From an uncultured Rhodospirillales bacterium (lineage in GTDB: Bacteria; Pseudomonadota; Alphaproteobacteria; Acetobacterales; Acetobacteraceae): a stretch of DNA of 61,203 bases. This document shows, piece after piece, positions 1 to 61,203 of this stretch. A program made the position numbers and the translations under genes. Position 1 is the first letter of the stretch, and the number at the start of each line of letters is the position of its first letter. Below the pieces are notes generated by a model. The model saw only the letters and a list, made by a program, of their open reading frames with translations. It was not told the DNA's origin and ran no database searches. The stretch covers positions 1-61,203 of the forward strand of contig CAIYSR010000111.1 of the NCBI GenBank assembly GCA_903928895.1. The letters run 5' to 3'.

Positions 1-731
1 AGGAGGTCGAGGTCTTCGATGCCGCCGAAGAAGGAGAGGGGGACTTCGGCGGGGTCGCGGCCGAGTTCGTCGGCGAGGGCGCGGAAGCGTTGCAGGAGGT
101 TGGGGAGGTCAAACCCGCCGCGGCCGGCGATGGGGATCCAGCCGTTGCCGTAGCGCAGGGCGCGGCGGGCGGCGTGGGGGAAGGCGCCGCCGACGATGAT
201 GGGGGGGTGGGGTTTCTGGACGGGTTTGGGCCAGGCCATGATGGGGTCGAAGTTGACGAATTCGCCGTGGTATTCGGCTTTGGACTGGGTCCAGATCAGT
301 TTCATCGCCTCGACGCGTTCGCGGACGAGTTTGGCGCGGGTTTCGAAGACGGTGCCGTGGTTTTCCATCTCCTCGGCGTTCCATCCGACGCCGATGCCGA
401 AGAGGAAGCGGCCGGCGGAGATGTGGTCGATCGAGGCGACTTGTTTGGCGGTCTGGATGGGGTCGCGCTGGTTGAGCAGGCAGACGCCGGTTCCGATGTT
501 CAGGGTGGTGGTGGCCGCGGCGGCGGCAGTGAGGGTGATGAAGGGGTCCATCGCGTCGTAGTAGCGTTTGGGCAGGTCGGTGCCGCCGGGGAAGGGGGTG
601 CGGCGGGAGGCGGGGATGTGGGAGTGTTCGGGCGCCCAGAGGGATTCGAAGCCGCGTTCCTCCAGGGCGCGCCCGAGGGCGGCGGGGGTCATGGAGTAGT
701 CGGTGAAGAACATCGAGGCGCCGAACAGCAT
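1..731 (-). CDS. LLM-class (luciferase-like) flavin-dependent oxidoreductase, 3' end cut by window edge
   Basis: The first 243 residues are present and the C-terminus lies beyond the left edge. The protein starts MLFGASMFFTDYS and shows landmarks of bacterial luciferase-like monooxygenases: an early MTPAALGRALEERGF segment, an RFLFGIGVGWN turn (about 120-130) and an IIVGG strand (about 190). The closest family I recognise is the F420/FMN-dependent LLM group (TIGR03619-like). The substrate cannot be predicted. The ATG at 731 follows AGGAGA by a normal distance. It lies 81 bp downstream of CutC on the same strand and may share the transcript that begins with the M20 hydrolase. Whether FMN or F420 is the cofactor cannot be told from this part. 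Confidence 0.85.
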   Translation of the reverse strand, partial: MLFGASMFFTDYSMTPAALGRALEERGFESLWAPEHSHIPASRRTPFPGGTDLPKRYYDAMDPFITLTAAAAATTTLNIGTGVCLLNQRDPIQTAKQVASIDHISAGRFLFGIGVGWNAEEMENHGTVFETRAKLVRERVEAMKLIWTQSKAEYHGEFVNFDPIMAWPKPVQKPHPPIIVGGAFPHAARRALRYGNGWIPIAGRGGFDLPNLLQRFRALADELGRDPAEVPLSFFGGIEDLDL

Positions 732-812
732 TGGGGGTCTCTCCTGGAGGGCGGGAAGATCATGCCTCGGGTGGAGGCGGCTGCCAAACGGATTTCGTTT
801 TTTGGGTGGGGG

Positions 813-1550
813 TCAGCGCAAAGCGGCGATGGTGGCGCGGATGAGGGCGGGGTCGGTGCCGGTGCGGGTGAATTCGCGGGCGGTGCCGGCGGCGCCCATG
901 GCGAGGGCGGGGTTGCGGTGGCGCATGGGGCTGGGGGTTTCGATCGGGGCGGAGAAGTGGAATTCGGCGAGGCCGGTGGCGCGGTGGACCTCGGCGATGG
1001 TGTCGCGGCGCAGGGCGCCGCAGCCCATGACGATGATGCGGCCGGCGGCCTGGCGGTGGAGGGCGGCGAGGAGGCGTTGGCCTTCGCGGGCGGTGGGGGC
1101 CTGGCCGCTGGTCAGCACGCGGGGGACGCCGCAGCGGATGAGGGCTTCGAGGGCGGCGACGGGGTCGGCGGTCATATCGAAGGCGCGGTGGAAGGTGCAG
1201 TCGCGTGGTTTGGCCTGGGCGACGAGGGCGCGGGTGCGGGGTTCGTCGATGGCGCCGTCGGCGGTGAGGCAGCCGAAGACGACGCCGGCGGTGGTGGCGC
1301 GGAAGGTGGCGACATCGTCGAGCATGGTGGCGAATTCGCGCGGGGTGTAGAGGAAGTCGCCTCCGCGCGGGCGGACCATGACCATGACGGGCACGGTGAC
1401 CGCGGCGAGTGTGGCGTTGATGGTGCCGAGGCTGGGGGTGATGCCGCCTTCGAGCAGGCTGGCGCAGAGTTCGATGCGGTCGGCCCCGGCCGCGGCGGCG
1501 GTGATGGCGGCGTCCACCCCTTCGACGCAGAGCTCGACCAGCACTTGCAT
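813..1550 (-). CDS. cutC: CutC family protein (copper homeostasis family)
   Basis: A 245-residue protein, the usual CutC length, beginning MQVLVELCVEGVDAA with the family's early ELC..G segment and a GADRIELCASLLEGG block. A TIM-barrel fold is expected: VMVRPRGGDFLYT (about 68-80), FHRAFDM (about 125) and VLTSGQAPTA (about 150) are typical family segments. The start is the ATG at 1550, which overlaps the stop of the upstream M20 gene by one base (TGATG), so the two are probably translationally coupled. Despite its name, a direct copper role for CutC in bacteria is poorly supported, and the neighbours here (hydrolase, flavin oxidoreductase) give no metal context. Confidence 0.92.
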   Translation of the reverse strand: MQVLVELCVEGVDAAITAAAAGADRIELCASLLEGGITPSLGTINATLAAVTVPVMVMVRPRGGDFLYTPREFATMLDDVATFRATTAGVVFGCLTADGAIDEPRTRALVAQAKPRDCTFHRAFDMTADPVAALEALIRCGVPRVLTSGQAPTAREGQRLLAALHRQAAGRIIVMGCGALRRDTIAEVHRATGLAEFHFSAPIETPSPMRHRNPALAMGAAGTAREFTRTGTDPALIRATIAALR

Positions 1551-2758
1551 CAGGCGAGGCCGGCGACGGCGACGATGGTGGCGAGCGAGGCGACCATGCC
1601 GCGGATGGCGGGCTCGGGGGCGACGTCGATCCATTCGTCGAGCGAGTGGGCGCGGCCGCTGGAGCCGCCGGAGCCGATTTTGATGGCGGGGATGCCGAGG
1701 CTCATGGGGATGTTGGCGTCAGTGGAAGAGAATTCGTGTTTGGGCGTGAAGCCGTTGGCCTGGTAGGCGGCGGTGGCGAGCTGGACGAGATCGGAGTGCA
1801 GGTCGGTGGCGCCGGCGGGGCGGTCGCCGACGATTTTGAGTTCGGCGGAGACGATGCCGGCGCGGGTCGAGCGGGCGTTGTTCTCGGCGTCGACGGCCTG
1901 GGCGACGATTTCCTTGAAGCGGGCTTCGAGGCGGGCGAGTTCGGCGGCGTCCTGCGAGCGCATGTCGACATCCATCCAGACCTCGTTGGGGATGGAGTTG
2001 ATCGAGGTGCCGCCGCCGGTGACGGTGACGGCGTAGGTGGTGCGGGGGGCGGCGGGGACCTGGGTCTTGGCGAATTCGGTCATCGCCTGGGCCATGGCGA
2101 ACATCGGGTTGACGATGCCGAAGGCGCCGAAGCTGTGGCCGCCGGGGCCGCGGAAGGTGACGCGGTAGCGCTTGGAGCCGATGCCGCCGACGGCGATGGC
2201 GGTCATGTCCGGGCTGTCGACGGTGATGAAGGATTTGATGCGGTCGTGGTATTTGCCCTTGGTGAAGAGGTGGCGGACGCCGCGCAGGTCGCCGAGGCCT
2301 TCCTCGCCGACGTCACCGACGAAAAGGATGTCGCTGCTGGTGCGGATGGCGGCGGCGTCCATGGCACGGATGAAGCCGAGCAGGACGGCGAGGCTGCGGG
2401 TATCGTCACCGACGCCGGGGGCGAAGAGTTTGGTGCCTTCGCGGCGAACGGTGACGTCGGTGCCGGCCGGGAAGACGGTGTCGAGATGGGCGGCCACCAC
2501 CAGCAGCGGGCCGTTGCCGGTGCCGCGGCGCAGGCCCATGACGTTGCCGATGGCGTCGGTCTCGACGTCCTCAAGCCCGTGAGCGGCCAGCATGTCGCGG
2601 TAGGCGGCGGCCCGGACCTCCTCGGCGAAGGGGGGCGAGGGGATTTCGGTCAGGCGAATGCCGTCTTCGACGATCCGTTCGTGGTCGGCGGCGAGAGTAG
2701 CGGCGGCGATCTGGAAGGCCGGGGTGGCGAGCAGGGTGTCGATGGTATCGCGGGACAT
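1550..2758 (-). CDS. M20/M25/M40 family metallo-hydrolase (peptidase T-like)
   Basis: A 402-residue zinc hydrolase. The metal-site motifs are visible: AAHLDTVFPAG gives His91 and Asp93, PGVGDDTRS the bridging Asp near 118, and GDVGEEGLGD the catalytic/metal Glu pair 152-153. A GPGGHSFGAFG segment marks the lid domain. It is a family member that could cleave a peptide, an N-acyl or an amide bond. The ATG at 2758 was chosen because homology-like sequence begins there; translation can be opened further upstream but only into low-complexity arginine-rich sequence. It is transcribed divergently from the molybdenum-hydroxylase operon and shares its 135-bp promoter region, so it may act in the same pathway (inference). 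Confidence 0.9.
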   Translation of the reverse strand: MSRDTIDTLLATPAFQIAAATLAADHERIVEDGIRLTEIPSPPFAEEVRAAAYRDMLAAHGLEDVETDAIGNVMGLRRGTGNGPLLVVAAHLDTVFPAGTDVTVRREGTKLFAPGVGDDTRSLAVLLGFIRAMDAAAIRTSSDILFVGDVGEEGLGDLRGVRHLFTKGKYHDRIKSFITVDSPDMTAIAVGGIGSKRYRVTFRGPGGHSFGAFGIVNPMFAMAQAMTEFAKTQVPAAPRTTYAVTVTGGGTSINSIPNEVWMDVDMRSQDAAELARLEARFKEIVAQAVDAENNARSTRAGIVSAELKIVGDRPAGATDLHSDLVQLATAAYQANGFTPKHEFSSTDANIPMSLGIPAIKIGSGGSSGRAHSLDEWIDVAPEPAIRGMVASLATIVAVAGLA

Positions 2759-2860
2759 GGCGCGGCTCCGGGGTTCAAGGGAAAGTGATCCCGGCGGCGG
2801 TTCGGCGCAATCCCGGCGGCGGAACGAAGCGGCTTGACAGCACCGGCCTTGGCCCGCGAT

Positions 2861-2876
2861 CATTCGTATACAAATG
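2861..2876. promoter_or_regulatory. GTATAC-centred palindrome, candidate GntR-type operator
   Basis: The 16-bp site CATTCGTATACAAATG is palindromic except for one symmetric position pair. It sits between the divergent M20 hydrolase (start 2758) and FAD-subunit (start 2894) genes, 17 bp before the latter's ATG. FCD-type GntR regulators such as UxuR/ExuR bind similar T-G-T-A-T-A-C-A palindromes, so this is a plausible repressor site for the catabolic operon. No GntR gene is in the window. Confidence 0.45.
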
Positions 2877-2893
2877 ATCCGGGTGCGCGATCC

Positions 2894-3703
2894 ATGGGCC
2901 TGTATTTCCGTCCCGCGACGCAGCAGGAGGCCCTCGAAGCCCTGGCGGGACGGTCCTGGACCGTACTGGCGGGAGCGACGGACCTCTATCCGACGCATGG
3001 CGATGCCCCGCATGAGGTCGATGCGCTGGATATCTCGGCGTTGCATGCGCCGATCTCGCGCGACGCGGCGTATTGGTATCTGCCGGCCTCGGTCACCTGG
3101 TCGGAGCTCCTGGCGGCGCCGCTTCCCGCCGCGTTCGACGGGCTTAAGCAGGCGGCGCGGCAGATTGGCGGACGGCAGATCCAGAATGTCGGCACGGTGA
3201 TGGGCAATGTGTGCAATGCGAGCCCGGCAGCCGATGGTATTCCGTGCCTGCTCGCGCTCGACGCCGAGGTGACGCTGGCGAGCCTGCTGGGGGTGCGGCA
3301 TGTGCCGATTGGCGGGTTCGTCGTTGGTCCGCGGGCGACGGCGCGGGCGGCGGACGAGCTGGCGGTGGGGTTGCGGATACCGGTGCGTGCGGCGCGCAGC
3401 GTGTTTCTCAAGCTCGGCGCACGGCGGTATCTGGTGATCTCGATTGCAGCGGTGGCGCTCAATGTCGAGCTGGCCGAGGGGCGCATCGTCGCGGCACGGC
3501 TGGCGGTGGGGGCTTGCGGTCCGGTGGCGACCCGCGTCGCGCCGGCTGAGGCGGCCTTGATCGGCCATCCGCCCGATCCCGCCCGGCTGGGGCCGGAGAT
3601 GTTCGAGACCCTGGCGCCGATCGACGACATCCGGGCGACGGCGGCCTATCGGCGCGCGGCAGTCGTGACGCTGGCGCGCCGCGCGGTGGCGGCGCTGGCA
3701 TGA
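2894..3703 (+). CDS. FAD-binding subunit of a xanthine dehydrogenase-family molybdenum hydroxylase
   Basis: A 269-residue CoxM-type FAD subunit. The N-terminus MGLYFRPATQQEALEAL, the FAD loop VLAGATDLYP (about 25-35) and the second FAD-contact region IGGRQIQNVGTVMGNV (about 93-108) are characteristic of the FAD_binding_5 domain. A CO_deh_flav_C-like tail follows (SVFLKLGARRYLVIS, about 165-180). In the complex it passes electrons from the Fe-S centres to an external acceptor. The ATG at 2894 is chosen; an in-frame TTG at 2834 would add twenty residues unlike the family. The last codon overlaps the next gene's ATG (ATGA), so it is the first gene of a coupled operon. Confidence 0.92.
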   Translation: MGLYFRPATQQEALEALAGRSWTVLAGATDLYPTHGDAPHEVDALDISALHAPISRDAAYWYLPASVTWSELLAAPLPAAFDGLKQAARQIGGRQIQNVGTVMGNVCNASPAADGIPCLLALDAEVTLASLLGVRHVPIGGFVVGPRATARAADELAVGLRIPVRAARSVFLKLGARRYLVISIAAVALNVELAEGRIVAARLAVGACGPVATRVAPAEAALIGHPPDPARLGPEMFETLAPIDDIRATAAYRRAAVVTLARRAVAALA

Positions 3704-6411
3704 TTTCCTTTGTTCTCAACACCCGGCCGGTGACGGTGGATGCGGCGCCGCTCGACCGGCTCGCGGATGTGCTGCGCGACACGCTTGGGCTGACCGGGAC
3801 CAAGATCGGCTGCAATGCCGGCGATTGCGGATCCTGCACGGTGCTGCTGGACGGGGCGCAGGTCTGTGCCTGCCTGGTCCCGGTGGCGCGGGCAGAGGGG
3901 GCACATGTCACCACCATTGAGGGGCTCAGCGCCGGCGGCCTCACCGACCTGCAACGCGCCTTCCATCGGCACGGCGCCGCGCAGTGCGGCATCTGCACGC
4001 CGGGCATGCTGATGGCCGCCACCGAGCTGCTGGCGCGCACGCCGGCCCCCGACGAGGCCGCGATCCAGGACGCGCTCGGCGGCGTGCTATGCCGGTGCAC
4101 CGGCTATCGCCGGATCATCGATGCCATCCTCGATCTCGCCGGCACGGAGGTCTTGACCGGACAGGGGGGGGACGGCCCGGTGGGGACCAGCCTGCCGCGC
4201 GTCGACGGGATCGGCAAGCTCACGGGCAGCGAGGCGTTCGGCGCCGATGCGCGGCCCGCGAGCAGCCACCTCGCGGTGCGCGCCATTCGTAGTCCGCACG
4301 CCCATGCGCGGTTTCGGCTCGGCGATTTCGGGCCGTTGCTGGCGGCCCATCCCGGGCTGGTGCGGGTGCTGACGGCGGCCGATATTCCGGGCCGCAACCT
4401 CTACGGCATCTACCCCACCGGCAAGGACCAGCCGGTGCTGGCCGAAAGCCAGGTGCGCCACCGGGGCGAGGCGGTATGCGCCCTGGTCGGCGCGCCGGCG
4501 GCGGTGGCACGGATTGCGGAGGCGGAGCTGCCGATCACCTGGGAGGTGCTGCCCGAGGTGACATTCGCCCACGGCGGGGCCGATCTGCATGCGCACGCGC
4601 CGGGCAATGTCCTGATCCGGGGTCGCGTTGCGCGGGGCGACATGGCCGCGCCCGAAGTGGTCGGCGCCGCCGTCAGCGCTGCGATCGCGGTCGAGACGGG
4701 GTGGGTCGAGCACGCCTATATCGAGCCGGAGGCCGGCCATGCCGAACGGATCGGCGAGGGGATCGCGATCACCGCATGCACGCAGACCCCTTATATGGAC
4801 CGCGACGAGATCGGGCCCATTCTCGGCATCGCGCCGGAGCGGGTGCGGATCATCCCCACCGCGGTCGGCGGTGGGTTCGGCGGCAAGCTCGATTTGTCCG
4901 TGCAGCCGCTGATCGCGGTGGCGGCCTGGCTTACCGGGCGGCCGTGCCGGGTGGTGTACGGCCGGCGCGAGAGCATGGCGGCGACCACCAAGCGGCATCC
5001 GGCGCGTATCGCAGCGGAGGCCTGGGCCGATGCCGAGGGGCGTCTGGTCGGGTTCCGATTCCATGGCGACTACGACACCGGCGCCTATGCGAGCTGGGGG
5101 CCGACGGTGGCCAATCGCGTGCCGGTCCATGCGACCGGGCCGTATGCGGTGGCGAATGTGCTGGCCACCACCATTGCGTGGCATACCAATGGGCCGCCGG
5201 CCGGGGCGTTTCGCGGTTTCGGCGTGCCGCAGGCGGCGATCGCGGGGGAGGCGCTGATGGACGGGCTGGCGGACCGGCTGGGCCTGGACCGGCTGGAATT
5301 TCGCCGCCGCAACGCGCTCGGGGTGGGTGGGACCACGGCGACCGGCCAGATCCTGGGGGCGGGCGCGGCGCTGCCGGCGTGCCTCGACGCGCTGGCGCCG
5401 CACTGGGCGCGACTGCGGGAGACGGCGGCGGCGTTCAATGCCCGGACGGATGGTACGCTGCGCCAGGGGGTGGGGGTGGCCTGCATGTGGTACGGTATCG
5501 GCAATACCAGCCTCTCCAACCCGTCGTCGATGCGGATCGGCGTCACCCGCGAGGGGCGTGCGGTGCTGTTTTCGGGAGCGGTGGATATCGGGCAGGGCTC
5601 CGACACGGTGATGACGCAGATCGCGGCCGAGGCGCTCGGCATCCCGGCCGCCGCGCTCGATCTGGTGACCGGCGACACCGGGCGGACGCTGGATGCCGGC
5701 AAAACCAGCGCCTCGCGCCAGACCTTCGTCAGCGGCAATGCGGCGCGGTCGGCGGGCCTCGCCTTGCGCGCCGGGATTCTCAGCCGTGCCGCAGCCAGCG
5801 ACGACGCCAGCCTCGCCTTTGCGCCGGGGCGGATCATGATCGTCGATGGCGACCGCGAGACGACGCTCGACCTGACCGCCTTGGCCGCGGACGACGCGGG
5901 GCTCGTGCTTGCGGCGACCGGTCACTACGACCCGCCGACCACGCCGCTCGACGCGGACGGTCAGGGCTCGCCCTATGCCAGCTACGCCTTCGGCGCCCAG
6001 ATCGCCCATTGTGAAGTGGACACTGCGCTTGGCACGGTGCGGGTGCTGCGGATCGTCGCCGCCCATGATGTCGGCCGGGCGATCAATCCGGGGCTGGTCG
6101 AGGGGCAGATCCATGGTGGCGTGGCCCAGGGCATCGGCCTGGCGTTGATGGAGGAATATGTGCCGGGGCGGACCGACAATCTGCACGACTACCTGATCCC
6201 GACCATCGGCGACGTGCCGCCGATCGACACCATCCTGATCGAGCAGGCGGACCCGCTGGGGCCGTATGGCGCCAAGGGGGTGGGCGAGCCGGCGCTGATC
6301 GCCACCGCGCCGGCCATTCTGAACGCAATTGCCGATGCCACCTTGGTGCGTATCACCCGGATTCCCGCCACTCCGGATCGGGTGCTTGCCGCCCTGCGGG
6401 CGATCGCATGA
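3700..6411 (+). CDS. Fused [2Fe-2S]/molybdopterin-binding subunit of a molybdenum hydroxylase
   Basis: A 903-residue fusion of two subunits that are usually separate. Residues 1-150 are a CoxS-type domain: plant-ferredoxin cluster ligands Cys38, 43, 46 and 58, then the second cluster pattern with Cys96, 99, 131 and 133 (CGICTPGM and CRCTGY). From about 155 to the end is a CoxL/XdhB-type molybdopterin domain with GGGFGGKLDLSVQPL, GAFRGFGVPQA, DIGQGSDTV and near the end GAKGVGEP, whose Glu863 matches the catalytic glutamate of the family. Such enzymes hydroxylate N-heterocycles or aldehydes using water. With the reductase-like gene that follows, a nicotinate-type heterocycle is the likely substrate (inference). 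Start and stop both overlap neighbouring genes (ATGA). Confidence 0.92.
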   Translation: MISFVLNTRPVTVDAAPLDRLADVLRDTLGLTGTKIGCNAGDCGSCTVLLDGAQVCACLVPVARAEGAHVTTIEGLSAGGLTDLQRAFHRHGAAQCGICTPGMLMAATELLARTPAPDEAAIQDALGGVLCRCTGYRRIIDAILDLAGTEVLTGQGGDGPVGTSLPRVDGIGKLTGSEAFGADARPASSHLAVRAIRSPHAHARFRLGDFGPLLAAHPGLVRVLTAADIPGRNLYGIYPTGKDQPVLAESQVRHRGEAVCALVGAPAAVARIAEAELPITWEVLPEVTFAHGGADLHAHAPGNVLIRGRVARGDMAAPEVVGAAVSAAIAVETGWVEHAYIEPEAGHAERIGEGIAITACTQTPYMDRDEIGPILGIAPERVRIIPTAVGGGFGGKLDLSVQPLIAVAAWLTGRPCRVVYGRRESMAATTKRHPARIAAEAWADAEGRLVGFRFHGDYDTGAYASWGPTVANRVPVHATGPYAVANVLATTIAWHTNGPPAGAFRGFGVPQAAIAGEALMDGLADRLGLDRLEFRRRNALGVGGTTATGQILGAGAALPACLDALAPHWARLRETAAAFNARTDGTLRQGVGVACMWYGIGNTSLSNPSSMRIGVTREGRAVLFSGAVDIGQGSDTVMTQIAAEALGIPAAALDLVTGDTGRTLDAGKTSASRQTFVSGNAARSAGLALRAGILSRAAASDDASLAFAPGRIMIVDGDRETTLDLTALAADDAGLVLAATGHYDPPTTPLDADGQGSPYASYAFGAQIAHCEVDTALGTVRVLRIVAAHDVGRAINPGLVEGQIHGGVAQGIGLALMEEYVPGRTDNLHDYLIPTIGDVPPIDTILIEQADPLGPYGAKGVGEPALIATAPAILNAIADATLVRITRIPATPDRVLAALRAIA

Positions 6412-7892
6412 CCACCACCCATGCCGGACCCGATGGCCCCGACGAGGCGGCCTTGGCCGAGGCGGTGACGCCGGGAGGAGAGATCGTGACGTGCGATGCC
6501 TGCCCGGTGCTGTGCCGTATCCGGCCGGACAAGACCGGTGCCTGCGACCGCTACGGCAATGTCGGCGGGCGGCTGACCCGGATGGACCCGCTGACGATGA
6601 TCGTCCGGCGGCCGGACCTGGTGCGCGCCGCCGGCGGGGACTGGACCGGCAATCCGTTCGAAGCGCGCGAGCTGTTCGTCAGCGCCATCGGCGCCGGGAC
6701 GACCTATCCGGACTACAAGCCCGCCCCCTTCATCGTCGGCTCCTGCATCGACGGGGTCGATATGGTGACCGTCGTCTCAGAGGGGGTGTTTTCCTATTGC
6801 GGGCTGAAGGTCAAGATCGACACCGACCGGCCTCTCGGCGCCGAGACGGCCACCGTGCGCGCCCGGGGGGAGGCGGTGGGCCATGTCACCACCGCGGAAT
6901 ATGGCAGCCAGATGCTCAGCCTCGGCGGGGTGCATCATTTGACCGGCGGGTCGAAGAAGGAGGGCGTGGTGACCTGCGAGACCATGCTGACGCTGGCCAA
7001 TGGCGAGGCGGTCGAGCTGGCGATCGACGGGGGGGCCGGCGTGGTGGTGCAGTCCGGCGCGGCGCCGGTGGTGGACGGGACGGAAGAGCAGCGGATGCGG
7101 GTGGGCTGCGGCTCGGCCACGATCGGGATTTTCGCCGGGCAATGGGCCGGCCATGCCGATGAGGTGATCGTGGTGGACGACCACATCACCGGCGTGCTGA
7201 GCGAGCACCAGGCGGGACGCTTTCTCGGCATGCGGCCAGCCGGCATCCGGGTGCGGGGCCGGCGCTCGACGCCGGGGCGCTATTTCCAGGTCGCCAGCCC
7301 CGGGTTGGGCTGGGGCGGGACGGATATCCAGGACCCGTTGTCGATCATCGAGAGGATCGACCCGAAAACAGCCTGGCCGGGGTTGCGGCTGTTGATGGTC
7401 TCGACCACGGGCGAGCATTTCGGCTGGTTCGTGCTCGATGCCGCGCTGCGGCCGCAGGAAGCGCCGATGCCGCCGGCGATCGTGGCGGCGATCGCGCGGA
7501 TTGCCGAGAACTGCGAGCCGGCGCTGTGCAGCGTGCTGTTCATGGCCGGCGCCGGGGGCAGCCTGCGCGCGGGGGTGACCGAGAATCCGGTGCTGCTGAC
7601 CCGCAGCGTGCAGCGCCGGATCACCAAGGTCACCAGCGGGGGGGCGCCGGTCTATGTCTGGCCGGGCGGGGGGATCACCTATATGGCCGATGTGGCGGCG
7701 ATGCCGGCGCGCGCGTTCGGCGCGGTGCCGACGCCGGCGTTGGTGGCGCCGATCGAGTTCACCCTGCCGCGCGCCGATTATGTGGCGCTTGGCGGGTTCG
7801 GGGAGAGGGTTCGGCCGTTGGCGGAGGTGCTGGCGGAGACACTGGCGCGGGGCGTGATGCTGCCGCCGGGCGCGGTGTTTCCGCTGCCATGA
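6408..7892 (+). CDS. 6-hydroxynicotinate reductase-like iron-sulfur protein
   Basis: A 494-residue protein with an N-terminal four-cysteine site, Cys29, 32, 36 and 46 (CDACPVLC then GAC), suited to a [4Fe-4S] cluster. The rest is a long conserved region with PFIVGSCIDGVDMVTVVSEG, HLTGGSKKEGVVTCE and YVWPGGGITYMADV segments. I recognise it as the family annotated 6-hydroxynicotinate reductase, after the Eubacterium barkeri enzyme that reduces 6-hydroxynicotinate to 1,4,5,6-tetrahydro-6-oxonicotinate. Azorhizobium caulinodans is known to use the same intermediate aerobically. Placed directly after the hydroxylase with an ATGA overlap, it would supply the reductive second step. The family is clear; the exact substrate is an inference. 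Confidence 0.8.
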   Translation: MTTTHAGPDGPDEAALAEAVTPGGEIVTCDACPVLCRIRPDKTGACDRYGNVGGRLTRMDPLTMIVRRPDLVRAAGGDWTGNPFEARELFVSAIGAGTTYPDYKPAPFIVGSCIDGVDMVTVVSEGVFSYCGLKVKIDTDRPLGAETATVRARGEAVGHVTTAEYGSQMLSLGGVHHLTGGSKKEGVVTCETMLTLANGEAVELAIDGGAGVVVQSGAAPVVDGTEEQRMRVGCGSATIGIFAGQWAGHADEVIVVDDHITGVLSEHQAGRFLGMRPAGIRVRGRRSTPGRYFQVASPGLGWGGTDIQDPLSIIERIDPKTAWPGLRLLMVSTTGEHFGWFVLDAALRPQEAPMPPAIVAAIARIAENCEPALCSVLFMAGAGGSLRAGVTENPVLLTRSVQRRITKVTSGGAPVYVWPGGGITYMADVAAMPARAFGAVPTPALVAPIEFTLPRADYVALGGFGERVRPLAEVLAETLARGVMLPPGAVFPLP

Positions 7893-8764
7893 GCGCCAGC
7901 GCCGCCCTACTGCCCGATGGGCGGCTGCATTTGCAGCATGGTCCGATCGATCTGCTGATCCGGGCCTGGGGCGCGGCGGCGGAGGTCGTGGCGGCGGGCC
8001 GGCAGGCGGTGGAGGCCTTTCCTGGCATTCTGCCGGAGCTGGTGGGGGAGCTGGCGCAGCTTCGCCGCGTGGTTCCGGCGACGGGGCCGGCGCCGGAACC
8101 GGCCGGCGAGATCGCGCGCGCGATGCATGCGGCGGTGCGGCCCTATGCGGCGGCGCTGATCACGCCGATGGCCGCTGTGGCGGGGGCGGTGGCGGACCAT
8201 GTGCTGGCCGCGATGAACGCCGGGCGGGTGCTCAGCCGCGCCTATGTCAACAACGGTGGCGACATCGCGTTTCATCTCGCCGCGGGCGAGTCGCTGCGGG
8301 CGGGGCTGGTGAGCCGGCTGACCGACCCTGGCCTCGATGCCATCGCCACGCTGCGGGCGGATCAGCCGTGGCGCGGGCTCGCCACGTCGGGGCGGGCCTG
8401 CAAGGGGCAGGGTGGGCGCAGCTTCTCGTTCGGCATCGCCGATGCGGTGACGGTGCTGGCGGCCACGGCGGCGCGGGCCGATGCGGCCGCCACGGTGATC
8501 GCCAACGCGGTCGACCTGCCCGGTCATCCCGCCATCATGCGACGGCGGGCCTGCGACATCGATCCTGACAGCGATCTCGGCGATCGGTTGATCACCTGGG
8601 ACCTGCGGCATCTGACGGAGGGCGAGATCGCCGCCGCTCTGGACGGCGGGCGGCTTGTGGCCGATGCTCTGCGCGAAGCGGGCCTGATCGGCGGTGCCGT
8701 GCTCGCGCTGCGTGGGCGCCTTGCCGTGTCCGGCCCCGTTCTGGCTCAGTTGGAACCGAGATGA
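7889..8764 (+). CDS. UPF0280 family protein (ApbE superfamily)
   Basis: A 291-residue protein starting MSASAALLPDGRLHLQHGPI. It has family-typical segments: SRAYVNNGGDIAFHL (about 112-127), GLATSGRACKGQGGRSFSFG (about 157-176) and AVTVLAATAARADAAATVIAN (about 181-201). These match the flavin/Mg-binding layout of ApbE-like proteins: an NNGGD acidic loop, an ATSG turn, then DA(A)AT. ApbE proteins attach FMN covalently to threonine in target flavoproteins; COG2122/UPF0280 members are uncharacterised. It sits between the reductase and the DUF1185 gene, with ATGA overlaps on both sides. A role in maturing a flavin site in the neighbouring reductase is attractive but unproven. Confidence 0.8.
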   Translation: MSASAALLPDGRLHLQHGPIDLLIRAWGAAAEVVAAGRQAVEAFPGILPELVGELAQLRRVVPATGPAPEPAGEIARAMHAAVRPYAAALITPMAAVAGAVADHVLAAMNAGRVLSRAYVNNGGDIAFHLAAGESLRAGLVSRLTDPGLDAIATLRADQPWRGLATSGRACKGQGGRSFSFGIADAVTVLAATAARADAAATVIANAVDLPGHPAIMRRRACDIDPDSDLGDRLITWDLRHLTEGEIAAALDGGRLVADALREAGLIGGAVLALRGRLAVSGPVLAQLEPR

Positions 8765-9336
8765 TCCGCAAGCTGTTGACCATCGTCGAAGAGACCCATC
8801 GCGACGGCACCCAGCCGGTCAAGCCGGCGACGCGCAAGGCTGCGGCGATCGCGGTGATCGAGAACCCTTTTGCCGGCCGGCATGCGCCTGACCTCGCCGA
8901 GCTGGTGGCGATCGGCGAAATCCTCGGCGGGCTGCTTGGCGAACGCGCGGTGCAGGCGCTGGGCGTGGCGCCGGCGGCAATCGAGAGCTACGGCAAGGCG
9001 GCGATCGTGGGCGAGGACGGGGAGCTGGAACACGCCGCGGCGATCCTGCATCCGGCGCTCGGCGCGCCGTTCCGTGCCGCGGTGGAGAAAGGAGCGGCCC
9101 TGATCCCCAGCGCCAAGAAGCGCGGCGGCATGGGGGCTGCGATCGACGTGCCGCTCGGCCACAAGGATGCCGCCTTCGTGCGCAGCCATTTCGACGCGAT
9201 GGAAGTGCGGGTGGCGGATGCGCCGCGGCGCGACGAGATCCTGGTCGTGCTGGTGGTCACCGATTCCGGGCGGCCGCTGCCGCGCATCGGCGGGCTGACA
9301 GCGGGCGAAATCATCGGCAAAGACGGACTGCGCTGA
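8761..9336 (+). CDS. AA_synth (DUF1185) family protein
   Basis: A 191-residue protein with the family's conserved landmarks: IVEETHRDGT (about 7-16), AAIAVIENPFAGRHAPDL (about 28-45), SYGKAAIVGEDGELEHAAAI (about 79-98) and GAAIDVPLGHKDAAFVRSHFDAM (about 125-147). The family, labelled amino acid synthesis (PF06684), has no firm biochemical role. It is repeatedly found beside amidohydrolases and ABC importers in alphaproteobacteria. Its place inside this operon, coupled by ATGA to the UPF0280 gene, points to a catabolic step after ring hydroxylation and reduction, possibly ring opening. That is inference from context only. Confidence 0.8.
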   Translation: MIRKLLTIVEETHRDGTQPVKPATRKAAAIAVIENPFAGRHAPDLAELVAIGEILGGLLGERAVQALGVAPAAIESYGKAAIVGEDGELEHAAAILHPALGAPFRAAVEKGAALIPSAKKRGGMGAAIDVPLGHKDAAFVRSHFDAMEVRVADAPRRDEILVVLVVTDSGRPLPRIGGLTAGEIIGKDGLR

Positions 9337-9356
9337 AACCCATGAGGAGCATCCCC

Positions 9357-10559
9357 ATGACCATCACCCGCCGCTCGGCGCTCGCCGCCGCCGGTCTGCT
9401 CGCCGTCCCGTCCATCGTGCGGGCGCAGGGCAATACCCCGATCCGGATCGGGGAGATCAATTCCTACACCGCGGCGCCGGCCTTCACCCTGCCCTATCGC
9501 AACGGCTGGATGCTGGCGGTGGAGCAGGTGAATGCCGCCGGGGGGGTGCTTGGCCGCAAGATCGAGGTGATCAGCCGCGACGATGCCGGGCGGCCGCCGG
9601 ATGCGATCCGGCTGGCGGGGGAACTGCTGGATGACCAGAAGGTCGATCTGTTCGCCGGGTCCTTCCTGTCCAATATCGGGCTCGCGCTGTCCGATGTGGC
9701 GAAGCAGCGGCGCAAGCTGTTCGTCGGCGGCGAGCCGCTGACGGACGCAATGGTGTGGCAGGACGGGCACCGTTATTGCTACCGGCTGCGGCCCTCGACC
9801 TACATGCAGGCGGCGATGCTGGTGGACGATGCGGCGAAGCTGAAGGCCAAGCGCTGGGTGACGGTGTCACCGAACTACGAATACGGCCAGTCCGTCGTGA
9901 AGTGGTTCAAGCTGATGCTGGCGCAGAAGCAGCCGGGGGTGGAGTTCGTGGCCGAGCAGTGGCCGGCGCTGGGCAAGATCGATGCCGGGGCGACGGTGGC
10001 CGCGCTGGCCCAGGCCAAGCCCGACGCCATCCTCAATGCGACGTTCGGGCCGGACCTCACCAATTTCGTGCGCCAGGGCAATACCCGCGGCCTGTTCGAG
10101 GGGCGCGGCGTGGTCTCGGTGCTGACGGGGGAGCCGGAGTATCTCGATCCGCTCGGCGACGAGACGCCGCAGGGCTGGATCGTCACCGGCTATCCGGTCG
10201 ACAGCGTCACCGATCCGGCGAACAAGGCGTTCATCGAGGCGTACAAGGCGCGGTTCAACGAGCTGCCCAAGATGGGCTCGGTGGTCGGCCATGCGTTGAT
10301 CGGCTCGATCGTGGCGGGGATCGCCAAGGCCGGCTCGACCGAGACCGAGAAGATGGCGGACGGGTTCGCCGGCGCGTCGTTCGACACACCGTTCGGCAAG
10401 GCGGCGTGGCGGGCGCTGGATCATCAGGCCACGCTCGGCACCTATGTCGGCAAGACCGCTTTGAAGAACGGCAAGGGCACGATGGTGGACTGGCGCTATG
10501 TCGATGGCGCTGCCGCCCTGCCGTCGGACGAAGAGGTGCGGAAGCTGCGCCCCGCCTGA
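9357..10559 (+). CDS. ABC transporter substrate-binding protein (branched-chain amino acid/amide type)
   Basis: A 400-residue periplasmic binding protein (Peripla_BP_6 type). A twin-arginine-like signal MTITRRSALAAAGLLAVPS ends near residue 25 (IVRAQG), followed by IRIGEINSYTAAPAF and VEQVNAAGGVLGRKIEV, typical of LivJ-like proteins. The ATG at 9357 is preferred over the in-frame ATG at 9342 because AGGAG at 9346-9350 lies at the right distance only for the later one. It is the ligand-capturing part of the importer encoded by the next three genes. The operon context suggests a small aromatic or heterocyclic acid rather than an amino acid as ligand. Confidence 0.9.
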   Translation: MTITRRSALAAAGLLAVPSIVRAQGNTPIRIGEINSYTAAPAFTLPYRNGWMLAVEQVNAAGGVLGRKIEVISRDDAGRPPDAIRLAGELLDDQKVDLFAGSFLSNIGLALSDVAKQRRKLFVGGEPLTDAMVWQDGHRYCYRLRPSTYMQAAMLVDDAAKLKAKRWVTVSPNYEYGQSVVKWFKLMLAQKQPGVEFVAEQWPALGKIDAGATVAALAQAKPDAILNATFGPDLTNFVRQGNTRGLFEGRGVVSVLTGEPEYLDPLGDETPQGWIVTGYPVDSVTDPANKAFIEAYKARFNELPKMGSVVGHALIGSIVAGIAKAGSTETEKMADGFAGASFDTPFGKAAWRALDHQATLGTYVGKTALKNGKGTMVDWRYVDGAAALPSDEEVRKLRPA

Positions 10560-10563
10560 GCCG

Positions 10564-12405
10564 GTGTCGGCGCTTCTCGTCCAATTGCTGAGCGGGCTGT
10601 CCGGCGCCTCGTCGCTGTTCCTGGTGGCGGCGGGGCTGACGGTGATTTTCGGCGTGACGCGGGTGGTCAACTTCTCGCACGGCAGCCTGACCATGCTCGG
10701 GGCCTATCTCGGCTGGAGCATCCTGACCCGGCTGCCGCGCGGGCCGGAATACTTTGTGCTCGGCATCGTGCTGACGGCGCTGGCCACGGCGGGGATTGGC
10801 GCGTTGATCGAGATGCTGCTGCTGCGGCGGATCTACCGGGCGCCGGAGCTGCTGCAATTGCTGTTCACCTTCGGCATCGTGCTGGTGGTGCAGGATGCGG
10901 CGCAGTTTCTGTGGGGGCCGAACGACCTGCCGCTGCCGCGGGCGCCGTGGCTGCGCAGCTTCGTGACGATCGCGGGCGAGCGGGTGCCGTTCTACGACTT
11001 GGTGCTGATCGGGATCGGGCCGCTGGTGCTGGCGGCGCTGTGGCTGCTGTTCACCCGCACGCGGTGGGGCACGCTGGTGCGCGCGGCGACGCAGGACCGG
11101 GAGATGGTGGCGGCGCTGGGGGTCGACCAGAGGCGGCTGTTCACGACCGTTTTTGCCCTCGGCGCCGGGCTTGCCGGGATGGGGGGGGCGCTGGCGCTGC
11201 CGGATGCTTCGGCGAATTTGCAGATCGACCTCAACATCATCACCGATGCCTTCGTGGTGGTGGTGGTGGGCGGGCTCGGCAGCCTGCCCGGGGCATTCCT
11301 GGCGAGCCTGCTGATCGGGGTGCTGCAATCCTTTGGCATCGTGCTGTTCCCGCAGGCGACGCTGGTGCTGGTGTTCGTGATCATGGCGGCGGTGCTGGTG
11401 GTGCGGCCGAACGGGCTGCTGGGGCGGGCGCCGGCGGTGGCGCGCGGGGCGGGACAGGGGTTCGCGGCGATCCGGCCGGCGGTGCCGCTGCTGCTGCGGC
11501 TGGGGGCGGCGGCGCTGGTCCTGGCGGTGCTGGCGCCGCTGGCGGTGGGGCCCTTCGTGCTGTCGGTGATGACGGAGATGCTGATCGCGATGCTGTTCGC
11601 GGCCTCGCTGCATTTCATGATGGGGCCGGGCGGGATGGCGAGTTTCGGCCATGCCGCCTGGTTCGGGATCGGGGCCTATGCGGCGGCTTTCGCGGTGAAG
11701 GGGCTGGCGCTCGGGATGGGGGCGGGGCTGCTGCTGGCGCCGTTGCTGGCGGGGGTGGCGGCGGCGCTGTTCGGGTGGTTCGTGGTTCGGCTTTCCGGCG
11801 TCTATCTGGCCATGCTGACGCTGGCGTTCGCGCAGATCGTGTGGGCGGCAATGTTCCAGGCGGTGGAGATCACCGGCGGCGACAACGGCGTGCTTGGCGT
11901 GTGGCCGGCGCCGTGGGCGGCGGATCGGCGGGTGTTCTACTGGCTGGTGTTGGCGCTGTGCGTGGGCGCGACGCTGTTGTTGCGGCGGGTGCTGTATGCG
12001 CCGTTCGGCTATGCGCTGCGGGCGAGCCGGGATTCCGAGTTGCGGGCGGAGGCGATCGGGCTTGACACAACGCTTCTCCGGCTGGCCGCCTTCACCCTGG
12101 CTGGGGCGGCGGCGGGGTTGGCCGGAGGGCTGGCGGCGTTCTCCAAGGGGAGCGTATTTCCCGGTTTCATCTCGATCTCGCGCTCGGTCGACGGGCTGCT
12201 GATGGTGCTGCTGGGCGGGGTGCAGAGCATGGCCGGGCCGGTGGTGGGGGCGGTGGCCTATACCGGGCTGTTCGACCTGCTGCTGCTGGCGACCGACCAG
12301 TGGCGCGCGATGCTTGGATTGGCGATCATCGTGTTGGTGCTGGTGTTTCCGCAGGGGATCGCCGGCTCGATCCACCGGCTGTGGCTGCGGGGGCGCGAGG
12401 CGTGA
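10564..12405 (+). CDS. ABC transporter permease, fused LivH-LivM
   Basis: A 613-residue double permease. Residues about 1-290 are LivH-like (TVIFGVTRVVNFSHGSL; IDLNIITDAFVVVVVGGLGS). Residues about 310-613 are LivM-like (HFMMGPGGMASFGHAAWFGI; RASRDSELRAEAIGLD, the cytoplasmic coupling loop). The two halves are separate proteins in most bacteria, but fused forms are common in alphaproteobacterial catabolic operons. The start is GTG at 10564, five bases after the binding-protein stop; no strong ribosome binding site is visible, so translation is probably coupled. It forms the membrane channel for the ligand of the upstream binding protein. Confidence 0.92.
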   Translation: MSALLVQLLSGLSGASSLFLVAAGLTVIFGVTRVVNFSHGSLTMLGAYLGWSILTRLPRGPEYFVLGIVLTALATAGIGALIEMLLLRRIYRAPELLQLLFTFGIVLVVQDAAQFLWGPNDLPLPRAPWLRSFVTIAGERVPFYDLVLIGIGPLVLAALWLLFTRTRWGTLVRAATQDREMVAALGVDQRRLFTTVFALGAGLAGMGGALALPDASANLQIDLNIITDAFVVVVVGGLGSLPGAFLASLLIGVLQSFGIVLFPQATLVLVFVIMAAVLVVRPNGLLGRAPAVARGAGQGFAAIRPAVPLLLRLGAAALVLAVLAPLAVGPFVLSVMTEMLIAMLFAASLHFMMGPGGMASFGHAAWFGIGAYAAAFAVKGLALGMGAGLLLAPLLAGVAAALFGWFVVRLSGVYLAMLTLAFAQIVWAAMFQAVEITGGDNGVLGVWPAPWAADRRVFYWLVLALCVGATLLLRRVLYAPFGYALRASRDSELRAEAIGLDTTLLRLAAFTLAGAAAGLAGGLAAFSKGSVFPGFISISRSVDGLLMVLLGGVQSMAGPVVGAVAYTGLFDLLLLATDQWRAMLGLAIIVLVLVFPQGIAGSIHRLWLRGREA

Positions 12406-13159
12406 GCCTCCTTGCGGTGGCGGGTCTGCACAAGTCCTTCGGGGGGGTGCGGGCGGTGGAAGATGTCAGCTTCGAGGTGGCGGCGGGCGAGATGTTGGCG
12501 CTGATCGGGCCGAACGGGGCGGGCAAGTCAACGTGCTTCAACATGCTCAACGGCCAGATCCGGCCGGACGGGGGGAGCATCCGGCTCGCGGGACATGACA
12601 TCACCGGACAGAAGCCGCGCCGGGTTGCGCGGCAGGGGGTGGGACGGACGTTTCAGATCACCGCCACCTTCGCCTCGATGACGGTACGCGAGAACGTGCA
12701 GGTCGCGCTGCTCGCCCATCACCGGCGCATCTGGCGGTTCCTGCGTCCGGCCGGGGGGGAGTTCAGGGCGGAGGCGGAGGCGCTGCTCGAGCGGCTCGAT
12801 CTGTTGCCACAGGCCGAGCGGGCAGCGGGCATCCTGGCTTATGGCGATCTCAAGCGGCTCGAACTCGCGGTGGCGCTGGCCGGGGCGCCGCGGTTGCTGC
12901 TGATGGATGAGCCGACGGCGGGGATGGCGCCGGCCGAGCGGGTGGCGCTGATGCGGCTTGCACGCACGCTCGCGACCGGGACGGGGCTCGCGATCCTGTT
13001 CACCGAGCATGACATGGATGTGGTGTTCGGTAGCGCCGATCGCATCCTGGTGCTCAATCGCGGCGTGCTGATCGCCGCGGGAAATGCCGACACGATCCGC
13101 GCCGATCCCGGGGTGCGGGAGGTCTATCTCGGCTCCGGCGTGACGACGGGTGGGCATTG

Positions 13160-13160
<1 letters not shown>
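12402..13160 (+). CDS. ABC transporter ATP-binding protein, LivG type
   Basis: A 252-residue ATPase: Walker A GPNGAGKST (about 37-45), a GVGRTFQI Q-loop region (about 83-90), a signature region LAYGDLKRLELAVALA (about 146-161, a LivG-style variant of LSGGQ), Walker B LLLMDEPTAGM (about 165-175) and the switch histidine in TEHDMDVV. The GTG at 12402 overlaps the permease stop (GTGA). It works as a heterodimer with the LivF-type protein that follows to power import. Confidence 0.93.
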
Positions 13161-13861
<701 letters not shown>

Positions 13862-13952
13862 TCTTCCCGCTTGGCGGCGGAGCGGGTGGCTTTGTTGGTT
13901 CGGGTTGGCGCTCTCCATGGTGAGGGCGATGCCAAAAGGATGGAAGTTTTTT

Positions 13953-13976
13953 GGTTCTTTTTTCCAAAAAAGAACC
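13953..13976. terminator. T-run/A-run hairpin (repeat copy 1), bidirectional terminator
   Basis: A perfect 11-bp stem, GGTTCTTTTTT with AAAAAAGAACC, closed by a CC loop and preceded by GGATGGAAGTTTTTT. It lies between the convergent LivF gene and the radical SAM gene and would give a U-run on either strand. It belongs to the dispersed repeat family seen at 35.7, 55.3, 55.5 and 61 kb. Confidence 0.75.
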
Positions 13977-14017
13977 GCTCACCTGCCCTGCCCGCTGTCG
14001 GCGCGTTTGACCCTATA

Positions 14018-15328
14018 TCAGAACAGCGACAACTGGGCCTCCGCCATGCCGGCGATGGCGGGCGCGGCGAACCGGGTGACGTCCAGCTTGTCGCGGTTGT
14101 CGAGGCCCCATTGCTTCGCCGCCCGTTCGAAGCGCCGCGCCAGCAGATCCGCGTAGACGCCGGTGCCGCTGAAGCGCTGGCCGAATTTCGCCTCGTTGAG
14201 GGCACCCGCCCGGGTTTCGCGGATGAGTTCGAGCACGTGTTTCGCACGGTCGGGGAAATGCTGGTTCAGCCAGTCCTCGAAGATCTGTTTCAGCTCATGC
14301 GGCAGGCGCAGCAGGATGTAGCCACCCCAGCGGGCGCCGGCGCGCGATGCCGCCTCGAGGATGCGTTCCATCTCGGCGTCGTTGAGGGCCGGGATCATCG
14401 GCGCCGCGAGGACGCCGACCGGGATGCCGGCGCGCGCGAGCTGCTCGATCGCTTGCAGCCGCCGGGTGGGGGCGGCCGCGCGGGGTTCCATCCGGCGGGC
14501 GAGATTGGCGTCGAGCGTGGTGACGGAGATGCAGACCCGAACCAGATTGCGTTCCGCCATCCCGTGCAGGACGTCCAGGTCGCGCAGCACGCCGGCGGAC
14601 TTGGTGACGATGGTGACCGGGTGGTTGAAACGGTCCAGCACCTCCAGCACGGCGCGGGTCAGTTTCAGGGTGCGGTCGATCGGTTGGTATGGATCGGTGT
14701 TGGAGCCCAGCGCCAGCGGCCGGGCGATGTAGCCGGGCTTGCGCAGCTCTTTCTCCAGCAGCTCCGCCACCTCGGGCTTGAACAGCAGCTTGGTTTCGAA
14801 ATCGAGGCCCGGCGAGTAGCCGAGATAGGCGTGGGTCGGGCGGGCGTAGCAGTAGACGCAGCCATGCTCGCAGCCGCGATAGGGGTTCACGGCGCGGTCG
14901 AAGCCGAGATCGGGGCTTTGGTTGTAGCTGATCACGCTCCGGCTTGCGTCACGTATCAGGGTGGTCGCGAGCGGCGGCAGATCGGCGAGGTCGGCGGTCA
15001 GCGTGTTCCAGCCATCGTCGAACGGCGCGGCGGCGTTGGTCTCGAAGCGGTTGGGCGGATTGACGGTCGCGCCGCGGCCCTTGCGGGCGCCGGCCTGTAC
15101 CGTGGTCTCGCTCACGACGGGAACGGGTGGGATGGTCAGCATCGCGCGCGGCCGCACCGGAACGGGCTTGCGCCCATGCGCCAGCGCCGCGCGTCCCATC
15201 ACCAGCGGCGCGTCGTCGTCGTAGCTCTCGGTCGGGTCGATTTCCCGCACGAGCTCGCGCCGCCCCTGGTAGGGTTCGGCCTGGTAGCCGAGTCCTGGCG
15301 TGCCGCTTTGAAAATCAGGGTCCCGCAT
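14018..15328 (-). CDS. PA0069-family radical SAM protein
   Basis: A 436-residue radical SAM enzyme. The cluster motif is CEHGCVYCYA (about 132-141, CX3CX2C) after the family block NPYRGCEHGC. Downstream are LALGSNTDPYQPIDR (about 178-192) and VTIVTKSAGVLRDLD (about 214-228), as in PA0069/spore-photoproduct-lyase-like proteins. The N-terminal 110 residues are poorly conserved and basic. The family function is not established. The ATG at 15328 follows a GGAG site. It converges on the LivF gene across the hairpin terminator and diverges from the glycosyltransferase at 15395. Confidence 0.9.
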   Translation of the reverse strand: MRDPDFQSGTPGLGYQAEPYQGRRELVREIDPTESYDDDAPLVMGRAALAHGRKPVPVRPRAMLTIPPVPVVSETTVQAGARKGRGATVNPPNRFETNAAAPFDDGWNTLTADLADLPPLATTLIRDASRSVISYNQSPDLGFDRAVNPYRGCEHGCVYCYARPTHAYLGYSPGLDFETKLLFKPEVAELLEKELRKPGYIARPLALGSNTDPYQPIDRTLKLTRAVLEVLDRFNHPVTIVTKSAGVLRDLDVLHGMAERNLVRVCISVTTLDANLARRMEPRAAAPTRRLQAIEQLARAGIPVGVLAAPMIPALNDAEMERILEAASRAGARWGGYILLRLPHELKQIFEDWLNQHFPDRAKHVLELIRETRAGALNEAKFGQRFSGTGVYADLLARRFERAAKQWGLDNRDKLDVTRFAAPAIAGMAEAQLSLF

Positions 15329-15394
15329 GGGGTGTTCTCCATCCGTTCTGAGGGCTACACTGGCAAGGGCGAGGCTTTGGGTCAAGAACATAAT

Positions 15395-16057
15395 ATGAAC
15401 CTGAGCGACATTTCGGTGATCATCCCGACGCTGAATGCCGCCGCGGGGTTGCCTGGCGCGCTGGCGGCCGTGGCGGGGGTGGGGGAGGTGATCGTGGTCG
15501 ATGGTGGCAGCCGGGACGGGACGGTGGCGGCGGCGGGGAGCGCGCGGGTGGTGCAGGGCGCGCGCGGCCGGGGCACGCAGTTCGCGGCGGGGATCGCGGC
15601 GGCGCGCCATCCCTGGCTGTTGTTGCTGCATGCCGATACGCGGCTTGCTCCGGAATGGCGCGGCGCAGCGCTGCGGCTGATGCAGGCGGGGGAGGCGAAG
15701 GCGGGCTATTTCCGCCTTTCTTTTGACAGCGCCGATCCGAGGGCGCGCCGACTGGAGCGGGTGGTGGCCTGGCGCAGCCGGGTGTTCGGGCTGCCCTACG
15801 GCGACCAGGGGCTGTTGATCCATCGGGCGCTGCTCGACCGCGCCGGAGGGATGCGGCCATTGCCGTTGATGGAGGATGTCGACCTGGCGCGCCGGCTTGG
15901 CCGCGGCCGTCTGGTCGCGCTCGACGCGACCGCTCTCACGTCGCCGGTCCGTTACGAGCGGGATGGCTGGCGCCGACGTTCGCTGCGCAACCTGGGTTGT
16001 CTTGCGCTGTGGTTCCTGGGCGTGCCGCCACGACTGATCGCAAAGCTGTACGCATGA
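15395..16057 (+). CDS. Glycosyltransferase family 2 (TIGR04283 type)
   Basis: A 220-residue GT-A protein starting MNLSDISVIIPTLNAA. VVDGGSRDGT (about 35-44) binds the nucleotide, and LLLHADTRL (about 74-82) carries the metal-binding DxD-like motif. The length and the PYGDQGLLIHR block (about 134-144) match the family called arsenosugar-type glycosyltransferase TIGR04283. No arsenic methylation or radical SAM ArsS gene is nearby, so the name should not be read as a function. It is coupled by ATGA overlap to the TIGR04282 partner. Confidence 0.9.
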   Translation: MNLSDISVIIPTLNAAAGLPGALAAVAGVGEVIVVDGGSRDGTVAAAGSARVVQGARGRGTQFAAGIAAARHPWLLLLHADTRLAPEWRGAALRLMQAGEAKAGYFRLSFDSADPRARRLERVVAWRSRVFGLPYGDQGLLIHRALLDRAGGMRPLPLMEDVDLARRLGRGRLVALDATALTSPVRYERDGWRRRSLRNLGCLALWFLGVPPRLIAKLYA

Positions 16058-16623
16058 AGGGTCTGGCCATCATCTTTGCCCGGGCGCCGCGCCTCGGCAC
16101 GGTCAAGCGGCGGCTGGCCCGGGATATCGGCGAGCGCGCGGCGCTGCGGTTCCATCAGGCGATGCTGGGCAGCCTGATCCGCCGCCTGGCGCGGGACCGG
16201 CGGTTCGAGACCGTGGTGGCGCTGACGCCGGATGGCGCGCGGGTGCGGGTGCCGGCGCGGATTCGGGTGGTCGCGCAGGGGCGGGGCGATCTGGGGGTTC
16301 GGATGTCGCGCGCCCTGGCGCGGGGTCGCCGCGCGGTGCTGGTGGGCTGCGATATTCCCGGAATCGGGGCGGCCGACATCGCCGCCGGGTTGCGGGCGCT
16401 GGGGCGGGTGGATGCGGTGTTCGGACCGGCTGCGGATGGCGGCTACTGGCTGGTCGGGCAGGGCCTGCGGCGCCCGGGGCGGCCGTTCGCCGGGGTGCGC
16501 TGGTCGACCGAGCATGCGCTTGCCGACACGCTGACGAATTTCGCGCGCCATCGGGTGGCATTGTTGCGACGGATGCGGGATGTCGATACCGTTGCGGACC
16601 TCGAAGCGATGGGACTCCGCTGA
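16054..16623 (+). CDS. DUF2064/TIGR04282-type glycosyltransferase
   Basis: A 189-residue CofC/MobA-like nucleotidyl-transferase-fold protein: FARAPRLGTVKRRLA (about 8-22), ALVGCDIPGIGAADI-like acidic motif (about 94-109) and GPAADGGYWLVG (about 126-137). The family accompanies TIGR04283 proteins and presumably hands a sugar or phosphosugar between them. It overlaps the upstream gene by ATGA and the downstream lipoprotein by TGATG, so all three are probably one transcript. Confidence 0.88.
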   Translation: MKGLAIIFARAPRLGTVKRRLARDIGERAALRFHQAMLGSLIRRLARDRRFETVVALTPDGARVRVPARIRVVAQGRGDLGVRMSRALARGRRAVLVGCDIPGIGAADIAAGLRALGRVDAVFGPAADGGYWLVGQGLRRPGRPFAGVRWSTEHALADTLTNFARHRVALLRRMRDVDTVADLEAMGLR

Positions 16624-17426
16624 TGCGCTCAGGGCTGTTGCTGACATTGCTGCTCCTGGTTTCGGGTTGTGCGGGGACATCCCTCGAGATCCCACCCCAT
16701 GCGATCGCTGGTACGCGCGCGGCGAAAATCGCCCTGCCGGGCAAGCTGTTCCTGCCCTCCGGGACCGGCCCCCATCCGGTGGTGATCCTGTTGCATGGCT
16801 GCGACGGGCTCAGCCCCAGCACGGTGGCGGGCAGCGGCATGGAACGCTGGGTATCGCGGGTGAACGGCTGGGGCTATGCCGCCCTGGTGCTCGACAGCAT
16901 GTCGCCGCGCGGGGTCAGCGGGGTCTGCCCCAGCGCCGACCAGCCCAAGGTGACGGTGGTGGACCGCAGCGGCGATGTGGTGAGTGCCGCACTTTATCTG
17001 AGGGGGATCAAGGAGATCGACGGCAACCGCATCGCGGCCATGGGGTTCTCCCATGGTGGCGCGACCGCGGCACGCACCGCGGTGGCGCCGGCCGGCGCGC
17101 AGGCGCGGCCGTTGCTGAAGGCGGCAATCGACTATTACGGCTCCTGCGCCGGGGCCGCGAGCTACACCGGCTTGCCGCTGCTGGTGCTGGCCGGTGGGGA
17201 CGATGACTGGGGCAATCCGGCCGCCACCTGTACCAATTTCGGCCGCGCCGTGGGCAAGGACCAGCCGTTCCAGGTGGTGGTCTATCCCGGCGTGGTGCAC
17301 GCCTTCGACAGCGCATGGCTGATCCGGCGGATCGTGAGCAACGGGCACGCGCTGCAATATGACCAGGCCGCGGCGGAGGACAGCTTCGTGCGGGCGCGGG
17401 CATTTCTGGATCGCTATGTCAAATAA
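16623..17426 (+). CDS. Dienelactone hydrolase-like lipoprotein (alpha/beta hydrolase)
   Basis: A 267-residue secreted lipoprotein with lipobox LVSGC (Cys16). The alpha/beta-hydrolase core has an oxyanion HGCDGL segment (His58-Gly59), nucleophile elbow GFSHGG with Ser143 (dienelactone hydrolases proper use Cys), a GGDDDW acid region and the final HAFD histidine. It is therefore a serine hydrolase of DLH-like fold at the periplasmic face of a membrane; the substrate is unknown. It shares a base with the glycosyltransferase stop (TGATG), suggesting envelope glycan or glycolipid work (inference). Confidence 0.85.
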   Translation: MRSGLLLTLLLLVSGCAGTSLEIPPHAIAGTRAAKIALPGKLFLPSGTGPHPVVILLHGCDGLSPSTVAGSGMERWVSRVNGWGYAALVLDSMSPRGVSGVCPSADQPKVTVVDRSGDVVSAALYLRGIKEIDGNRIAAMGFSHGGATAARTAVAPAGAQARPLLKAAIDYYGSCAGAASYTGLPLLVLAGGDDDWGNPAATCTNFGRAVGKDQPFQVVVYPGVVHAFDSAWLIRRIVSNGHALQYDQAAAEDSFVRARAFLDRYVK

Positions 17427-17717
17427 TGATGATGTCACATAATGCGGATGCGCGCTGACGGGCGGCCCGTTCAGCGCTTGAGCATGTGTTTGCATGCCGG
17501 TCGGAGCTGATGGCGGGCGTCGAGCCGCAATCGGCATTCGCTGCACCACGGTTCAGTCGATCTGAATTGCGTCCGTGGAGCGTTGGTACCTCCCAAACAG
17601 CCGCAACGCTGCCATCGGACCTTTTGTTGACGCTGGCCACCTGCTTCGCATTTTGCGAATCCTCGTTGGCACGCCGCTTGCTGCTCCCAGTTTGTCGATC
17701 AACCAAAGGAGGTTCCT
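17427..17717. other. Intergenic region upstream of the exosortase locus
   Basis: A 291-bp stretch without a convincing gene. It is less GC-rich than its surroundings. It holds a possible promoter, TTGACG at 17627-17632 with a weak -10-like CATTTT sixteen bases later, and ends in a strong ribosome binding site (AGGAGG at 17706-17711). Confidence 0.4.
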
Positions 17718-17951
17718 ATGTTCCGCAAACTCGCTCTACTCGCTGCCGTCATCATGCTCGCCTCGGCCCCGGTGGCGTTCGCCGATGACAACCAGGGCAA
17801 TCGCGAAGGCGAAGGCGGCGACGGCCGCGTCGTCTACACGTCCAGCGACCGTGAATTGCCCGCGCACGGGTTCGGCTGGGCGACGCTCGGCATCGTGATG
17901 CTGGGCGGCGCTGGGGTGGTGATGCTGCGCCGGGCGCAGGCCGGTCGCTGA
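17718..17951 (+). CDS. Small secreted protein with sortase-like C-terminal sorting signal; likely exosortase target
   Basis: A 77-residue protein. Residues 1-22 form a clear signal peptide (cleavage after PVAFA), 23-46 are a short Gly/Asp/Glu-rich extracytoplasmic stretch, and 47-77 form a tripartite tail: LPAHGFG motif (47-53), hydrophobic helix WATLGIVMLGGAGVVML (54-70) and the basic end RRAQAGR. This is the architecture of exosortase and sortase substrates. A strong AGGAGG site precedes the ATG. The exosortase-like gene begins 34 bp downstream on the same strand, so a dedicated enzyme/substrate pair is likely. I do not recognise LPAHG as a named sorting motif. Confidence 0.7.
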   Translation: MFRKLALLAAVIMLASAPVAFADDNQGNREGEGGDGRVVYTSSDRELPAHGFGWATLGIVMLGGAGVVMLRRAQAGR

Positions 17952-17985
17952 CCGGTTCAGCCGCCCGCCAGAAAGGGAGCGTGCG

Positions 17986-18822
17986 ATGGCTATCGTGGGT
18001 CGCAAGGCGAGCAACGCAATTTGCGGCCCGTTCATCGCATTCTGCAAGGAGTTGGCGGGCGGCGCCGCGATTTCGTCGACTTGGCTGCTGATCTGGGCCG
18101 GACTGGCGGCACAAGCCCATTGGGTGCTCGCGGTCGGCGCTGCCGACATCGAGTTTCCGCACCCCATGGTGGTGCTCGCTGTGCTCGCGATCGTCACTGG
18201 CATTCCGCGCATGCCGCTGGTGCCACCGACCCGGGCGGACTGGGCGCTGTTCGCTCTGGCGCTGTTCGCCTGCATGCTGCCGTTCCGCACGGCCGCCTCG
18301 CTAGCGCTCGGGTGTGCGGCCGCGATCGCCTGGCGGGGCCACGGACCCGCGGCGCGTTCGGTCTCAGTGCTGCTGCTGGCGCTGGCCGGCTGGGGCATGA
18401 AGGACGGGGTCTGGGTCGGCTTCGTCAGCGTCCCGGTGATGGCAGCCGAGGCCCATGTGGTCAGCTTCCTGCTGAACCTCGGCGGCCTGCCGTCCGAGGC
18501 CACGGGAAACCACATCGAATTTCCGGATGGGCAAGGATTCATCATCCTGCGCGCGTGCTCGCTGCTGTCGCTTGCCTATCCCTGCGCGGTGGCCGTCTAT
18601 GCCTTGTTCTGCCTGGTCCATCCGAACCGTCAGCCGGGGCTGCTGCGTATAGCGCTGGCCCTTGCCATTCTCGCCGTGCTGAACAACGTCCGCCTCGTCT
18701 CGATGGCGGCTTCGCCCGCGATCTACGACTACCTGCATGGCGAGACCGGCGATCTGCCGCTGCAACTTGCCTGGTCCGGCATCGTGATGATTGCGGCCCT
18801 GCCGCAGCGGCGCGCCGCATGA
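17986..18822 (+). CDS. Exosortase/archaeosortase family protein
   Basis: A 278-residue polytopic membrane protein, about seven or eight helices. The three catalytic-type residues of exosortases are all present in the expected order and membrane context: Cys191 (LRACSLLS), Arg236 (LNNVRLV) and His251 (DYLHGE). The family cleaves C-terminal sorting signals of secreted proteins and passes them to an acceptor in the envelope. Overall similarity to the standard PEP-CTERM exosortase seems low, the EpsI-type domain is not fused, and no exopolysaccharide genes flank it. It is preceded by GGGAG and followed by an ATGA overlap with the next gene. The family is fairly sure; the subfamily is unknown. Confidence 0.75.
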   Translation: MAIVGRKASNAICGPFIAFCKELAGGAAISSTWLLIWAGLAAQAHWVLAVGAADIEFPHPMVVLAVLAIVTGIPRMPLVPPTRADWALFALALFACMLPFRTAASLALGCAAAIAWRGHGPAARSVSVLLLALAGWGMKDGVWVGFVSVPVMAAEAHVVSFLLNLGGLPSEATGNHIEFPDGQGFIILRACSLLSLAYPCAVAVYALFCLVHPNRQPGLLRIALALAILAVLNNVRLVSMAASPAIYDYLHGETGDLPLQLAWSGIVMIAALPQRRAA

Positions 18823-19283
18823 AGCGCCGCCTCAGCGCCCTGGCGGCAGTGCTCGCAGTGGCGGTGGGGGTCTGGCTGCGCCCGGCGGCCTCACCGACCG
18901 CGACGCTCAACGCCCGCGATGCGGCCGCGGCGTGGGCCACGGCGAATGGGCTGACATTGCAACGCAGTGAAAAACTCACGGCCTTGGGGATCTACATGAT
19001 CCACCACTTCAGCGCGGGCGTCGGGTGCACCCTGAGGGTGGTGCCGCTCGGCAATCCGGACGAGATCCTGCCCGAGTTGAACGAAAATGTGACGGAGGCG
19101 CAGTGGCAGACCAGTCGTCTGCTGCTCGTGACCGCGACGAAGATGCCGCGCACGGCCCTCGGGGTGCACGCCCAGCGCTTGCTGGCGCGCCTCGTCGACG
19201 GCCGTGCGCCGCAGCCGGTGATGCTCATCGCCCCGCCGCCCTGCGTGAACGTGGCGCATCTGCAGGCCTGGCCGGCGCAATAA
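18819..19283 (+). CDS. Membrane-anchored protein of unknown function, exosortase-associated
   Basis: A 154-residue protein with a basic start (MKRR), one N-terminal hydrophobic segment (about 5-20, signal anchor or signal peptide) and a predicted periplasmic remainder. Two cysteines, near residues 69 (GVGCTLRV) and 146 (PPPCVNV), could form a disulfide. The ATG lies in the stop of the exosortase gene (ATGA), so the two are made together. The position resembles that of EpsI-like partners that follow exosortases in other loci, but I see no clear EpsI signature and do not assign a function. Confidence 0.6.
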   Translation: MKRRLSALAAVLAVAVGVWLRPAASPTATLNARDAAAAWATANGLTLQRSEKLTALGIYMIHHFSAGVGCTLRVVPLGNPDEILPELNENVTEAQWQTSRLLLVTATKMPRTALGVHAQRLLARLVDGRAPQPVMLIAPPPCVNVAHLQAWPAQ

Positions 19284-19292
19284 AGCGACTGG

Positions 19293-19314
19293 GCCGCCGG
19301 TCCAACGCGGCGGC
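19293..19314. terminator. GC hairpin between convergent genes
   Basis: GCCGCCG pairs with CGGCGGC across an eight-base loop in the 40-bp gap between the exosortase-associated gene and moaB. There is only a weak T-run, so termination efficiency is uncertain. Confidence 0.45.
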
Positions 19315-19323
19315 TGGGTTAAA

Positions 19324-19869
19324 CTATCCGGCGGCTTTCAGATGCTCCTGCAGCCGGGGCATGAGTTCGACCAGGTTGCAGGGGCGGTGGCGGTTGTCGA
19401 GCTGCCAGACCAGGATGTCGTCCCAGGCGTCCTTCACCGCGCCGGTGCTGCCGGGAAGGGCGAACAGATAGGTGCCGCCAGCGACGCCGCCGATGGCACG
19501 GGACTGCATCGTCGAGGTGCCGATCTTGGCGTAGCTCAGCATGCGAAACAGCTCGCCAAAGCCTTCGATGGTTTTTTCGAGGACTTGATCAAAGGCTTCC
19601 GGCGTGACGTCGCGGCCGGTGATGCCGGTGCCGCCGGTGGTGATGACGACATCGATGCCCGGCGCGGCGATCCAGGCGCGCAGGCGGGCGGCGATCAGAA
19701 CCGACTCGTCCTTCTCGATGGCCCGCTCGGCAACGACGTGCCCGGCCGCCACGATGCGGGCGGCGAGCGTGGCACCCGAGGTGTCGGTGTCCAGGGTGCG
19801 GGTGTCGGAGACGGTCAGCACCGCGATGTTGACGGGCAGAAAAGGGCGAGTTTCGTCGATGCGGGTCAT
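19324..19869 (-). CDS. moaB: Molybdenum cofactor biosynthesis protein B
   Basis: A 181-residue MoaB/MogA-family protein acting in molybdopterin adenylylation. Visible motifs: VLTVSDTRTLDTDTSG (about 17-32), ITTGGTGITGRDVTPEA (about 77-93) and LFALPGSTGAVKDAWDD (about 139-155). It is of the usual length. The ATG at 19869 has a GGAGG site. Its presence fits the two molybdenum hydroxylase systems encoded in the window, though it stands alone. Confidence 0.95.
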   Translation of the reverse strand: MTRIDETRPFLPVNIAVLTVSDTRTLDTDTSGATLAARIVAAGHVVAERAIEKDESVLIAARLRAWIAAPGIDVVITTGGTGITGRDVTPEAFDQVLEKTIEGFGELFRMLSYAKIGTSTMQSRAIGGVAGGTYLFALPGSTGAVKDAWDDILVWQLDNRHRPCNLVELMPRLQEHLKAAG

Positions 19870-19992
19870 GAAAGCCTCCGTCGGTCGCGGGGCCGCACTC
19901 TTGCAAGGATGGAAGCGGGCGACAAGCACGGGCAGGGCGGCATCGATAGAGGTGTTGCCGAGCACGCGAGCTTGGCGCCATGCACGGTCAGG

Positions 19993-21501
19993 TCACGGCG
20001 TGATCGTGAGGCCCTCCGGGCGCCACAGCCCGTCCGGCCGTCCGGCGAAACCGCTGACTTTCGAGGAAAGGCCCCACAGCATCGACCAGTGGTAGATCAC
20101 CACATCGGGCTGATCGGCCAGGAAGATGTCGGTGGCCTGACGGTAGACCGGCACGCGCTCGGCGACCGTCTGCTTCGAGGCGGCCGCAGTATAAAGATCG
20201 TCGAGGGTCGGGTTGCAGTAATGACCCCAATTGGTGAAGCCCTTGCAGGTGAGCCAGATCGGCGCGTTGCCGTCGGGGTCGGCGCGGCCGGACCAGAGCA
20301 GCATGGAAGCCTCGAAATTGCCGGACTGGGTCGCAGCCACGAGGGCGGCTGCGTCCATCGCGGTAATTTTCATGTCGAAGCCGGCATCCTTCACCATCGC
20401 CTGGATGATCTGGGCGACCTGGCTGTCGAGCGGATCGGTGCCGGTCAGCAAGGTGAAGGAGACGGTGCTGACGCCGGCGGCGGCGAGGAGCTTTTTCGCC
20501 GCCTCGACGTCGCGCGCGGGAACCGGGTGGCCGGGGTGGAAATAAGTGCTGCCCGGTGCTTCCATCTGGGCCGACGGGACGTATTGCCCGTCGAATGCGA
20601 CCTGGTTGAGCGCCGCGCGGTCGATCGCCAGCGAGAAGGCCTGGCGCACGCGGGAGTCGCGGCCGAGGGGGGTTTCGGCCGCCTTGCCGTTGCCGACGTT
20701 GAACTCGATCGGCACGAAGCCGAGCGAGGGCGCCTTGAACACCTTCAACTTGGCGTTGCCGGCGACTGCGCCGACATCGGTGGGCGACAGGCGCTGGGCG
20801 ATGTCGAGCGCGCCGGCGGCGAGATCGACCTTGCGGATGTTGGAATCCACGATGGTGCGGAAGACGATGCCGGGCAGCTTGATGGAAGCCGCGTTCCAGT
20901 AACCGGGATAGCGCTCGAGCGTGATGTTGTCCTGCGCGACGCGGGACTTGAAGGCGAAGGGGCCGGCACAAACCGGATGCGCGGCGATCGCCTCGCGGGG
21001 CTGCTCGATCAGCTTGGGCGAATAGGGCGTGCCGGGCCGATTGGCGAGCAGCGCGATGAGGGGCGCATAGGGGCGGTTGAGGGTGACGCGCATGGTCAGC
21101 GGATCGACCACCTCGGCACCGTTGATCGCCGCCATCTCGGCCTTGCGGATGGAGTAGGACAGCGTCTTGTAACGCTGGATATTGGCAACCATCGCCGCGG
21201 CATCGAACACCGTGCCGTCATGGAACGTGACGCCAGGACGCAGCTTCAGGGTGAGCGACAGGCCGTCCGCGGCCCATTCCCAACTGGTCGCCAACTCGGG
21301 GACGAACTTCAGTTCCGGTGTCAGGTCGATCAGGCTGTCGCACATTGCGGTCGTGACGACGCGGTTGGTGTAGCTGCCGTCGGTCGCGGGATCGAGCGGG
21401 GCGGGGTCGAACTCGAGCGCGACACGCAGGGGTTGCGCATTGACGGTCAGCGGAGCGGCGAGGAATAGAGCGCCCGCAAGCATCCAGGGCGAAATGCGCA
21501 T
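19993..21501 (-). CDS. ABC transporter substrate-binding protein, peptide/nickel type (SBP_bac_5)
   Basis: A 502-residue family 5 solute-binding protein. A signal peptide (MRISPWMLAGALFLAAPLTV) ends near NAQP, followed by VALEFDPAPLDPATDG, FVPELATSWEW (about 65-75) and LRPGVTFHDGTVFDA (about 86-100), all typical of DppA/OppA-like proteins. No permease or ATPase of the Dpp/Opp type lies beside it, so its transporter partners are elsewhere or it is an orphan. The ATG at 21501 has a GGAG site upstream. Confidence 0.92.
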   Translation of the reverse strand: MRISPWMLAGALFLAAPLTVNAQPLRVALEFDPAPLDPATDGSYTNRVVTTAMCDSLIDLTPELKFVPELATSWEWAADGLSLTLKLRPGVTFHDGTVFDAAAMVANIQRYKTLSYSIRKAEMAAINGAEVVDPLTMRVTLNRPYAPLIALLANRPGTPYSPKLIEQPREAIAAHPVCAGPFAFKSRVAQDNITLERYPGYWNAASIKLPGIVFRTIVDSNIRKVDLAAGALDIAQRLSPTDVGAVAGNAKLKVFKAPSLGFVPIEFNVGNGKAAETPLGRDSRVRQAFSLAIDRAALNQVAFDGQYVPSAQMEAPGSTYFHPGHPVPARDVEAAKKLLAAAGVSTVSFTLLTGTDPLDSQVAQIIQAMVKDAGFDMKITAMDAAALVAATQSGNFEASMLLWSGRADPDGNAPIWLTCKGFTNWGHYCNPTLDDLYTAAASKQTVAERVPVYRQATDIFLADQPDVVIYHWSMLWGLSSKVSGFAGRPDGLWRPEGLTITP

Positions 21502-21768
21502 GAGGTGTCTCCGGGGCTGTGCGATAAGACCATGATCATGGGCGGGTTGTTGGCAGCAAGGCAAGCCCGATGGGTGCGCATGCAACAGGCACTCCCCGGG
21601 TCAACGGCCACCTTTGCCGGCACGGAGGCCCGGTACCCGGTGCGACAGATACCCATCGCGACAAGTTCGAACTGGGACTGTACCCAAACAATCCGGACAG
21701 AAGGACTCGGCGTGCTGATGTTCAGGCAAAGACGACCGGGAAGGCCGACTTGCCTGCCACCTCGATGG

Positions 21769-22464
21769 TTATTCGCCGATGAACCGCACCGGCAGCGGGG
21801 TTTCGACGTTGCCTTCGAGCCGCCAGGCGCCCCCGTCGCGGCGCGCGGATACCGCCTCGTGCAGCGTATCGCCGATGAAATGCAGCGCCACATCGTCGTC
21901 GGCCGCGTAGCCGGGGCCGGGGAGGGTGCCGTCGGCGAGCAGGCGGCGGAAGGTGGGCGCGCGGTCCGGCCGGGTGCTGTAGTGCGCGCAGGCCGAGCCG
22001 CGCAGCAGGCCGATGCAGTTGAGCGGCAGCATTTCGGGCGGATAGGCGTCGGTGATGCAGGCATCGAACCAGCAGTTCATCCCGGCCGAAGTGCCCGACA
22101 TGACGACGCCCTGCTCCCAGGCAGTGCGCAAGGCGGCATCGATCCCCCAGTCGCGCCAGACGGTGATGAGGTTGCGGGTTGAGCCGCCGTTGACGTAGAC
22201 GATGTCCATCGCCGCGAAGTAGTCGGCGAAATCACGTGTCACCGGCTTGTAGATGTTGAGATGCGCGAGGCGGCAGTCGTATTGGCCGAGTTCGCGGTAG
22301 AATTGTTCGATCGCGGCCGGATTATCTCCCACCGCGCCGGCGAGCAGGCAGATTTTCGGCGATTTCGTGGCCGCGAGCGACAGGAGGTGTTGCTGAAGGA
22401 GCGGTGGCTGCCAGGTGTCGACGTAGAAGCGTCCACCATTGGCAAAAATCTGGCGCGGCTTCAT
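21769..22464 (-). CDS. Peptidase S51/type 1 glutamine amidotransferase-like protein
   Basis: A 231-residue protein related to dipeptidase E. The nucleophile elbow is MSGTSAGMN with Ser126, preceded by the NGGSTRNL segment (about 92-99). The ATG at 22464 fits the family N-terminus (RQIFANGGRF). An in-frame ATG at 22500 has a better ribosome binding site and would add twelve residues, so the start is not certain. Members cleave Asp-X dipeptides or act as cyanophycinase-like hydrolases; the substrate is undetermined here. It is not obviously co-transcribed with the binding protein 267 bp downstream. Confidence 0.82.
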   Translation of the reverse strand: MKPRQIFANGGRFYVDTWQPPLLQQHLLSLAATKSPKICLLAGAVGDNPAAIEQFYRELGQYDCRLAHLNIYKPVTRDFADYFAAMDIVYVNGGSTRNLITVWRDWGIDAALRTAWEQGVVMSGTSAGMNCWFDACITDAYPPEMLPLNCIGLLRGSACAHYSTRPDRAPTFRRLLADGTLPGPGYAADDDVALHFIGDTLHEAVSARRDGGAWRLEGNVETPLPVRFIGE

Positions 22465-22772
22465 GCGGCGGGGTGCTCCGTGGTGCGGGGGAAAACCCAT
22501 GCTCCATCCTCTCTCTGAGAGGGTCAACCTCGCTCGCGCGTTCATCCTGATCGTCGAGGCTCGACCCGCCGCCGGGCTTCAGACGCGCGGAAGTGACCTG
22601 CCGACATTCTTCAGATGACCGGCCCCTGCCATCGCAACGGCGGAGCCTGCGGCGGCGCTCGCAATGTTGGGCGGTCTGACGGATTCGGCCCGCGAGCGGC
22701 GCGGGGCCGGCAAGGCTTACGACCCGACGCACTTCGTCCCCACCGCAGGGGGCCGAGAGCCCTCAATCACCC
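22465..22772. other. 308-bp stretch without a supported gene
   Basis: This lies between the MoaD-like gene and the S51 peptidase, both on the minus strand. Short open frames exist on both strands but none has a start with a ribosome binding site plus recognisable sequence. The left part holds the GAGAGGATGGAGC ribosome-binding-like region of the alternative S51 start. Confidence 0.4.
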
Positions 22773-23018
22773 CTATCCGCCGGCGATGCGCGGGAGCAGG
22801 AAGATCTCGGCCCCCTCGGGCAGTTCCTTGGACCAGGTGTCGCGATAGATCACCCCGTCGATGGAGACGGCGATGCCCTGCGCGATGAAGGGTTCGAGGC
22901 CGGGATACTGCTCCGCCAGCGTGCGGAACAGTTCCCTGATGTCCTTGGCCTGGATGTCGAGCGTCGTCTTGCCTCCGGCGGCCGCGCTGAGCGAACTCCA
23001 GAGCCTCACCTCGACCAT
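22773..23018 (-). CDS. MoaD/ThiS-family sulfur-carrier protein
   Basis: An 81-residue beta-grasp protein, MVEVRLWSSLSAAAGGKTTL, ending IAGG; the C-terminal Gly-Gly is needed for adenylation and thiocarboxylation. The length matches MoaD. Its ATG shares a base with the stop of the molybdenum-hydroxylase gene (TGATG), so it is a dedicated partner in a two-gene operon. It may provide sulfur for the cofactor of that enzyme, or act as a divergent carrier. No MoaE gene is adjacent. Confidence 0.88.
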   Translation of the reverse strand: MVEVRLWSSLSAAAGGKTTLDIQAKDIRELFRTLAEQYPGLEPFIAQGIAVSIDGVIYRDTWSKELPEGAEIFLLPRIAGG

Positions 23019-25282
23019 CAGCCCGCCTGTTCTGCCTCCAACGCCGCCAGGATGCGCGGTGGCGACATGGGGATGTGGGTCATACGGACGCCAACCGCGT
23101 TCGACACCGCATTCGCGATGGCCCCCAAGGGCGGCACGATCGATGTCTCGCCCACGCCGCGCACCCCATAGGGGTGATTCGGATTGGGGATTTCGAGAAT
23201 CTGCGTGTCGATCATCGGCAGGTCCGAGCAGACCGGGACCCGGTAGTCGAGGAAGCCGGCGTTCTGCAGGCGTCCGTCCGCGCCGTAGACATACTCCTCG
23301 TTCAGTGCCCACCCGATGCCCTGCGCGGCGCCGCCTTGGTACTGCCCTTCGACATAGGTCGGATGCACCGCCTTGCCCGCATCCTGCACGACGGTATAGC
23401 GCACCACCCGGGTGGCCCCGGTCTCCGGATCGACCTCGACGTCGCAGATATGGGTGGCGAAGGAGACCCCGGCGCCATCGGCCACGAGCTCGCTGTGACC
23501 GGCGATCGGCCCGCCCGTCTTGGCTGCCGCGGTCGCGATGTCCTTGACCGACAAGGGGGAAAGATTGCCGTGCTGCTCCCCCTTGGCCTTGGCGTGGCCG
23601 TCCTCCCAGACGACATCATCGAGCGGGATATCCCACATCCTGGCCGCACGTTGGCGCATCACCGCAATGGCGTTGCGGGCGGCGGAAATCGTCGCCATCG
23701 ACGTGGAGAAGGTGCCACGGCTGCCGTCGGTCATGTCGTTGTAGCCAAGCGTCGCGGTATCGGCGACCACCGCCTGGACCTGGGCATAGGGAATGCCGAG
23801 CTCCTCGGCCGCCACCAGCGCCAGCGAGGCGCGCGAACCGCCGACGTCCACCGTGCCGACGGCCAGTGTCACGGTACCGTCGAGGCCGATGTTGAGGTCG
23901 GTGCAGGTCTGGCCGCCGAAGTTGAACCAGAAGCCACAGGCCAGGCCACGTCCCTGGTTCCTGCCGAGCGGCGCCGTCATGTGCGGATGGTTGCGCGCCG
24001 CCTCCAGCGTGGGTCCGATGCCGATGGGGCCATAGACCGGACCATAGGACGACTGGGTGCCTTCCTTGGCGGCGTTCCTGATGCGGAAATCGAGCGGGTC
24101 CATGCCGATCTTCAGCGCCAGCTCGTCGATGACGCTCTCTACGGCGAAGGCTGCCATCGGCGCCGACGGCGCGCGGTAGGCCGCGGTTTTTGGCCGGTTG
24201 ACCAGCACCTCGTAGCCGACCGATTTGACGTTCTTGAGATCGTAGCAGGCAAACGCAGTCATGGCCCCGAGCATGGCCCACGGGCCGGTATAGGGGCCGC
24301 AGGAATAGCGCAGCGTGGCCGAGGCCGCGGTGATGGTGCCGTCCTTGCGAGCACCGATCCTGACATCGATCGAGGTCGCGCTGGTCGGGCCAGAAGCACG
24401 GAACACTTCCTCGCGCGACATGACCAGCTTGACCGGCCGGCCCGCCTTGCGCGACAGCGCCAGCGCGACCGGTTCGGCCCAGATATGGGTCTTGCCGCCG
24501 AACCCGCCGCCGATCTCCGACGAGGTGACCCGCAGTTTCGAGACCTCCATGCCGAGCAGCGCGGCGCATTGCTGGCGAAAGACGAAATGGCCCTGGGTGC
24601 ACACCCACAGCTCGCCGGTTCCGTCGGTTTTGACGCTGGCGACGCAGGCGTGGGGCTCGATATAGCCCTGGTGAGTCTGCTCGGTCTTGAAGGCGCGTTC
24701 GATGACGACATCGGCATCCCTGAAGCCCGCTTCGACATCGCCATGGCCGAACTGGCTGCGGTTGGCGATGTTGGACGGGTGGGTGGGCTTGGGGTCGACA
24801 CCGCCGGTGAAGGTCGTCTCGTGCAGCAGGGGCGCCGAGGCCTTCATCGCCTCGTCGACATCCGTGACATGGGGCAGCACCTCGTAGGTGACCTCAATGA
24901 GGTCCAGAGCTTCGGCCGCCGTCGGAGCATCGATCGCGGCGACCGCGGCGACCGCGTGGCCATCGTACAGCGCTTTCGTGCGGGCCATGCAGTTGTCGAG
25001 GATGTCATACATATCGGAATTGCCGCCGGTGAGATCGGGCAAATCCGCCGCGGTGATCACCGCCTTGACGCCCGGCAGCTTCTCCGCTTGCGAGGTGTCG
25101 ATGTGTGTGATCCTGGCGTGGGCGTGGGGGCTGCGAAGGATGGACCCCACGAGCTGCCCCGCCATGTTGAAATCAGCGCCATAGCGCGCGCGCCCGGTCA
25201 CCTTGTCGACGCCGTCCGGGCGCACCGGGCGGGTGCCAACAGATTTGAACGTCCGCGCGGCGTACCCTGGATCGAAGTTCAT
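23018..25282 (-). CDS. Xanthine dehydrogenase-family molybdopterin-binding subunit (stand-alone)
   Basis: A 754-residue CoxL/XdhB-type large subunit: an N-terminal a/b hammerhead domain (about 20-150, with RYGADFNMAGQLVGSILRSP), GGGFGGKTHIWAEPVALALS (about 255-275), AYRAPSAPMAAFAVES (about 360-375), a VGTVDVGGSRASLA motif and the catalytic glutamate Glu712 in VRGVGETS. The start at 25282 is chosen because AAGGGAG is seven bases before it; an ATG two codons earlier sits too close. Neither an Fe-S nor a FAD subunit gene is adjacent; only the MoaD-like gene follows. The electron-transfer partners must be encoded elsewhere. Confidence 0.9.
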   Translation of the reverse strand: MNFDPGYAARTFKSVGTRPVRPDGVDKVTGRARYGADFNMAGQLVGSILRSPHAHARITHIDTSQAEKLPGVKAVITAADLPDLTGGNSDMYDILDNCMARTKALYDGHAVAAVAAIDAPTAAEALDLIEVTYEVLPHVTDVDEAMKASAPLLHETTFTGGVDPKPTHPSNIANRSQFGHGDVEAGFRDADVVIERAFKTEQTHQGYIEPHACVASVKTDGTGELWVCTQGHFVFRQQCAALLGMEVSKLRVTSSEIGGGFGGKTHIWAEPVALALSRKAGRPVKLVMSREEVFRASGPTSATSIDVRIGARKDGTITAASATLRYSCGPYTGPWAMLGAMTAFACYDLKNVKSVGYEVLVNRPKTAAYRAPSAPMAAFAVESVIDELALKIGMDPLDFRIRNAAKEGTQSSYGPVYGPIGIGPTLEAARNHPHMTAPLGRNQGRGLACGFWFNFGGQTCTDLNIGLDGTVTLAVGTVDVGGSRASLALVAAEELGIPYAQVQAVVADTATLGYNDMTDGSRGTFSTSMATISAARNAIAVMRQRAARMWDIPLDDVVWEDGHAKAKGEQHGNLSPLSVKDIATAAAKTGGPIAGHSELVADGAGVSFATHICDVEVDPETGATRVVRYTVVQDAGKAVHPTYVEGQYQGGAAQGIGWALNEEYVYGADGRLQNAGFLDYRVPVCSDLPMIDTQILEIPNPNHPYGVRGVGETSIVPPLGAIANAVSNAVGVRMTHIPMSPPRILAALEAEQAG

Positions 25283-25702
25283 GGTCATTCTCCCTTCAAC
25301 ACGCGGGCGGCGTCCTGGTCCACAAGGGCCGCTCCATTTTTTACCCGGACGGCTGCAACAGCCCGCCCGTCACGCTCTCCAACCCCATCGAACCCCGATT
25401 GCCTCACGCACCCGGGCTGAGACCCGTGAGGTGAATTGAAGACCTTGATCGGCGGCAGAGTATCATCGAACCGCTCTACCTGCACCGTCGTCAACCACCC
25501 CGCGCAGCCTTGCGCCAACGCGGACGTGCCGCTGGTCGTCCCCGGGGTTTTCGGGGTCTTACCAGGTGCCGGTGGGGGCCTGCACGAAGCCTGCCGCAGA
25601 CCGGTGCGATAACGATCCTAAGTTCGGTCATCGCGTTGATTATGGCCGCAACTCCTGAAGCAGACACTTCGCGAATTCGACCGGGATTTCCCAGATGAAG
25701 GC

Positions 25703-25882
25703 TTATTCGCCCGCCACGAGGGCAGCATATGCCCCGAGCCCCGCAACCAGCAACAGCTGGATCGCACCCGGACCAGGCAGAGAGCGCCTGGCCGCCTGAT
25801 AAACGCCGGGACCGTAGGAATTCGAGCCGAAAGCCGACACCGCGCCGCATCTTGCCCGCCGTCGGAGGCATCGCCACATCAT
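25703..25882 (-). pseudogene. Possible 3' remnant of a membrane transporter gene, or a 59-aa membrane peptide
   Basis: An open frame of 59 codons from a double ATG. After a basic start it reads SAFGSNSYGPGVYQAARR and then one hydrophobic helix, AIQLLLVAGLGAYAALVAG, before the final Glu. The Gly/Tyr-rich loop followed by a last helix looks like the end of a multi-helix transporter, so decay of an older gene is likelier than a functional peptide. No clear ribosome binding site is visible. Confidence 0.3.
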
Positions 25883-26009
25883 GTTAACCCTGCTGGCGCC
25901 GGATTTCGGGCAGGCGATCCCGGCTCTATCGCCGAACCAGGCCTAAAGGTTGCCGGGTGCGACGCCCTGGTCTTGCGCGATCGCGTTCAGACGGCTGGGG
26001 GAGGGAGGG

Positions 26010-26038
26010 ATACAAAATTCCATATCAATAATTAAATG
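26010..26038 (+). promoter_or_regulatory. A/T-rich promoter-like segment for the polyamine operon
   Basis: A run of A/T-rich sequence (ATACAAAATTCCATATCAAT and on to TTAAATGAT) stands out in a GC-rich surrounding, about 50-75 bp before the PotA-like start. Exact -35 and -10 boxes cannot be fixed by eye. Confidence 0.4.
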
Positions 26039-26086
26039 ATCCGACCGTGAGAGCCTGACAGACGATCCCACTGGCCGACGCAGGCA

Positions 26087-27220
26087 ATGCCCTGCATAGT
26101 GTCCGCTCGACCGGGAGAAACGCAGCGTGAAACGGCGCACATCAGCGGATCGCCCTTGAGCGGCCCCTTCGCCATCGATTGCCGAGGCCTGGTCAAGACC
26201 TTCGCCGGCGGCAGCGTGCGTGCGCTGGACGGGGTCTCGCTCAGCATTCGCGAGAACGAGTTCTTCACCCTGCTCGGCCCGTCCGGCTGCGGCAAGACCA
26301 CCCTGCTGCGCCTGATCGCCGGCTTCGAGCAGCAGGACGCCGGCGAGATCGACCTGCACGGCGAACGGCTCGACCACCTGCCTCCCTACAAGCGCCCCGT
26401 GAACACAGTCTTCCAGAGCTATGCCGTGTTCCCCCACCTTACGGTCGCGGAAAACGTCGCCTTCGGCCTCGAAATGAAGCGCCTGCCGCGTGCGGACATC
26501 GCAGCGCGGGTCATGGCAATGCTCACCTTGGTCAAGCTCGACGGGCTCGGGTCCCGCCGCCCGACCCAGTTGTCCGGTGGCCAACAGCAGCGCGTCGCCC
26601 TCGCCCGTGCACTCGCCACCGCACCCAAGGTGCTGTTGCTCGACGAACCGCTCTCGGCGCTTGATCTCAAGCTGCGCACCGACATGCAGATCGAACTCAA
26701 GCGCCTGCAAAGCGAGGTCGGCATCACCTTCGTCTTCGTCACCCACGACCAGCATGAGGCGCTGACGATGTCGGATCGGATCGCGGTGATGAACCACGGC
26801 CGCGTCCTGCAGATCGGCACCCCCGAGGATGTCTACGAGCGGCCTACCAGCCGCTTCGTGGCTGACTTCATCGGTGAGACCAACCTGCTGGCCGCCGAAC
26901 CGGCCGGCCCCGGCCTGTTCCGACTCGCCGGCGGCGATATCCTCCAGGCCGAACCGGCGGCCGCGAGCGCGATTGCGGTCACGCTCGGCATCCGCCCCGA
27001 ACGGGCCGAACTCTGTGCTTCCGCCGAGGGTATACTGCGTGGCAGGGTCGAGCACATCTCCTACATGGGCACCGATACGACTTACCACCTCCGCCTCACT
27101 GACTCTGGCCTGTTCCGCGTACGCACCCAGAACCGCGACGGCGCGCTGGTCCGCGTCCGCCTCGGCGATGCCGTCGGCGTGCGCTTTCCCCCCGCCGCGG
27201 TCAGGCTGCTCGACGAATGA
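26087..27220 (+). CDS. potA: Spermidine/putrescine-type ABC transporter ATP-binding protein
   Basis: A 377-residue PotA-like ATPase: Walker [10 protein letters not shown] (about 64-72), Q-loop [13 protein letters not shown] (about 107-119), signature [14 protein letters not shown] (about 162-175), Walker [12 protein letters not shown] (about 183-193), switch THDQHEAL, and a C-terminal TOBE_2 regulatory domain (about 290-375). The ATG at 26087 lacks a strong ribosome binding site; a TTG at 26156 nearer the conserved start ([12 protein letters not shown]) is an alternative. It is the first gene of a potABCD-puuB-like cluster, overlapping the next gene by ATGA. Confidence 0.93.
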
Positions 27221-28098
27221 AGCCCGCGCTGCGCCGCGCCGTGCTGCTCGGCCCGGCCACGCTTTGGATCGGCCTGTTCCTCGTCCTGCCGCTCACCCTG
27301 ATGGCCTATGTCTCCACCCTCGAACGGGGCCCGAGCGGCGGCGTGCTGTGGGACCGCCATTCGGCGGACGCCTATCTGCAGTTTCTCTTCGAGCGCGACC
27401 TGATGGACCGCCTCGTCCTCAATACCGACTATCTGCACATCTTCGCCCGCTCGATCCTGCTCGCGGGGGTCACCACGCTGCTCACCTTGGCGGTCGGTTT
27501 CCCCACCGCGCTCTGGATGGCGTTCCAGAGCGAGCGGCTGCGCCTGGTGCTGGTCTTCGTTGTCACCGTTCCATTCTGGACCAACATCCTGGTGCGCAAT
27601 TACGCCTGGATGCTGATATTGCGCACCGGCGGCACGCTCGACTGGCTGCTCACTGCGCTGCACCTCCCAGGCCCGCCGCTGGAGATCCTTTATACCCCCT
27701 GGGCCACCGGCATCGGCCTGACCTATTCCTTCCTGCCTTACATGATCCTGCCGATCTTTGTGAGCCTGGAGAAAATCGACCGCCGCCTGATCGAGGCGGC
27801 CTACGACCTCGGGGCCGATCGGTGGCGGGTATTGGCGCGGGTGATCCTGCCGCTGACTGCGCCCGGCCTCGCTGGAGGCGCCATCCTCGTGTTCATCCCT
27901 GGCCTCGGCGCCTTCATCAGCCCCGAGCTGCTCGGTGGCGCCAAGTCGATGATGATCGGCGGCCTGATCCAGCAGCAGTTCGGCCAGTCCCGCAATTGGC
28001 CCTTCGGCGCCGCCCTCGCCTTCGTCCTGCTCGCCATGGTGCTGCTCGCGCTTTGGGCGCACGCGCTGCGCTACCGCCGCGAACGGGCAGACGAGTGA
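27217..28098 (+). CDS. potB: Polyamine-type ABC transporter permease, PotB type
   Basis: A 293-residue inner-membrane permease with six predicted helices. The EAA-type cytoplasmic loop [20 protein letters not shown] lies at about 190-210, and [16 protein letters not shown] (about 125-140) is typical for PotB/PotH. Both ends overlap neighbours (ATGA with potA, TGATG with potC). Confidence 0.93.
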
Positions 28099-28889
28099 TG
28101 CGCGCCGACGCACTTTGGCGCTTCCCGGGCGCACGGTCCGTCGCGCTGGCGGCGGTCGCCTTCCTCTATCTGCCCATCGTGGTTCTTGTCCTGCTGTCCT
28201 TCAGCGATGGCGACTCGCTGGCAGAATGGTCCGGCGTGAGCCTGCGCTGGTATCGCGAGGTGTTCGACAATGCGGACATGCAACGCGCGATCCGCAATTC
28301 GCTCGTGGTTGCCTGTACCGCGACGCTGCTGGCCACTGTGGCGGCGACCATGGCCGCGCTCGTCCTCGCCCGCGGCCAGTTCCGCGGCAAGCGAGCGATG
28401 GAGGCGCTCCTCGGCCTGCCGCTGGTCGTGCCCGAGATCGTCGGCGGCATTGCCATCCTGATGTTCTTCGTGCTCGTCGGCATCCGCCTCGGCATCGTCT
28501 CGATCGTTCTCGCCCACACCGTCTTCGTCACCCCCTTCGCCTATCTGCCGATCCGCGCCCGCCTCGACGGCCTCAACCCGGCGTTCGCCGAGGCCGCCGC
28601 CGACCTCTACGCCGGCCCGGTGCGGGCCTTCCTTCGCGTGACCCTGCCGCTGATCTGGCCGGGCATTGCCGCCGGCGCCATGCTCGCCTTCATCGGCTCG
28701 CTGGGTGACGTCGTGGTGAGCTACTTCGTCTCCGGACCCGGCGCCACGACCCTGCCGGTCTACATCTTCAGCATGGTCCGAATGGGAGTGACGCCGATGG
28801 TCAACGCCGTCTCGTCGCTGCTGCTGTTCATCTCGCTCGCGCTGCTGACGGTTTCGTACCTGCTCGGCAGGCGCTATGCCTCGAACTAA
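28098..28889 (+). CDS. potC: Polyamine-type ABC transporter permease, PotC type
   Basis: A 263-residue permease: LPIVVLVLLSFSDGDS near the N-terminus, the central PLVVPEIVGGIAILMFF block (about 110-126) and the EAAADLYAGPVRAFLRVTLP coupling loop (about 164-183), all as in PotC/PotI. It pairs with the PotB-type subunit to form the channel and ends 18 bp before the binding protein. Confidence 0.93.
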   Translation: MRADALWRFPGARSVALAAVAFLYLPIVVLVLLSFSDGDSLAEWSGVSLRWYREVFDNADMQRAIRNSLVVACTATLLATVAATMAALVLARGQFRGKRAMEALLGLPLVVPEIVGGIAILMFFVLVGIRLGIVSIVLAHTVFVTPFAYLPIRARLDGLNPAFAEAAADLYAGPVRAFLRVTLPLIWPGIAAGAMLAFIGSLGDVVVSYFVSGPGATTLPVYIFSMVRMGVTPMVNAVSSLLLFISLALLTVSYLLGRRYASN

Positions 28890-28907
28890 TCAACCCGGGA
28901 GAAAGAA

Positions 28908-29951
28908 ATGATCCGCCGTCTCATCCTCGCCGCCACCACGGCCCTGCTGTTGGCCGCCCCCGCCGACGTCCAGGCGCAGTCCAAAGAACTGTTGTTGTTC
29001 AACTGGACCAACTACATGCCGCCGGCCCTGCTCAAGCGCTTCGAGGCCGAGACCGGTATCAAGGTGACGCTGGACACCTACGACACCAACGAGTCGATGC
29101 TGGCGAAGCTCCAGGCCGGCGGCTCCGGTTATGACCTCGTCGTGCCCACCGGCCCGACCGTCAAGCAAATGATCCACGATGGCCTGCTGCTGAAATCCGA
29201 CGTGCAATCGATGCCGAACTACAAGAACATCCGCGCCCCGTTCGACAAGCCGGAATTCGACCCCGCGCGCGAATACTCGGCTCCTTATATGTGGGGCACC
29301 ACCGGCATCGCCTATGACACCGCGATCGCCAAGGAGAAACTCACCGACAGTTGGAAGGAGATCTTCGAACCTCGCCCGGAATTTGCCGGCAAGCTCGCCA
29401 TGCTCTCCGATATGGGCGAAGTGTTCGCCGCGGCGGCCTTCTATCTCGGCTTCGACCGCTGCACCGACAACCCCGAGCAGGGCCAGGCAATCCTAGAGCT
29501 GCTGCAACGCCAGAAGCCCGCGGTGAAGGTCTATTCCGCAAGCGGCACGGTTGACCGCATGGCCTCCGGCGAGGTCGCGATGCATCAGGCTTGGAACGGC
29601 GCCTTCCACCGCGCCCAGGCCAAGCGCGCTACCCTTGCCTATATCTACCCGCGCGAAGGGACCAACCTCTGGGCCGACAACTTCGTCATCCCCAAGGGCG
29701 CCCGCAATATCGACAACGCGAAGCTGTTCATCAACTTCATGCTCGATCCCAAGAATGCCGGCGAGGCCTCCAACTTCACCGGCTACAACAACACCATCAC
29801 TGGATCGGAGGCGCTTCTGACCGACGCCCTGAAGGCCGATGCGGCGGTCAACACGCCGGCGAACATGATGGGCCGCCTCAACCTTTCCCGCGAGTGCCCC
29901 AAGACCAACCTCGACTTGCGCGAGAAGGTGTGGACACGGCTGCAACGCTGA
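28908..29951 (+). CDS. potD: Polyamine-type ABC transporter periplasmic binding protein
   Basis: A 347-residue PotD/PotF-like protein. The signal peptide (MIRRLILAATTALLLAAP) ends near VQAQS, followed by LLLFNWTNYMPPALLKRFE (about 29-47), YDLVVPTGPTV (about 79-89) and YMWGTTGIAYD (about 127-137), which match the ligand-binding framework of the family. It captures polyamine for the PotABC-like importer. A GGGAGAAAG site precedes the ATG. Confidence 0.93.
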   Translation: MIRRLILAATTALLLAAPADVQAQSKELLLFNWTNYMPPALLKRFEAETGIKVTLDTYDTNESMLAKLQAGGSGYDLVVPTGPTVKQMIHDGLLLKSDVQSMPNYKNIRAPFDKPEFDPAREYSAPYMWGTTGIAYDTAIAKEKLTDSWKEIFEPRPEFAGKLAMLSDMGEVFAAAAFYLGFDRCTDNPEQGQAILELLQRQKPAVKVYSASGTVDRMASGEVAMHQAWNGAFHRAQAKRATLAYIYPREGTNLWADNFVIPKGARNIDNAKLFINFMLDPKNAGEASNFTGYNNTITGSEALLTDALKADAAVNTPANMMGRLNLSRECPKTNLDLREKVWTRLQR

Positions 29952-29991
29952 AGCGGCCCACACCGCTCCGAGCCACAACAGGGAGGCGTGC

Positions 29992-31275
29992 ATGGCGGGA
30001 TATGTGGACAGCTACTATGCGCGCACCGTGCTCGAACCTGGCGAACGCCTGCCGCTCGACGCGGTGGTCGATGCCGAGGTCTGCGTCATCGGCGGCGGCC
30101 TTGCCGGCCTTGCCTCCGCGCTCGATCTCGCCGAGCGCGGCCGCAGCGTGGTGCTGCTGGAACGCCATCGCGTCGGCTGGGGCGCGTCGGGCCGCAATGG
30201 CGGATTCGCCTCGCCGGGCTACCCCGACGGGATGCCCTCCCTCGTCGACCGGGTCGGCCTGCCCGCGGCGCAGGAGATGTATCGCCTGAGCCGTGGCGCG
30301 CAGGATCAGATGCGCGCGTGGATCGCCCGCTACGCGATCGATTGCGGCCCGCTGGAGGAAGGCGCCCTGCGCTGCGCGATGGCCGGTTCGCGCGAGAACC
30401 TGCAGAAATACTGCGACGACATGGCGCGCCATTTCGACGTTGAATTCACCCACTGGACCGCCGCCGAGATTGGCGCGGCCCTCGCCACCAAGGCTTATGC
30501 CGACGGCTTCTACAACCCAACCACCTTCCGCCTGCACCCGCTCAACCTCGCCCGCGGCTACGCCCGTGCCGCCGAGGGGCTGGGCGTGCGCATCTTCGAG
30601 CAATCCCCCGCCCTCGCGCTCGACCTGAAGGGGCCACGCCGGACCGTCACCACGCCGCGTGGCCAGGTGCGGGCGGACAGCGTGGTGCTCGCCGGCGGGG
30701 GCTATATCGGACTGCTGCATTGGCCGGTCTCGATGGCCACCGTGCCGGTCGCCACCTTCGTCATGGTGACCGAACCGCTGGGCGATCGGCTGCGCCAGAC
30801 CATCGCGGTGCCCTATGCGATTTCCGACATCAAAACGGCGACCAACTACTACCGCCCGCTTGCGGACAGCCGCCTGATGTGGGGCGGCCGCGTGCTGGCC
30901 TGGGAGCCCTCCGCGGACCGCCTCGCCCGCCTGCTGCGCCACGACATGGTGGCCTTCTATCCGGGGCTCGCGGACGTGCGTATCGAGGTCGCCTGGGGCG
31001 GCATGATGCCCTATCTGCGACACAAGCTGCCGCTGATCGGCAAGATCGCGGATGGCGTGTGGGTCGCCACCGGTTTTGGTGGCCTCGGTCTGGTACTGAC
31101 CACGCTCGCGGGGCAGTTGATCGGTGCCGGCCTCGCCGAGGGCGACGACCGCTGGCGCCGCTTCGCAGCCTTCGGCCTGCCCTTCGCCGGCGGCCCGCTC
31201 GGCAAGATCCCGGCCCAGGCGATCTACTGGCGCCACCAGGGCGAGGCGTGGCTCGGCCGCCACAAACGGGCCTGA
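29992..31275 (+). CDS. puuB: FAD-dependent amine oxidoreductase (PuuB/DAO type)
   Basis: A 427-residue protein. The dinucleotide-binding motif CVIGGGLAGLASALDLAERG lies at about 31-50, GWGASGRNGGFASPGY (about 60-75) is characteristic of the gamma-glutamylputrescine oxidase/DAO group, and the C-terminal VWVATGFGGLGLVLTTLAG closes the FAD fold. It would oxidise an amine such as gamma-glutamylputrescine. Position 40 bp after potD, with a GGGAGG site, makes an uptake-plus-oxidation operon for putrescine likely. No PuuA, PuuC or PuuD homolog is beside it, so the exact substrate is less certain. Confidence 0.88.
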   Translation: MAGYVDSYYARTVLEPGERLPLDAVVDAEVCVIGGGLAGLASALDLAERGRSVVLLERHRVGWGASGRNGGFASPGYPDGMPSLVDRVGLPAAQEMYRLSRGAQDQMRAWIARYAIDCGPLEEGALRCAMAGSRENLQKYCDDMARHFDVEFTHWTAAEIGAALATKAYADGFYNPTTFRLHPLNLARGYARAAEGLGVRIFEQSPALALDLKGPRRTVTTPRGQVRADSVVLAGGGYIGLLHWPVSMATVPVATFVMVTEPLGDRLRQTIAVPYAISDIKTATNYYRPLADSRLMWGGRVLAWEPSADRLARLLRHDMVAFYPGLADVRIEVAWGGMMPYLRHKLPLIGKIADGVWVATGFGGLGLVLTTLAGQLIGAGLAEGDDRWRRFAAFGLPFAGGPLGKIPAQAIYWRHQGEAWLGRHKRA

Positions 31276-31411
31276 GCCTTGCGCCCGAGTTTGGCATCGA
31301 CCGCGAAAGGTGACGGGCCACGAAGACCGAGCGCGCGCTATGTCCTCACCAGTACCGACCGGGAAGGCGCCCGCGGTTTTGTACTCGCTGCCTTGTCGCC
31401 AATAACATAAT

Positions 31412-31418
31412 CAAAAAA
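31412..31418 (-). terminator. T-run after the tRNA gene
   Basis: Just past the encoded CCA the minus strand reads CTTTTTTGA, which could end tRNA transcription. The only stem available is in the tRNA itself. Confidence 0.4.
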
Positions 31419-31419
31419 G

Positions 31420-31496
31420 TGGCGGACCCGAATGGATTCGAACCATCGGCCTTTGCCTTCGGAGGGCAACGCTCTATCCAGCTGAGCTACGGGTCC
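31420..31496 (-). tRNA. tRNA-Arg (anticodon CCG)
   Basis: A complete 77-nt cloverleaf. The acceptor stem GGACCCG/CGGGTCC, D-arm GCTC/GAGC, anticodon stem TTGCC/GGCAA with loop CTCCGAA (anticodon CCG), T-loop TTCGAAT and an encoded 3' CCA are all visible. It reads CGG arginine codons, which are abundant in this GC-rich genome. Confidence 0.95.
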
Positions 31497-31541
31497 CGCG
31501 CGGGCACTCATAGCGCGAACGGTTTGCGTTTGAAAGTCCGA

Positions 31542-32537
31542 TCAGGTGCTGTTGGCCAACCATGCCGTGGCACGGGTTTCGCCGCCGGACGGAAGGGCGG
31601 CGGCGGGGTTTCCGATCCAGGCGATGGCGTCGCCGATGGGGGCGGCGCGGGCGAGGTCGCGCATCAGCAGATGGTAGCCTTCGGTGTAGAGCACGCGGCG
31701 CGGGCCGGCAGGCATGGACTGCCAGATTGCCCGGGTCGCCGGCGGGGGGACGAGGTCGTCGCGGGCGCCATAGAGGAACAGCGCGGGGGCACGGAAATCG
31801 GGGGCGGCGGCGAGGGCGGCATCCATCAGGTCGACGAGGCCGCGAAGCGTGTCGATTCGGGTGGAGCGCAGCGTCAGCGGATTGGCGGACAGGCGCCGCA
31901 TGGCCTCCGCATTGTCGGTCGGGATGACGCGAACGCCGGGGGGCGGGCGGTTGGATAGCTCGAGGCCAGGGACGAGGGTGGCGGCGAGCCACAGGCTTGC
32001 CTGAATGAAGGGGTTCATTTTCGCGCGACCCCAGACGGCGGGGGCAAGCAGGATGTAGCCGTCGACCTCGGGGGCGATGGGCCGGGTCGCCAGCCGCATG
32101 AGCACGGCGCCGCCCATGCTTTCGCCCATCAGGAACAGGCGTTTGCCGGGATGGCGGGCGCGCAGGGCGGCGGTCATGTCGACGGCATCGTCCACCAGGG
32201 CGTCACCGCCGGGCCACAGGCCGCGGCCCGGGGCAGCGCCGAAACCGCGCTGGTCCGGGGCGAAGAGGGCAATGCCGGCGGCAGCGAAGGCGGGGCCGGG
32301 GAGTTCCCAGGCGTCGCGGCTGTCATTGAAGCCGTGGAGTGCCAGGACGACGGCGGATTCGGCGCCCTCGGGCAGCCAGGCGCGGCACGGCAGGCGCGCG
32401 CCATCGCGGAGCAGAAACGCATCGGGATAGAGGCGCGACGACATGATGGCAGGGCCGCGCGGTGTCATCTCGGCCGTGCAGGCAGCGAGGGCGGTGGTGG
32501 CGGCAAGAAGTACGCGGCGGGAGATGGGATGGGACAT
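31542..32537 (-). CDS. Alpha/beta hydrolase (monoacylglycerol lipase/lysophospholipase-like), exported lipoprotein
   Basis: A 331-residue Hydrolase_4-type protein. The N-terminus SRRVLLAATTALAAC has a twin-arginine-like start and a lipobox-like cysteine, so it is probably exported and lipidated. The catalytic set: LALHGFNDSRDAW (oxyanion region, about 65-77), nucleophile GESMGG (about 138-143), acid in YGARDDLVPP (about 255-264) and His in TEGYHLLMRD (about 285-294). It likely cleaves acyl esters. It stands alone between tRNA-Arg and the divergent zinc-finger/polA genes. Confidence 0.88.
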   Translation of the reverse strand: MSHPISRRVLLAATTALAACTAEMTPRGPAIMSSRLYPDAFLLRDGARLPCRAWLPEGAESAVVLALHGFNDSRDAWELPGPAFAAAGIALFAPDQRGFGAAPGRGLWPGGDALVDDAVDMTAALRARHPGKRLFLMGESMGGAVLMRLATRPIAPEVDGYILLAPAVWGRAKMNPFIQASLWLAATLVPGLELSNRPPPGVRVIPTDNAEAMRRLSANPLTLRSTRIDTLRGLVDLMDAALAAAPDFRAPALFLYGARDDLVPPPATRAIWQSMPAGPRRVLYTEGYHLLMRDLARAAPIGDAIAWIGNPAAALPSGGETRATAWLANST

Positions 32538-32674
32538 GCTCGGTCAGGAGGGCCTTGCCTCCGGCCCGCGTGCGCGAAGGCGGCGGCGAAGGTTGGGCGG
32601 TTGAAAGCGCTGGCGCAGGGGTTATCATGGAAGCACCCCGCTCGGGGACCCTTTTACGCCGCGAGGACGTTCCC

Positions 32675-32866
32675 ATGGCCGACACCACGACCAAGCCGAC
32701 CGAGATCATCCATGTCGACGAACGCACGGTGGCGTGCGACGGCGGGGATGGCGCGCTCGGCCATCCCCGCGTGTTCCTGCGCATCGAGGGACGGGACAAG
32801 CTATGCCCGTACTGCTCGCGCCTCTATGTGCTGAACGAGGGCGCCGGCGACGATCACGGCCACTGA
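32675..32866 (+). CDS. CHCC-type zinc-finger protein (NDUFS6-like)
   Basis: A 63-residue protein, MADTTTKPTEIIHVDERTVA, with the zinc ligands Cys21, His30, Cys44 and Cys47 (LCPYCSRLYVL). This is the zf-CHCC family (PF10276), homologous to the complex I accessory subunit NDUFS6 and common in alphaproteobacteria as a stand-alone gene. A role in complex I assembly is plausible from the family. The ATG at 32675 has a GAGG site and lies one base-pair step before polA (stop 32866, polA ATG 32868). Confidence 0.88.
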   Translation: MADTTTKPTEIIHVDERTVACDGGDGALGHPRVFLRIEGRDKLCPYCSRLYVLNEGAGDDHGH

Positions 32867-32867
32867 G

Positions 32868-35654
32868 ATGCAACAGCCTGGTCCTCATCTGATCCTTATC
32901 GACGGATCGGGCTTCATCTTTCGCGCCTTCCACGCCCTGCCGCCGATGACGCGGCCGGACGGGGTGCCGGTGAACGCGGTGTTCGGCTTCACCAACATGC
33001 TGTCGCGGCTGATGCGCGAGCATGTTGGCACGCATATCGCGGTGATCTTCGATGCCGGGCGGACCACGTTCCGCAACCGGCTGTACGAGGCCTACAAGGC
33101 GCACCGGCCGGAGGCGCCGGAGGAATTGCGGCCGCAATTCGCCATCGTGCGTGAGGCGACGGCGGCGTTCGGCGTGCCGGGGATCGAGCTGCCGGATTGG
33201 GAGGCGGACGATCTCATCGCCTCCTACTGCAAGGCCGCCACCGATGCCGGCGGGCGGGCCACCATCGTATCGTCCGACAAGGACATGATGCAGTTGATCC
33301 GGGCGGGCGTGGATATGCTCGATCCGATGAAGAACAAGCCGATCGGGCCGGCCGAGGTGATGGAGAAGTTCGGCGTGGCGCCGGAAAAGCTCATCGAAGC
33401 ACAGGCGTTGATGGGCGATTCGGTCGACAATGTGCCGGGGGTGCCGGGGATCGGGCCGAAGACGGCGGCGCTGCTGGTCAACGAGTTCGGCGATCTCGAG
33501 GGTGTGCTGGCGGCGGCGGCGGCGATGAAGCCGGGGAAACGACGGGATCTGCTGATCGAGCACGCCGAAGCGGCGCGGATTTCGCGGCAGCTGGTGATTT
33601 TGCGCGACGACGCGCCGCTGCCGCTGGCCCTGGAGCAGCTCGCGGTGCGCGAGCCCGATCACGGGGTGCTGGTCGCCTTCCTCAAAGCCCAGGGATTCCG
33701 CTCGACCATCACGCGCCTGGGGCTTGACGAGAGCAAGGCGGCGGCGGAGCAGCCGATGATGCAGCCCAACGCGGGGGTCCCGGTGGCGGCAAATCCGGCC
33801 CAGGGCAGCCTGTTTCCGCAGGACAGCGCGCCCCTGGTTCCGGCCAACGGCTTTGGGCCCTATGCCTGCGTGACCACGCTGGAGGACCTCAACACCTGGA
33901 TCGCCGACGCCGCCAAGGCCGGGGTGGTGGCGGTGGATACCGAGACCGACGGGCTCGACGCCTTGCGCGCCAACATCGTCGGCCTGTCGCTGTCGACGGC
34001 GACGGGGCGCGCCTGCTATGTGCCGCTGCGCCACGAGGGGGTTGCAGCGCAGATTTCGCCCCAGGATGCGATCGCAGCCCTGGCGCCGCTGTTGACCGAT
34101 CCCGCAGTGCTGAAGGTGTTCCAGAACGCGAAATACGACCTGGCGATTTTCCATCGTGCCGGGGCGCCCGCGATCGCGCCGCTCGATGACACCATGGTGA
34201 TGTCCTTCGCCATGGAGGCCGGCGCCCATGGTCATGGCATGGACGAGCTGGCGACGCTGCATCTCGGGCATACCCCGATCAGCTATGACAGCGTGACCGG
34301 CACCGGCAAGGGCCGGCTGAGCTTCGCGCAGGTGCCGCTTGATCGCGCCACCGCCTATGCCGCCGAGGATGCGGACGTGACGCTGCGCCTGTGGCAGCTG
34401 CTCAAGCCGCGGCTGCGCACCGCCCATGCGCTCGCCTATTACGAACAGGTCGACCGCCGCCTGATCCCCATCCTACTGGACATGGAGCGCGCCGGGATCA
34501 AGGTGGACGAGGGCGATCTGCGTGCAATGTCGGCCGATTTCGCCGCCCGCATGGCCGTCATGGAGACCGATATCCATGCCATGGCGGGCGAGCCGTTCAA
34601 CGTCGCCTCGGCCAAGCAGCTCGGCGAGATCCTGTTCGACAAGATGGGCCTCAAGGGCGGCAAGCGGATGAAGACCGGCGCCTGGGGGACGGATGCCTCA
34701 GTGTTGCAGGCGCTGTCCGAGCAGGGCCACGACCTGCCGGCCCGGGTGCTGGAATGGCGGCAACTCGCCAAGCTGAAATCGACCTACGCCGATGCCCTGG
34801 TGGAGCAGATCAACCCGGATACCAAGCGCGTCCACACCAGCTACGCCATGGCCATCGCTGCAACCGGTCGGCTGTCCTCCACCGACCCCAACCTGCAAAA
34901 CATCCCGGTCCGCACCGAGGAGGGCAGCCGCATCCGCCGCGCCTTCATCGCCGAGCCGGGCAACGTCCTGCTGAGCGCCGATTATTCGCAGATCGAGCTG
35001 CGCCTGCTCGCCCACGTCGCCGATATACCGGCGCTCAAGGAGAGTTTCGCCAACGGCGAGGACATCCACGCCCGCACCGCCTCCGAAGTCTTCGGGGTGC
35101 CGATGGATGGCATGGACGGCGCCACCAGGCGACGGGCCAAGGCGATCAATTTCGGCATCATCTACGGCATCTCGGCGTTCGGCCTGGCGCGGCAGTTGCA
35201 GATCGAGCCGGGCGAGGCGCGGGCCTATATCGAGGCCTATTTCGCCCGCTACCCCGCCATCCGCACCTATATGAATGCGACGCGCGACGAAGCCCGGGAG
35301 AAGGGTTACGTGCTGACCCCGTTCGGCCGGAAATGCTGGATCGCGGGGATCGCCGACAAGAACGGCGCCCGGCGGGCCTATGCCGAGCGTCAGGCCATTA
35401 ACGCCCCGCTCCAGGGCGGCGCGGCGGATGTGATCAAGCGCGCCATGGTGAAGCTGCCCGCCGCCTTGTCCGCATCGGGTCTGGGCGCGCAAATGCTGCT
35501 CCAGGTGCACGACGAATTGCTGTTCGAGGTCGCCGAAAGCGAAGCCCCGGCCCTTGCCGCCCTGGTCAAAGGCGTGATGGAGTCGGCCGCGACGCTCTCG
35601 GTGCCCCTCGTGGTCGAGACCGGGGTGGGGAAGAACTGGGCCGAGGCTCACTGA
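32868..35654 (+). CDS. polA: DNA polymerase I
   Basis: A 928-residue full-length polymerase for repair and Okazaki-fragment processing. Residues 1-290 are the 5'-3' exonuclease (LIDGSGFIFRAFHALPPM; EADDLIASYCK; PGVPGIGPKTAA helix-hairpin-helix). The 3'-5' proofreading domain from about 330 retains its acidic motif (VVAVDTETDGL, about 350-360), so it should be active. The polymerase domain has motif A SADYSQIELRLLAH (about 703), motif B with RRRAKAINFGIIYGIS (about 754) and motif C QVHDELLFEV (about 879). It ends in the TGA at 35652-35654, which forms the first bases of the hairpin repeat downstream. Confidence 0.98.
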   Translation: MQQPGPHLILIDGSGFIFRAFHALPPMTRPDGVPVNAVFGFTNMLSRLMREHVGTHIAVIFDAGRTTFRNRLYEAYKAHRPEAPEELRPQFAIVREATAAFGVPGIELPDWEADDLIASYCKAATDAGGRATIVSSDKDMMQLIRAGVDMLDPMKNKPIGPAEVMEKFGVAPEKLIEAQALMGDSVDNVPGVPGIGPKTAALLVNEFGDLEGVLAAAAAMKPGKRRDLLIEHAEAARISRQLVILRDDAPLPLALEQLAVREPDHGVLVAFLKAQGFRSTITRLGLDESKAAAEQPMMQPNAGVPVAANPAQGSLFPQDSAPLVPANGFGPYACVTTLEDLNTWIADAAKAGVVAVDTETDGLDALRANIVGLSLSTATGRACYVPLRHEGVAAQISPQDAIAALAPLLTDPAVLKVFQNAKYDLAIFHRAGAPAIAPLDDTMVMSFAMEAGAHGHGMDELATLHLGHTPISYDSVTGTGKGRLSFAQVPLDRATAYAAEDADVTLRLWQLLKPRLRTAHALAYYEQVDRRLIPILLDMERAGIKVDEGDLRAMSADFAARMAVMETDIHAMAGEPFNVASAKQLGEILFDKMGLKGGKRMKTGAWGTDASVLQALSEQGHDLPARVLEWRQLAKLKSTYADALVEQINPDTKRVHTSYAMAIAATGRLSSTDPNLQNIPVRTEEGSRIRRAFIAEPGNVLLSADYSQIELRLLAHVADIPALKESFANGEDIHARTASEVFGVPMDGMDGATRRRAKAINFGIIYGISAFGLARQLQIEPGEARAYIEAYFARYPAIRTYMNATRDEAREKGYVLTPFGRKCWIAGIADKNGARRAYAERQAINAPLQGGAADVIKRAMVKLPAALSASGLGAQMLLQVHDELLFEVAESEAPALAALVKGVMESAATLSVPLVVETGVGKNWAEAH

Positions 35655-35737
35655 ATGGATAAAAGTTTTTTGTTTCTTTTTTCCAAAAAAGAAAGCGCTT
35701 CTTTTTGAAAAAAGAAGCAAAAACTTTCTATCCATTC
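35653..35737. terminator. 85-bp double-hairpin palindrome (repeat copy 2), polA terminator
   Basis: Outer arms GAATGGATAAAAGTTTTT and AAAAACTTTCTATCCATTC pair imperfectly. Between them lie two hairpins, TTTCTTTTTT/AAAAAAGAAA and GCTTCTTTTT/AAAAAAGAAGC. This is the most complete member of the repeat family: a left half and a right half joined head to head. It should stop transcription from polA before dnaB. Confidence 0.75.
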
Positions 35738-35760
35738 GAGGCGGCGATAATCCGTCCCCG

Positions 35761-35769
35761 ATATCCACA
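35761..35769 (+). promoter_or_regulatory. DnaA-box-like site 1
   Basis: ATATCCACA differs from the DnaA box TTATCCACA only at the first base. It is 46 bp upstream of the dnaB start and one base from a second such site. Confidence 0.5.
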
Positions 35770-35770
35770 G

Positions 35771-35779
35771 CTATCCACA
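35771..35779 (+). promoter_or_regulatory. DnaA-box-like site 2
   Basis: CTATCCACA, also one mismatch from the DnaA box, lies in direct tandem with site 1 at a 10-bp period, so both face the same side of the helix. It is 36 bp upstream of dnaB. Confidence 0.5.
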
Positions 35780-35814
35780 GGGCGTGTGCCGTAGGGATGC
35801 GCTAGGATGGGGGC

Positions 35815-37320
35815 ATGAACAGTTTTGAGTCCAACGCACCGCTGTCGGGAATCTCGCAGCGACTGCCGCCATCCAACCTCCAGGCCGAACAGGCGCTACT
35901 CGGCGCTTTGCTCGCCAACAACAAGGCCTACGAGCGGGTCAGCGAATTTCTCGAACCCGACCATTTCGCTGATCCGATCCACGGCCGGATTTTCGCGGCG
36001 ATTTCGCGCCGTGTGGAAGCCGGACAGCTGGCCGACGCGGTGATGCTGAAGGCCGAGTTCGAGCATTCCGGGGTACTGGAAGAGGTCGGCGGCACCGCCT
36101 ATCTGGCGCAATTGCTGTCAGCCATGGTCGGCATCATCAACGCCGGCGAGTATGGCAGGGCGATCTACGATGCCTGGATGCGCCGGCAGCTGATCGATAT
36201 CGGCGAGGTCGTGGTCAACAACGCGTTTGGCGCCGATCCAGAGCTGGACGGCGAGAAGCAGGTGGAGGCGGCGGAACAGTCGCTGTTCAACCTGGCGGCG
36301 AAAGGCGGCGCCGATCGCGGCTTCATGACCTTCAAGGACGCCCTGATCGACGCGATCGGCACGGCGGAGAAGGCGTTCCATCGCGCCGGCGGGGTGTCGG
36401 GCCTGTCAACCGGGCTGCGTGACCTGGACAAGCGGACCGGCGGGCTGCATCCGTCGGATCTGCTGATCCTGGCCGGACGACCCGGCATGGGCAAGACGGC
36501 GCTGGCGACCAAGATTGCCTATGGCGCGGCCAAGTCGCTGCTGGAGGAAGGCCGCGCGGTCGATCCCAACGGGTTACCGAAGGCCGCGGTTGCAATTTTC
36601 TCGCTGGAAATGAGTTCCGAGCAGTTGGCAACGCGCCTGCTGTCGGAAGAAGCGCGGATATCCGGCGACAAGATCCGCCGCGGCGAGATCCAGCAGCGCG
36701 ATTTCGACAAGTTCGTCGAGGTTTCGCGCAATATCAGCGCCCTGCCGCTGATGATCGACGACACGCCGGCGATCACCCTCTCGGCCATGCGCACGCGCTG
36801 CCGGCGCCTGAAGCGGACCAAGGGGCTGGCGCTGATCATCGTCGACTACCTCCAGCTCATGCGCCCCGCGGCGGGCACACGCCAAGAGAACCGGGTGCAG
36901 GAAATCAGCCAGATCACGCAGGGGCTGAAGGCCCTGGCGAAGGAGTTGGCGGTGCCGGTGATCGCGTTGTCGCAGCTTTCGCGCGCGGTCGAGAGCCGCG
37001 AGGACAAGCGGCCGCAATTGTCGGATTTGCGCGAATCCGGCTCGATCGAACAGGACGCCGACGTTGTGATGTTCATCTACCGCGACGAGTATTATTTGCA
37101 GCAGCGCATCCCCAAGCAGATCGCCTTCGACAACGACGACAAGTTCAACACCGCGCTGGACAAGTGGCAGCGTGACATGGAGGCGGTGCACAACCGCGCG
37201 GAACTGTTGATCGAAAAGCAGCGCCATGGGCCGACCGGGAAGATCGACCTGATGTTCGAGGGCGAGTTCACCCGCTATGCCGATATCGACCTGATCCATG
37301 ACGAACATGGCGGGTACTGA
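35815..37320 (+). CDS. dnaB: Replicative DNA helicase
   Basis: A 501-residue hexameric helicase. The N-terminal primase-interacting domain (about 20-120) starts PPSNLQAEQALLGALLANN. The RecA-like core has Walker A GRPGMGKTA (about 222-230), Walker B ALIIVDYLQLM (about 341-351) and the KELAVPVIALSQLSR/LRESGSIEQDADVV region (about 380-415). It unwinds the replication fork. No intein is present. Its 3' end overlaps the alr start by 23 bp in another frame. Confidence 0.98.
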   Translation: MNSFESNAPLSGISQRLPPSNLQAEQALLGALLANNKAYERVSEFLEPDHFADPIHGRIFAAISRRVEAGQLADAVMLKAEFEHSGVLEEVGGTAYLAQLLSAMVGIINAGEYGRAIYDAWMRRQLIDIGEVVVNNAFGADPELDGEKQVEAAEQSLFNLAAKGGADRGFMTFKDALIDAIGTAEKAFHRAGGVSGLSTGLRDLDKRTGGLHPSDLLILAGRPGMGKTALATKIAYGAAKSLLEEGRAVDPNGLPKAAVAIFSLEMSSEQLATRLLSEEARISGDKIRRGEIQQRDFDKFVEVSRNISALPLMIDDTPAITLSAMRTRCRRLKRTKGLALIIVDYLQLMRPAAGTRQENRVQEISQITQGLKALAKELAVPVIALSQLSRAVESREDKRPQLSDLRESGSIEQDADVVMFIYRDEYYLQQRIPKQIAFDNDDKFNTALDKWQRDMEAVHNRAELLIEKQRHGPTGKIDLMFEGEFTRYADIDLIHDEHGGY

Positions 37321-38371
37321 CGGCGCAGTGCTCGAGATCGATCTCGGTGCGGTCTGCGCCAACTGGCGGATGCTGGGGGCTCGGCACGGGTCGGGGCCTG
37401 TGGCAGGGGTGGTGAAGGCGGATGCCTATGGGCTCGGCGCGGCGCAGGTGGCGCCGGCGCTGTTCGCGGCGGGCTGCCGGCATTTCTTCGTCGCCCACCT
37501 GTCCGAGGCGCTGGCGCTGCGGGACCTGGTGCCGGGGGCGATGGTCGCGGTGCTGAACGGGGCGTTGCCGGGAACCGAGGAGGTGTTCGCGGCGCGCGGG
37601 ATCGTACCGGTGCTGGGTTCGCTGGACGCAATCGCGCACTGGGGCGCGCGCGGCCCAGCAATCCTGCAGGTGGATACCGGGATGCGCCGGCTCGGGCTCG
37701 ACCCAACCGAGATCGCGACGGTGCGGGCCGAGCCGGCGCGACTGGCAGGGATGGAGCTGCTCTATGTGATGACCCACCTGGTCTCCTCCGAGGTGCCGGG
37801 GGATGCGGAGAATGCGCGGCAGGCTGCGGCGTTCGGCGCGGCCTGCACAGCAGTACCGGGAGTGCCGCGCAGCTTTGCGAATTCGTCGGGGCTTTTCCTG
37901 GGCGATGCCTTCGCCTCCGACCTGGCGCGGCCGGGGGCGGCGCTGTACGGGATCAACCCGACGCCAGGTCAACCCAACCCGATGCGCCCCGTCGTGCGTT
38001 TGCGGACCCAGGTGTTGCAGGTGCGCGAGATCGCGACGGGGGACGCGGTCGGCTACAACGCCACCTGGCAGGCGGCCCGGGCATCGCGGATCGCAACCGC
38101 CTATGTCGGTTATGCCGATGGCTGGCCACGCAGCCTGTCGAGCCGGGGCCACGCAATCTTTGACGGCAGGGCGGTGCCGCTGGTAGGCCGTGTCTCCATG
38201 GACCTCACCACTTATGACGTGACGGATTTTCCCGCGGTCGGGCCAGGATCCTGGCTCGATCTCATCGCGCCCGACATGCCGGTGGATGCGGTGGCGGAGG
38301 CGGCGGGAACCAACGGCTATGAAATCCTGACACGGCTCGGCGCCCGCTACGCCAGGGTCTATCTCGGGTGA
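37298..38371 (+). CDS. alr: Alanine racemase
   Basis: A 357-residue PLP enzyme making D-alanine for peptidoglycan. The PLP lysine is Lys40 in GVVKADAYGLG; the second catalytic base is the Tyr in YVGYADGW (about 270). RVSMDLTTYDVTDF (about 300) is the conserved metal/active-site loop. The ATG at 37298 lies inside dnaB; a second ATG three codons on is possible. The stop overlaps the next gene's GTG start. Confidence 0.96.
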   Translation: MTNMAGTDGAVLEIDLGAVCANWRMLGARHGSGPVAGVVKADAYGLGAAQVAPALFAAGCRHFFVAHLSEALALRDLVPGAMVAVLNGALPGTEEVFAARGIVPVLGSLDAIAHWGARGPAILQVDTGMRRLGLDPTEIATVRAEPARLAGMELLYVMTHLVSSEVPGDAENARQAAAFGAACTAVPGVPRSFANSSGLFLGDAFASDLARPGAALYGINPTPGQPNPMRPVVRLRTQVLQVREIATGDAVGYNATWQAARASRIATAYVGYADGWPRSLSSRGHAIFDGRAVPLVGRVSMDLTTYDVTDFPAVGPGSWLDLIAPDMPVDAVAEAAGTNGYEILTRLGARYARVYLG

Positions 38372-39153
38372 TCGCGCTCCTCGATGTCGTCGCGCGGATC
38401 GGGCGGGGGCTGCTCGGCGCCTGCGAGGCGAGCGGGAAGCTGGCGATGTTCGCGCTGGCGGGGGTCGGCCATGTGTTCCGCCCGCCGTTCTACGGGCGAA
38501 TGTTCCTGCGCGCGCTGCTGGAAATTGGATTTCTCAGCCTGCCCGTGGTGGCGCTGACGGCGGTGTTCACCGGGATGGTGCTGGCGTTGCAGTCGTCCAC
38601 CGGATTGTCGAGGTTTTCGGCCGACAGCGCGGTGGCGTCGCTGGTGGTGCTGTCGGTGACGCGAGAACTCGGCCCGGTACTGGCCGGGCTGATGGTGGCG
38701 GGGCGGGTAGGGGCGGCGATGGCGGCTGAGATCGGCACCATGCGGGTGACGGACCAGATCGACGCGCTGACGACGCTTTCAACCAATCCGATGAAGTATC
38801 TGGTGGCGCCACGGCTGCTCGCCGGGGTGATTGCGCTGCCGTTGCTGGTGCTGGTGGCGGATATCCTTGGCGTGCTCGGCGGGTTCATCATCGGGGTGGT
38901 GAAACTCGGCTTCAACCCGGGCATCTACCTCAACAACACGGTTGATTTCGTGCGCAACGACGATGTGGTGTCAGGCCTGGTCAAGGCGGCGGTGTTCGGG
39001 TTTCTGATTTCGCTGATGGGCTGTTTTCACGGCTACAACAGCAAGGGCGGCGCGCAAGGCGTCGGCGCGGCGACCACCTCGGCGGTGGTGGCCGCGAGCG
39101 TGCTGATCCTGGCGTTCGACTATGTGCTCACCGAGTTGTTTTTCGCCCGATGA
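38368..39153 (+). CDS. mlaE: MlaE-family ABC transporter permease
   Basis: A 261-residue membrane protein of the phospholipid-transport (Mla) family: SLPVVALTAVFTGMVLALQS (about 50-69), ELGPVLAGLMVAGRVGAAMAAEIG (about 100-123, the elbow-helix signature), and the C-terminal CFHGYNSKGGAQGVGAATT (about 217-235). The GTG start overlaps alr (GTGA) and the stop overlaps mlaF (ATGA). The MCE-domain partner MlaD is not adjacent. Confidence 0.95.
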   Translation: MIALLDVVARIGRGLLGACEASGKLAMFALAGVGHVFRPPFYGRMFLRALLEIGFLSLPVVALTAVFTGMVLALQSSTGLSRFSADSAVASLVVLSVTRELGPVLAGLMVAGRVGAAMAAEIGTMRVTDQIDALTTLSTNPMKYLVAPRLLAGVIALPLLVLVADILGVLGGFIIGVVKLGFNPGIYLNNTVDFVRNDDVVSGLVKAAVFGFLISLMGCFHGYNSKGGAQGVGAATTSAVVAASVLILAFDYVLTELFFAR

Positions 39154-39929
39154 GCGAGGCAGCGGTTCCGAAAATCCGCATTCGCGGCCTCAGCAAGCGC
39201 TTCGGCGACAAGCTGGTGCTGGACGGGATCGATCTCGATGTGATGCCGCGCACCTCCATGGTGGTGATCGGCGGCTCGGGTTCGGGTAAGTCGGTGCTGC
39301 TGAAATGTATCCTCGGGCTGATCGAACCGGACACCGGCAGCATCGAGATCGACGGCACCAATGTACTGGCGCTCGACCGGGCCGCCCGCGAGGCCGTGCG
39401 GGCGCAGATCGGCATGCTGTTCCAGAACGGCGCCCTGTTCGACAGCCTGCCGGTCTGGGAGAACGTCGCCTTCGGCCTCCTGGCAAGGCGGATGGTCAGC
39501 CGGGGCGAGGCGAAGGCCCGAGCGGTGGCGGTGATGGCGCAGGTTGGCCTGGCCGCAAGCGTGGGCGATTTGTGGCCAGCCGAACTGTCCGGCGGCATGC
39601 AGAAACGCGTCGGCCTGGCCCGGGCCATCGCCGCCGAACCGGCCGTGCTGTTTTTCGACGAACCGACCACCGGGCTTGACCCGATCATGGGCGCGGTCAT
39701 CGACGGGCTGATTGTGGATTGCGTGAAAAACCTCGGCTCCACCGCGATCGCCATCACCCACGACATGGCGAGCGCGCGCCGGATCGGTGACCGCGCGGCG
39801 ATGCTGTTCCATGGCCGCATCGTCTGGCAGGGCGCGGCGCTTGAGCTGATGGAGAGCGGCAACGCCATGGTTGACCAGTTCACCCACGGCCGCCGCGAGG
39901 GGCCGATCCAGATGGAGCTGCGGAAATAG
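39150..39929 (+). CDS. mlaF: Mla-type ABC transporter ATP-binding protein
   Basis: A 259-residue ATPase: Walker A GGSGSGKSVL (about 36-45), MLFQNGALFDSLPVWENVAF (about 89-108, a typical MlaF Q-loop), signature LSGGMQKRVGLAR (about 147-159), Walker B VLFFDEPTTGLDP (about 167-179) and ITHDM. It powers lipid movement between the membranes with MlaE, which it overlaps by ATGA. Confidence 0.95.
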   Translation: MSEAAVPKIRIRGLSKRFGDKLVLDGIDLDVMPRTSMVVIGGSGSGKSVLLKCILGLIEPDTGSIEIDGTNVLALDRAAREAVRAQIGMLFQNGALFDSLPVWENVAFGLLARRMVSRGEAKARAVAVMAQVGLAASVGDLWPAELSGGMQKRVGLARAIAAEPAVLFFDEPTTGLDPIMGAVIDGLIVDCVKNLGSTAIAITHDMASARRIGDRAAMLFHGRIVWQGAALELMESGNAMVDQFTHGRREGPIQMELRK

Positions 39930-39931
39930 CG

Positions 39932-40471
39932 ATGGCGCGACATCCCATCCCCGAACTTGCCACCCCGCGCCTGCGCCTGCGCGCCTTTGATCTGGCCGAC
40001 GCGCCCGATTTCCACGCCGCCTACGGCGACGCCGAGGCGATGCGCTACTGGGATCATGACCCCTCGCCCAACGTCGCCCGCACCGAGAAATACATCGGCC
40101 ATTGGACCCAGCCCTCGCCGGACGGCTGGATGATGTGGGCGGTGGCCCGCGCCGACACCGGCCGCTGCATTGGCATGGTCAATTATCACGCCCGCAGCAC
40201 CCGTCATCGCCGCGCCGAGATCGGCTACATCATTGCCCCCGCGTTCTTCGGCCAGGGCTACGCCAAGGAGGCGGTCGAGGTGATGATCGCCCACATGCGG
40301 GACGCCTTGCAGGTGCACCGTATCGAGGCCGAGATCGATCCGCGCAACACACGCTCCCGCGCCCTGGTGGAGCGGCTCGGCTTCACGCTGGAGGCGCCCT
40401 TGATGCGCGCGCGCATGCGCCTCGCCGGGTGTTACGTCGATTCCTGCCTCTACGCCCTCGTGGCGGGCTGA
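39932..40471 (+). CDS. GNAT-family N-acetyltransferase (RimJ/RimL type)
   Basis: A 179-residue Acetyltransf_3-type protein: ELATPRLRLRAFDLADAPDF at the start, IGYIIAPAFFGQGYAKEAVE (about 94-113) with the acetyl-CoA-binding Q-G-Y-A loop, and EIDPRNTRSRALVERLGF (about 133-150). The acceptor substrate is unknown. It is only two bases after mlaF and overlaps radA by one base (TGATG). Confidence 0.92.
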   Translation: MARHPIPELATPRLRLRAFDLADAPDFHAAYGDAEAMRYWDHDPSPNVARTEKYIGHWTQPSPDGWMMWAVARADTGRCIGMVNYHARSTRHRRAEIGYIIAPAFFGQGYAKEAVEVMIAHMRDALQVHRIEAEIDPRNTRSRALVERLGFTLEAPLMRARMRLAGCYVDSCLYALVAG

Positions 40472-41862
40472 TGGCCAAATCCGCCCCCCGTTTCGTCTGC
40501 CAGTCCTGCGGCGCCGTCACCGGCAAATGGGCCGGGCGCTGCGAGGGCTGCGGCGAGTGGAACTCCATCGCCGAGGAGGCGATGGCCTCCAGCCCCAGCG
40601 CCATGAAGGGCACCAAGGGTCGAGGGCTCACCTTTGTTGATCTCGCTGGTACGGCCGAGCCGCCGCCGCGCGTACCCACCGGAATCGCCGAATTCGACCG
40701 CGTGCTCGGCGGCGGTCTGGTCCCCGGTTCGGCCCTGCTTCTGGCCGGCGATCCGGGGATCGGCAAATCCACCCTGCTGTTGCAGGCCGCGGCCGCTCTG
40801 GCCGACACCGGCCGCCGCGTCATCTATATCTCGGGCGAAGAGGCGATCGACCAGATCCGCCTGCGCGCGCGCCGTCTGGGCCTGAACGGCAAGCGCCTCG
40901 AACTCGCCGCCGCCATCGACATGCGGCAGATCACCGCCAGCCTGGAGACCGCCACCGACGCGGCCCTTGTGGTGATCGACTCGATCCAGACCATGTGGCT
41001 CGACAGCATCGACAGCTCCCCCGGCACCGTCAGCCAGGTACGAGCCGCCGCCTTCGAGCTGATCCGCCTGGCCAAGGGCAAGAACTACGCCGTCGTGCTG
41101 GTCGGCCACGTCACCAAGGAAGGCGCCATCGCCGGGCCGCGCGTGCTTGAGCACATGGTCGACGCCGTGCTCTACTTCGAGGGCGACCGCGGCCACCAGT
41201 TCCGCATCTTGCGCGGCGTGAAAAACCGCTTCGGCGCGACCGACGAAATCGGCGTGTTCGAGATGACCGATCGCGGGCTCGCCGAGGTGGCCAATCCCTC
41301 CGCCCTGTTCCTGGCCGAGCGACGCGGCAACATCTCGGGCTCCGCCGTCTTCGCCGGCCTCGAGGGAACGCGCCCGGTGCTGGTCGAAATCCAGTGCCTT
41401 CTGGCGCCAAACCCCGGCGGCTCGCCCCGGCGCTCCACCATCGGCTTGGATTCCGGCCGCCTGTCGATGCTGTTGGCGGTGCTGGAAACCCGCTGCGGCC
41501 TGCGGCTCAACGCGACCGACGTCTACCTCAACGTTGCCGGCGGCCTGCGGGTGAGCGAACCGGCGGCCGACCTCGCAGTCGTCGCCGCCCTCGCCTCGGC
41601 AGCGATGGACCAGCCCACGGACCCCTCCACCGTATTTTTTGGGGAAGTTGGCCTTTCCGGCGAGGTACGCCAGGTCGCCGGCGCCGAGGGCCGGCTCAAG
41701 GAGGCGGCAAAACTCGGCTTCGAGCGGGCCTGCCTGCCGCGCCGGGTGGCACGCGGCAACCGGCCGCTGGCGCCACCCGAGGGCATCGCGCTCGAGGAAA
41801 TCGGCCATCTGTCCGACCTGGTGGCCCGCTTCAACGGCAAACCTGTCTCGCGATCTTCATGA
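40471..41862 (+). CDS. radA: DNA repair protein RadA
   Basis: A 463-residue branch-migration helicase-like protein. The N-terminal zinc finger has Cys10, 13, 24 and 27 (CQSCG; CEGCG), Walker A is GDPGIGKST (about 93-101), the KNRFG motif is near 252-256, and the C-terminal Lon-protease-like domain (about 290-463) lacks proteolytic residues, as usual. It processes recombination intermediates with RecA. Confidence 0.97.
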   Translation: MAKSAPRFVCQSCGAVTGKWAGRCEGCGEWNSIAEEAMASSPSAMKGTKGRGLTFVDLAGTAEPPPRVPTGIAEFDRVLGGGLVPGSALLLAGDPGIGKSTLLLQAAAALADTGRRVIYISGEEAIDQIRLRARRLGLNGKRLELAAAIDMRQITASLETATDAALVVIDSIQTMWLDSIDSSPGTVSQVRAAAFELIRLAKGKNYAVVLVGHVTKEGAIAGPRVLEHMVDAVLYFEGDRGHQFRILRGVKNRFGATDEIGVFEMTDRGLAEVANPSALFLAERRGNISGSAVFAGLEGTRPVLVEIQCLLAPNPGGSPRRSTIGLDSGRLSMLLAVLETRCGLRLNATDVYLNVAGGLRVSEPAADLAVVAALASAAMDQPTDPSTVFFGEVGLSGEVRQVAGAEGRLKEAAKLGFERACLPRRVARGNRPLAPPEGIALEEIGHLSDLVARFNGKPVSRSS

Positions 41863-41950
41863 GAGGGTGGCGCCCGGTCACCCCTTGCGGATATACCGCG
41901 GGTTCTTCGGGCGCCCGCGGGCGTGGCAACAACAGGATCGGCCTGACCGC

Positions 41951-42520
41951 ATGAACTGGGTGGACTCCGTTGTCCTGCTGATCGTGGTGGTCTCCGCGCT
42001 GGTGGCCTTCGCACGCGGCTTTGTCGCCGAGGCGCTGGGGATCGGAGCGTGGGTTGGCGCCTACTTTATCGCGGCCCTGGGAGCGGGCTTCGCCATTCCG
42101 ACCATGCGGGGCTGGCTGGGCAGCCCCGATATCGCCGATCCGGCGGCCTACGGGGCGGTCTTCCTCGTTGCGTTGTTGCTGCTGTCGGTGATCACCGGGA
42201 TGATCGGCAGCGCGGTCCGCACCTCGCTGCTCGGCGGGGTCGACCGCACGCTGGGCATGGTCTTCGGCATCATCCGCGGCTTGGTGATCGTGGCTGCGAT
42301 CTATGTGGCCGCGACATTCGTGGTTCCCACCGACAAATGGCCCGATGCCGTGGTGGAGTCCCGCAGCCTGCCCCATATCTACGATCTTGCGAACTGGATG
42401 GCCCAGAAACTGCCCGCCGAATTCCGCCCACACGTTCCCCGTCCCCCGGAGCCGCGGCCGACCAAGGCCGCGGACCTGCTGCAAGCCGCACCGCACGGCA
42501 AGGCCACCGCCCGGCCATGA
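41951..42520 (+). CDS. cvpA: CvpA family membrane protein
   Basis: A 189-residue protein with four predicted helices, starting MNWVDSVVLLIVVVSALVAF and containing VRTSLLGGVDRTLGMVFGIIRG (about 78-99), the family's conserved cytoplasmic turn. The Pro-rich tail is typical for alphaproteobacteria. It lies just before purF, the classic cvpA-purF arrangement. Confidence 0.92.
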   Translation: MNWVDSVVLLIVVVSALVAFARGFVAEALGIGAWVGAYFIAALGAGFAIPTMRGWLGSPDIADPAAYGAVFLVALLLLSVITGMIGSAVRTSLLGGVDRTLGMVFGIIRGLVIVAAIYVAATFVVPTDKWPDAVVESRSLPHIYDLANWMAQKLPAEFRPHVPRPPEPRPTKAADLLQAAPHGKATARP

Positions 42521-42540
42521 GCGGAGTAGGAGAGCGCCTG

Positions 42541-44010
<1,470 letters not shown>

Positions 44011-44013
44011 GCC

Positions 44014-44727
44014 ATGTCGCTGACGGGAAAGGTCGCACTGGTGACCGGCGCGAGCCGCGGGATCGGGGCGGCAACGGCAGTGGAACTGGCGCGGCGCGGC
44101 GCGCACGTTGTCATCACCGCCCGTACCCAGGGCGGGCTGGAGGAGACCGATGATGCCATCCGCGCGGCGGGCGGGGCGGCGACGCTGCTGCCGCTCGACC
44201 TGGCGCAGGGCGAGATGCTGGAGCTGATCGGCCCGCGCCTGTTCGAGCGCTTCGGCCGGCTCGACATCCTGGTCGCCAATGCCGGCGAACTCGGGGTCTT
44301 GAGCCCGGTGCACGACATCCAGCCCGACGACTGGACTTCGGCCCTGGCCGTCAACGTCACCGCCAACTGGCGCCTGATCCGCAGCACCGCGCGACTGCTG
44401 CTGGCGGCCGAAGCCGGGCGTGCGGTGTTCGTCACCAGCCGCATCGTGCTGCATCCCACCGCGTACTGGGGCACCTACGGCGCGACCAAGGCCGCGCTGC
44501 ATCATCTCGTACAGTGCTGGGCCGAGGAGACGCGAACGACGAATCTGCGGGTGAACCTCGCTGATCCCGGGCCGGTCGCAACCGTGCTGCGGCGCGGCGG
44601 GTTTCCCGGAGAAGACCAGGCCCGGCTGCCAAAACCACAGGACGTCGCCGGCGGGATCGCCGATCTGTGCGAGGCAACCGAGAACCGCCATGGCGAAATG
44701 GTTCGGGTCAGTCCGATCCCGCTATAG
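44014..44727 (+). CDS. SDR family NAD(P)-dependent oxidoreductase
   Basis: A 237-residue short-chain dehydrogenase: cofactor motif VTGASRGIGAATA (about 10-22), NAG (about 90) and active-site Ser in FVTSRIVL with Tyr/Lys in YGATKAAL (about 152-159). This version often follows purF in related genomes. The substrate is unknown. It converges with the membrane protein at 44733, with only five bases between stop codons. Confidence 0.9.
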   Translation: MSLTGKVALVTGASRGIGAATAVELARRGAHVVITARTQGGLEETDDAIRAAGGAATLLPLDLAQGEMLELIGPRLFERFGRLDILVANAGELGVLSPVHDIQPDDWTSALAVNVTANWRLIRSTARLLLAAEAGRAVFVTSRIVLHPTAYWGTYGATKAALHHLVQCWAEETRTTNLRVNLADPGPVATVLRRGGFPGEDQARLPKPQDVAGGIADLCEATENRHGEMVRVSPIPL

Positions 44728-44732
44728 ACCGC

Positions 44733-46223
44733 TCATCCACCCGGTCCGCACGAGAGTGTTTCCGGCCGGATGCGATAAAGCGCGGCGGCGTCGGTGCTGA
44801 TTTCGCGCCACAGATTCGGGGTCGTGAACCCCGGGTCGCCACCGGCGCCGAGAAGCAAAAGCCGGTCGTACCCGCACAATTGTCCCGGATCGATGGTCAG
44901 GTGATCCACCAGCCCCCCGTTGCGGTCCGCCAGAATTTGGAACGACGGCGTCAGCAACACCGGCTGCTGGGACGGCTCGTCGAACAGCAACGGCCAGAAC
45001 GCCCGCCGCTCGATCAGCAGCAGCGCCGGCAGATGGGTGTCGGTGCGGATGCCGTTCGCCAACCGACGTGACCCCGGCGCCCCCGCCCAATATGCCGGCG
45101 CCTCGCCCGGCGCCACCGAGGCGACGAACACCTTCTCCCCCGGCCTCACCCCCGCGATCGCCGCGCGAAGCTGGGCGAGGTCGCCGCCATGCGCGTGCCA
45201 GGCGAGCGACAGCGCGATTGCCCGCGCCACCACCAGCAGCGCGAAGCCCGCCGCCACGGCGCGCCCGATCCAGCGCGGCACACCGCGCGGACGCACCCCA
45301 GCGAACAAGGTCAGCACGAACATCGTCACGAAACGGGTGTCGAGCGACTGCGTGCCCTTCCAGGCATAGGGTGCGGCCAGATACAGCCCGGCGAACCCCG
45401 CCAATGCGACACGAATCCCCGGCGGCGCCTCCAGTCGCCTGGTGGCAGCGCACACCAGCACGACCGCTCCCACCAGCGCCGCCGCCACCCCGTCGAGCGC
45501 GGCATCGTAGGTGACGAACGGGGCCAGGATTTGCCTGATCTTGTCCGCCAGCGGCAGATATTCGGCGCCTCCGTCGATCGCCCCAAGCGGTGCCGCGAAA
45601 TAGAGCAGGACCGGCGGCACCGCCACCACGCCGGCCGCCAGCATCCCGCGCCAGGCCCCCCGCCGGCACCGGACCTCCCACGCCGCGATCAGACCCAAGG
45701 CGAACACCACCCCCATGAGATGGCCGAAGAACAGCGTGGCACTCCCCGCACTCGCCACCAGCACCGTCACCAAAGGCCAGCGCCGCCGCCCCGCGATCCA
45801 AAACGCCGCCAGCAGCAGCCCGCCACCCAGCCCGGCGACAAAGTTCAGGAACCCGAGCAGGAAGGCGCCGGCGGGGACCACCAGCGAGCTCGCCAACGCC
45901 CATGGCTGCACCCGCCCGAACAGCGCCCGGTTCAGCGCCAGCACGCCCACGAATGGCAGCAGAAGCAGCCCACCGAGCAGCACCCGCCCCGCCACATGCA
46001 CCGGCAACCACCGCAGCAGCGGCGGACCGACGACATCGATCGCCAGATTGGGGATGATCCCCCACTGCACCGTGAACATCGGCGCCAGCACCGGGTCGGC
46101 CTGACCGCGCGCCAGCAGGAACAGCCGCGCCAAATGGTTCGGATAGTCCACCAGCGGCGGCACATCCACCACCAGCAGCGGCGCCAGCAACACCACCGCC
46201 AGCAGGAGGACGGCACCGCGCAT
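44733..46223 (-). CDS. Polytopic membrane protein, GT-C glycosyltransferase-like, function unknown
   Basis: A 496-residue protein with about ten hydrophobic helices and a soluble C-terminal part (about 360-496). The early VDVPPLVDYPNHLARLFLL segment (about 19-37) places acidic residues on the first extracytoplasmic loop, as in GT-C enzymes, and KGTQSLDTRF (about 290) is a second conserved-looking loop. I do not recognise a named family. It begins five bases after the M16 protease stop and is probably co-transcribed with it. Confidence 0.65.
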   Translation of the reverse strand: MRGAVLLLAVVLLAPLLVVDVPPLVDYPNHLARLFLLARGQADPVLAPMFTVQWGIIPNLAIDVVGPPLLRWLPVHVAGRVLLGGLLLLPFVGVLALNRALFGRVQPWALASSLVVPAGAFLLGFLNFVAGLGGGLLLAAFWIAGRRRWPLVTVLVASAGSATLFFGHLMGVVFALGLIAAWEVRCRRGAWRGMLAAGVVAVPPVLLYFAAPLGAIDGGAEYLPLADKIRQILAPFVTYDAALDGVAAALVGAVVLVCAATRRLEAPPGIRVALAGFAGLYLAAPYAWKGTQSLDTRFVTMFVLTLFAGVRPRGVPRWIGRAVAAGFALLVVARAIALSLAWHAHGGDLAQLRAAIAGVRPGEKVFVASVAPGEAPAYWAGAPGSRRLANGIRTDTHLPALLLIERRAFWPLLFDEPSQQPVLLTPSFQILADRNGGLVDHLTIDPGQLCGYDRLLLLGAGGDPGFTTPNLWREISTDAAALYRIRPETLSCGPGG

Positions 46224-46228
46224 CGGGT

Positions 46229-47491
46229 TCAGGCGAAGGCCGCCCGCACGGTCGCGAGATAGTCGGCCTCCCCCATCGGCCCCACCAGCGACAACGTCGG
46301 CGCGCCGGCGAAGACCTCCCGCGCCGCATCGCGCAACTCGTCGATCGCCACCGCCCGGATGCGCGCGATATCGCCCTCCGGCCCGCGCGCAACGCCGTGG
46401 CGGAAGAACTGCCCGGCGAGATACCGCGCCAGCGGGAACGGCCGCTCCTTCACGCTCGCCAGTTGCGCAAGGAACATGTTGCGTGCCCGCATGAAATCCC
46501 GCGCCCCGATGGTCTCGGTGCAGCGCCGGGCCTCGATGCAGGAGGTCTCCAGCACCGCGCCCAGGTTGTCCGGCGTCATCCCGGCTGAAATCCCGAGCAG
46601 GCCGCCGTCATCGGCGTGGCTGGAAAACGCCCCCACCCCGTAGACCAGTCCGCGCTTCTCCCGTACCTCCTGGAACAACGGCGAGGACATCCCGTCGCCC
46701 AGCGCCGCCGCCAGCAACTGGTGGGCGATCTGCCCGGGCGCGTCGAGCGCCACCGACGGGAACGCCAACGCCATGTTGACCTGGCTGAAATCCTTGCGGA
46801 CATGCAAGTACTGCCCACCCGTGTACTCCGGCTTCGTCCGCGTCTGGCCCGTCGTCCCCTGCGGCAGCGCCGCGAAGGCTGCGGCCACCCGATCCACCAG
46901 CCAGGCGTGCTCGATATTGCCGGTTGCCACCACCACCATGCGACCGGTCAGGTAGTGCTGACCGATGAAGCCGAGCAGGTCCTCCCGGGTGGCACCGGCG
47001 ACGAATTCCGGATCGCCAAGCACAGTGCGCCCCATGGCATGCCCGGGATAGGCGGTCGCATAGAGCCCCTCGCCGCACAGCGCCCCGGGATTGTCGTTGC
47101 GACGCGCGATCTCCTGCGCGATCACGCCGCGTTCCAGGTCGATATCCGCGGCGGCGAAGCGCGAAGCGGTCAGCACGTCGCCGAGGATGGTCAGCGCCTC
47201 GCCCATCACATCCCGCGGACCGTCGATGTAGTAGGCAGTCACCTCGCGCGAGGTGAAGGCGTTGATGTCGGCGCCCAGACACTCGATCTGCACCGCGATG
47301 TCGAACGCCGAGCGCGTCGCCGTCCCCTTGAACGCCATGTGCTCGAGGAAATGCGCCACCCCGTTATGCGCCGCGATCTCGTCTCGCGCCCCGGCATTGA
47401 CCATCACCAGCAGCGCCGCGGATTCGAAATCGGGCATGGTCCCGCTCACCACGGTGAGGCCGCTCGGCAAGGTTGACTGTTCGATGTGCAT
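46229..47491 (-). CDS. M16 family metalloprotease (pitrilysin/processing-peptidase type)
   Basis: A 420-residue zinc protease with the inverted motif HFLEHM (about 47-52, HXXEH) and the distal metal Glu in the ERGVIAQEI region (about 119-127). ARDEIAAHNGVAHFLEHMAF is typical of bacterial M16 proteins similar to mitochondrial processing peptidase beta. No inactive partner subunit is adjacent. The ATG at 47491 is divergent from the S10 carboxypeptidase, with 72 bp between. Confidence 0.94.
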   Translation of the reverse strand: MHIEQSTLPSGLTVVSGTMPDFESAALLVMVNAGARDEIAAHNGVAHFLEHMAFKGTATRSAFDIAVQIECLGADINAFTSREVTAYYIDGPRDVMGEALTILGDVLTASRFAAADIDLERGVIAQEIARRNDNPGALCGEGLYATAYPGHAMGRTVLGDPEFVAGATREDLLGFIGQHYLTGRMVVVATGNIEHAWLVDRVAAAFAALPQGTTGQTRTKPEYTGGQYLHVRKDFSQVNMALAFPSVALDAPGQIAHQLLAAALGDGMSSPLFQEVREKRGLVYGVGAFSSHADDGGLLGISAGMTPDNLGAVLETSCIEARRCTETIGARDFMRARNMFLAQLASVKERPFPLARYLAGQFFRHGVARGPEGDIARIRAVAIDELRDAAREVFAGAPTLSLVGPMGEADYLATVRAAFA

Positions 47492-47563
47492 GCGAGTCTC
47501 CTGGCTGGTCACGGAGCGGGACGCCGGGGTACTGTGATCCAGCAGTACAGGATGCCTGATCAT

Positions 47564-49009
47564 ATGACCGATACGCCACCCCCGCCGAATGTCCCGGCCC
47601 CCCGCCACTTCGAGACCCGCCACGAGGGCAGCTTCAACGGCAAACATGTCGGCTATCGCTGCATTGCCGCCGAAACCCATTTGCCCGACGCCAAGGGCGA
47701 GCCGCGGGCCAGCCTGTTCACCTTCTCCTACCTCGCCGACGATGCCGGGCCGCCCGAGAGCCGCCCGGTGATCTTCGCCTTCAACGGCGGCCCCGGCTCG
47801 GCCTCGATGTGGCTGCATCTGGGCGCCATGGGTCCGCGCCGCATCGTCGTGCCGTCGGACGCCGGGATCGCCGCGCCGGCGCCCTATTCGATCGTCGACA
47901 ACGCGCTCTGCCCGCTCGACCTCGCCGACCTCGTCTTCATCGACCCCCCCGGCACCGGCTACTCGCGCATGATCGGCGCCGCCAAGCCCGAGGACGGCTG
48001 GGGTCTGGAGCAGGATGCCGAGATCGTCGCCAGCTTCATCCGCGCCTGGCTCACCGCGCATCGCCGCTGGGCCTCGCCGCGCTATCTCTGCGGCGAGAGC
48101 TACGGCACCACCCGCGCGGTGGCAGTCGCCGGCAAGCTCGCCGGCGGCGCCGGGGCGATGGTGTTCAACGGGCTCGGTCTGATTTCGGTGGTGCTCGACT
48201 TCCACACCGTCCGCTTCGAGCCCGGCAACCCGCTGCCCGATATCTGCGCCCTGCCGACCTACGCCGCCACCGCGCTGCACCACGGTCTCGCCGAGGCCGG
48301 GCCCGACGGCGCCGCCGGCTTCATCGAGGCCGCCCGCCAGTTCGCTGTCAACGACTACCTCCCCGCCCTGGTCTCCGGCAGCCGCCTCCCCGCCGACCGC
48401 CGCGCCCTGATCGCGCAGGGTCTCGCCCGCTTCACCGGCCTGTCGCTGGACTGGCTGGCCCGCACCCGCCTGCGGATCGACCCCGCTCGCTACCGCCGCG
48501 AGGTGCTGCGATCGCGCGGCCTTTCGCTCGGCCGCTTCGACACCCGCTACCTCGGCCAGGACCACGACGGCGCCGGCGAAACCCCGGACAACGACCCCGC
48601 CTCCTACGCCGTCTCGCCCGCCTACGTCACCGCCATGAACGACCATCTCGGCCGCGCGCTCGGGGTCGACTGGGATCGGCCCTACGTCAACGTCAACCGC
48701 GAGGTCGGCCAGAAATGGGACTGGCGTGGCCCCCAGTCCGAAAGCGCAAGCCGCTGGCCCGCCGCCGTCAACGTCGCCCCCGTCCTCGGGCGCGCCATGC
48801 GCGAAAACCCCGGCCTGAAAGTGTGGATGGCCAACGGGCTCTACGACCTCGCCACCCCCTTCTTCGCCGCCGAGACCACCGCCGCCGGAAACGGGATCGA
48901 TGCCACGCGCATCAGCATGACCTACTATCCCGCCGGCCACATGATGTATCTGCACGAACCGTCCCTCGCCGCCCTGATGGCCGACATGCGGAGCTGGCTG
49001 ACCAATTGA
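47564..49009 (+). CDS. S10 family serine carboxypeptidase
   Basis: A 481-residue protein. NGGPGSASMWLHLGAMGPRR (about 66-85) is the substrate-binding/oxyanion region, the nucleophile is in CGESYGTTR (about 178-186), the acid in NGLYDLATP (about 424-432) and the His in YPAGHMMYLHE (about 455-465). It has the bacterial S10 layout and removes C-terminal residues. No signal peptide is evident from the ATG at 47564; an in-frame ATG at 47552 is possible. It is followed directly by the GT87 gene. Confidence 0.9.
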   Translation: MTDTPPPPNVPAPRHFETRHEGSFNGKHVGYRCIAAETHLPDAKGEPRASLFTFSYLADDAGPPESRPVIFAFNGGPGSASMWLHLGAMGPRRIVVPSDAGIAAPAPYSIVDNALCPLDLADLVFIDPPGTGYSRMIGAAKPEDGWGLEQDAEIVASFIRAWLTAHRRWASPRYLCGESYGTTRAVAVAGKLAGGAGAMVFNGLGLISVVLDFHTVRFEPGNPLPDICALPTYAATALHHGLAEAGPDGAAGFIEAARQFAVNDYLPALVSGSRLPADRRALIAQGLARFTGLSLDWLARTRLRIDPARYRREVLRSRGLSLGRFDTRYLGQDHDGAGETPDNDPASYAVSPAYVTAMNDHLGRALGVDWDRPYVNVNREVGQKWDWRGPQSESASRWPAAVNVAPVLGRAMRENPGLKVWMANGLYDLATPFFAAETTAAGNGIDATRISMTYYPAGHMMYLHEPSLAALMADMRSWLTN

Positions 49010-50187
49010 TCCAGGCGATTGCCGCCCTGCGCGACGCCGCCTGGCTGACACCCGGGCGTGCCCGCGCCTGGTGTGTCGTCCTCGCGACGATTTCCCTGGC
49101 CGTCATCGCCGGCGCGCTGGTCGGCGCGTGGTCCGGCGCCCTGCACCAACCGCTGGGCACCGATTTCATTAGCTTCTACGCCGCCTCCAGCCTGGCCTTG
49201 AGCGGCTCGCCTGCCGCCGCCTATGCGCCCATGGCCCACAAGGCGATGCAAACCGCCATTTTCGGAGCCGCGTTGCCCGGCTACTATGCCTTCTTCTACC
49301 CGCCGGTGTTCCTGCTGATCTGCCTGCCCTTCGCCATGCTGCCCTACCAGGCCGCGCTTTCCCTCTGGCTCAGCGTCAGCTTCGTCCCGGTCTTCGTCAC
49401 GCTGCGCCGCGTCCTGCCGGCGCGCTGGGCGATCCTGCCGATCCTGGCCTTCCCCGCCGTGCTCACCAATGCCGGGCATGGGCAGAACGGCTTCCTCAGT
49501 GCCGGCTTGTTCGGCGCCGGGGCGTTGCTGCTGGAACGCCGTCCCTTCCTGGCCGGGCTGTGCCTGGGCGGGCTGATCTACAAGCCGCATCTGCTGATCG
49601 CCGTCCCCATCTCCCTCGTCGCGGCCCGTCGCTGGCGTGCCCTCGCCGGCGTGGCGGCGGCTGCGACGGGGCTCGTCACGCTGTCCTGGCTCGCCTTCGG
49701 CCCCGAAACTTGGCGCAGCTTCCTCGAGATCGCCCCCCAGGCCCGCATGACACTCGAAACCGGCCTGGTCGACCCGAGCAAGATGGCCAGCCTGTTCGCC
49801 GCCGTCCGCATCCTTGGCGGGCCGGCCTCGGTCGCCTATGCGCTCCAACTTCCCCTCGCCCTCGCCGCCCTCCTGCTTCTCTGGCGCAACGCCGCCCGGC
49901 GTCCGGGCGGGCTCGCCGAAGGTGCCCTGATGGCGATGGCAAGCCTTCTCGCCACCCCCTTCCTGCTCAGCTACGACCTGACCTGCCTCTCTCTGCCGAT
50001 CGCCTGGATCGCCGCCGAAGCCCTGCGCTCGGCGTGGCGGCCATGGGAAAAGATCACCCTGCTGATCGCCTATCTCCTGCCGGTCCTGACCCTGACGCTC
50101 GCCACTATCGGACTGCCGCTGGCGCCGCTGGCGATGGCGGCGCTGATGGTCCTGGTCGCCCGTCGCGCCACGCTGCCCCAGCTTTGA
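49006..50187 (+). CDS. GT87/DUF2029-family membrane glycosyltransferase
   Basis: A 393-residue multi-helix protein. GTDFISFYAASSLALSG (about 45-61) with the conserved Asp in the first periplasmic loop, YYAFFYPPVFLLICLPFAML (about 87-106) and KPHLLIAVPISL (about 190-201) are typical of DUF2029 mannosyltransferase-like proteins. The start appears to be a TTG at 49006 overlapping the carboxypeptidase stop (TTGA); no better start precedes the first helix. The lipid-linked donor and the acceptor are unknown. Confidence 0.82.
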   Translation: MIQAIAALRDAAWLTPGRARAWCVVLATISLAVIAGALVGAWSGALHQPLGTDFISFYAASSLALSGSPAAAYAPMAHKAMQTAIFGAALPGYYAFFYPPVFLLICLPFAMLPYQAALSLWLSVSFVPVFVTLRRVLPARWAILPILAFPAVLTNAGHGQNGFLSAGLFGAGALLLERRPFLAGLCLGGLIYKPHLLIAVPISLVAARRWRALAGVAAAATGLVTLSWLAFGPETWRSFLEIAPQARMTLETGLVDPSKMASLFAAVRILGGPASVAYALQLPLALAALLLLWRNAARRPGGLAEGALMAMASLLATPFLLSYDLTCLSLPIAWIAAEALRSAWRPWEKITLLIAYLLPVLTLTLATIGLPLAPLAMAALMVLVARRATLPQL

Positions 50188-50215
50188 GCAGCCCGAATTT
50201 CGCCCCTCCCGGACA

Positions 50216-50233
50216 ATCCGGCATTCCCCGGAT
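50216..50233. terminator. Short hairpin between convergent genes
   Basis: ATCCGG pairs with CCGGAT across a six-base loop in the 52-bp gap between the GT87 gene and the DsbA-family gene. It lacks a T-run, so it is a weak candidate. Confidence 0.35.
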
Positions 50234-50239
50234 ACGCGC

Positions 50240-50911
50240 TCAGGCCGCCTGCTGGCTCAGAATTTTCCACGCCCGAGCGAAGGCCTCGGCCATCTGCTCC
50301 GCCGGCACCGCGCCGGAGAACAGCACGTGGTTGCGCATGATGAAGCTCGGCACCCCGTTGATGCCGGCGTTGCGCGCCATCTCGTCCTGGGCGGTCACTA
50401 TGTCGAGCCCCTCGCCGGAGGCGAACATCGCTTCCACCCGCGCGGCAGGCAGGCCGGCGCTCGCGGCGATCTCGCCAAGCACCGACGGGTCGCCGATATT
50501 CTTGCCCTCGGTGAAGAAGCCACGGAACAGCGCATCGACCACCGCGTTCTGCACCCCCTCCTCTCCGGCCAGCCAGATCAGGCGATGCGCCGCAATCGTG
50601 TTGGGGGTGATCTTCGTCAGGTCATGCCGCATCTCGATGCCGACGGCGGCGGCGGCCTGGGACACCCGCTCCTCGATCTGCCGCACCCGCTCCGGCGAGC
50701 CGAACTTCTCCAGCCGATGGGCCGCACGGTCCACGCCGGCGGCCGGCATATCGGGGTTGAGCTGATAGGGGTGCCAATGCACCTCGAAATGCAGGCCCTC
50801 CGCGGCGAGCATGGGCAGCGCCAATTCGAGCTGGCGCTTGCCGATGTAGCACCACGGGCAGATCGCGTCGGAAATCACATCGATGCGTCCGGTGGTCGGC
50901 AAGGCGTCCAT
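50240..50911 (-). CDS. DsbA-family oxidoreductase (FrnE-like)
   Basis: A 223-residue thioredoxin-fold protein with redox pair Cys18/Cys21 (DAICPWCYIGKRQLE) and the cis-proline loop GINGVPSF (about 186-193). VHWHPYQLNPDMP (about 44-56) is typical of FrnE/2-hydroxychromene isomerase-like cytosolic members. No signal peptide is present. It likely handles disulfides or glutathione-linked chemistry. Confidence 0.93.
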   Translation of the reverse strand: MDALPTTGRIDVISDAICPWCYIGKRQLELALPMLAAEGLHFEVHWHPYQLNPDMPAAGVDRAAHRLEKFGSPERVRQIEERVSQAAAAVGIEMRHDLTKITPNTIAAHRLIWLAGEEGVQNAVVDALFRGFFTEGKNIGDPSVLGEIAASAGLPAARVEAMFASGEGLDIVTAQDEMARNAGINGVPSFIMRNHVLFSGAVPAEQMAEAFARAWKILSQQAA

Positions 50912-50952
50912 GGTGGCGTCCTTTCAGCGTTTGTGCGGATATAGGGTCGGAC

Positions 50953-51867
50953 TCAGCCTGGCACCAGCTTCGCCGGGAACCCATCCGCACGCAAAGGCGT
51001 GCGCAACGCATCTTCCAGCAGCTTCACCACCATCGTCGACCACGCATCGCCGCCAAACGCCTCGCGGGCACGGATGAAGGTCTGCATGGTCTGCCCGGCC
51101 AGATCGAGCGGCACGCCGAACTGCTGGCCCAGACGCATCGCGAACCCGAGGTCCTTGCAGGCCAGTTCCATGGTGAAGGCGATGTCGTAGCTGCCGTTCA
51201 GGATGAGCTGACTTTCGGTCTCGTGGACGAAGCTGTTGCCCGAGCTCGCCTTGATCGCATGAAACGCCTGGCCAAGATCGAGCCCGCCCCGCTTGGCCAG
51301 CATCAACGCCTCCCCGGCGGCGACGAGATGGACGAAGGCCAGCATGTTGGTGATCACCTTCATCACCGCGGCGCTCCCGAGCGGCCCCATATGCAGGATC
51401 TGGCGGCCCATCGCCTGGAACGCCGGCCGATGGCGCTCGAACACGGCGGTATCGCCCCCCACCAGCACGGTGATCTCACCCGAGGCCGCCTTGTGCACTC
51501 CCCCGGTAACCGGGGCTTCCAGCATGGTCACGCCATGCGCGGCGGCATGCGCGCCGAGCTTTGCGGCCTGATCCTGGTCGATCGTCGACATCTCGATCCA
51601 GGTCCCGCCCGCTCCGAGCCCGGCGAGCAGGCCATCGGGACCGTCCAGCACGGCCCGTGAAATCGCCGGCGATGGCAGGCAGGTGATCGCGGCATCGACG
51701 CCGCTGCCCGCCAAACGCGGGTTGGCGGCGGCGGTGGCGCCCAAGGCCACGAGCCGCGCCACCGCCGCCGCGTCGAGGTCGCACACCACCACCTCGAAAC
51801 CACCGCGCACGAGGCTGGCGGCCAGCTTGCCGCCGAGATTGCCGAGTCCGATGAAACCGTAGCGCAT
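50953..51867 (-). CDS. NAD(P)-dependent beta-hydroxyacid dehydrogenase (3-hydroxyisobutyrate dehydrogenase family)
   Basis: A 304-residue protein: cofactor motif GFIGLGNLGGKLAASL (about 4-19), LEAPVTGGVHKAASGEITV (about 119-137, substrate-binding region) and catalytic Lys in GSAAVMKVITNML (about 166-178). The cofactor Asp in VVVCDLD suggests NAD preference. It starts 13 bp after the enolase-superfamily gene, so the two form an operon for a sugar-acid or hydroxy-acid. Confidence 0.92.
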   Translation of the reverse strand: MRYGFIGLGNLGGKLAASLVRGGFEVVVCDLDAAAVARLVALGATAAANPRLAGSGVDAAITCLPSPAISRAVLDGPDGLLAGLGAGGTWIEMSTIDQDQAAKLGAHAAAHGVTMLEAPVTGGVHKAASGEITVLVGGDTAVFERHRPAFQAMGRQILHMGPLGSAAVMKVITNMLAFVHLVAAGEALMLAKRGGLDLGQAFHAIKASSGNSFVHETESQLILNGSYDIAFTMELACKDLGFAMRLGQQFGVPLDLAGQTMQTFIRAREAFGGDAWSTMVVKLLEDALRTPLRADGFPAKLVPG

Positions 51868-51880
51868 GATCTGTCCCGCC

Positions 51881-53092
51881 TCAGTTCGGGTGGTTGAGCG
51901 GCGCGAAGGTCGGCACCAGATGCAGCGCGCTGCCGGTCCAGGGATGGGCGCGGGCAACCTCCTCGTCGAGTTCCACCCCGAGGCCGGGGGTATCGGGAAC
52001 AATCACGTACCCGTCCTCCCAGCGGATCGGCGTCTTGATGATGCGGCTGTGGAATCCCTCCCAGCGCTCGATGCTTTCGAGAATGAGGAAGTTGGGGGAG
52101 CACGCACTGAGCTGGATGTTGGCGGCCCCCTCGATCGGGCCACAATAAAGATGCGGGGCGATCTGCGCGTAGTGGGCCTCCGCCATGCCCGCGATCTTCT
52201 TGGCTTCCAGCAGGCCGCCGACCCGGCCGAGCGCCATTTGCAGAATGGAGGCGGCCCGCAGTTCAAGCACCCGGGCGAACTCGTACTTGGTGGTCAATCG
52301 TTCGCCGGTGGCAATCGGAATCGTGGTCTGGCGCGCGACGATCGCCATTTCCTCGGGCTTCTCCGGCGGCACCGGCTCCTCGAACCACAGCGGATCATAG
52401 GCTTCGAGCTTGCGCGCCAATCGGATCGCCCCCGCCGTCGTGAACTGCCCATGGGTGCCGAACAGCAGGTCCGCCCTCGTGCCGACGGCCTGGCGGATGC
52501 GCCGACAGAACGCCTCGGACAGTTCCATCCGTTCCAGACTGGGCTGGCGCGGATCGAAGGTCGAATAGTCGCCGGCCGGGTCGAACTTCAAGCCGGTGAA
52601 GCCCATCGCGACGTATTCGAGCGCACGCTCGGCCGCCGCATCGGGGTCGCGGTAGACCGCCGGATCGCTATAGGCATGCCCCTCGCCCGGCCGCGGATAG
52701 AGGTAGGTGTAGGTCCGCAGCCGCGCATGCACCTTGCCGCCGAGCAGGGCATGCACCGGCTTGCCGAGCGCCTTGCCGTTGATGTCCCACAGCGCCATCT
52801 CCAGGCCCGAGAGCACGCCCATCAGCGAAATATCCGGCCGCATCGAATAGCCCCGCCCGTAGACGTTGCGCCACAGCGTCTCGATGTTGAACGGATCGAT
52901 GCCCTCGACGTGGCGGAGGAACACGTCCTCGATCATCTTCACCACCACATCCGGCGCGAAACTCGCAGCATAGACCTCGCCGACCCCTTCGATGCCGTCA
53001 TCGGTCACCAGCTTCAGGAAAATGAAGTAACGCCCCCCGTTGAACGGCGGCGGGTTGCCGACCACGAAGGTAGCGAGCGATTGGATTTTCAT
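51881..53092 (-). CDS. Mandelate racemase/muconate lactonizing enzyme family protein (enolase superfamily)
   Basis: A 403-residue enolase-superfamily member. The N-terminal capping domain (about 1-125) is followed by the barrel with Lys169 (GLKFDPAG), His214 (FGTHGQFT), metal ligands Glu239 (WFEEPVPPE) and Glu264 (ATGERL), and His314 (IAPHLYCGP). Such sets usually catalyse acid-sugar dehydration or racemisation. The divergent GrdB-like/CoA-transferase pair starts 101 bp away, so the four genes may share a regulatory region. Confidence 0.92.
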   Translation of the reverse strand: MKIQSLATFVVGNPPPFNGGRYFIFLKLVTDDGIEGVGEVYAASFAPDVVVKMIEDVFLRHVEGIDPFNIETLWRNVYGRGYSMRPDISLMGVLSGLEMALWDINGKALGKPVHALLGGKVHARLRTYTYLYPRPGEGHAYSDPAVYRDPDAAAERALEYVAMGFTGLKFDPAGDYSTFDPRQPSLERMELSEAFCRRIRQAVGTRADLLFGTHGQFTTAGAIRLARKLEAYDPLWFEEPVPPEKPEEMAIVARQTTIPIATGERLTTKYEFARVLELRAASILQMALGRVGGLLEAKKIAGMAEAHYAQIAPHLYCGPIEGAANIQLSACSPNFLILESIERWEGFHSRIIKTPIRWEDGYVIVPDTPGLGVELDEEVARAHPWTGSALHLVPTFAPLNHPN

Positions 53093-53193
53093 GGCGCGTG
53101 CTCCAGGCCTGCCGACTGCATACCGGATGCCGGCGGCTTGACGCCAGCCGGCCATCTTGCCTCAATCACCGCGAAGGCGAGAGGGAACCCGCA

Positions 53194-54126
53194 ATGACCG
53201 AAGATATCGACGCCGCCATGGGCTTCGCCCCCGACTATGACGCCCCCATCCCCTACATGGCCCGCACCCGCGAATATTACAAAGCCATCGGCTACACCAC
53301 GCCCTACCGCTGGGCGCACTACCTCGACGCCCCCTTCGCGGCGCTCGCCAAGCCCCTCGCCCACTCCCGCATCGCCATCATCACCACCGCCGCCCCCTAC
53401 CAGCCGGACAAAGGCGACCAGGGACCGGGCGCGGCCTACAACGGCAGCGCCAAATTCTACCAGGCCTATGCCCAGAGCACCGACGCCCCGCACGACACCC
53501 GCATCTCGCACATCGGCTACGACCGCAAGCACACCGCCGCGACCGACGAAAACGCCTGGTTCCCCTTGCCCGCGCTCAAGCGCGCCGCCGCCGCCGGCCG
53601 CATCGGTGACGTCGCGCCCCGTTTCTTCGGCGCTCCCACCAACCGCAGTCACCGCGTCACCGTCGAGACCGACGCCCCCGACCTCCTTGCGCGCTGCCAG
53701 GCCGACGCGATCGACGCCGTCCTCGTCGTCCCCAACTGCCCCGTCTGCCACCAGACCGGCAGCCTTGTCGCCCGCCATCTCGAAGCCAATGGCCTCCCCA
53801 CCATCGTGATGGGCACCGCCAAGGACATCGTCGAGCACGCCGCCGTCGCCCGCTTCCTGTTCAGCGACTTCCCCCTCGGCAACGCCGCCGGCCGCCCCCA
53901 CGACATCTCCTCCCAGGACGCCACGCTCGAACTCGCGTTCCGCGTCCTCGAATCCGCCATCGCCGCCCGCACCACCGTCCAGAACCCGCTGCGCTGGAAC
54001 GCCGACGGCCTCTGGAAAAACGACTACCTCAACCTCGAACAAATCGGCCCCGAGGAACTCGCCCGCCGCCGCGCCGAATTCGACCGCGAAAAAGAAAAAG
54101 CCCGCGCCAACCGGGTCGCCGCCTGA
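53194..54126 (+). CDS. GrdB-like (glycine/sarcosine/betaine reductase component B family) protein
   Basis: A 310-residue protein. IAIITTAAPYQPDKGDQGP (about 60-78), ISHIGYDRKHTAATDENAWF (about 104-123) and TIVMGTAKDIVEHAAVARFL (about 203-222) fit the GRDB family. Two cysteines, Cys182 and Cys185 (NCPVCHQTG), occupy the region where clostridial GrdB uses selenocysteine and cysteine; there is no in-frame UGA, so this is a selenium-free form. It is shorter than clostridial GrdB (about 430 residues). It shares a base with the CoA-transferase start (TGATG), so the two act together. The substrate is unknown. Confidence 0.75.
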   Translation: MTEDIDAAMGFAPDYDAPIPYMARTREYYKAIGYTTPYRWAHYLDAPFAALAKPLAHSRIAIITTAAPYQPDKGDQGPGAAYNGSAKFYQAYAQSTDAPHDTRISHIGYDRKHTAATDENAWFPLPALKRAAAAGRIGDVAPRFFGAPTNRSHRVTVETDAPDLLARCQADAIDAVLVVPNCPVCHQTGSLVARHLEANGLPTIVMGTAKDIVEHAAVARFLFSDFPLGNAAGRPHDISSQDATLELAFRVLESAIAARTTVQNPLRWNADGLWKNDYLNLEQIGPEELARRRAEFDREKEKARANRVAA

Positions 54127-55319
54127 TGTCACGCCCCTTCGAAGGGATCAAAATCCTCGACTTCACTCAGGTTCTCGCCGGCCCCTACGCCACCTTCCAG
54201 CTCGGCCTGCTCGGCGCCGACATCATCAAGGTCGAACGCCGCGAAGGCGAGGACGCCCGGCGCACCCCGCTCTCCCGCGAATGGGCCGATCGCGGCCTCG
54301 CGTCCGGCTGGCAGGCCATCAACGGCGCCAAACGCAGCCTCACCCTCGACCTGCAAAAGCCCGAAGCCCGCGATATCGTCCGCAAACTCGCCGCCGCCGC
54401 CGACGTCGTGGTCGAAAACTTCCGCCCCGGCGTCATGGACCGTCTCGGCCTCGGCTACGCCGACCTCGCCAAAATCAACCCCAACCTCATCTGGTGCTCC
54501 ATCTCCGGCTTCGGCCAAACCGGCCCCGACCGCGAGGAAGCCGGCTACGACGGCAAAATCCAAGCCATGTCGGGCATCATGTCCATCACCGGTGACCCCG
54601 CCACCGGCCCGATGCGCGCCGGCTTCGCCGTCTGCGATGTCCTCACCGGCATGACCGCCGCCTTCGCCATCTCCTCGGCCCTATTCCAGCGCACCCACAC
54701 CCACAAAGGCCAGATGGTCGACGTCTCCATGCTCGAGGCCAGCCTCGCCTTCCTCTCCGGCCCCGTCGCCGATTGGACCGTCGCCGGCCACAAACAATAC
54801 CAGTCCGGCAACCAGGCCGTCAGCCGCCGCCCCACCGCCAACCTCTTCAAAGCCCGCGACGGCCACATCCTCCTCGCCGTCAACAGCGAAAAGCAATACC
54901 GCTGCCTCATGACCGCCCTCGGCCTCGAAGCCACCTTCTCCGACCCTCGCTTCACCGACTGGTACACCCGCCTCGCCCACGAAGCCGACCTCCGCGCCCT
55001 CATCGAAACCGCCCTCGCCACCGACGACGCCAAATCCTGGGAACCCCGCCTCAACGCCGCCGGCGCCCCCGCCGCCTCGATCTGGCGCATCGAGGACATC
55101 ATCGAACACCCCCAAATCCAGGCCCGCAACGTCCTCCAAACCATCGAAACCGCCCACGGCCCCCTGCGCTTCATGGGCAGCGGCTTCCAACTCGCCCACG
55201 GCGGCGGCAAACTCGACAAACCCGCGCCCGAACTCAGCAAACACACCGACGCCATCCTGGGCGAACTCGGCTACTCAACCGACGATATCGTGAAGCTGCA
55301 CGAAAGCCAGGTGGTATAG
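54126..55319 (+). CDS. Class III CoA-transferase (CaiB/BaiF family)
   Basis: A 397-residue enzyme: GIKILDFTQVLAGPYATFQL (about 7-26), VVVENFRPGVMDRLGLGY (about 94-111) and GFGQTGPDREEAGYD (about 128-142). Asp171 in FAVCDVLTG matches the catalytic aspartate that forms the anhydride with CoA esters. It transfers CoA between carboxylic acids. The coupling to a GrdB-like gene suggests that the acid is activated to a CoA thioester before or after a reductive cleavage (inference). A hairpin repeat begins eight bases past the stop. Confidence 0.93.
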   Translation: MSRPFEGIKILDFTQVLAGPYATFQLGLLGADIIKVERREGEDARRTPLSREWADRGLASGWQAINGAKRSLTLDLQKPEARDIVRKLAAAADVVVENFRPGVMDRLGLGYADLAKINPNLIWCSISGFGQTGPDREEAGYDGKIQAMSGIMSITGDPATGPMRAGFAVCDVLTGMTAAFAISSALFQRTHTHKGQMVDVSMLEASLAFLSGPVADWTVAGHKQYQSGNQAVSRRPTANLFKARDGHILLAVNSEKQYRCLMTALGLEATFSDPRFTDWYTRLAHEADLRALIETALATDDAKSWEPRLNAAGAPAASIWRIEDIIEHPQIQARNVLQTIETAHGPLRFMGSGFQLAHGGGKLDKPAPELSKHTDAILGELGYSTDDIVKLHESQVV

Positions 55320-55326
55320 AAATCAA

Positions 55327-55371
55327 GCGCTTCTTTTTTGAAAAAAAGAAGCAAAAAACTTTTATCCATTT
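55327..55371. terminator. Hairpin repeat copy 3 (right-half type)
   Basis: GCTTCTTTTTT and AAAAAAAGAAGC form the stem, followed by AAAAAACTTTTATCCATTT, the family's shared arm in inverted form. It terminates the CoA-transferase transcript. Confidence 0.7.
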
Positions 55372-55520
55372 GCGCAGCTGGGTCGAAAACCATCAGCTGG
55401 GAGGCGGCGAAGCCAATTATCCTGGGCTCCCACTGAAATAGCGCCGGGAACACATGATCAATGCCTGCGGCGCAAGCCAAGAAAGGCGTTGCCACCTGAA
55501 GGCCATCACCCCAGCCGCAA

Positions 55521-55562
55521 GCATGGAAGTTTTTTTGCTTCTTTTTTACGAAAAAAAGAAGC
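55521..55562. terminator. Hairpin repeat copy 4 (left-half type)
   Basis: GCATGGAAGTTTTTTT leads into GCTTCTTTTTT paired with AAAAAAAGAAGC. It lies six bases from the stop of the AEC transporter on the opposite strand and would terminate that gene. It is inverted relative to copy 3, with about 150 bp of gene-free sequence between. Confidence 0.7.
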
Positions 55563-55567
55563 CCTCC

Positions 55568-56491
55568 CTACCCCAACCAGCCCAACAACACCGCCAAGGT
55601 CCCCACTGCAACCGCCGTCGAAACCACCACCGTACTCGCCGAAGCCTCCGCCATCGTTGCGAATCTACGCGCCAGCATGAACGCATTCGCCCCCGTCGGC
55701 ATCGCCGACGCCAGCACCACCACCTTGAACGCCACCCCCGTCACCCCGACGGAATAGGCAATCGCCCCCACCACCGCCGGCATCAACGCCAGCTTCAACA
55801 CCCCGCTCACCACCACCTCCCGCAAATCCCCCCATCCCTGCGGTTTCGGCAACGAGGCGCCGAGGCAGAACAACGCCAACGGCGGCCCCGCCCCGCCCAG
55901 CAACGAGAAGAACCGCTGCACACCCAACGGCACCGGTAATCCCAGAAACCGCCAGCCCAGCGCCACCACCATCGTCACGATCACCGGGTTCTTCAAAATC
56001 CCCGGAATCGCCGCCCGGATCACCCCCAGCGCCCCATTCCCCCGTCCCGTATCCGCCTCGATCAGGATCGTCGCCAGCGGCAACAGGAACGCCGAATGGA
56101 ACGCCACCACCGCCAGCAGATTCGCCACCCCCTCCCGCCCATACGCCGCATCGACAATCGGGATCCCCAGCATCACCGTGTTGCCGAACACGCTGTTCAG
56201 CCCGAACACGCTCGCCCCCGCCAGCCGCAACCCCAGCACCCGCCGGCCGAGTATCACCGCCAACCCGAACACCGCGAGCGCACCGGCCAGAAAACTCCCC
56301 GCCACATCCACCAGCCGCAACGGCGGCGCCGTCGTGATCGACAGGAACAACAGGCTCGGCATCGCCGCGAAAAACACGAAGTCGCTCATCCCCTTGATCG
56401 CGGACAATTCGAGCAGCCGCAGCCGCACCGCCCCCGCCCCCATCAGGATCAACCCGAATACCGGCCCGATGATCCCAAGAAGAATCCCCAC
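55568..56491 (-). CDS. AEC family transporter (auxin efflux carrier-like)
   Basis: A 307-residue membrane protein with about ten helices in two repeats. NSVFGNTVMLGIPIVDAAYG (about 99-118) and CLGASLPKPQGW (about 206-217) are typical of bacterial Mem_trans/AEC proteins, often malonate or other dicarboxylate transporters. The start is GTG at 56491, three bases after the gmk stop. Confidence 0.9.
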   Translation of the reverse strand: MGILLGIIGPVFGLILMGAGAVRLRLLELSAIKGMSDFVFFAAMPSLLFLSITTAPPLRLVDVAGSFLAGALAVFGLAVILGRRVLGLRLAGASVFGLNSVFGNTVMLGIPIVDAAYGREGVANLLAVVAFHSAFLLPLATILIEADTGRGNGALGVIRAAIPGILKNPVIVTMVVALGWRFLGLPVPLGVQRFFSLLGGAGPPLALFCLGASLPKPQGWGDLREVVVSGVLKLALMPAVVGAIAYSVGVTGVAFKVVVLASAMPTGANAFMLARRFATMAEASASTVVVSTAVAVGTLAVLLGWLG

Positions 56492-56494
56492 CCC

Positions 56495-57115
56495 TCAGCC
56501 AAACCCGTCCAGAAACGCCCGCAACCCGACCTGCCGCTTCACGCCCAGCCGCGCCGCCACCAGCACCGCGCGAGCCTGCTCGACGGCCACATCGAGATCC
56601 TCATTGACCAGCACATGATCGAACTCCGGCGCATGCGACATCTCCGCCCGCGCCGCCGCCATCCGTCCCGCGATCACCGCCTCGGCATCGGTTCCCCGCC
56701 CGCGCAACCGCCGCTCCAGCTCCGCCAAGGACGGCGGCAACACAAACACCCCCACCACATCGTCCGGCAACGCCGCCCGCATCTGCCGATGCCCCTGCCA
56801 GTCAATGTCGAACACCACATCCCGCCCCGCCGAAAGTGCCGCCTCCACTGGCTCCCGCGGCGTGCCGTAGGACTTTCCGAACACCCCCGCCCACTCCAGC
56901 AGCGCGCCGCCCGCCACCATCGCGTCATACCGGTCCTGGCCGATGAAGTGGTAATGCACCCCATCCTCCTCCCCCGCCCGCGCCGCCCGCGTCGTCACAC
57001 TCACCGACAAACTCAACCCTGGCTCGCTCTCCAGCAACCGCCGTGTGATCGTCGACTTCCCCGCCCCCGACGGGGCCGCGATCACCAGGCAAACGCCTCT
57101 GCGCATGATGCTCAT
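56495..57115 (-). CDS. gmk: Guanylate kinase
   Basis: A 206-residue enzyme phosphorylating GMP: P-loop APSGAGKST (about 13-21), SVSVTTRAARAGEEDGVHYHF (about 37-57, GMP-binding) and DIDWQGHRQMR (about 99-109). The ATG at 57115 overlaps the yicC stop (ATGA) and is preferred over an internal ATG three codons on. Confidence 0.97.
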   Translation of the reverse strand: MSIMRRGVCLVIAAPSGAGKSTITRRLLESEPGLSLSVSVTTRAARAGEEDGVHYHFIGQDRYDAMVAGGALLEWAGVFGKSYGTPREPVEAALSAGRDVVFDIDWQGHRQMRAALPDDVVGVFVLPPSLAELERRLRGRGTDAEAVIAGRMAAARAEMSHAPEFDHVLVNEDLDVAVEQARAVLVAARLGVKRQVGLRAFLDGFG

Positions 57116-58002
57116 TCGATGTTCTGCACCTGCTCGCGAAGCTGCTCGATCGTCGCCTTCAGCTTCAACCCCGTCGCCGTCAACGCCACCGACGCCGACT
57201 TCGAGCACAACGTATTGGCCTCCCGGTTGAACTCCTGCACCAGGAAGTCAAGCCGCCGCCCGACATTCTCCCCCTCCGCCAGCAACGCCCGCGCCGCATG
57301 GATATGCGCATCCAGCCGATCCAGCTCTTCCCGCACGTCGGACTTCCCGGCCAGCACGGCCACCTCCTGCGCAATCCGCTCCTCTGGCAACCCCGGCACC
57401 TCGCCGAGCAACCCCCGCACCACCTCCAGCATCCGCGCCTTCTGCATCGCCGGCTGCCCCGCCGCCTCCACCGCCGCCCGCGCACACAACGCCGCGATCT
57501 CGTCGATCTGCGCCGCCAACACCGCCCCGATCCGTGCCCCCTCCCCCTGCCGCGCCACCAGCAACCCCGCCAGCGCGGCCTCGAACCCGGCCACCACCGC
57601 CGCCGCCTGCGCCGCCACCACCGCCTCATCCAGCTCCGGCGCCACCGTCCGCAACACGCCGGGCAACGCCAGCAAAGCCTCCGCCCGCGGCGGCTCCGCC
57701 CCCGGAATCCGCCCCGCGATCTCCAACGCCAGCACCAGCACCTGCCCCAGCGCCGCCGGATCCGCCACCAGGCGCACCCCCTCCTCGCGCTTGATGGTCA
57801 AATTGGCATTCACGTTCCCCCGCTTCAGCCCCCGCCCCGCCACCTCCTTCAACCCGGCCTCAAGCCCATCGAATCCGCCCGGCAGCCGAAACCGCAGCTC
57901 CAGCCCCCGCCCGTTCACGCTGCGCAATTCCCACGCCCACGACATCCCCTCAGCACTCCCCTCGCTGCGCGCAAATCCGGTCATCGAGGTCAAAGCGGGC
58001 AT
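57112..58002 (-). CDS. yicC: YicC family endoribonuclease-like protein
   Basis: A 296-residue YicC protein: MPALTSMTGFARSEG (1-15, the family's hallmark start), WELRSVNGRGLELRFRLP (about 26-43) and the C-terminal GRRLDFLVQEFNREANTLCS (about 252-271). E. coli YicC is a ribonuclease. The yicC-gmk order is conserved in bacteria. It is divergent from the SDR gene at 58059. Confidence 0.96.
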   Translation of the reverse strand: MPALTSMTGFARSEGSAEGMSWAWELRSVNGRGLELRFRLPGGFDGLEAGLKEVAGRGLKRGNVNANLTIKREEGVRLVADPAALGQVLVLALEIAGRIPGAEPPRAEALLALPGVLRTVAPELDEAVVAAQAAAVVAGFEAALAGLLVARQGEGARIGAVLAAQIDEIAALCARAAVEAAGQPAMQKARMLEVVRGLLGEVPGLPEERIAQEVAVLAGKSDVREELDRLDAHIHAARALLAEGENVGRRLDFLVQEFNREANTLCSKSASVALTATGLKLKATIEQLREQVQNIE

Positions 58003-58058
58003 CGTGAAATCCCTGCAACGGATAGTCAGCCATACCACCGCTTTGCTAGCTTCGGAAC

Positions 58059-58844
58059 ATGACCCCTTACAAGACCGCCCTCATCACCGGCGCCTCCTCC
58101 GGCCTCGGCCGCGCCCTCGCCGAAGCCCTCGCTGGCCCCGGCGTCACGCTGCACCTCGGCGGACGAGACCTGCCCCGGCTCGAAGCCGCCGCCGCCGCCG
58201 TCCGCGCCAAAGGTGCCACCGCCCTTCCCCACGCGCTGGACGTCACCAACGCCCCCGCCACCCGCGCCTGGATCGAACAAGCCGGCCCGCTCGCCCTCGT
58301 CATCGCCAACGCCGGCATTTCCGGCGGCACCGGCCAGGGTCAAAGTGAAACCGAACGCCAGACCCGCGCCATCTTCGCCGCCAATCTGGACGGCGCGCTC
58401 AACACCATCCTCCCCGCCCTCGACGTCATGGCCACCCAATCCCCGGGCCCCGACGGCAGGCGCGGCACCATCGCCGCCGTTGCCTCCATCGCCGGCTTCC
58501 TGCCCACCCCCGGCGCCCCGGCCTATGGCGCCAGCAAAGCCGCGCTCGATGCCTGGACCCTTGCCTCGGCCCCCGCCGCCCAGGCGCGCGGCATCCATCT
58601 GGTCTCGATCTGCCCCGGCTTCGTCCGCACGCCGATGACGGCGGCCAACCCCTACAAGATGCCCGGCTTGATGGACGCCGAACCCGCCGCCGCCATCATC
58701 CTGCGCGGCCTGGCGCAAGACCGTCTGCGCATCGTCTTCCCGTGGTGGATGGGCGTGCTGGCCCGTAGCATCGCCTTGCTTCCCAACGCCGTGCGACTGA
58801 TGTCCCGCGCCGGATCCAAGCCCGTCTTGCCCGATCACCCATAA
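58059..58844 (+). CDS. SDR family oxidoreductase
   Basis: A 261-residue short-chain dehydrogenase: ITGASSGLGRALAEAL (about 9-24), NAGISGGTG (about 87-95), active-site Ser in AVASIAGF and Tyr/Lys in YGASKAAL (about 156-163). The C-terminal LPNAVRLMSRAGSK extension with hydrophobic stretches resembles membrane-associated SDRs. The substrate is unknown. Confidence 0.92.
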   Translation: MTPYKTALITGASSGLGRALAEALAGPGVTLHLGGRDLPRLEAAAAAVRAKGATALPHALDVTNAPATRAWIEQAGPLALVIANAGISGGTGQGQSETERQTRAIFAANLDGALNTILPALDVMATQSPGPDGRRGTIAAVASIAGFLPTPGAPAYGASKAALDAWTLASAPAAQARGIHLVSICPGFVRTPMTAANPYKMPGLMDAEPAAAIILRGLAQDRLRIVFPWWMGVLARSIALLPNAVRLMSRAGSKPVLPDHP

Positions 58845-58883
58845 TCCGCCACATCGGCCCCACCCATTTCCGAGGAACCCGCC

Positions 58884-59744
58884 ATGGACACCACCAATCC
58901 CGGCATCTGCCACTTCCGCATCGGCGATATCACCGTCACCGCCCTGAACGACGGCGCCTTCCAAGCCCAGACCGCCTATATCCAGGGCGTCCCCGCCAAC
59001 GAGATCGAGGACGAACTCCGCCGCACCTTCCGCGCCGTCCCGCCCCGCATCACCATCGGCGCCTTCCTCCTCACCATCGGCGGCCGGCATATCCTGGTCG
59101 ACAGCGGCAGCGGCACCGCCTTCGGCCCCGACCACGGCAACCTGCGCAAACATCTCGTCACCCTCGGCATCGCCCAGGCCGATATCGCCAAGGTCCTCGT
59201 CACCCACGCCCATATCGACCATGTCTCGGGCCTCATCGACCCCGAAGGCGCCGCCTATTTCCCCAATGCCGAAATCGTCCTGCACGAAGCCGAAATCGAC
59301 TTCTGGCTCAACGAGGCCAACGAAGCCGCCGCCGCCGACAAGAGCGGCTTCGTCACCGCCCGCACCGCCCTCACCCCCTATCTCGACCGCATCACCACGC
59401 TCCATGATGGCGCCGAAGCCACCCACGGCGTGTCCTGCGTGCATCTCCCCGGCCACACCCCCGGCCACTCCGGCTGGATGATCGCCTCGGGCACCGACGC
59501 CCTGCTGATCTGGGGCGACATCGTCCATGTCCCCGGCATCCAGTTCCTCCGCCCCGAAGCCGGCATGGGCTTCGACACCGACATCGCGCAGGGCCGCAAG
59601 ACCCGCGCCGGCATCCTCGAGCGCGTCACCACCGACCGCACCCGGATCGCCGGCATGCATCTCGATTTCCCCTGCTTCGGCCACGTCACGCGCTCCGGCA
59701 CCGGCTATGCGTTCGTCCCTGAAGTCTGGAAGCCGGTGCCCTGA
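58884..59744 (+). CDS. MBL-fold metallo-hydrolase
   Basis: A 286-residue metallo-beta-lactamase-fold protein with the metal motif THAHIDH (His108, His110, Asp112, His113), HLPGHTPGHSGW (about 190-201) and a final HLDFPCFGHV histidine (about 267). The layout is that of the AHL-lactonase/hydrolase group. The preceding GAGGAACCCGCC gives a ribosome binding site. The substrate is unknown. Confidence 0.92.
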   Translation: MDTTNPGICHFRIGDITVTALNDGAFQAQTAYIQGVPANEIEDELRRTFRAVPPRITIGAFLLTIGGRHILVDSGSGTAFGPDHGNLRKHLVTLGIAQADIAKVLVTHAHIDHVSGLIDPEGAAYFPNAEIVLHEAEIDFWLNEANEAAAADKSGFVTARTALTPYLDRITTLHDGAEATHGVSCVHLPGHTPGHSGWMIASGTDALLIWGDIVHVPGIQFLRPEAGMGFDTDIAQGRKTRAGILERVTTDRTRIAGMHLDFPCFGHVTRSGTGYAFVPEVWKPVP

Positions 59745-59748
59745 TCCG

Positions 59749-60921
59749 ATGAGCCTGCGCGCGGACTATTCAACCTCCGCGCTCGCCGCGGGCATCCTGG
59801 CCTGCTTCGTCGGTTTCGCCAGCACCTTCGCCGTCATCGTCCGCGGCCTGACCGCCGTCGGCGCATCGCCGGCGCAGGCCGCTTCAGGCCTGCTCGCGGT
59901 CTCCGTCGCGATGGGCCTGGCAACGATCGTGATGAGCCTCGCCACCCGCGAGCCGATCAGCATCGCCTGGACCACTCCCGGCGCCGCCTTGCTGGCAGGG
60001 TCGAGCATGGTACCGGGCGGCTTCGCCGGCGCCGTCGCGGCCTTCATCGTCTGTGCCGGGCTGATCCTGCTGGCCGGCCAGGTCCGCCTCCTCGGCCGCG
60101 CCGTCGCCGCGATCCCGACCCCGATCGCCAACGCGATGCTGGCCGGCGTCCTGCTCCCGCTCTGCCTCGCCCCGGTACGCGCCGTCGCCGCCACCCCCGC
60201 GATCGGACTTGCCATCGTCACCGCTTGGCTCCTGGTCGGCAAATTCAACCGTCTCTACGCCATGCCCGCCGCCGTCCTGGCCGCCGCCATCGCGATCGCC
60301 TTGACCGTCGACATCAGTGGCATCAAGCCCTCCGCCCTCTGGCCGGTGGCGGTCTTCGTCACCCCGCATTTCTCGATGCAGGGCGTGATCGGCCTCGCCT
60401 TGCCGCTGTTCATCGTCACCATGGCGTCTCAGAACATCCCCGGTCTCGCCGTGCTGAACCTCAACGGCTACTACCCCGACACCACCCGCGTCTTCACCGT
60501 GACCGGGCTGTTCTCCATCGCCGCCGCCCCGTTCGGCAGCGTCGCAGTCAATTTCGCCGCCATCACCGCCGCCATCACTGCCGGCGCCGACTGCCACCCC
60601 GACCCACGCCGCCGCTACTGGGGCACCCTCGTCGCCGGAACCGGCTACGTCTTCTACGGATTGCTCGCCGCCGCGGCGACCGCCTTCATGGCCGCCGCCC
60701 CGCCGCTGCTGATCGAGGCGGTCGCCGGGCTCGCACTGCTCGGCGCCTTCGGCTCCTCCCTGATGGGCGCGGTCAGTGACCCAAAGGAGCGCGAAGCCGC
60801 CGTCATCACCTTCCTCGTTGCCGCCACCGGTGTCAGCTGGTTCGGCATCAGCGGTGCCTTCTGGGGCCTGGTCGCCGGCGGCGCGATCCACCTGCTCGGC
60901 AAATGGCGGCCGCCCGCTTGA
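59749..60921 (+). CDS. benE: Benzoate/H+ symporter family transporter (BenE-like)
   Basis: A 390-residue membrane protein with about twelve helices: GILACFVGFASTFAVIVRGL (about 15-34), REPISIAWTTPGAALLAGS (about 68-86) and QNIPGLAVLNLNGY (about 229-242), all typical of BenE. No benzoate catabolic genes are adjacent, so the physiological substrate is open. It starts five bases after the MBL-fold gene and ends about 60 bp before a hairpin repeat. Confidence 0.93.
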   Translation: MSLRADYSTSALAAGILACFVGFASTFAVIVRGLTAVGASPAQAASGLLAVSVAMGLATIVMSLATREPISIAWTTPGAALLAGSSMVPGGFAGAVAAFIVCAGLILLAGQVRLLGRAVAAIPTPIANAMLAGVLLPLCLAPVRAVAATPAIGLAIVTAWLLVGKFNRLYAMPAAVLAAAIAIALTVDISGIKPSALWPVAVFVTPHFSMQGVIGLALPLFIVTMASQNIPGLAVLNLNGYYPDTTRVFTVTGLFSIAAAPFGSVAVNFAAITAAITAGADCHPDPRRRYWGTLVAGTGYVFYGLLAAAATAFMAAAPPLLIEAVAGLALLGAFGSSLMGAVSDPKEREAAVITFLVAATGVSWFGISGAFWGLVAGGAIHLLGKWRPPA

Positions 60922-60980
60922 TCAAATCGGATCTGTCGCATTGCACCCTTGCGGATCGCAGATGAAGCAACAGGAAGGAA

Positions 60981-61015
60981 GCGTTTCTTTTTTTGAAAAA
61001 AAGAAACAAAAAAAC
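60981..61015. terminator. Hairpin repeat copy 5 (right-half type)
   Basis: GTTTCTTTTTTT pairs perfectly with AAAAAAAGAAAC around a single G, followed by AAAAAAACT. It would terminate benE. Confidence 0.7.
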
Positions 61016-61054
61016 TCCGTTCCTGGTTTCACGCCCGATGGACCGAAAGTCGTC

Positions 61055-61078
61055 AACGGATAAAAGTTTTTCGCTCTT
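61055..61078. repeat. Truncated hairpin repeat copy 6 (left arm only)
   Basis: AACGGATAAAAGTTTTTCGC carries the family's left arm, but the palindromic hairpin that should follow is missing and unrelated sequence starts at about 61079. The break may be an insertion boundary. Confidence 0.5.
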
Positions 61079-61136
61079 ATTGCGGCACCTGTTGAGACCT
61101 GCGATTCTACCGTTGGCGCTTGGGGAGGACGGCCGG

Positions 61137-61203
61137 ATGGAGAATGGGGCATTCGCGCGATGGCTTGCCGTGATCGGAGATCTGGATGCCACACAACGCG
61201 TGC
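61137..61203 (+). CDS. 5' end of an unidentified gene, possibly a transposase
   Basis: An open frame starting MENGAFARWL at an ATG preceded by GGGGAGGA runs off the right edge after 22 codons. The short text and its position just after a broken repeat would fit the start of an IS transposase (IS1595-like is one possibility), but too little is present to assign a family. Confidence 0.35.
   Translation, partial: MENGAFARWLAVIGDLDATQRV

Follow-up and report, generated by a model that had tools for sequence, protein, structure and literature searches.

A probable dedicated exosortase module with one small predicted substrate and a two-cysteine partner protein in an uncultured Rhodospirillales bacterium

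Three adjoining genes in the genome of an uncultured Rhodospirillales bacterium probably constitute a dedicated exosortase module, made up of an enzyme, a single substrate, and a partner protein. Sequence comparison supports the homology of the enzyme, the conservation of its characteristic residues, the gene order, the linkage of enzyme and partner, and, in three genomes, the presence of one sorting signal per genome. The export of the substrate, catalysis and cleavage, the cleavage site, the acceptor, the disulfide, and the roles of the partner and of the module in the organism are predictions. The stretch of DNA analyzed (the window, 61,203 nucleotides) is the entire contig C111 of a 5.57-Mb genome (G000) in 191 contigs. 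The three genes lie head-to-tail in the order substrate, exosortase, partner, and the features of the module are as follows:

17705..17712, forward strand, AAAGGAGG, probable ribosome-binding site for the substrate gene, identified by inspection of the sequence
17718..17951, forward strand, predicted substrate gene, 77-aa precursor, taken from the ORF list
Substrate residues ~1-22, predicted signal peptide, placed by the AXA rule only
Substrate residues ~23-46, short, acidic, Gly-rich middle
Substrate residues ~47-77, predicted C-terminal sorting signal, with the LPAHGFGWATL motif, a helix, and a basic tail
17859..17948, forward strand, C-terminal 30 residues of the substrate, the segment represented in signal profile A6
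17986..18822, forward strand, exosortase-like gene, 278 aa, membrane protein
18819..19283, forward strand, partner gene, 154 aa, one N-terminal hydrophobic helix followed by a two-cysteine domain

A sequence-only reading of this DNA had proposed a three-gene locus of exosortase, substrate, and partner, and its open reading frames, the ATGA overlap of the exosortase TGA with the partner ATG (18819-18822), and residues C191, R236, and H251 were all found as described. The exosortase gene is preceded by a ribosome-binding-site-like sequence, AAGGGAG. The module is flanked by an alpha/beta hydrolase gene that ends at 17426 and by a convergent MoCF-type gene at 19324-19965. A scan of positions 17300-19500 detected one promoter-like site (17416-17443, 9/12; 0.2 expected) and no terminator. 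The GC content of the module, 0.686, is close to that of the window, 0.682, and so gives no sign of recent transfer. Third codon positions diverge more than first and second positions in all seven comparisons of the three module genes. About 1 kb upstream of the module there are two adjoining genes, 15395-16054 and 16054-16620, whose products score over the cut-offs of TIGR04283 and TIGR04282, models named as arsenosugar biosynthesis glycosyltransferases; beside this pair, on the opposite strand, lies a PA0069-family radical SAM gene (14021-15142).

The exosortase homology asserted by the sequence-only reading passed the HMM check, the protein matching PF09721 with 28.3 bits against the Pfam gathering cut-off of 25.7. 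The same model is matched by just 2 of 15 relatives, even at E 0.1. With the NCBIfam signature TIGR04178, the window protein scores 14.5 bits, below the cut-off of 23, and its relative L078 scores 24.6 bits, above it. The best named NCBIfam model is cyanoexosortase A (CrtA; E 6.4e-6, 25.8 bits against a cut-off of 150), and the best named matches of the 15 relatives range from E 3.7e-6 (XrtS) to 0.056 (XrtN). Because the named exosortase models all fall under their cut-offs, no named family claims the window enzyme. Profile-profile alignment with XrtA, represented by three canonical exosortases with the genome's own XrtA first, gave an E of 7.8e-6 and a probability of 84, and placed C191, N233, R236, and H251 on the Cys, Asn, Arg, and His of XrtA. 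Together with G182 and G255, these residues are invariant in 26 of 26 aligned proteins, XrtA included.

A passage of PMC1569441 gives the invariant motifs of EpsH as Cys-x-Gly, Asn-x-x-Arg, and His-x3-Gly. The window enzyme has N233-x-x-R236 and H251-x-x-x-G255, and it has the Cys of the third motif, C191; the Gly of Cys-x-Gly is absent (C191-S-L), and for this reason we file the enzyme in the superfamily and not as a canonical EpsH (TIGR02602). Hydropathy analysis at the cut-off used gave six peaks; the structure model has 11 helices, 10 of them of at least 11 residues, with low confidence in the N-terminal half, and the EpsH criterion is at least eight membrane helices. The mean pLDDT of the model is 66, with 70-92 in blocks 151 to 210 and 221 to 260 and 66 in 211-220. 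A structure search with this fair model returned no solved relative by fold (best E 0.91).

Judged by hydropathy and ad hoc criteria, the 77-aa protein has the tripartite layout of an exosortase substrate, with a signal peptide and a C-terminal motif, helix, and basic tail. Of the 362 ORFs in the window that are 55 aa or longer, the same ad hoc criteria pick out only two, the substrate and an ORF at 28620 that, by eye, lies inside a permease-like frame. Conservation of the small protein is found mainly in its C-terminal region. An LPAHG-like, non-PEP motif had been suggested from the sequence; the non-PEP character stood, and the wording of the motif gave way to PA-x-x-FGWATL (PAHGFGWATL or PAPDFGWATL), which is the conserved form. 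In the NCBIfam scan there was no match of the substrate to TIGR02595 (PEP-CTERM), and both of the best-scoring models of sorting type, GVDTG_CTERM (15.4 against 29) and LPXTG_anchor (10.4 against 15.9), stayed below cut-off.

The signal profile A6, 30 residues long and built from the tails of G000, G148, and G382 themselves, has one strong match in each of these genomes (E 1.3e-17, 2.7e-17, and 9.6e-19, respectively). The next-best match among the seven genomes searched, four of which belong to the same genus and lack the window type, has an E of 0.0158. A search of the organism for further C-termini of this kind, as the sequence-only reading had recommended, therefore came out as it had anticipated, with one strong signal match per genome in three of three window-type genomes. 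One target per genome, the hallmark of a dedicated system, is what these three genomes have with respect to targets with an A6-type tail, the only targets that the profile would reveal, and the window-type signal was found in these three genomes only.

The predicted mature middle of the substrate, counted by hand with the best-judged AXA site where there are several, comprises ~24 residues in the window protein, 9 in G382, 22 in G370, 28 in G076, 39 in G403, and ~230 in G148; the G531 substrate has no AXA site. The predicted mature part is thus 9-39 residues long in five of the seven members of the clade described below, and the precursor is 62-90 aa in six of seven. The G148 substrate is a 288-aa Ser/Gly protein with the same tail layout as in the window and the same gene place. 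The G531 locus (L078) belongs to another family of the class, and its substrate has a tail close to that of the window, APGPDFGLGAALG, which indicates that the signal may predate the family.

When the family was searched with the single protein, 8 of 150 genomes gave matches, G000 being one of them. The others were clear relatives in G148 (57%) and G076 (40%), distant ones in G106 and G015, canonical-looking exosortases in G134 and G058, and in G047 a protein that does not look like an exosortase by eye. With a profile built from five sequences, 15 places were detected in 14 of the 395 genomes in the order. With one built from 15, matches appeared in 15 of 385 genomes of the class, of which three are weak and partial, and in 6 of 398 genomes of the phylum, where the sole match outside the class is weak (E 3.7e-4). 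A scan of named genomes yielded four loci, all in genomes that the other searches had turned up before. A member is present in two of five same-genus genomes, and no relatives were found on plasmids or viral contigs. In a tree of 26 rows that includes XrtA and leaves out G106, G459, G1024, and G1044, and in which 8 of 23 inner branches are open, a clade of seven (the window, G148, G382, G403, G076, G370, and G531) has support of 100/99, as does the subset of the window, G148, and G382 within it. Chance resemblance was considered as a source of the module and rejected on the signal search, the test of window ORFs, and this clade support.

The order substrate-exosortase-partner is kept in all seven clade members, with exosortase and partner fused in G403 and a gap of ~350 bases between substrate and exosortase in G531. 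The same order occurs outside the clade in G106, G015, G299, G373, and G004, where the product of the upstream gene is 256-269 aa long. NF050191, 'exosortase-dependent surface protein' (Npun_F0296), is matched by 4 of 10 scanned sister proteins (79.5-85.5 bits against 29), all four encoded directly before the exosortase; they come from four of those five sister modules (L014, L015, L024, L025, L026), G106 (L014) having been left out of the scan. The cut-off of LPXTG_anchor is narrowly passed by three sister substrates (L023, L024, and L084) because of the shared tripartite layout. A crude scan, which likewise failed to detect the candidate in G396, found no substrate within ~5-7 kb of the fused homologs G099:C4 and G382:C75, and at several class-level loci the upstream ORF is not substrate-like. 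In the distant relative L119 (G1024), exosortase and partner are accompanied by a Gly/Asn-rich substrate-like ORF that lies downstream instead of upstream.

The partner's cysteines C70 and C142 are invariant in 21 of 21 proteins. Neither Pfam nor NCBIfam gave a match to the window partner, and there was no relevant match among the 21 partners, EpsI and the known exosortase-associated proteins included. A co-occurrence search of enzyme and partner, also put forward by the sequence-only reading, bore out the linkage. The partner profile matched 26 places in 395 genomes of the order, 13 of them with E <=6e-15, in 12 genomes, and every one of these 13 strong places is adjacent to an exosortase place; the other 13 have E 1.9e-4 or worse and are weak and mostly partial. 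Since the profile already contained 10 of its 13 strong places, their recovery is partly circular; the absence of strong matches elsewhere is not. Conversely, 13 of 15 exosortase places in the order have a partner, those without being G396 and the marginal G197, and the partner is present at 10 of 12 class-level loci viewed (the weakest, L089-L091, left out), L086 and L087 being the two where none was seen. The sequence-only reading had named homologous loci that lack the small protein as evidence against its proposal; such loci occur outside the clade (G396, L086, and L087) and were not seen within it. Fusions of exosortase and partner, 404-465 aa long by the starts chosen, are encoded at L027 (G403), L028 (G099), and L032 (G382).

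The structure model of the partner, made with five sequences, is fair to good (mean pLDDT 81.9, pTM 0.71), and its fold has no significant match in the PDB (best E 0.19). Among the fold hits were several SycE/CesT-type chaperones of type III secretion whose helices and strands, by eye, follow a similar order, a likeness too weak to retain. Alignment with hhalign detected no relation of the partner to the C-terminal domain of XrtA (probability 1.8, with three sequences on one side).

The module is not the only exosortase system of its host. A canonical XrtA of 505 aa, with its C-terminal domain, is encoded on contig C94 (L013; TIGR03109, 275 bits against 208) among genes that are, by eye, of the polysaccharide type, and 61 of the 66 PEP-CTERM matches listed for the genome are over the cut-off of a short model; two of 14 control genomes also have matches over it. 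In the window module the genome therefore has its second exosortase system, and the picture of an organism without any other found no support; the absence of PEP-CTERM proteins and of an exopolysaccharide cluster holds around the gene and fails for the genome as a whole. A canonical exosortase scored over cut-off in 10 of 17 genomes searched. Eight of the 14 genomes with a relative of the window enzyme have one, among them G000, G148, and G382, and six have no match (G370, G106, G015, G299, G373, and G004). The ORF lists, viewed mostly by eye, revealed no polysaccharide cluster around the modules of the window, G148, and G382. The modules of G076 and G370 are surrounded by glycosyltransferase genes, SLBB polysaccharide export genes, and genes of flippase type, which does not support the notion that a polysaccharide context is foreign to modules of this kind. 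Such contexts would fit an origin in polysaccharide systems followed by independence.

We propose that the Sec pathway would export the 77-aa precursor, that signal peptidase would trim it, and that its C-terminal helix would hold the trimmed form in the inner membrane. The exosortase would then recognize PA-x-x-FGWATL at the periplasmic face and cut near the motif by means of C191, with R236 and H251 assisting. The short middle segment might be released, or passed on to an acceptor, which may be a surface glycan or lipid. With one helix as its anchor and a probable C70-C142 disulfide, the partner would work with the exosortase in the periplasm. A bolder version, in which the sole product of the exosortase is a very short peptide that is released or placed on a surface polymer to serve as a tag, linker, or signal, is a speculation that we regard as unlikely; we know of no exosortase with an oligopeptide as its mature target, or with so small a target.

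Three other interpretations were weighed against the dedicated module. The likeliest of them has a modest chance of being correct. In it, the module serves as an accessory to an XrtA-like polysaccharide system, processing one further surface component of that system's exopolysaccharide. This reading draws on the polysaccharide setting of the G076 and G370 modules and on the canonical exosortase in each of G000, G148, and G382, but it is opposed by the lack of a visible cluster around the modules of these last three genomes and by the six of 14 module genomes without a canonical match. Those six genomes also weigh against the improbable idea that the small protein, with two helices in the membrane, is no substrate but a subunit or regulator of the exosortase, and that the enzyme's true targets lie elsewhere, for example among the PEP-CTERM proteins of the genome. 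That idea would account for the tiny predicted mature part (9 residues in G382), for conservation concentrated at the C-terminal region, and for the coexistence of XrtA and 61 PEP-CTERM matches, but it sits poorly with the 256-269 aa surface-type proteins of the sister modules (NF050191 in the four scanned) and with the 288-aa Ser/Gly protein of G148, which have the same tail layout and occupy the same place.

That the exosortase-like protein is an inactive, degenerate paralog is very hard to credit. Its low profile scores and the missing Gly of Cys-x-Gly could be read in this way, but the Cys, Asn, Arg, His, and Gly residues are invariant in all 26 aligned proteins, the excess of divergence at third codon positions is seen in every one of the seven comparisons, and the gene order has been kept.

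The dedicated module resembles XrtA/PEP-CTERM systems (EpsH, TIGR02602, TIGR03109) in superfamily, in the positions of Cys, Arg, and His, and in the tripartite C-terminal signal, but differs in having one signal match versus 61, no PEP-CTERM match, no surrounding polysaccharide cluster, and a partner unlike the XrtA C-terminal domain. XrtE/VPEID-CTERM is a dedicated single-target system of alphaproteobacteria and shares with the window module the single target and the bacterial class. The XrtE model TIGR04162 matched neither the window protein nor anything else in its genome and is over cut-off in 2 of 190 genomes of the class.

Associated proteins encoded beside an exosortase have precedents. 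For XrtF, a section of PMC10936215 places the associated-protein gene directly beside the exosortase gene and reports that exosortase and associated-protein mutants of F. johnsoniae share the phenotypes listed there, and an extract of PMC12188702 describes an adjacent associated protein, TIGR04533, for CrtB. The window module is like both in its adjacent associated-protein gene, and its partner differs in matching no NCBIfam or Pfam model. The one-enzyme, one-substrate arrangement had been offered as possibly undescribed, a claim that does not survive: in a portion of PMC3237569, a sorting enzyme with a single target in a genome, exosortases included, is already termed a 'dedicated system'. 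The same portion states that in most one-target genomes with rhombosortase/GlyGly-CTERM, the genes for enzyme and target are adjacent or nearly so; the dedicated rhombosortase is a rhomboid serine protease unrelated to the window enzyme, and the adjacency of enzyme and target is common to both. A passage of PMC1569441 reports, as of 2006, an EpsH homolog in Rhodospirillum rubrum, in whose genome just one PEP-CTERM protein had then been detected; by that description, the enzyme corresponds to the canonical model and its target carries a PEP-CTERM signal, which sets it apart from the window module. In light of these cases, as given in those portions of PMC3237569 and PMC1569441, the idea of a single target is not new. 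What the protein-family libraries searched (Pfam and NCBIfam) do not contain is the clade, the two-cysteine partner family, the PA-x-x-FGWATL signal, and substrates with so short a predicted mature part.

Little is known about how exosortases act chemically or what becomes of their targets, in part because a typical system has many of them. With a single enzyme, a single partner, and a single target, of 62-90 aa in six of seven clade members, the module is minimal and could be transferred in its entirety to a laboratory host for study, and the partner family, with its two invariant cysteines, has a role that is directly testable.
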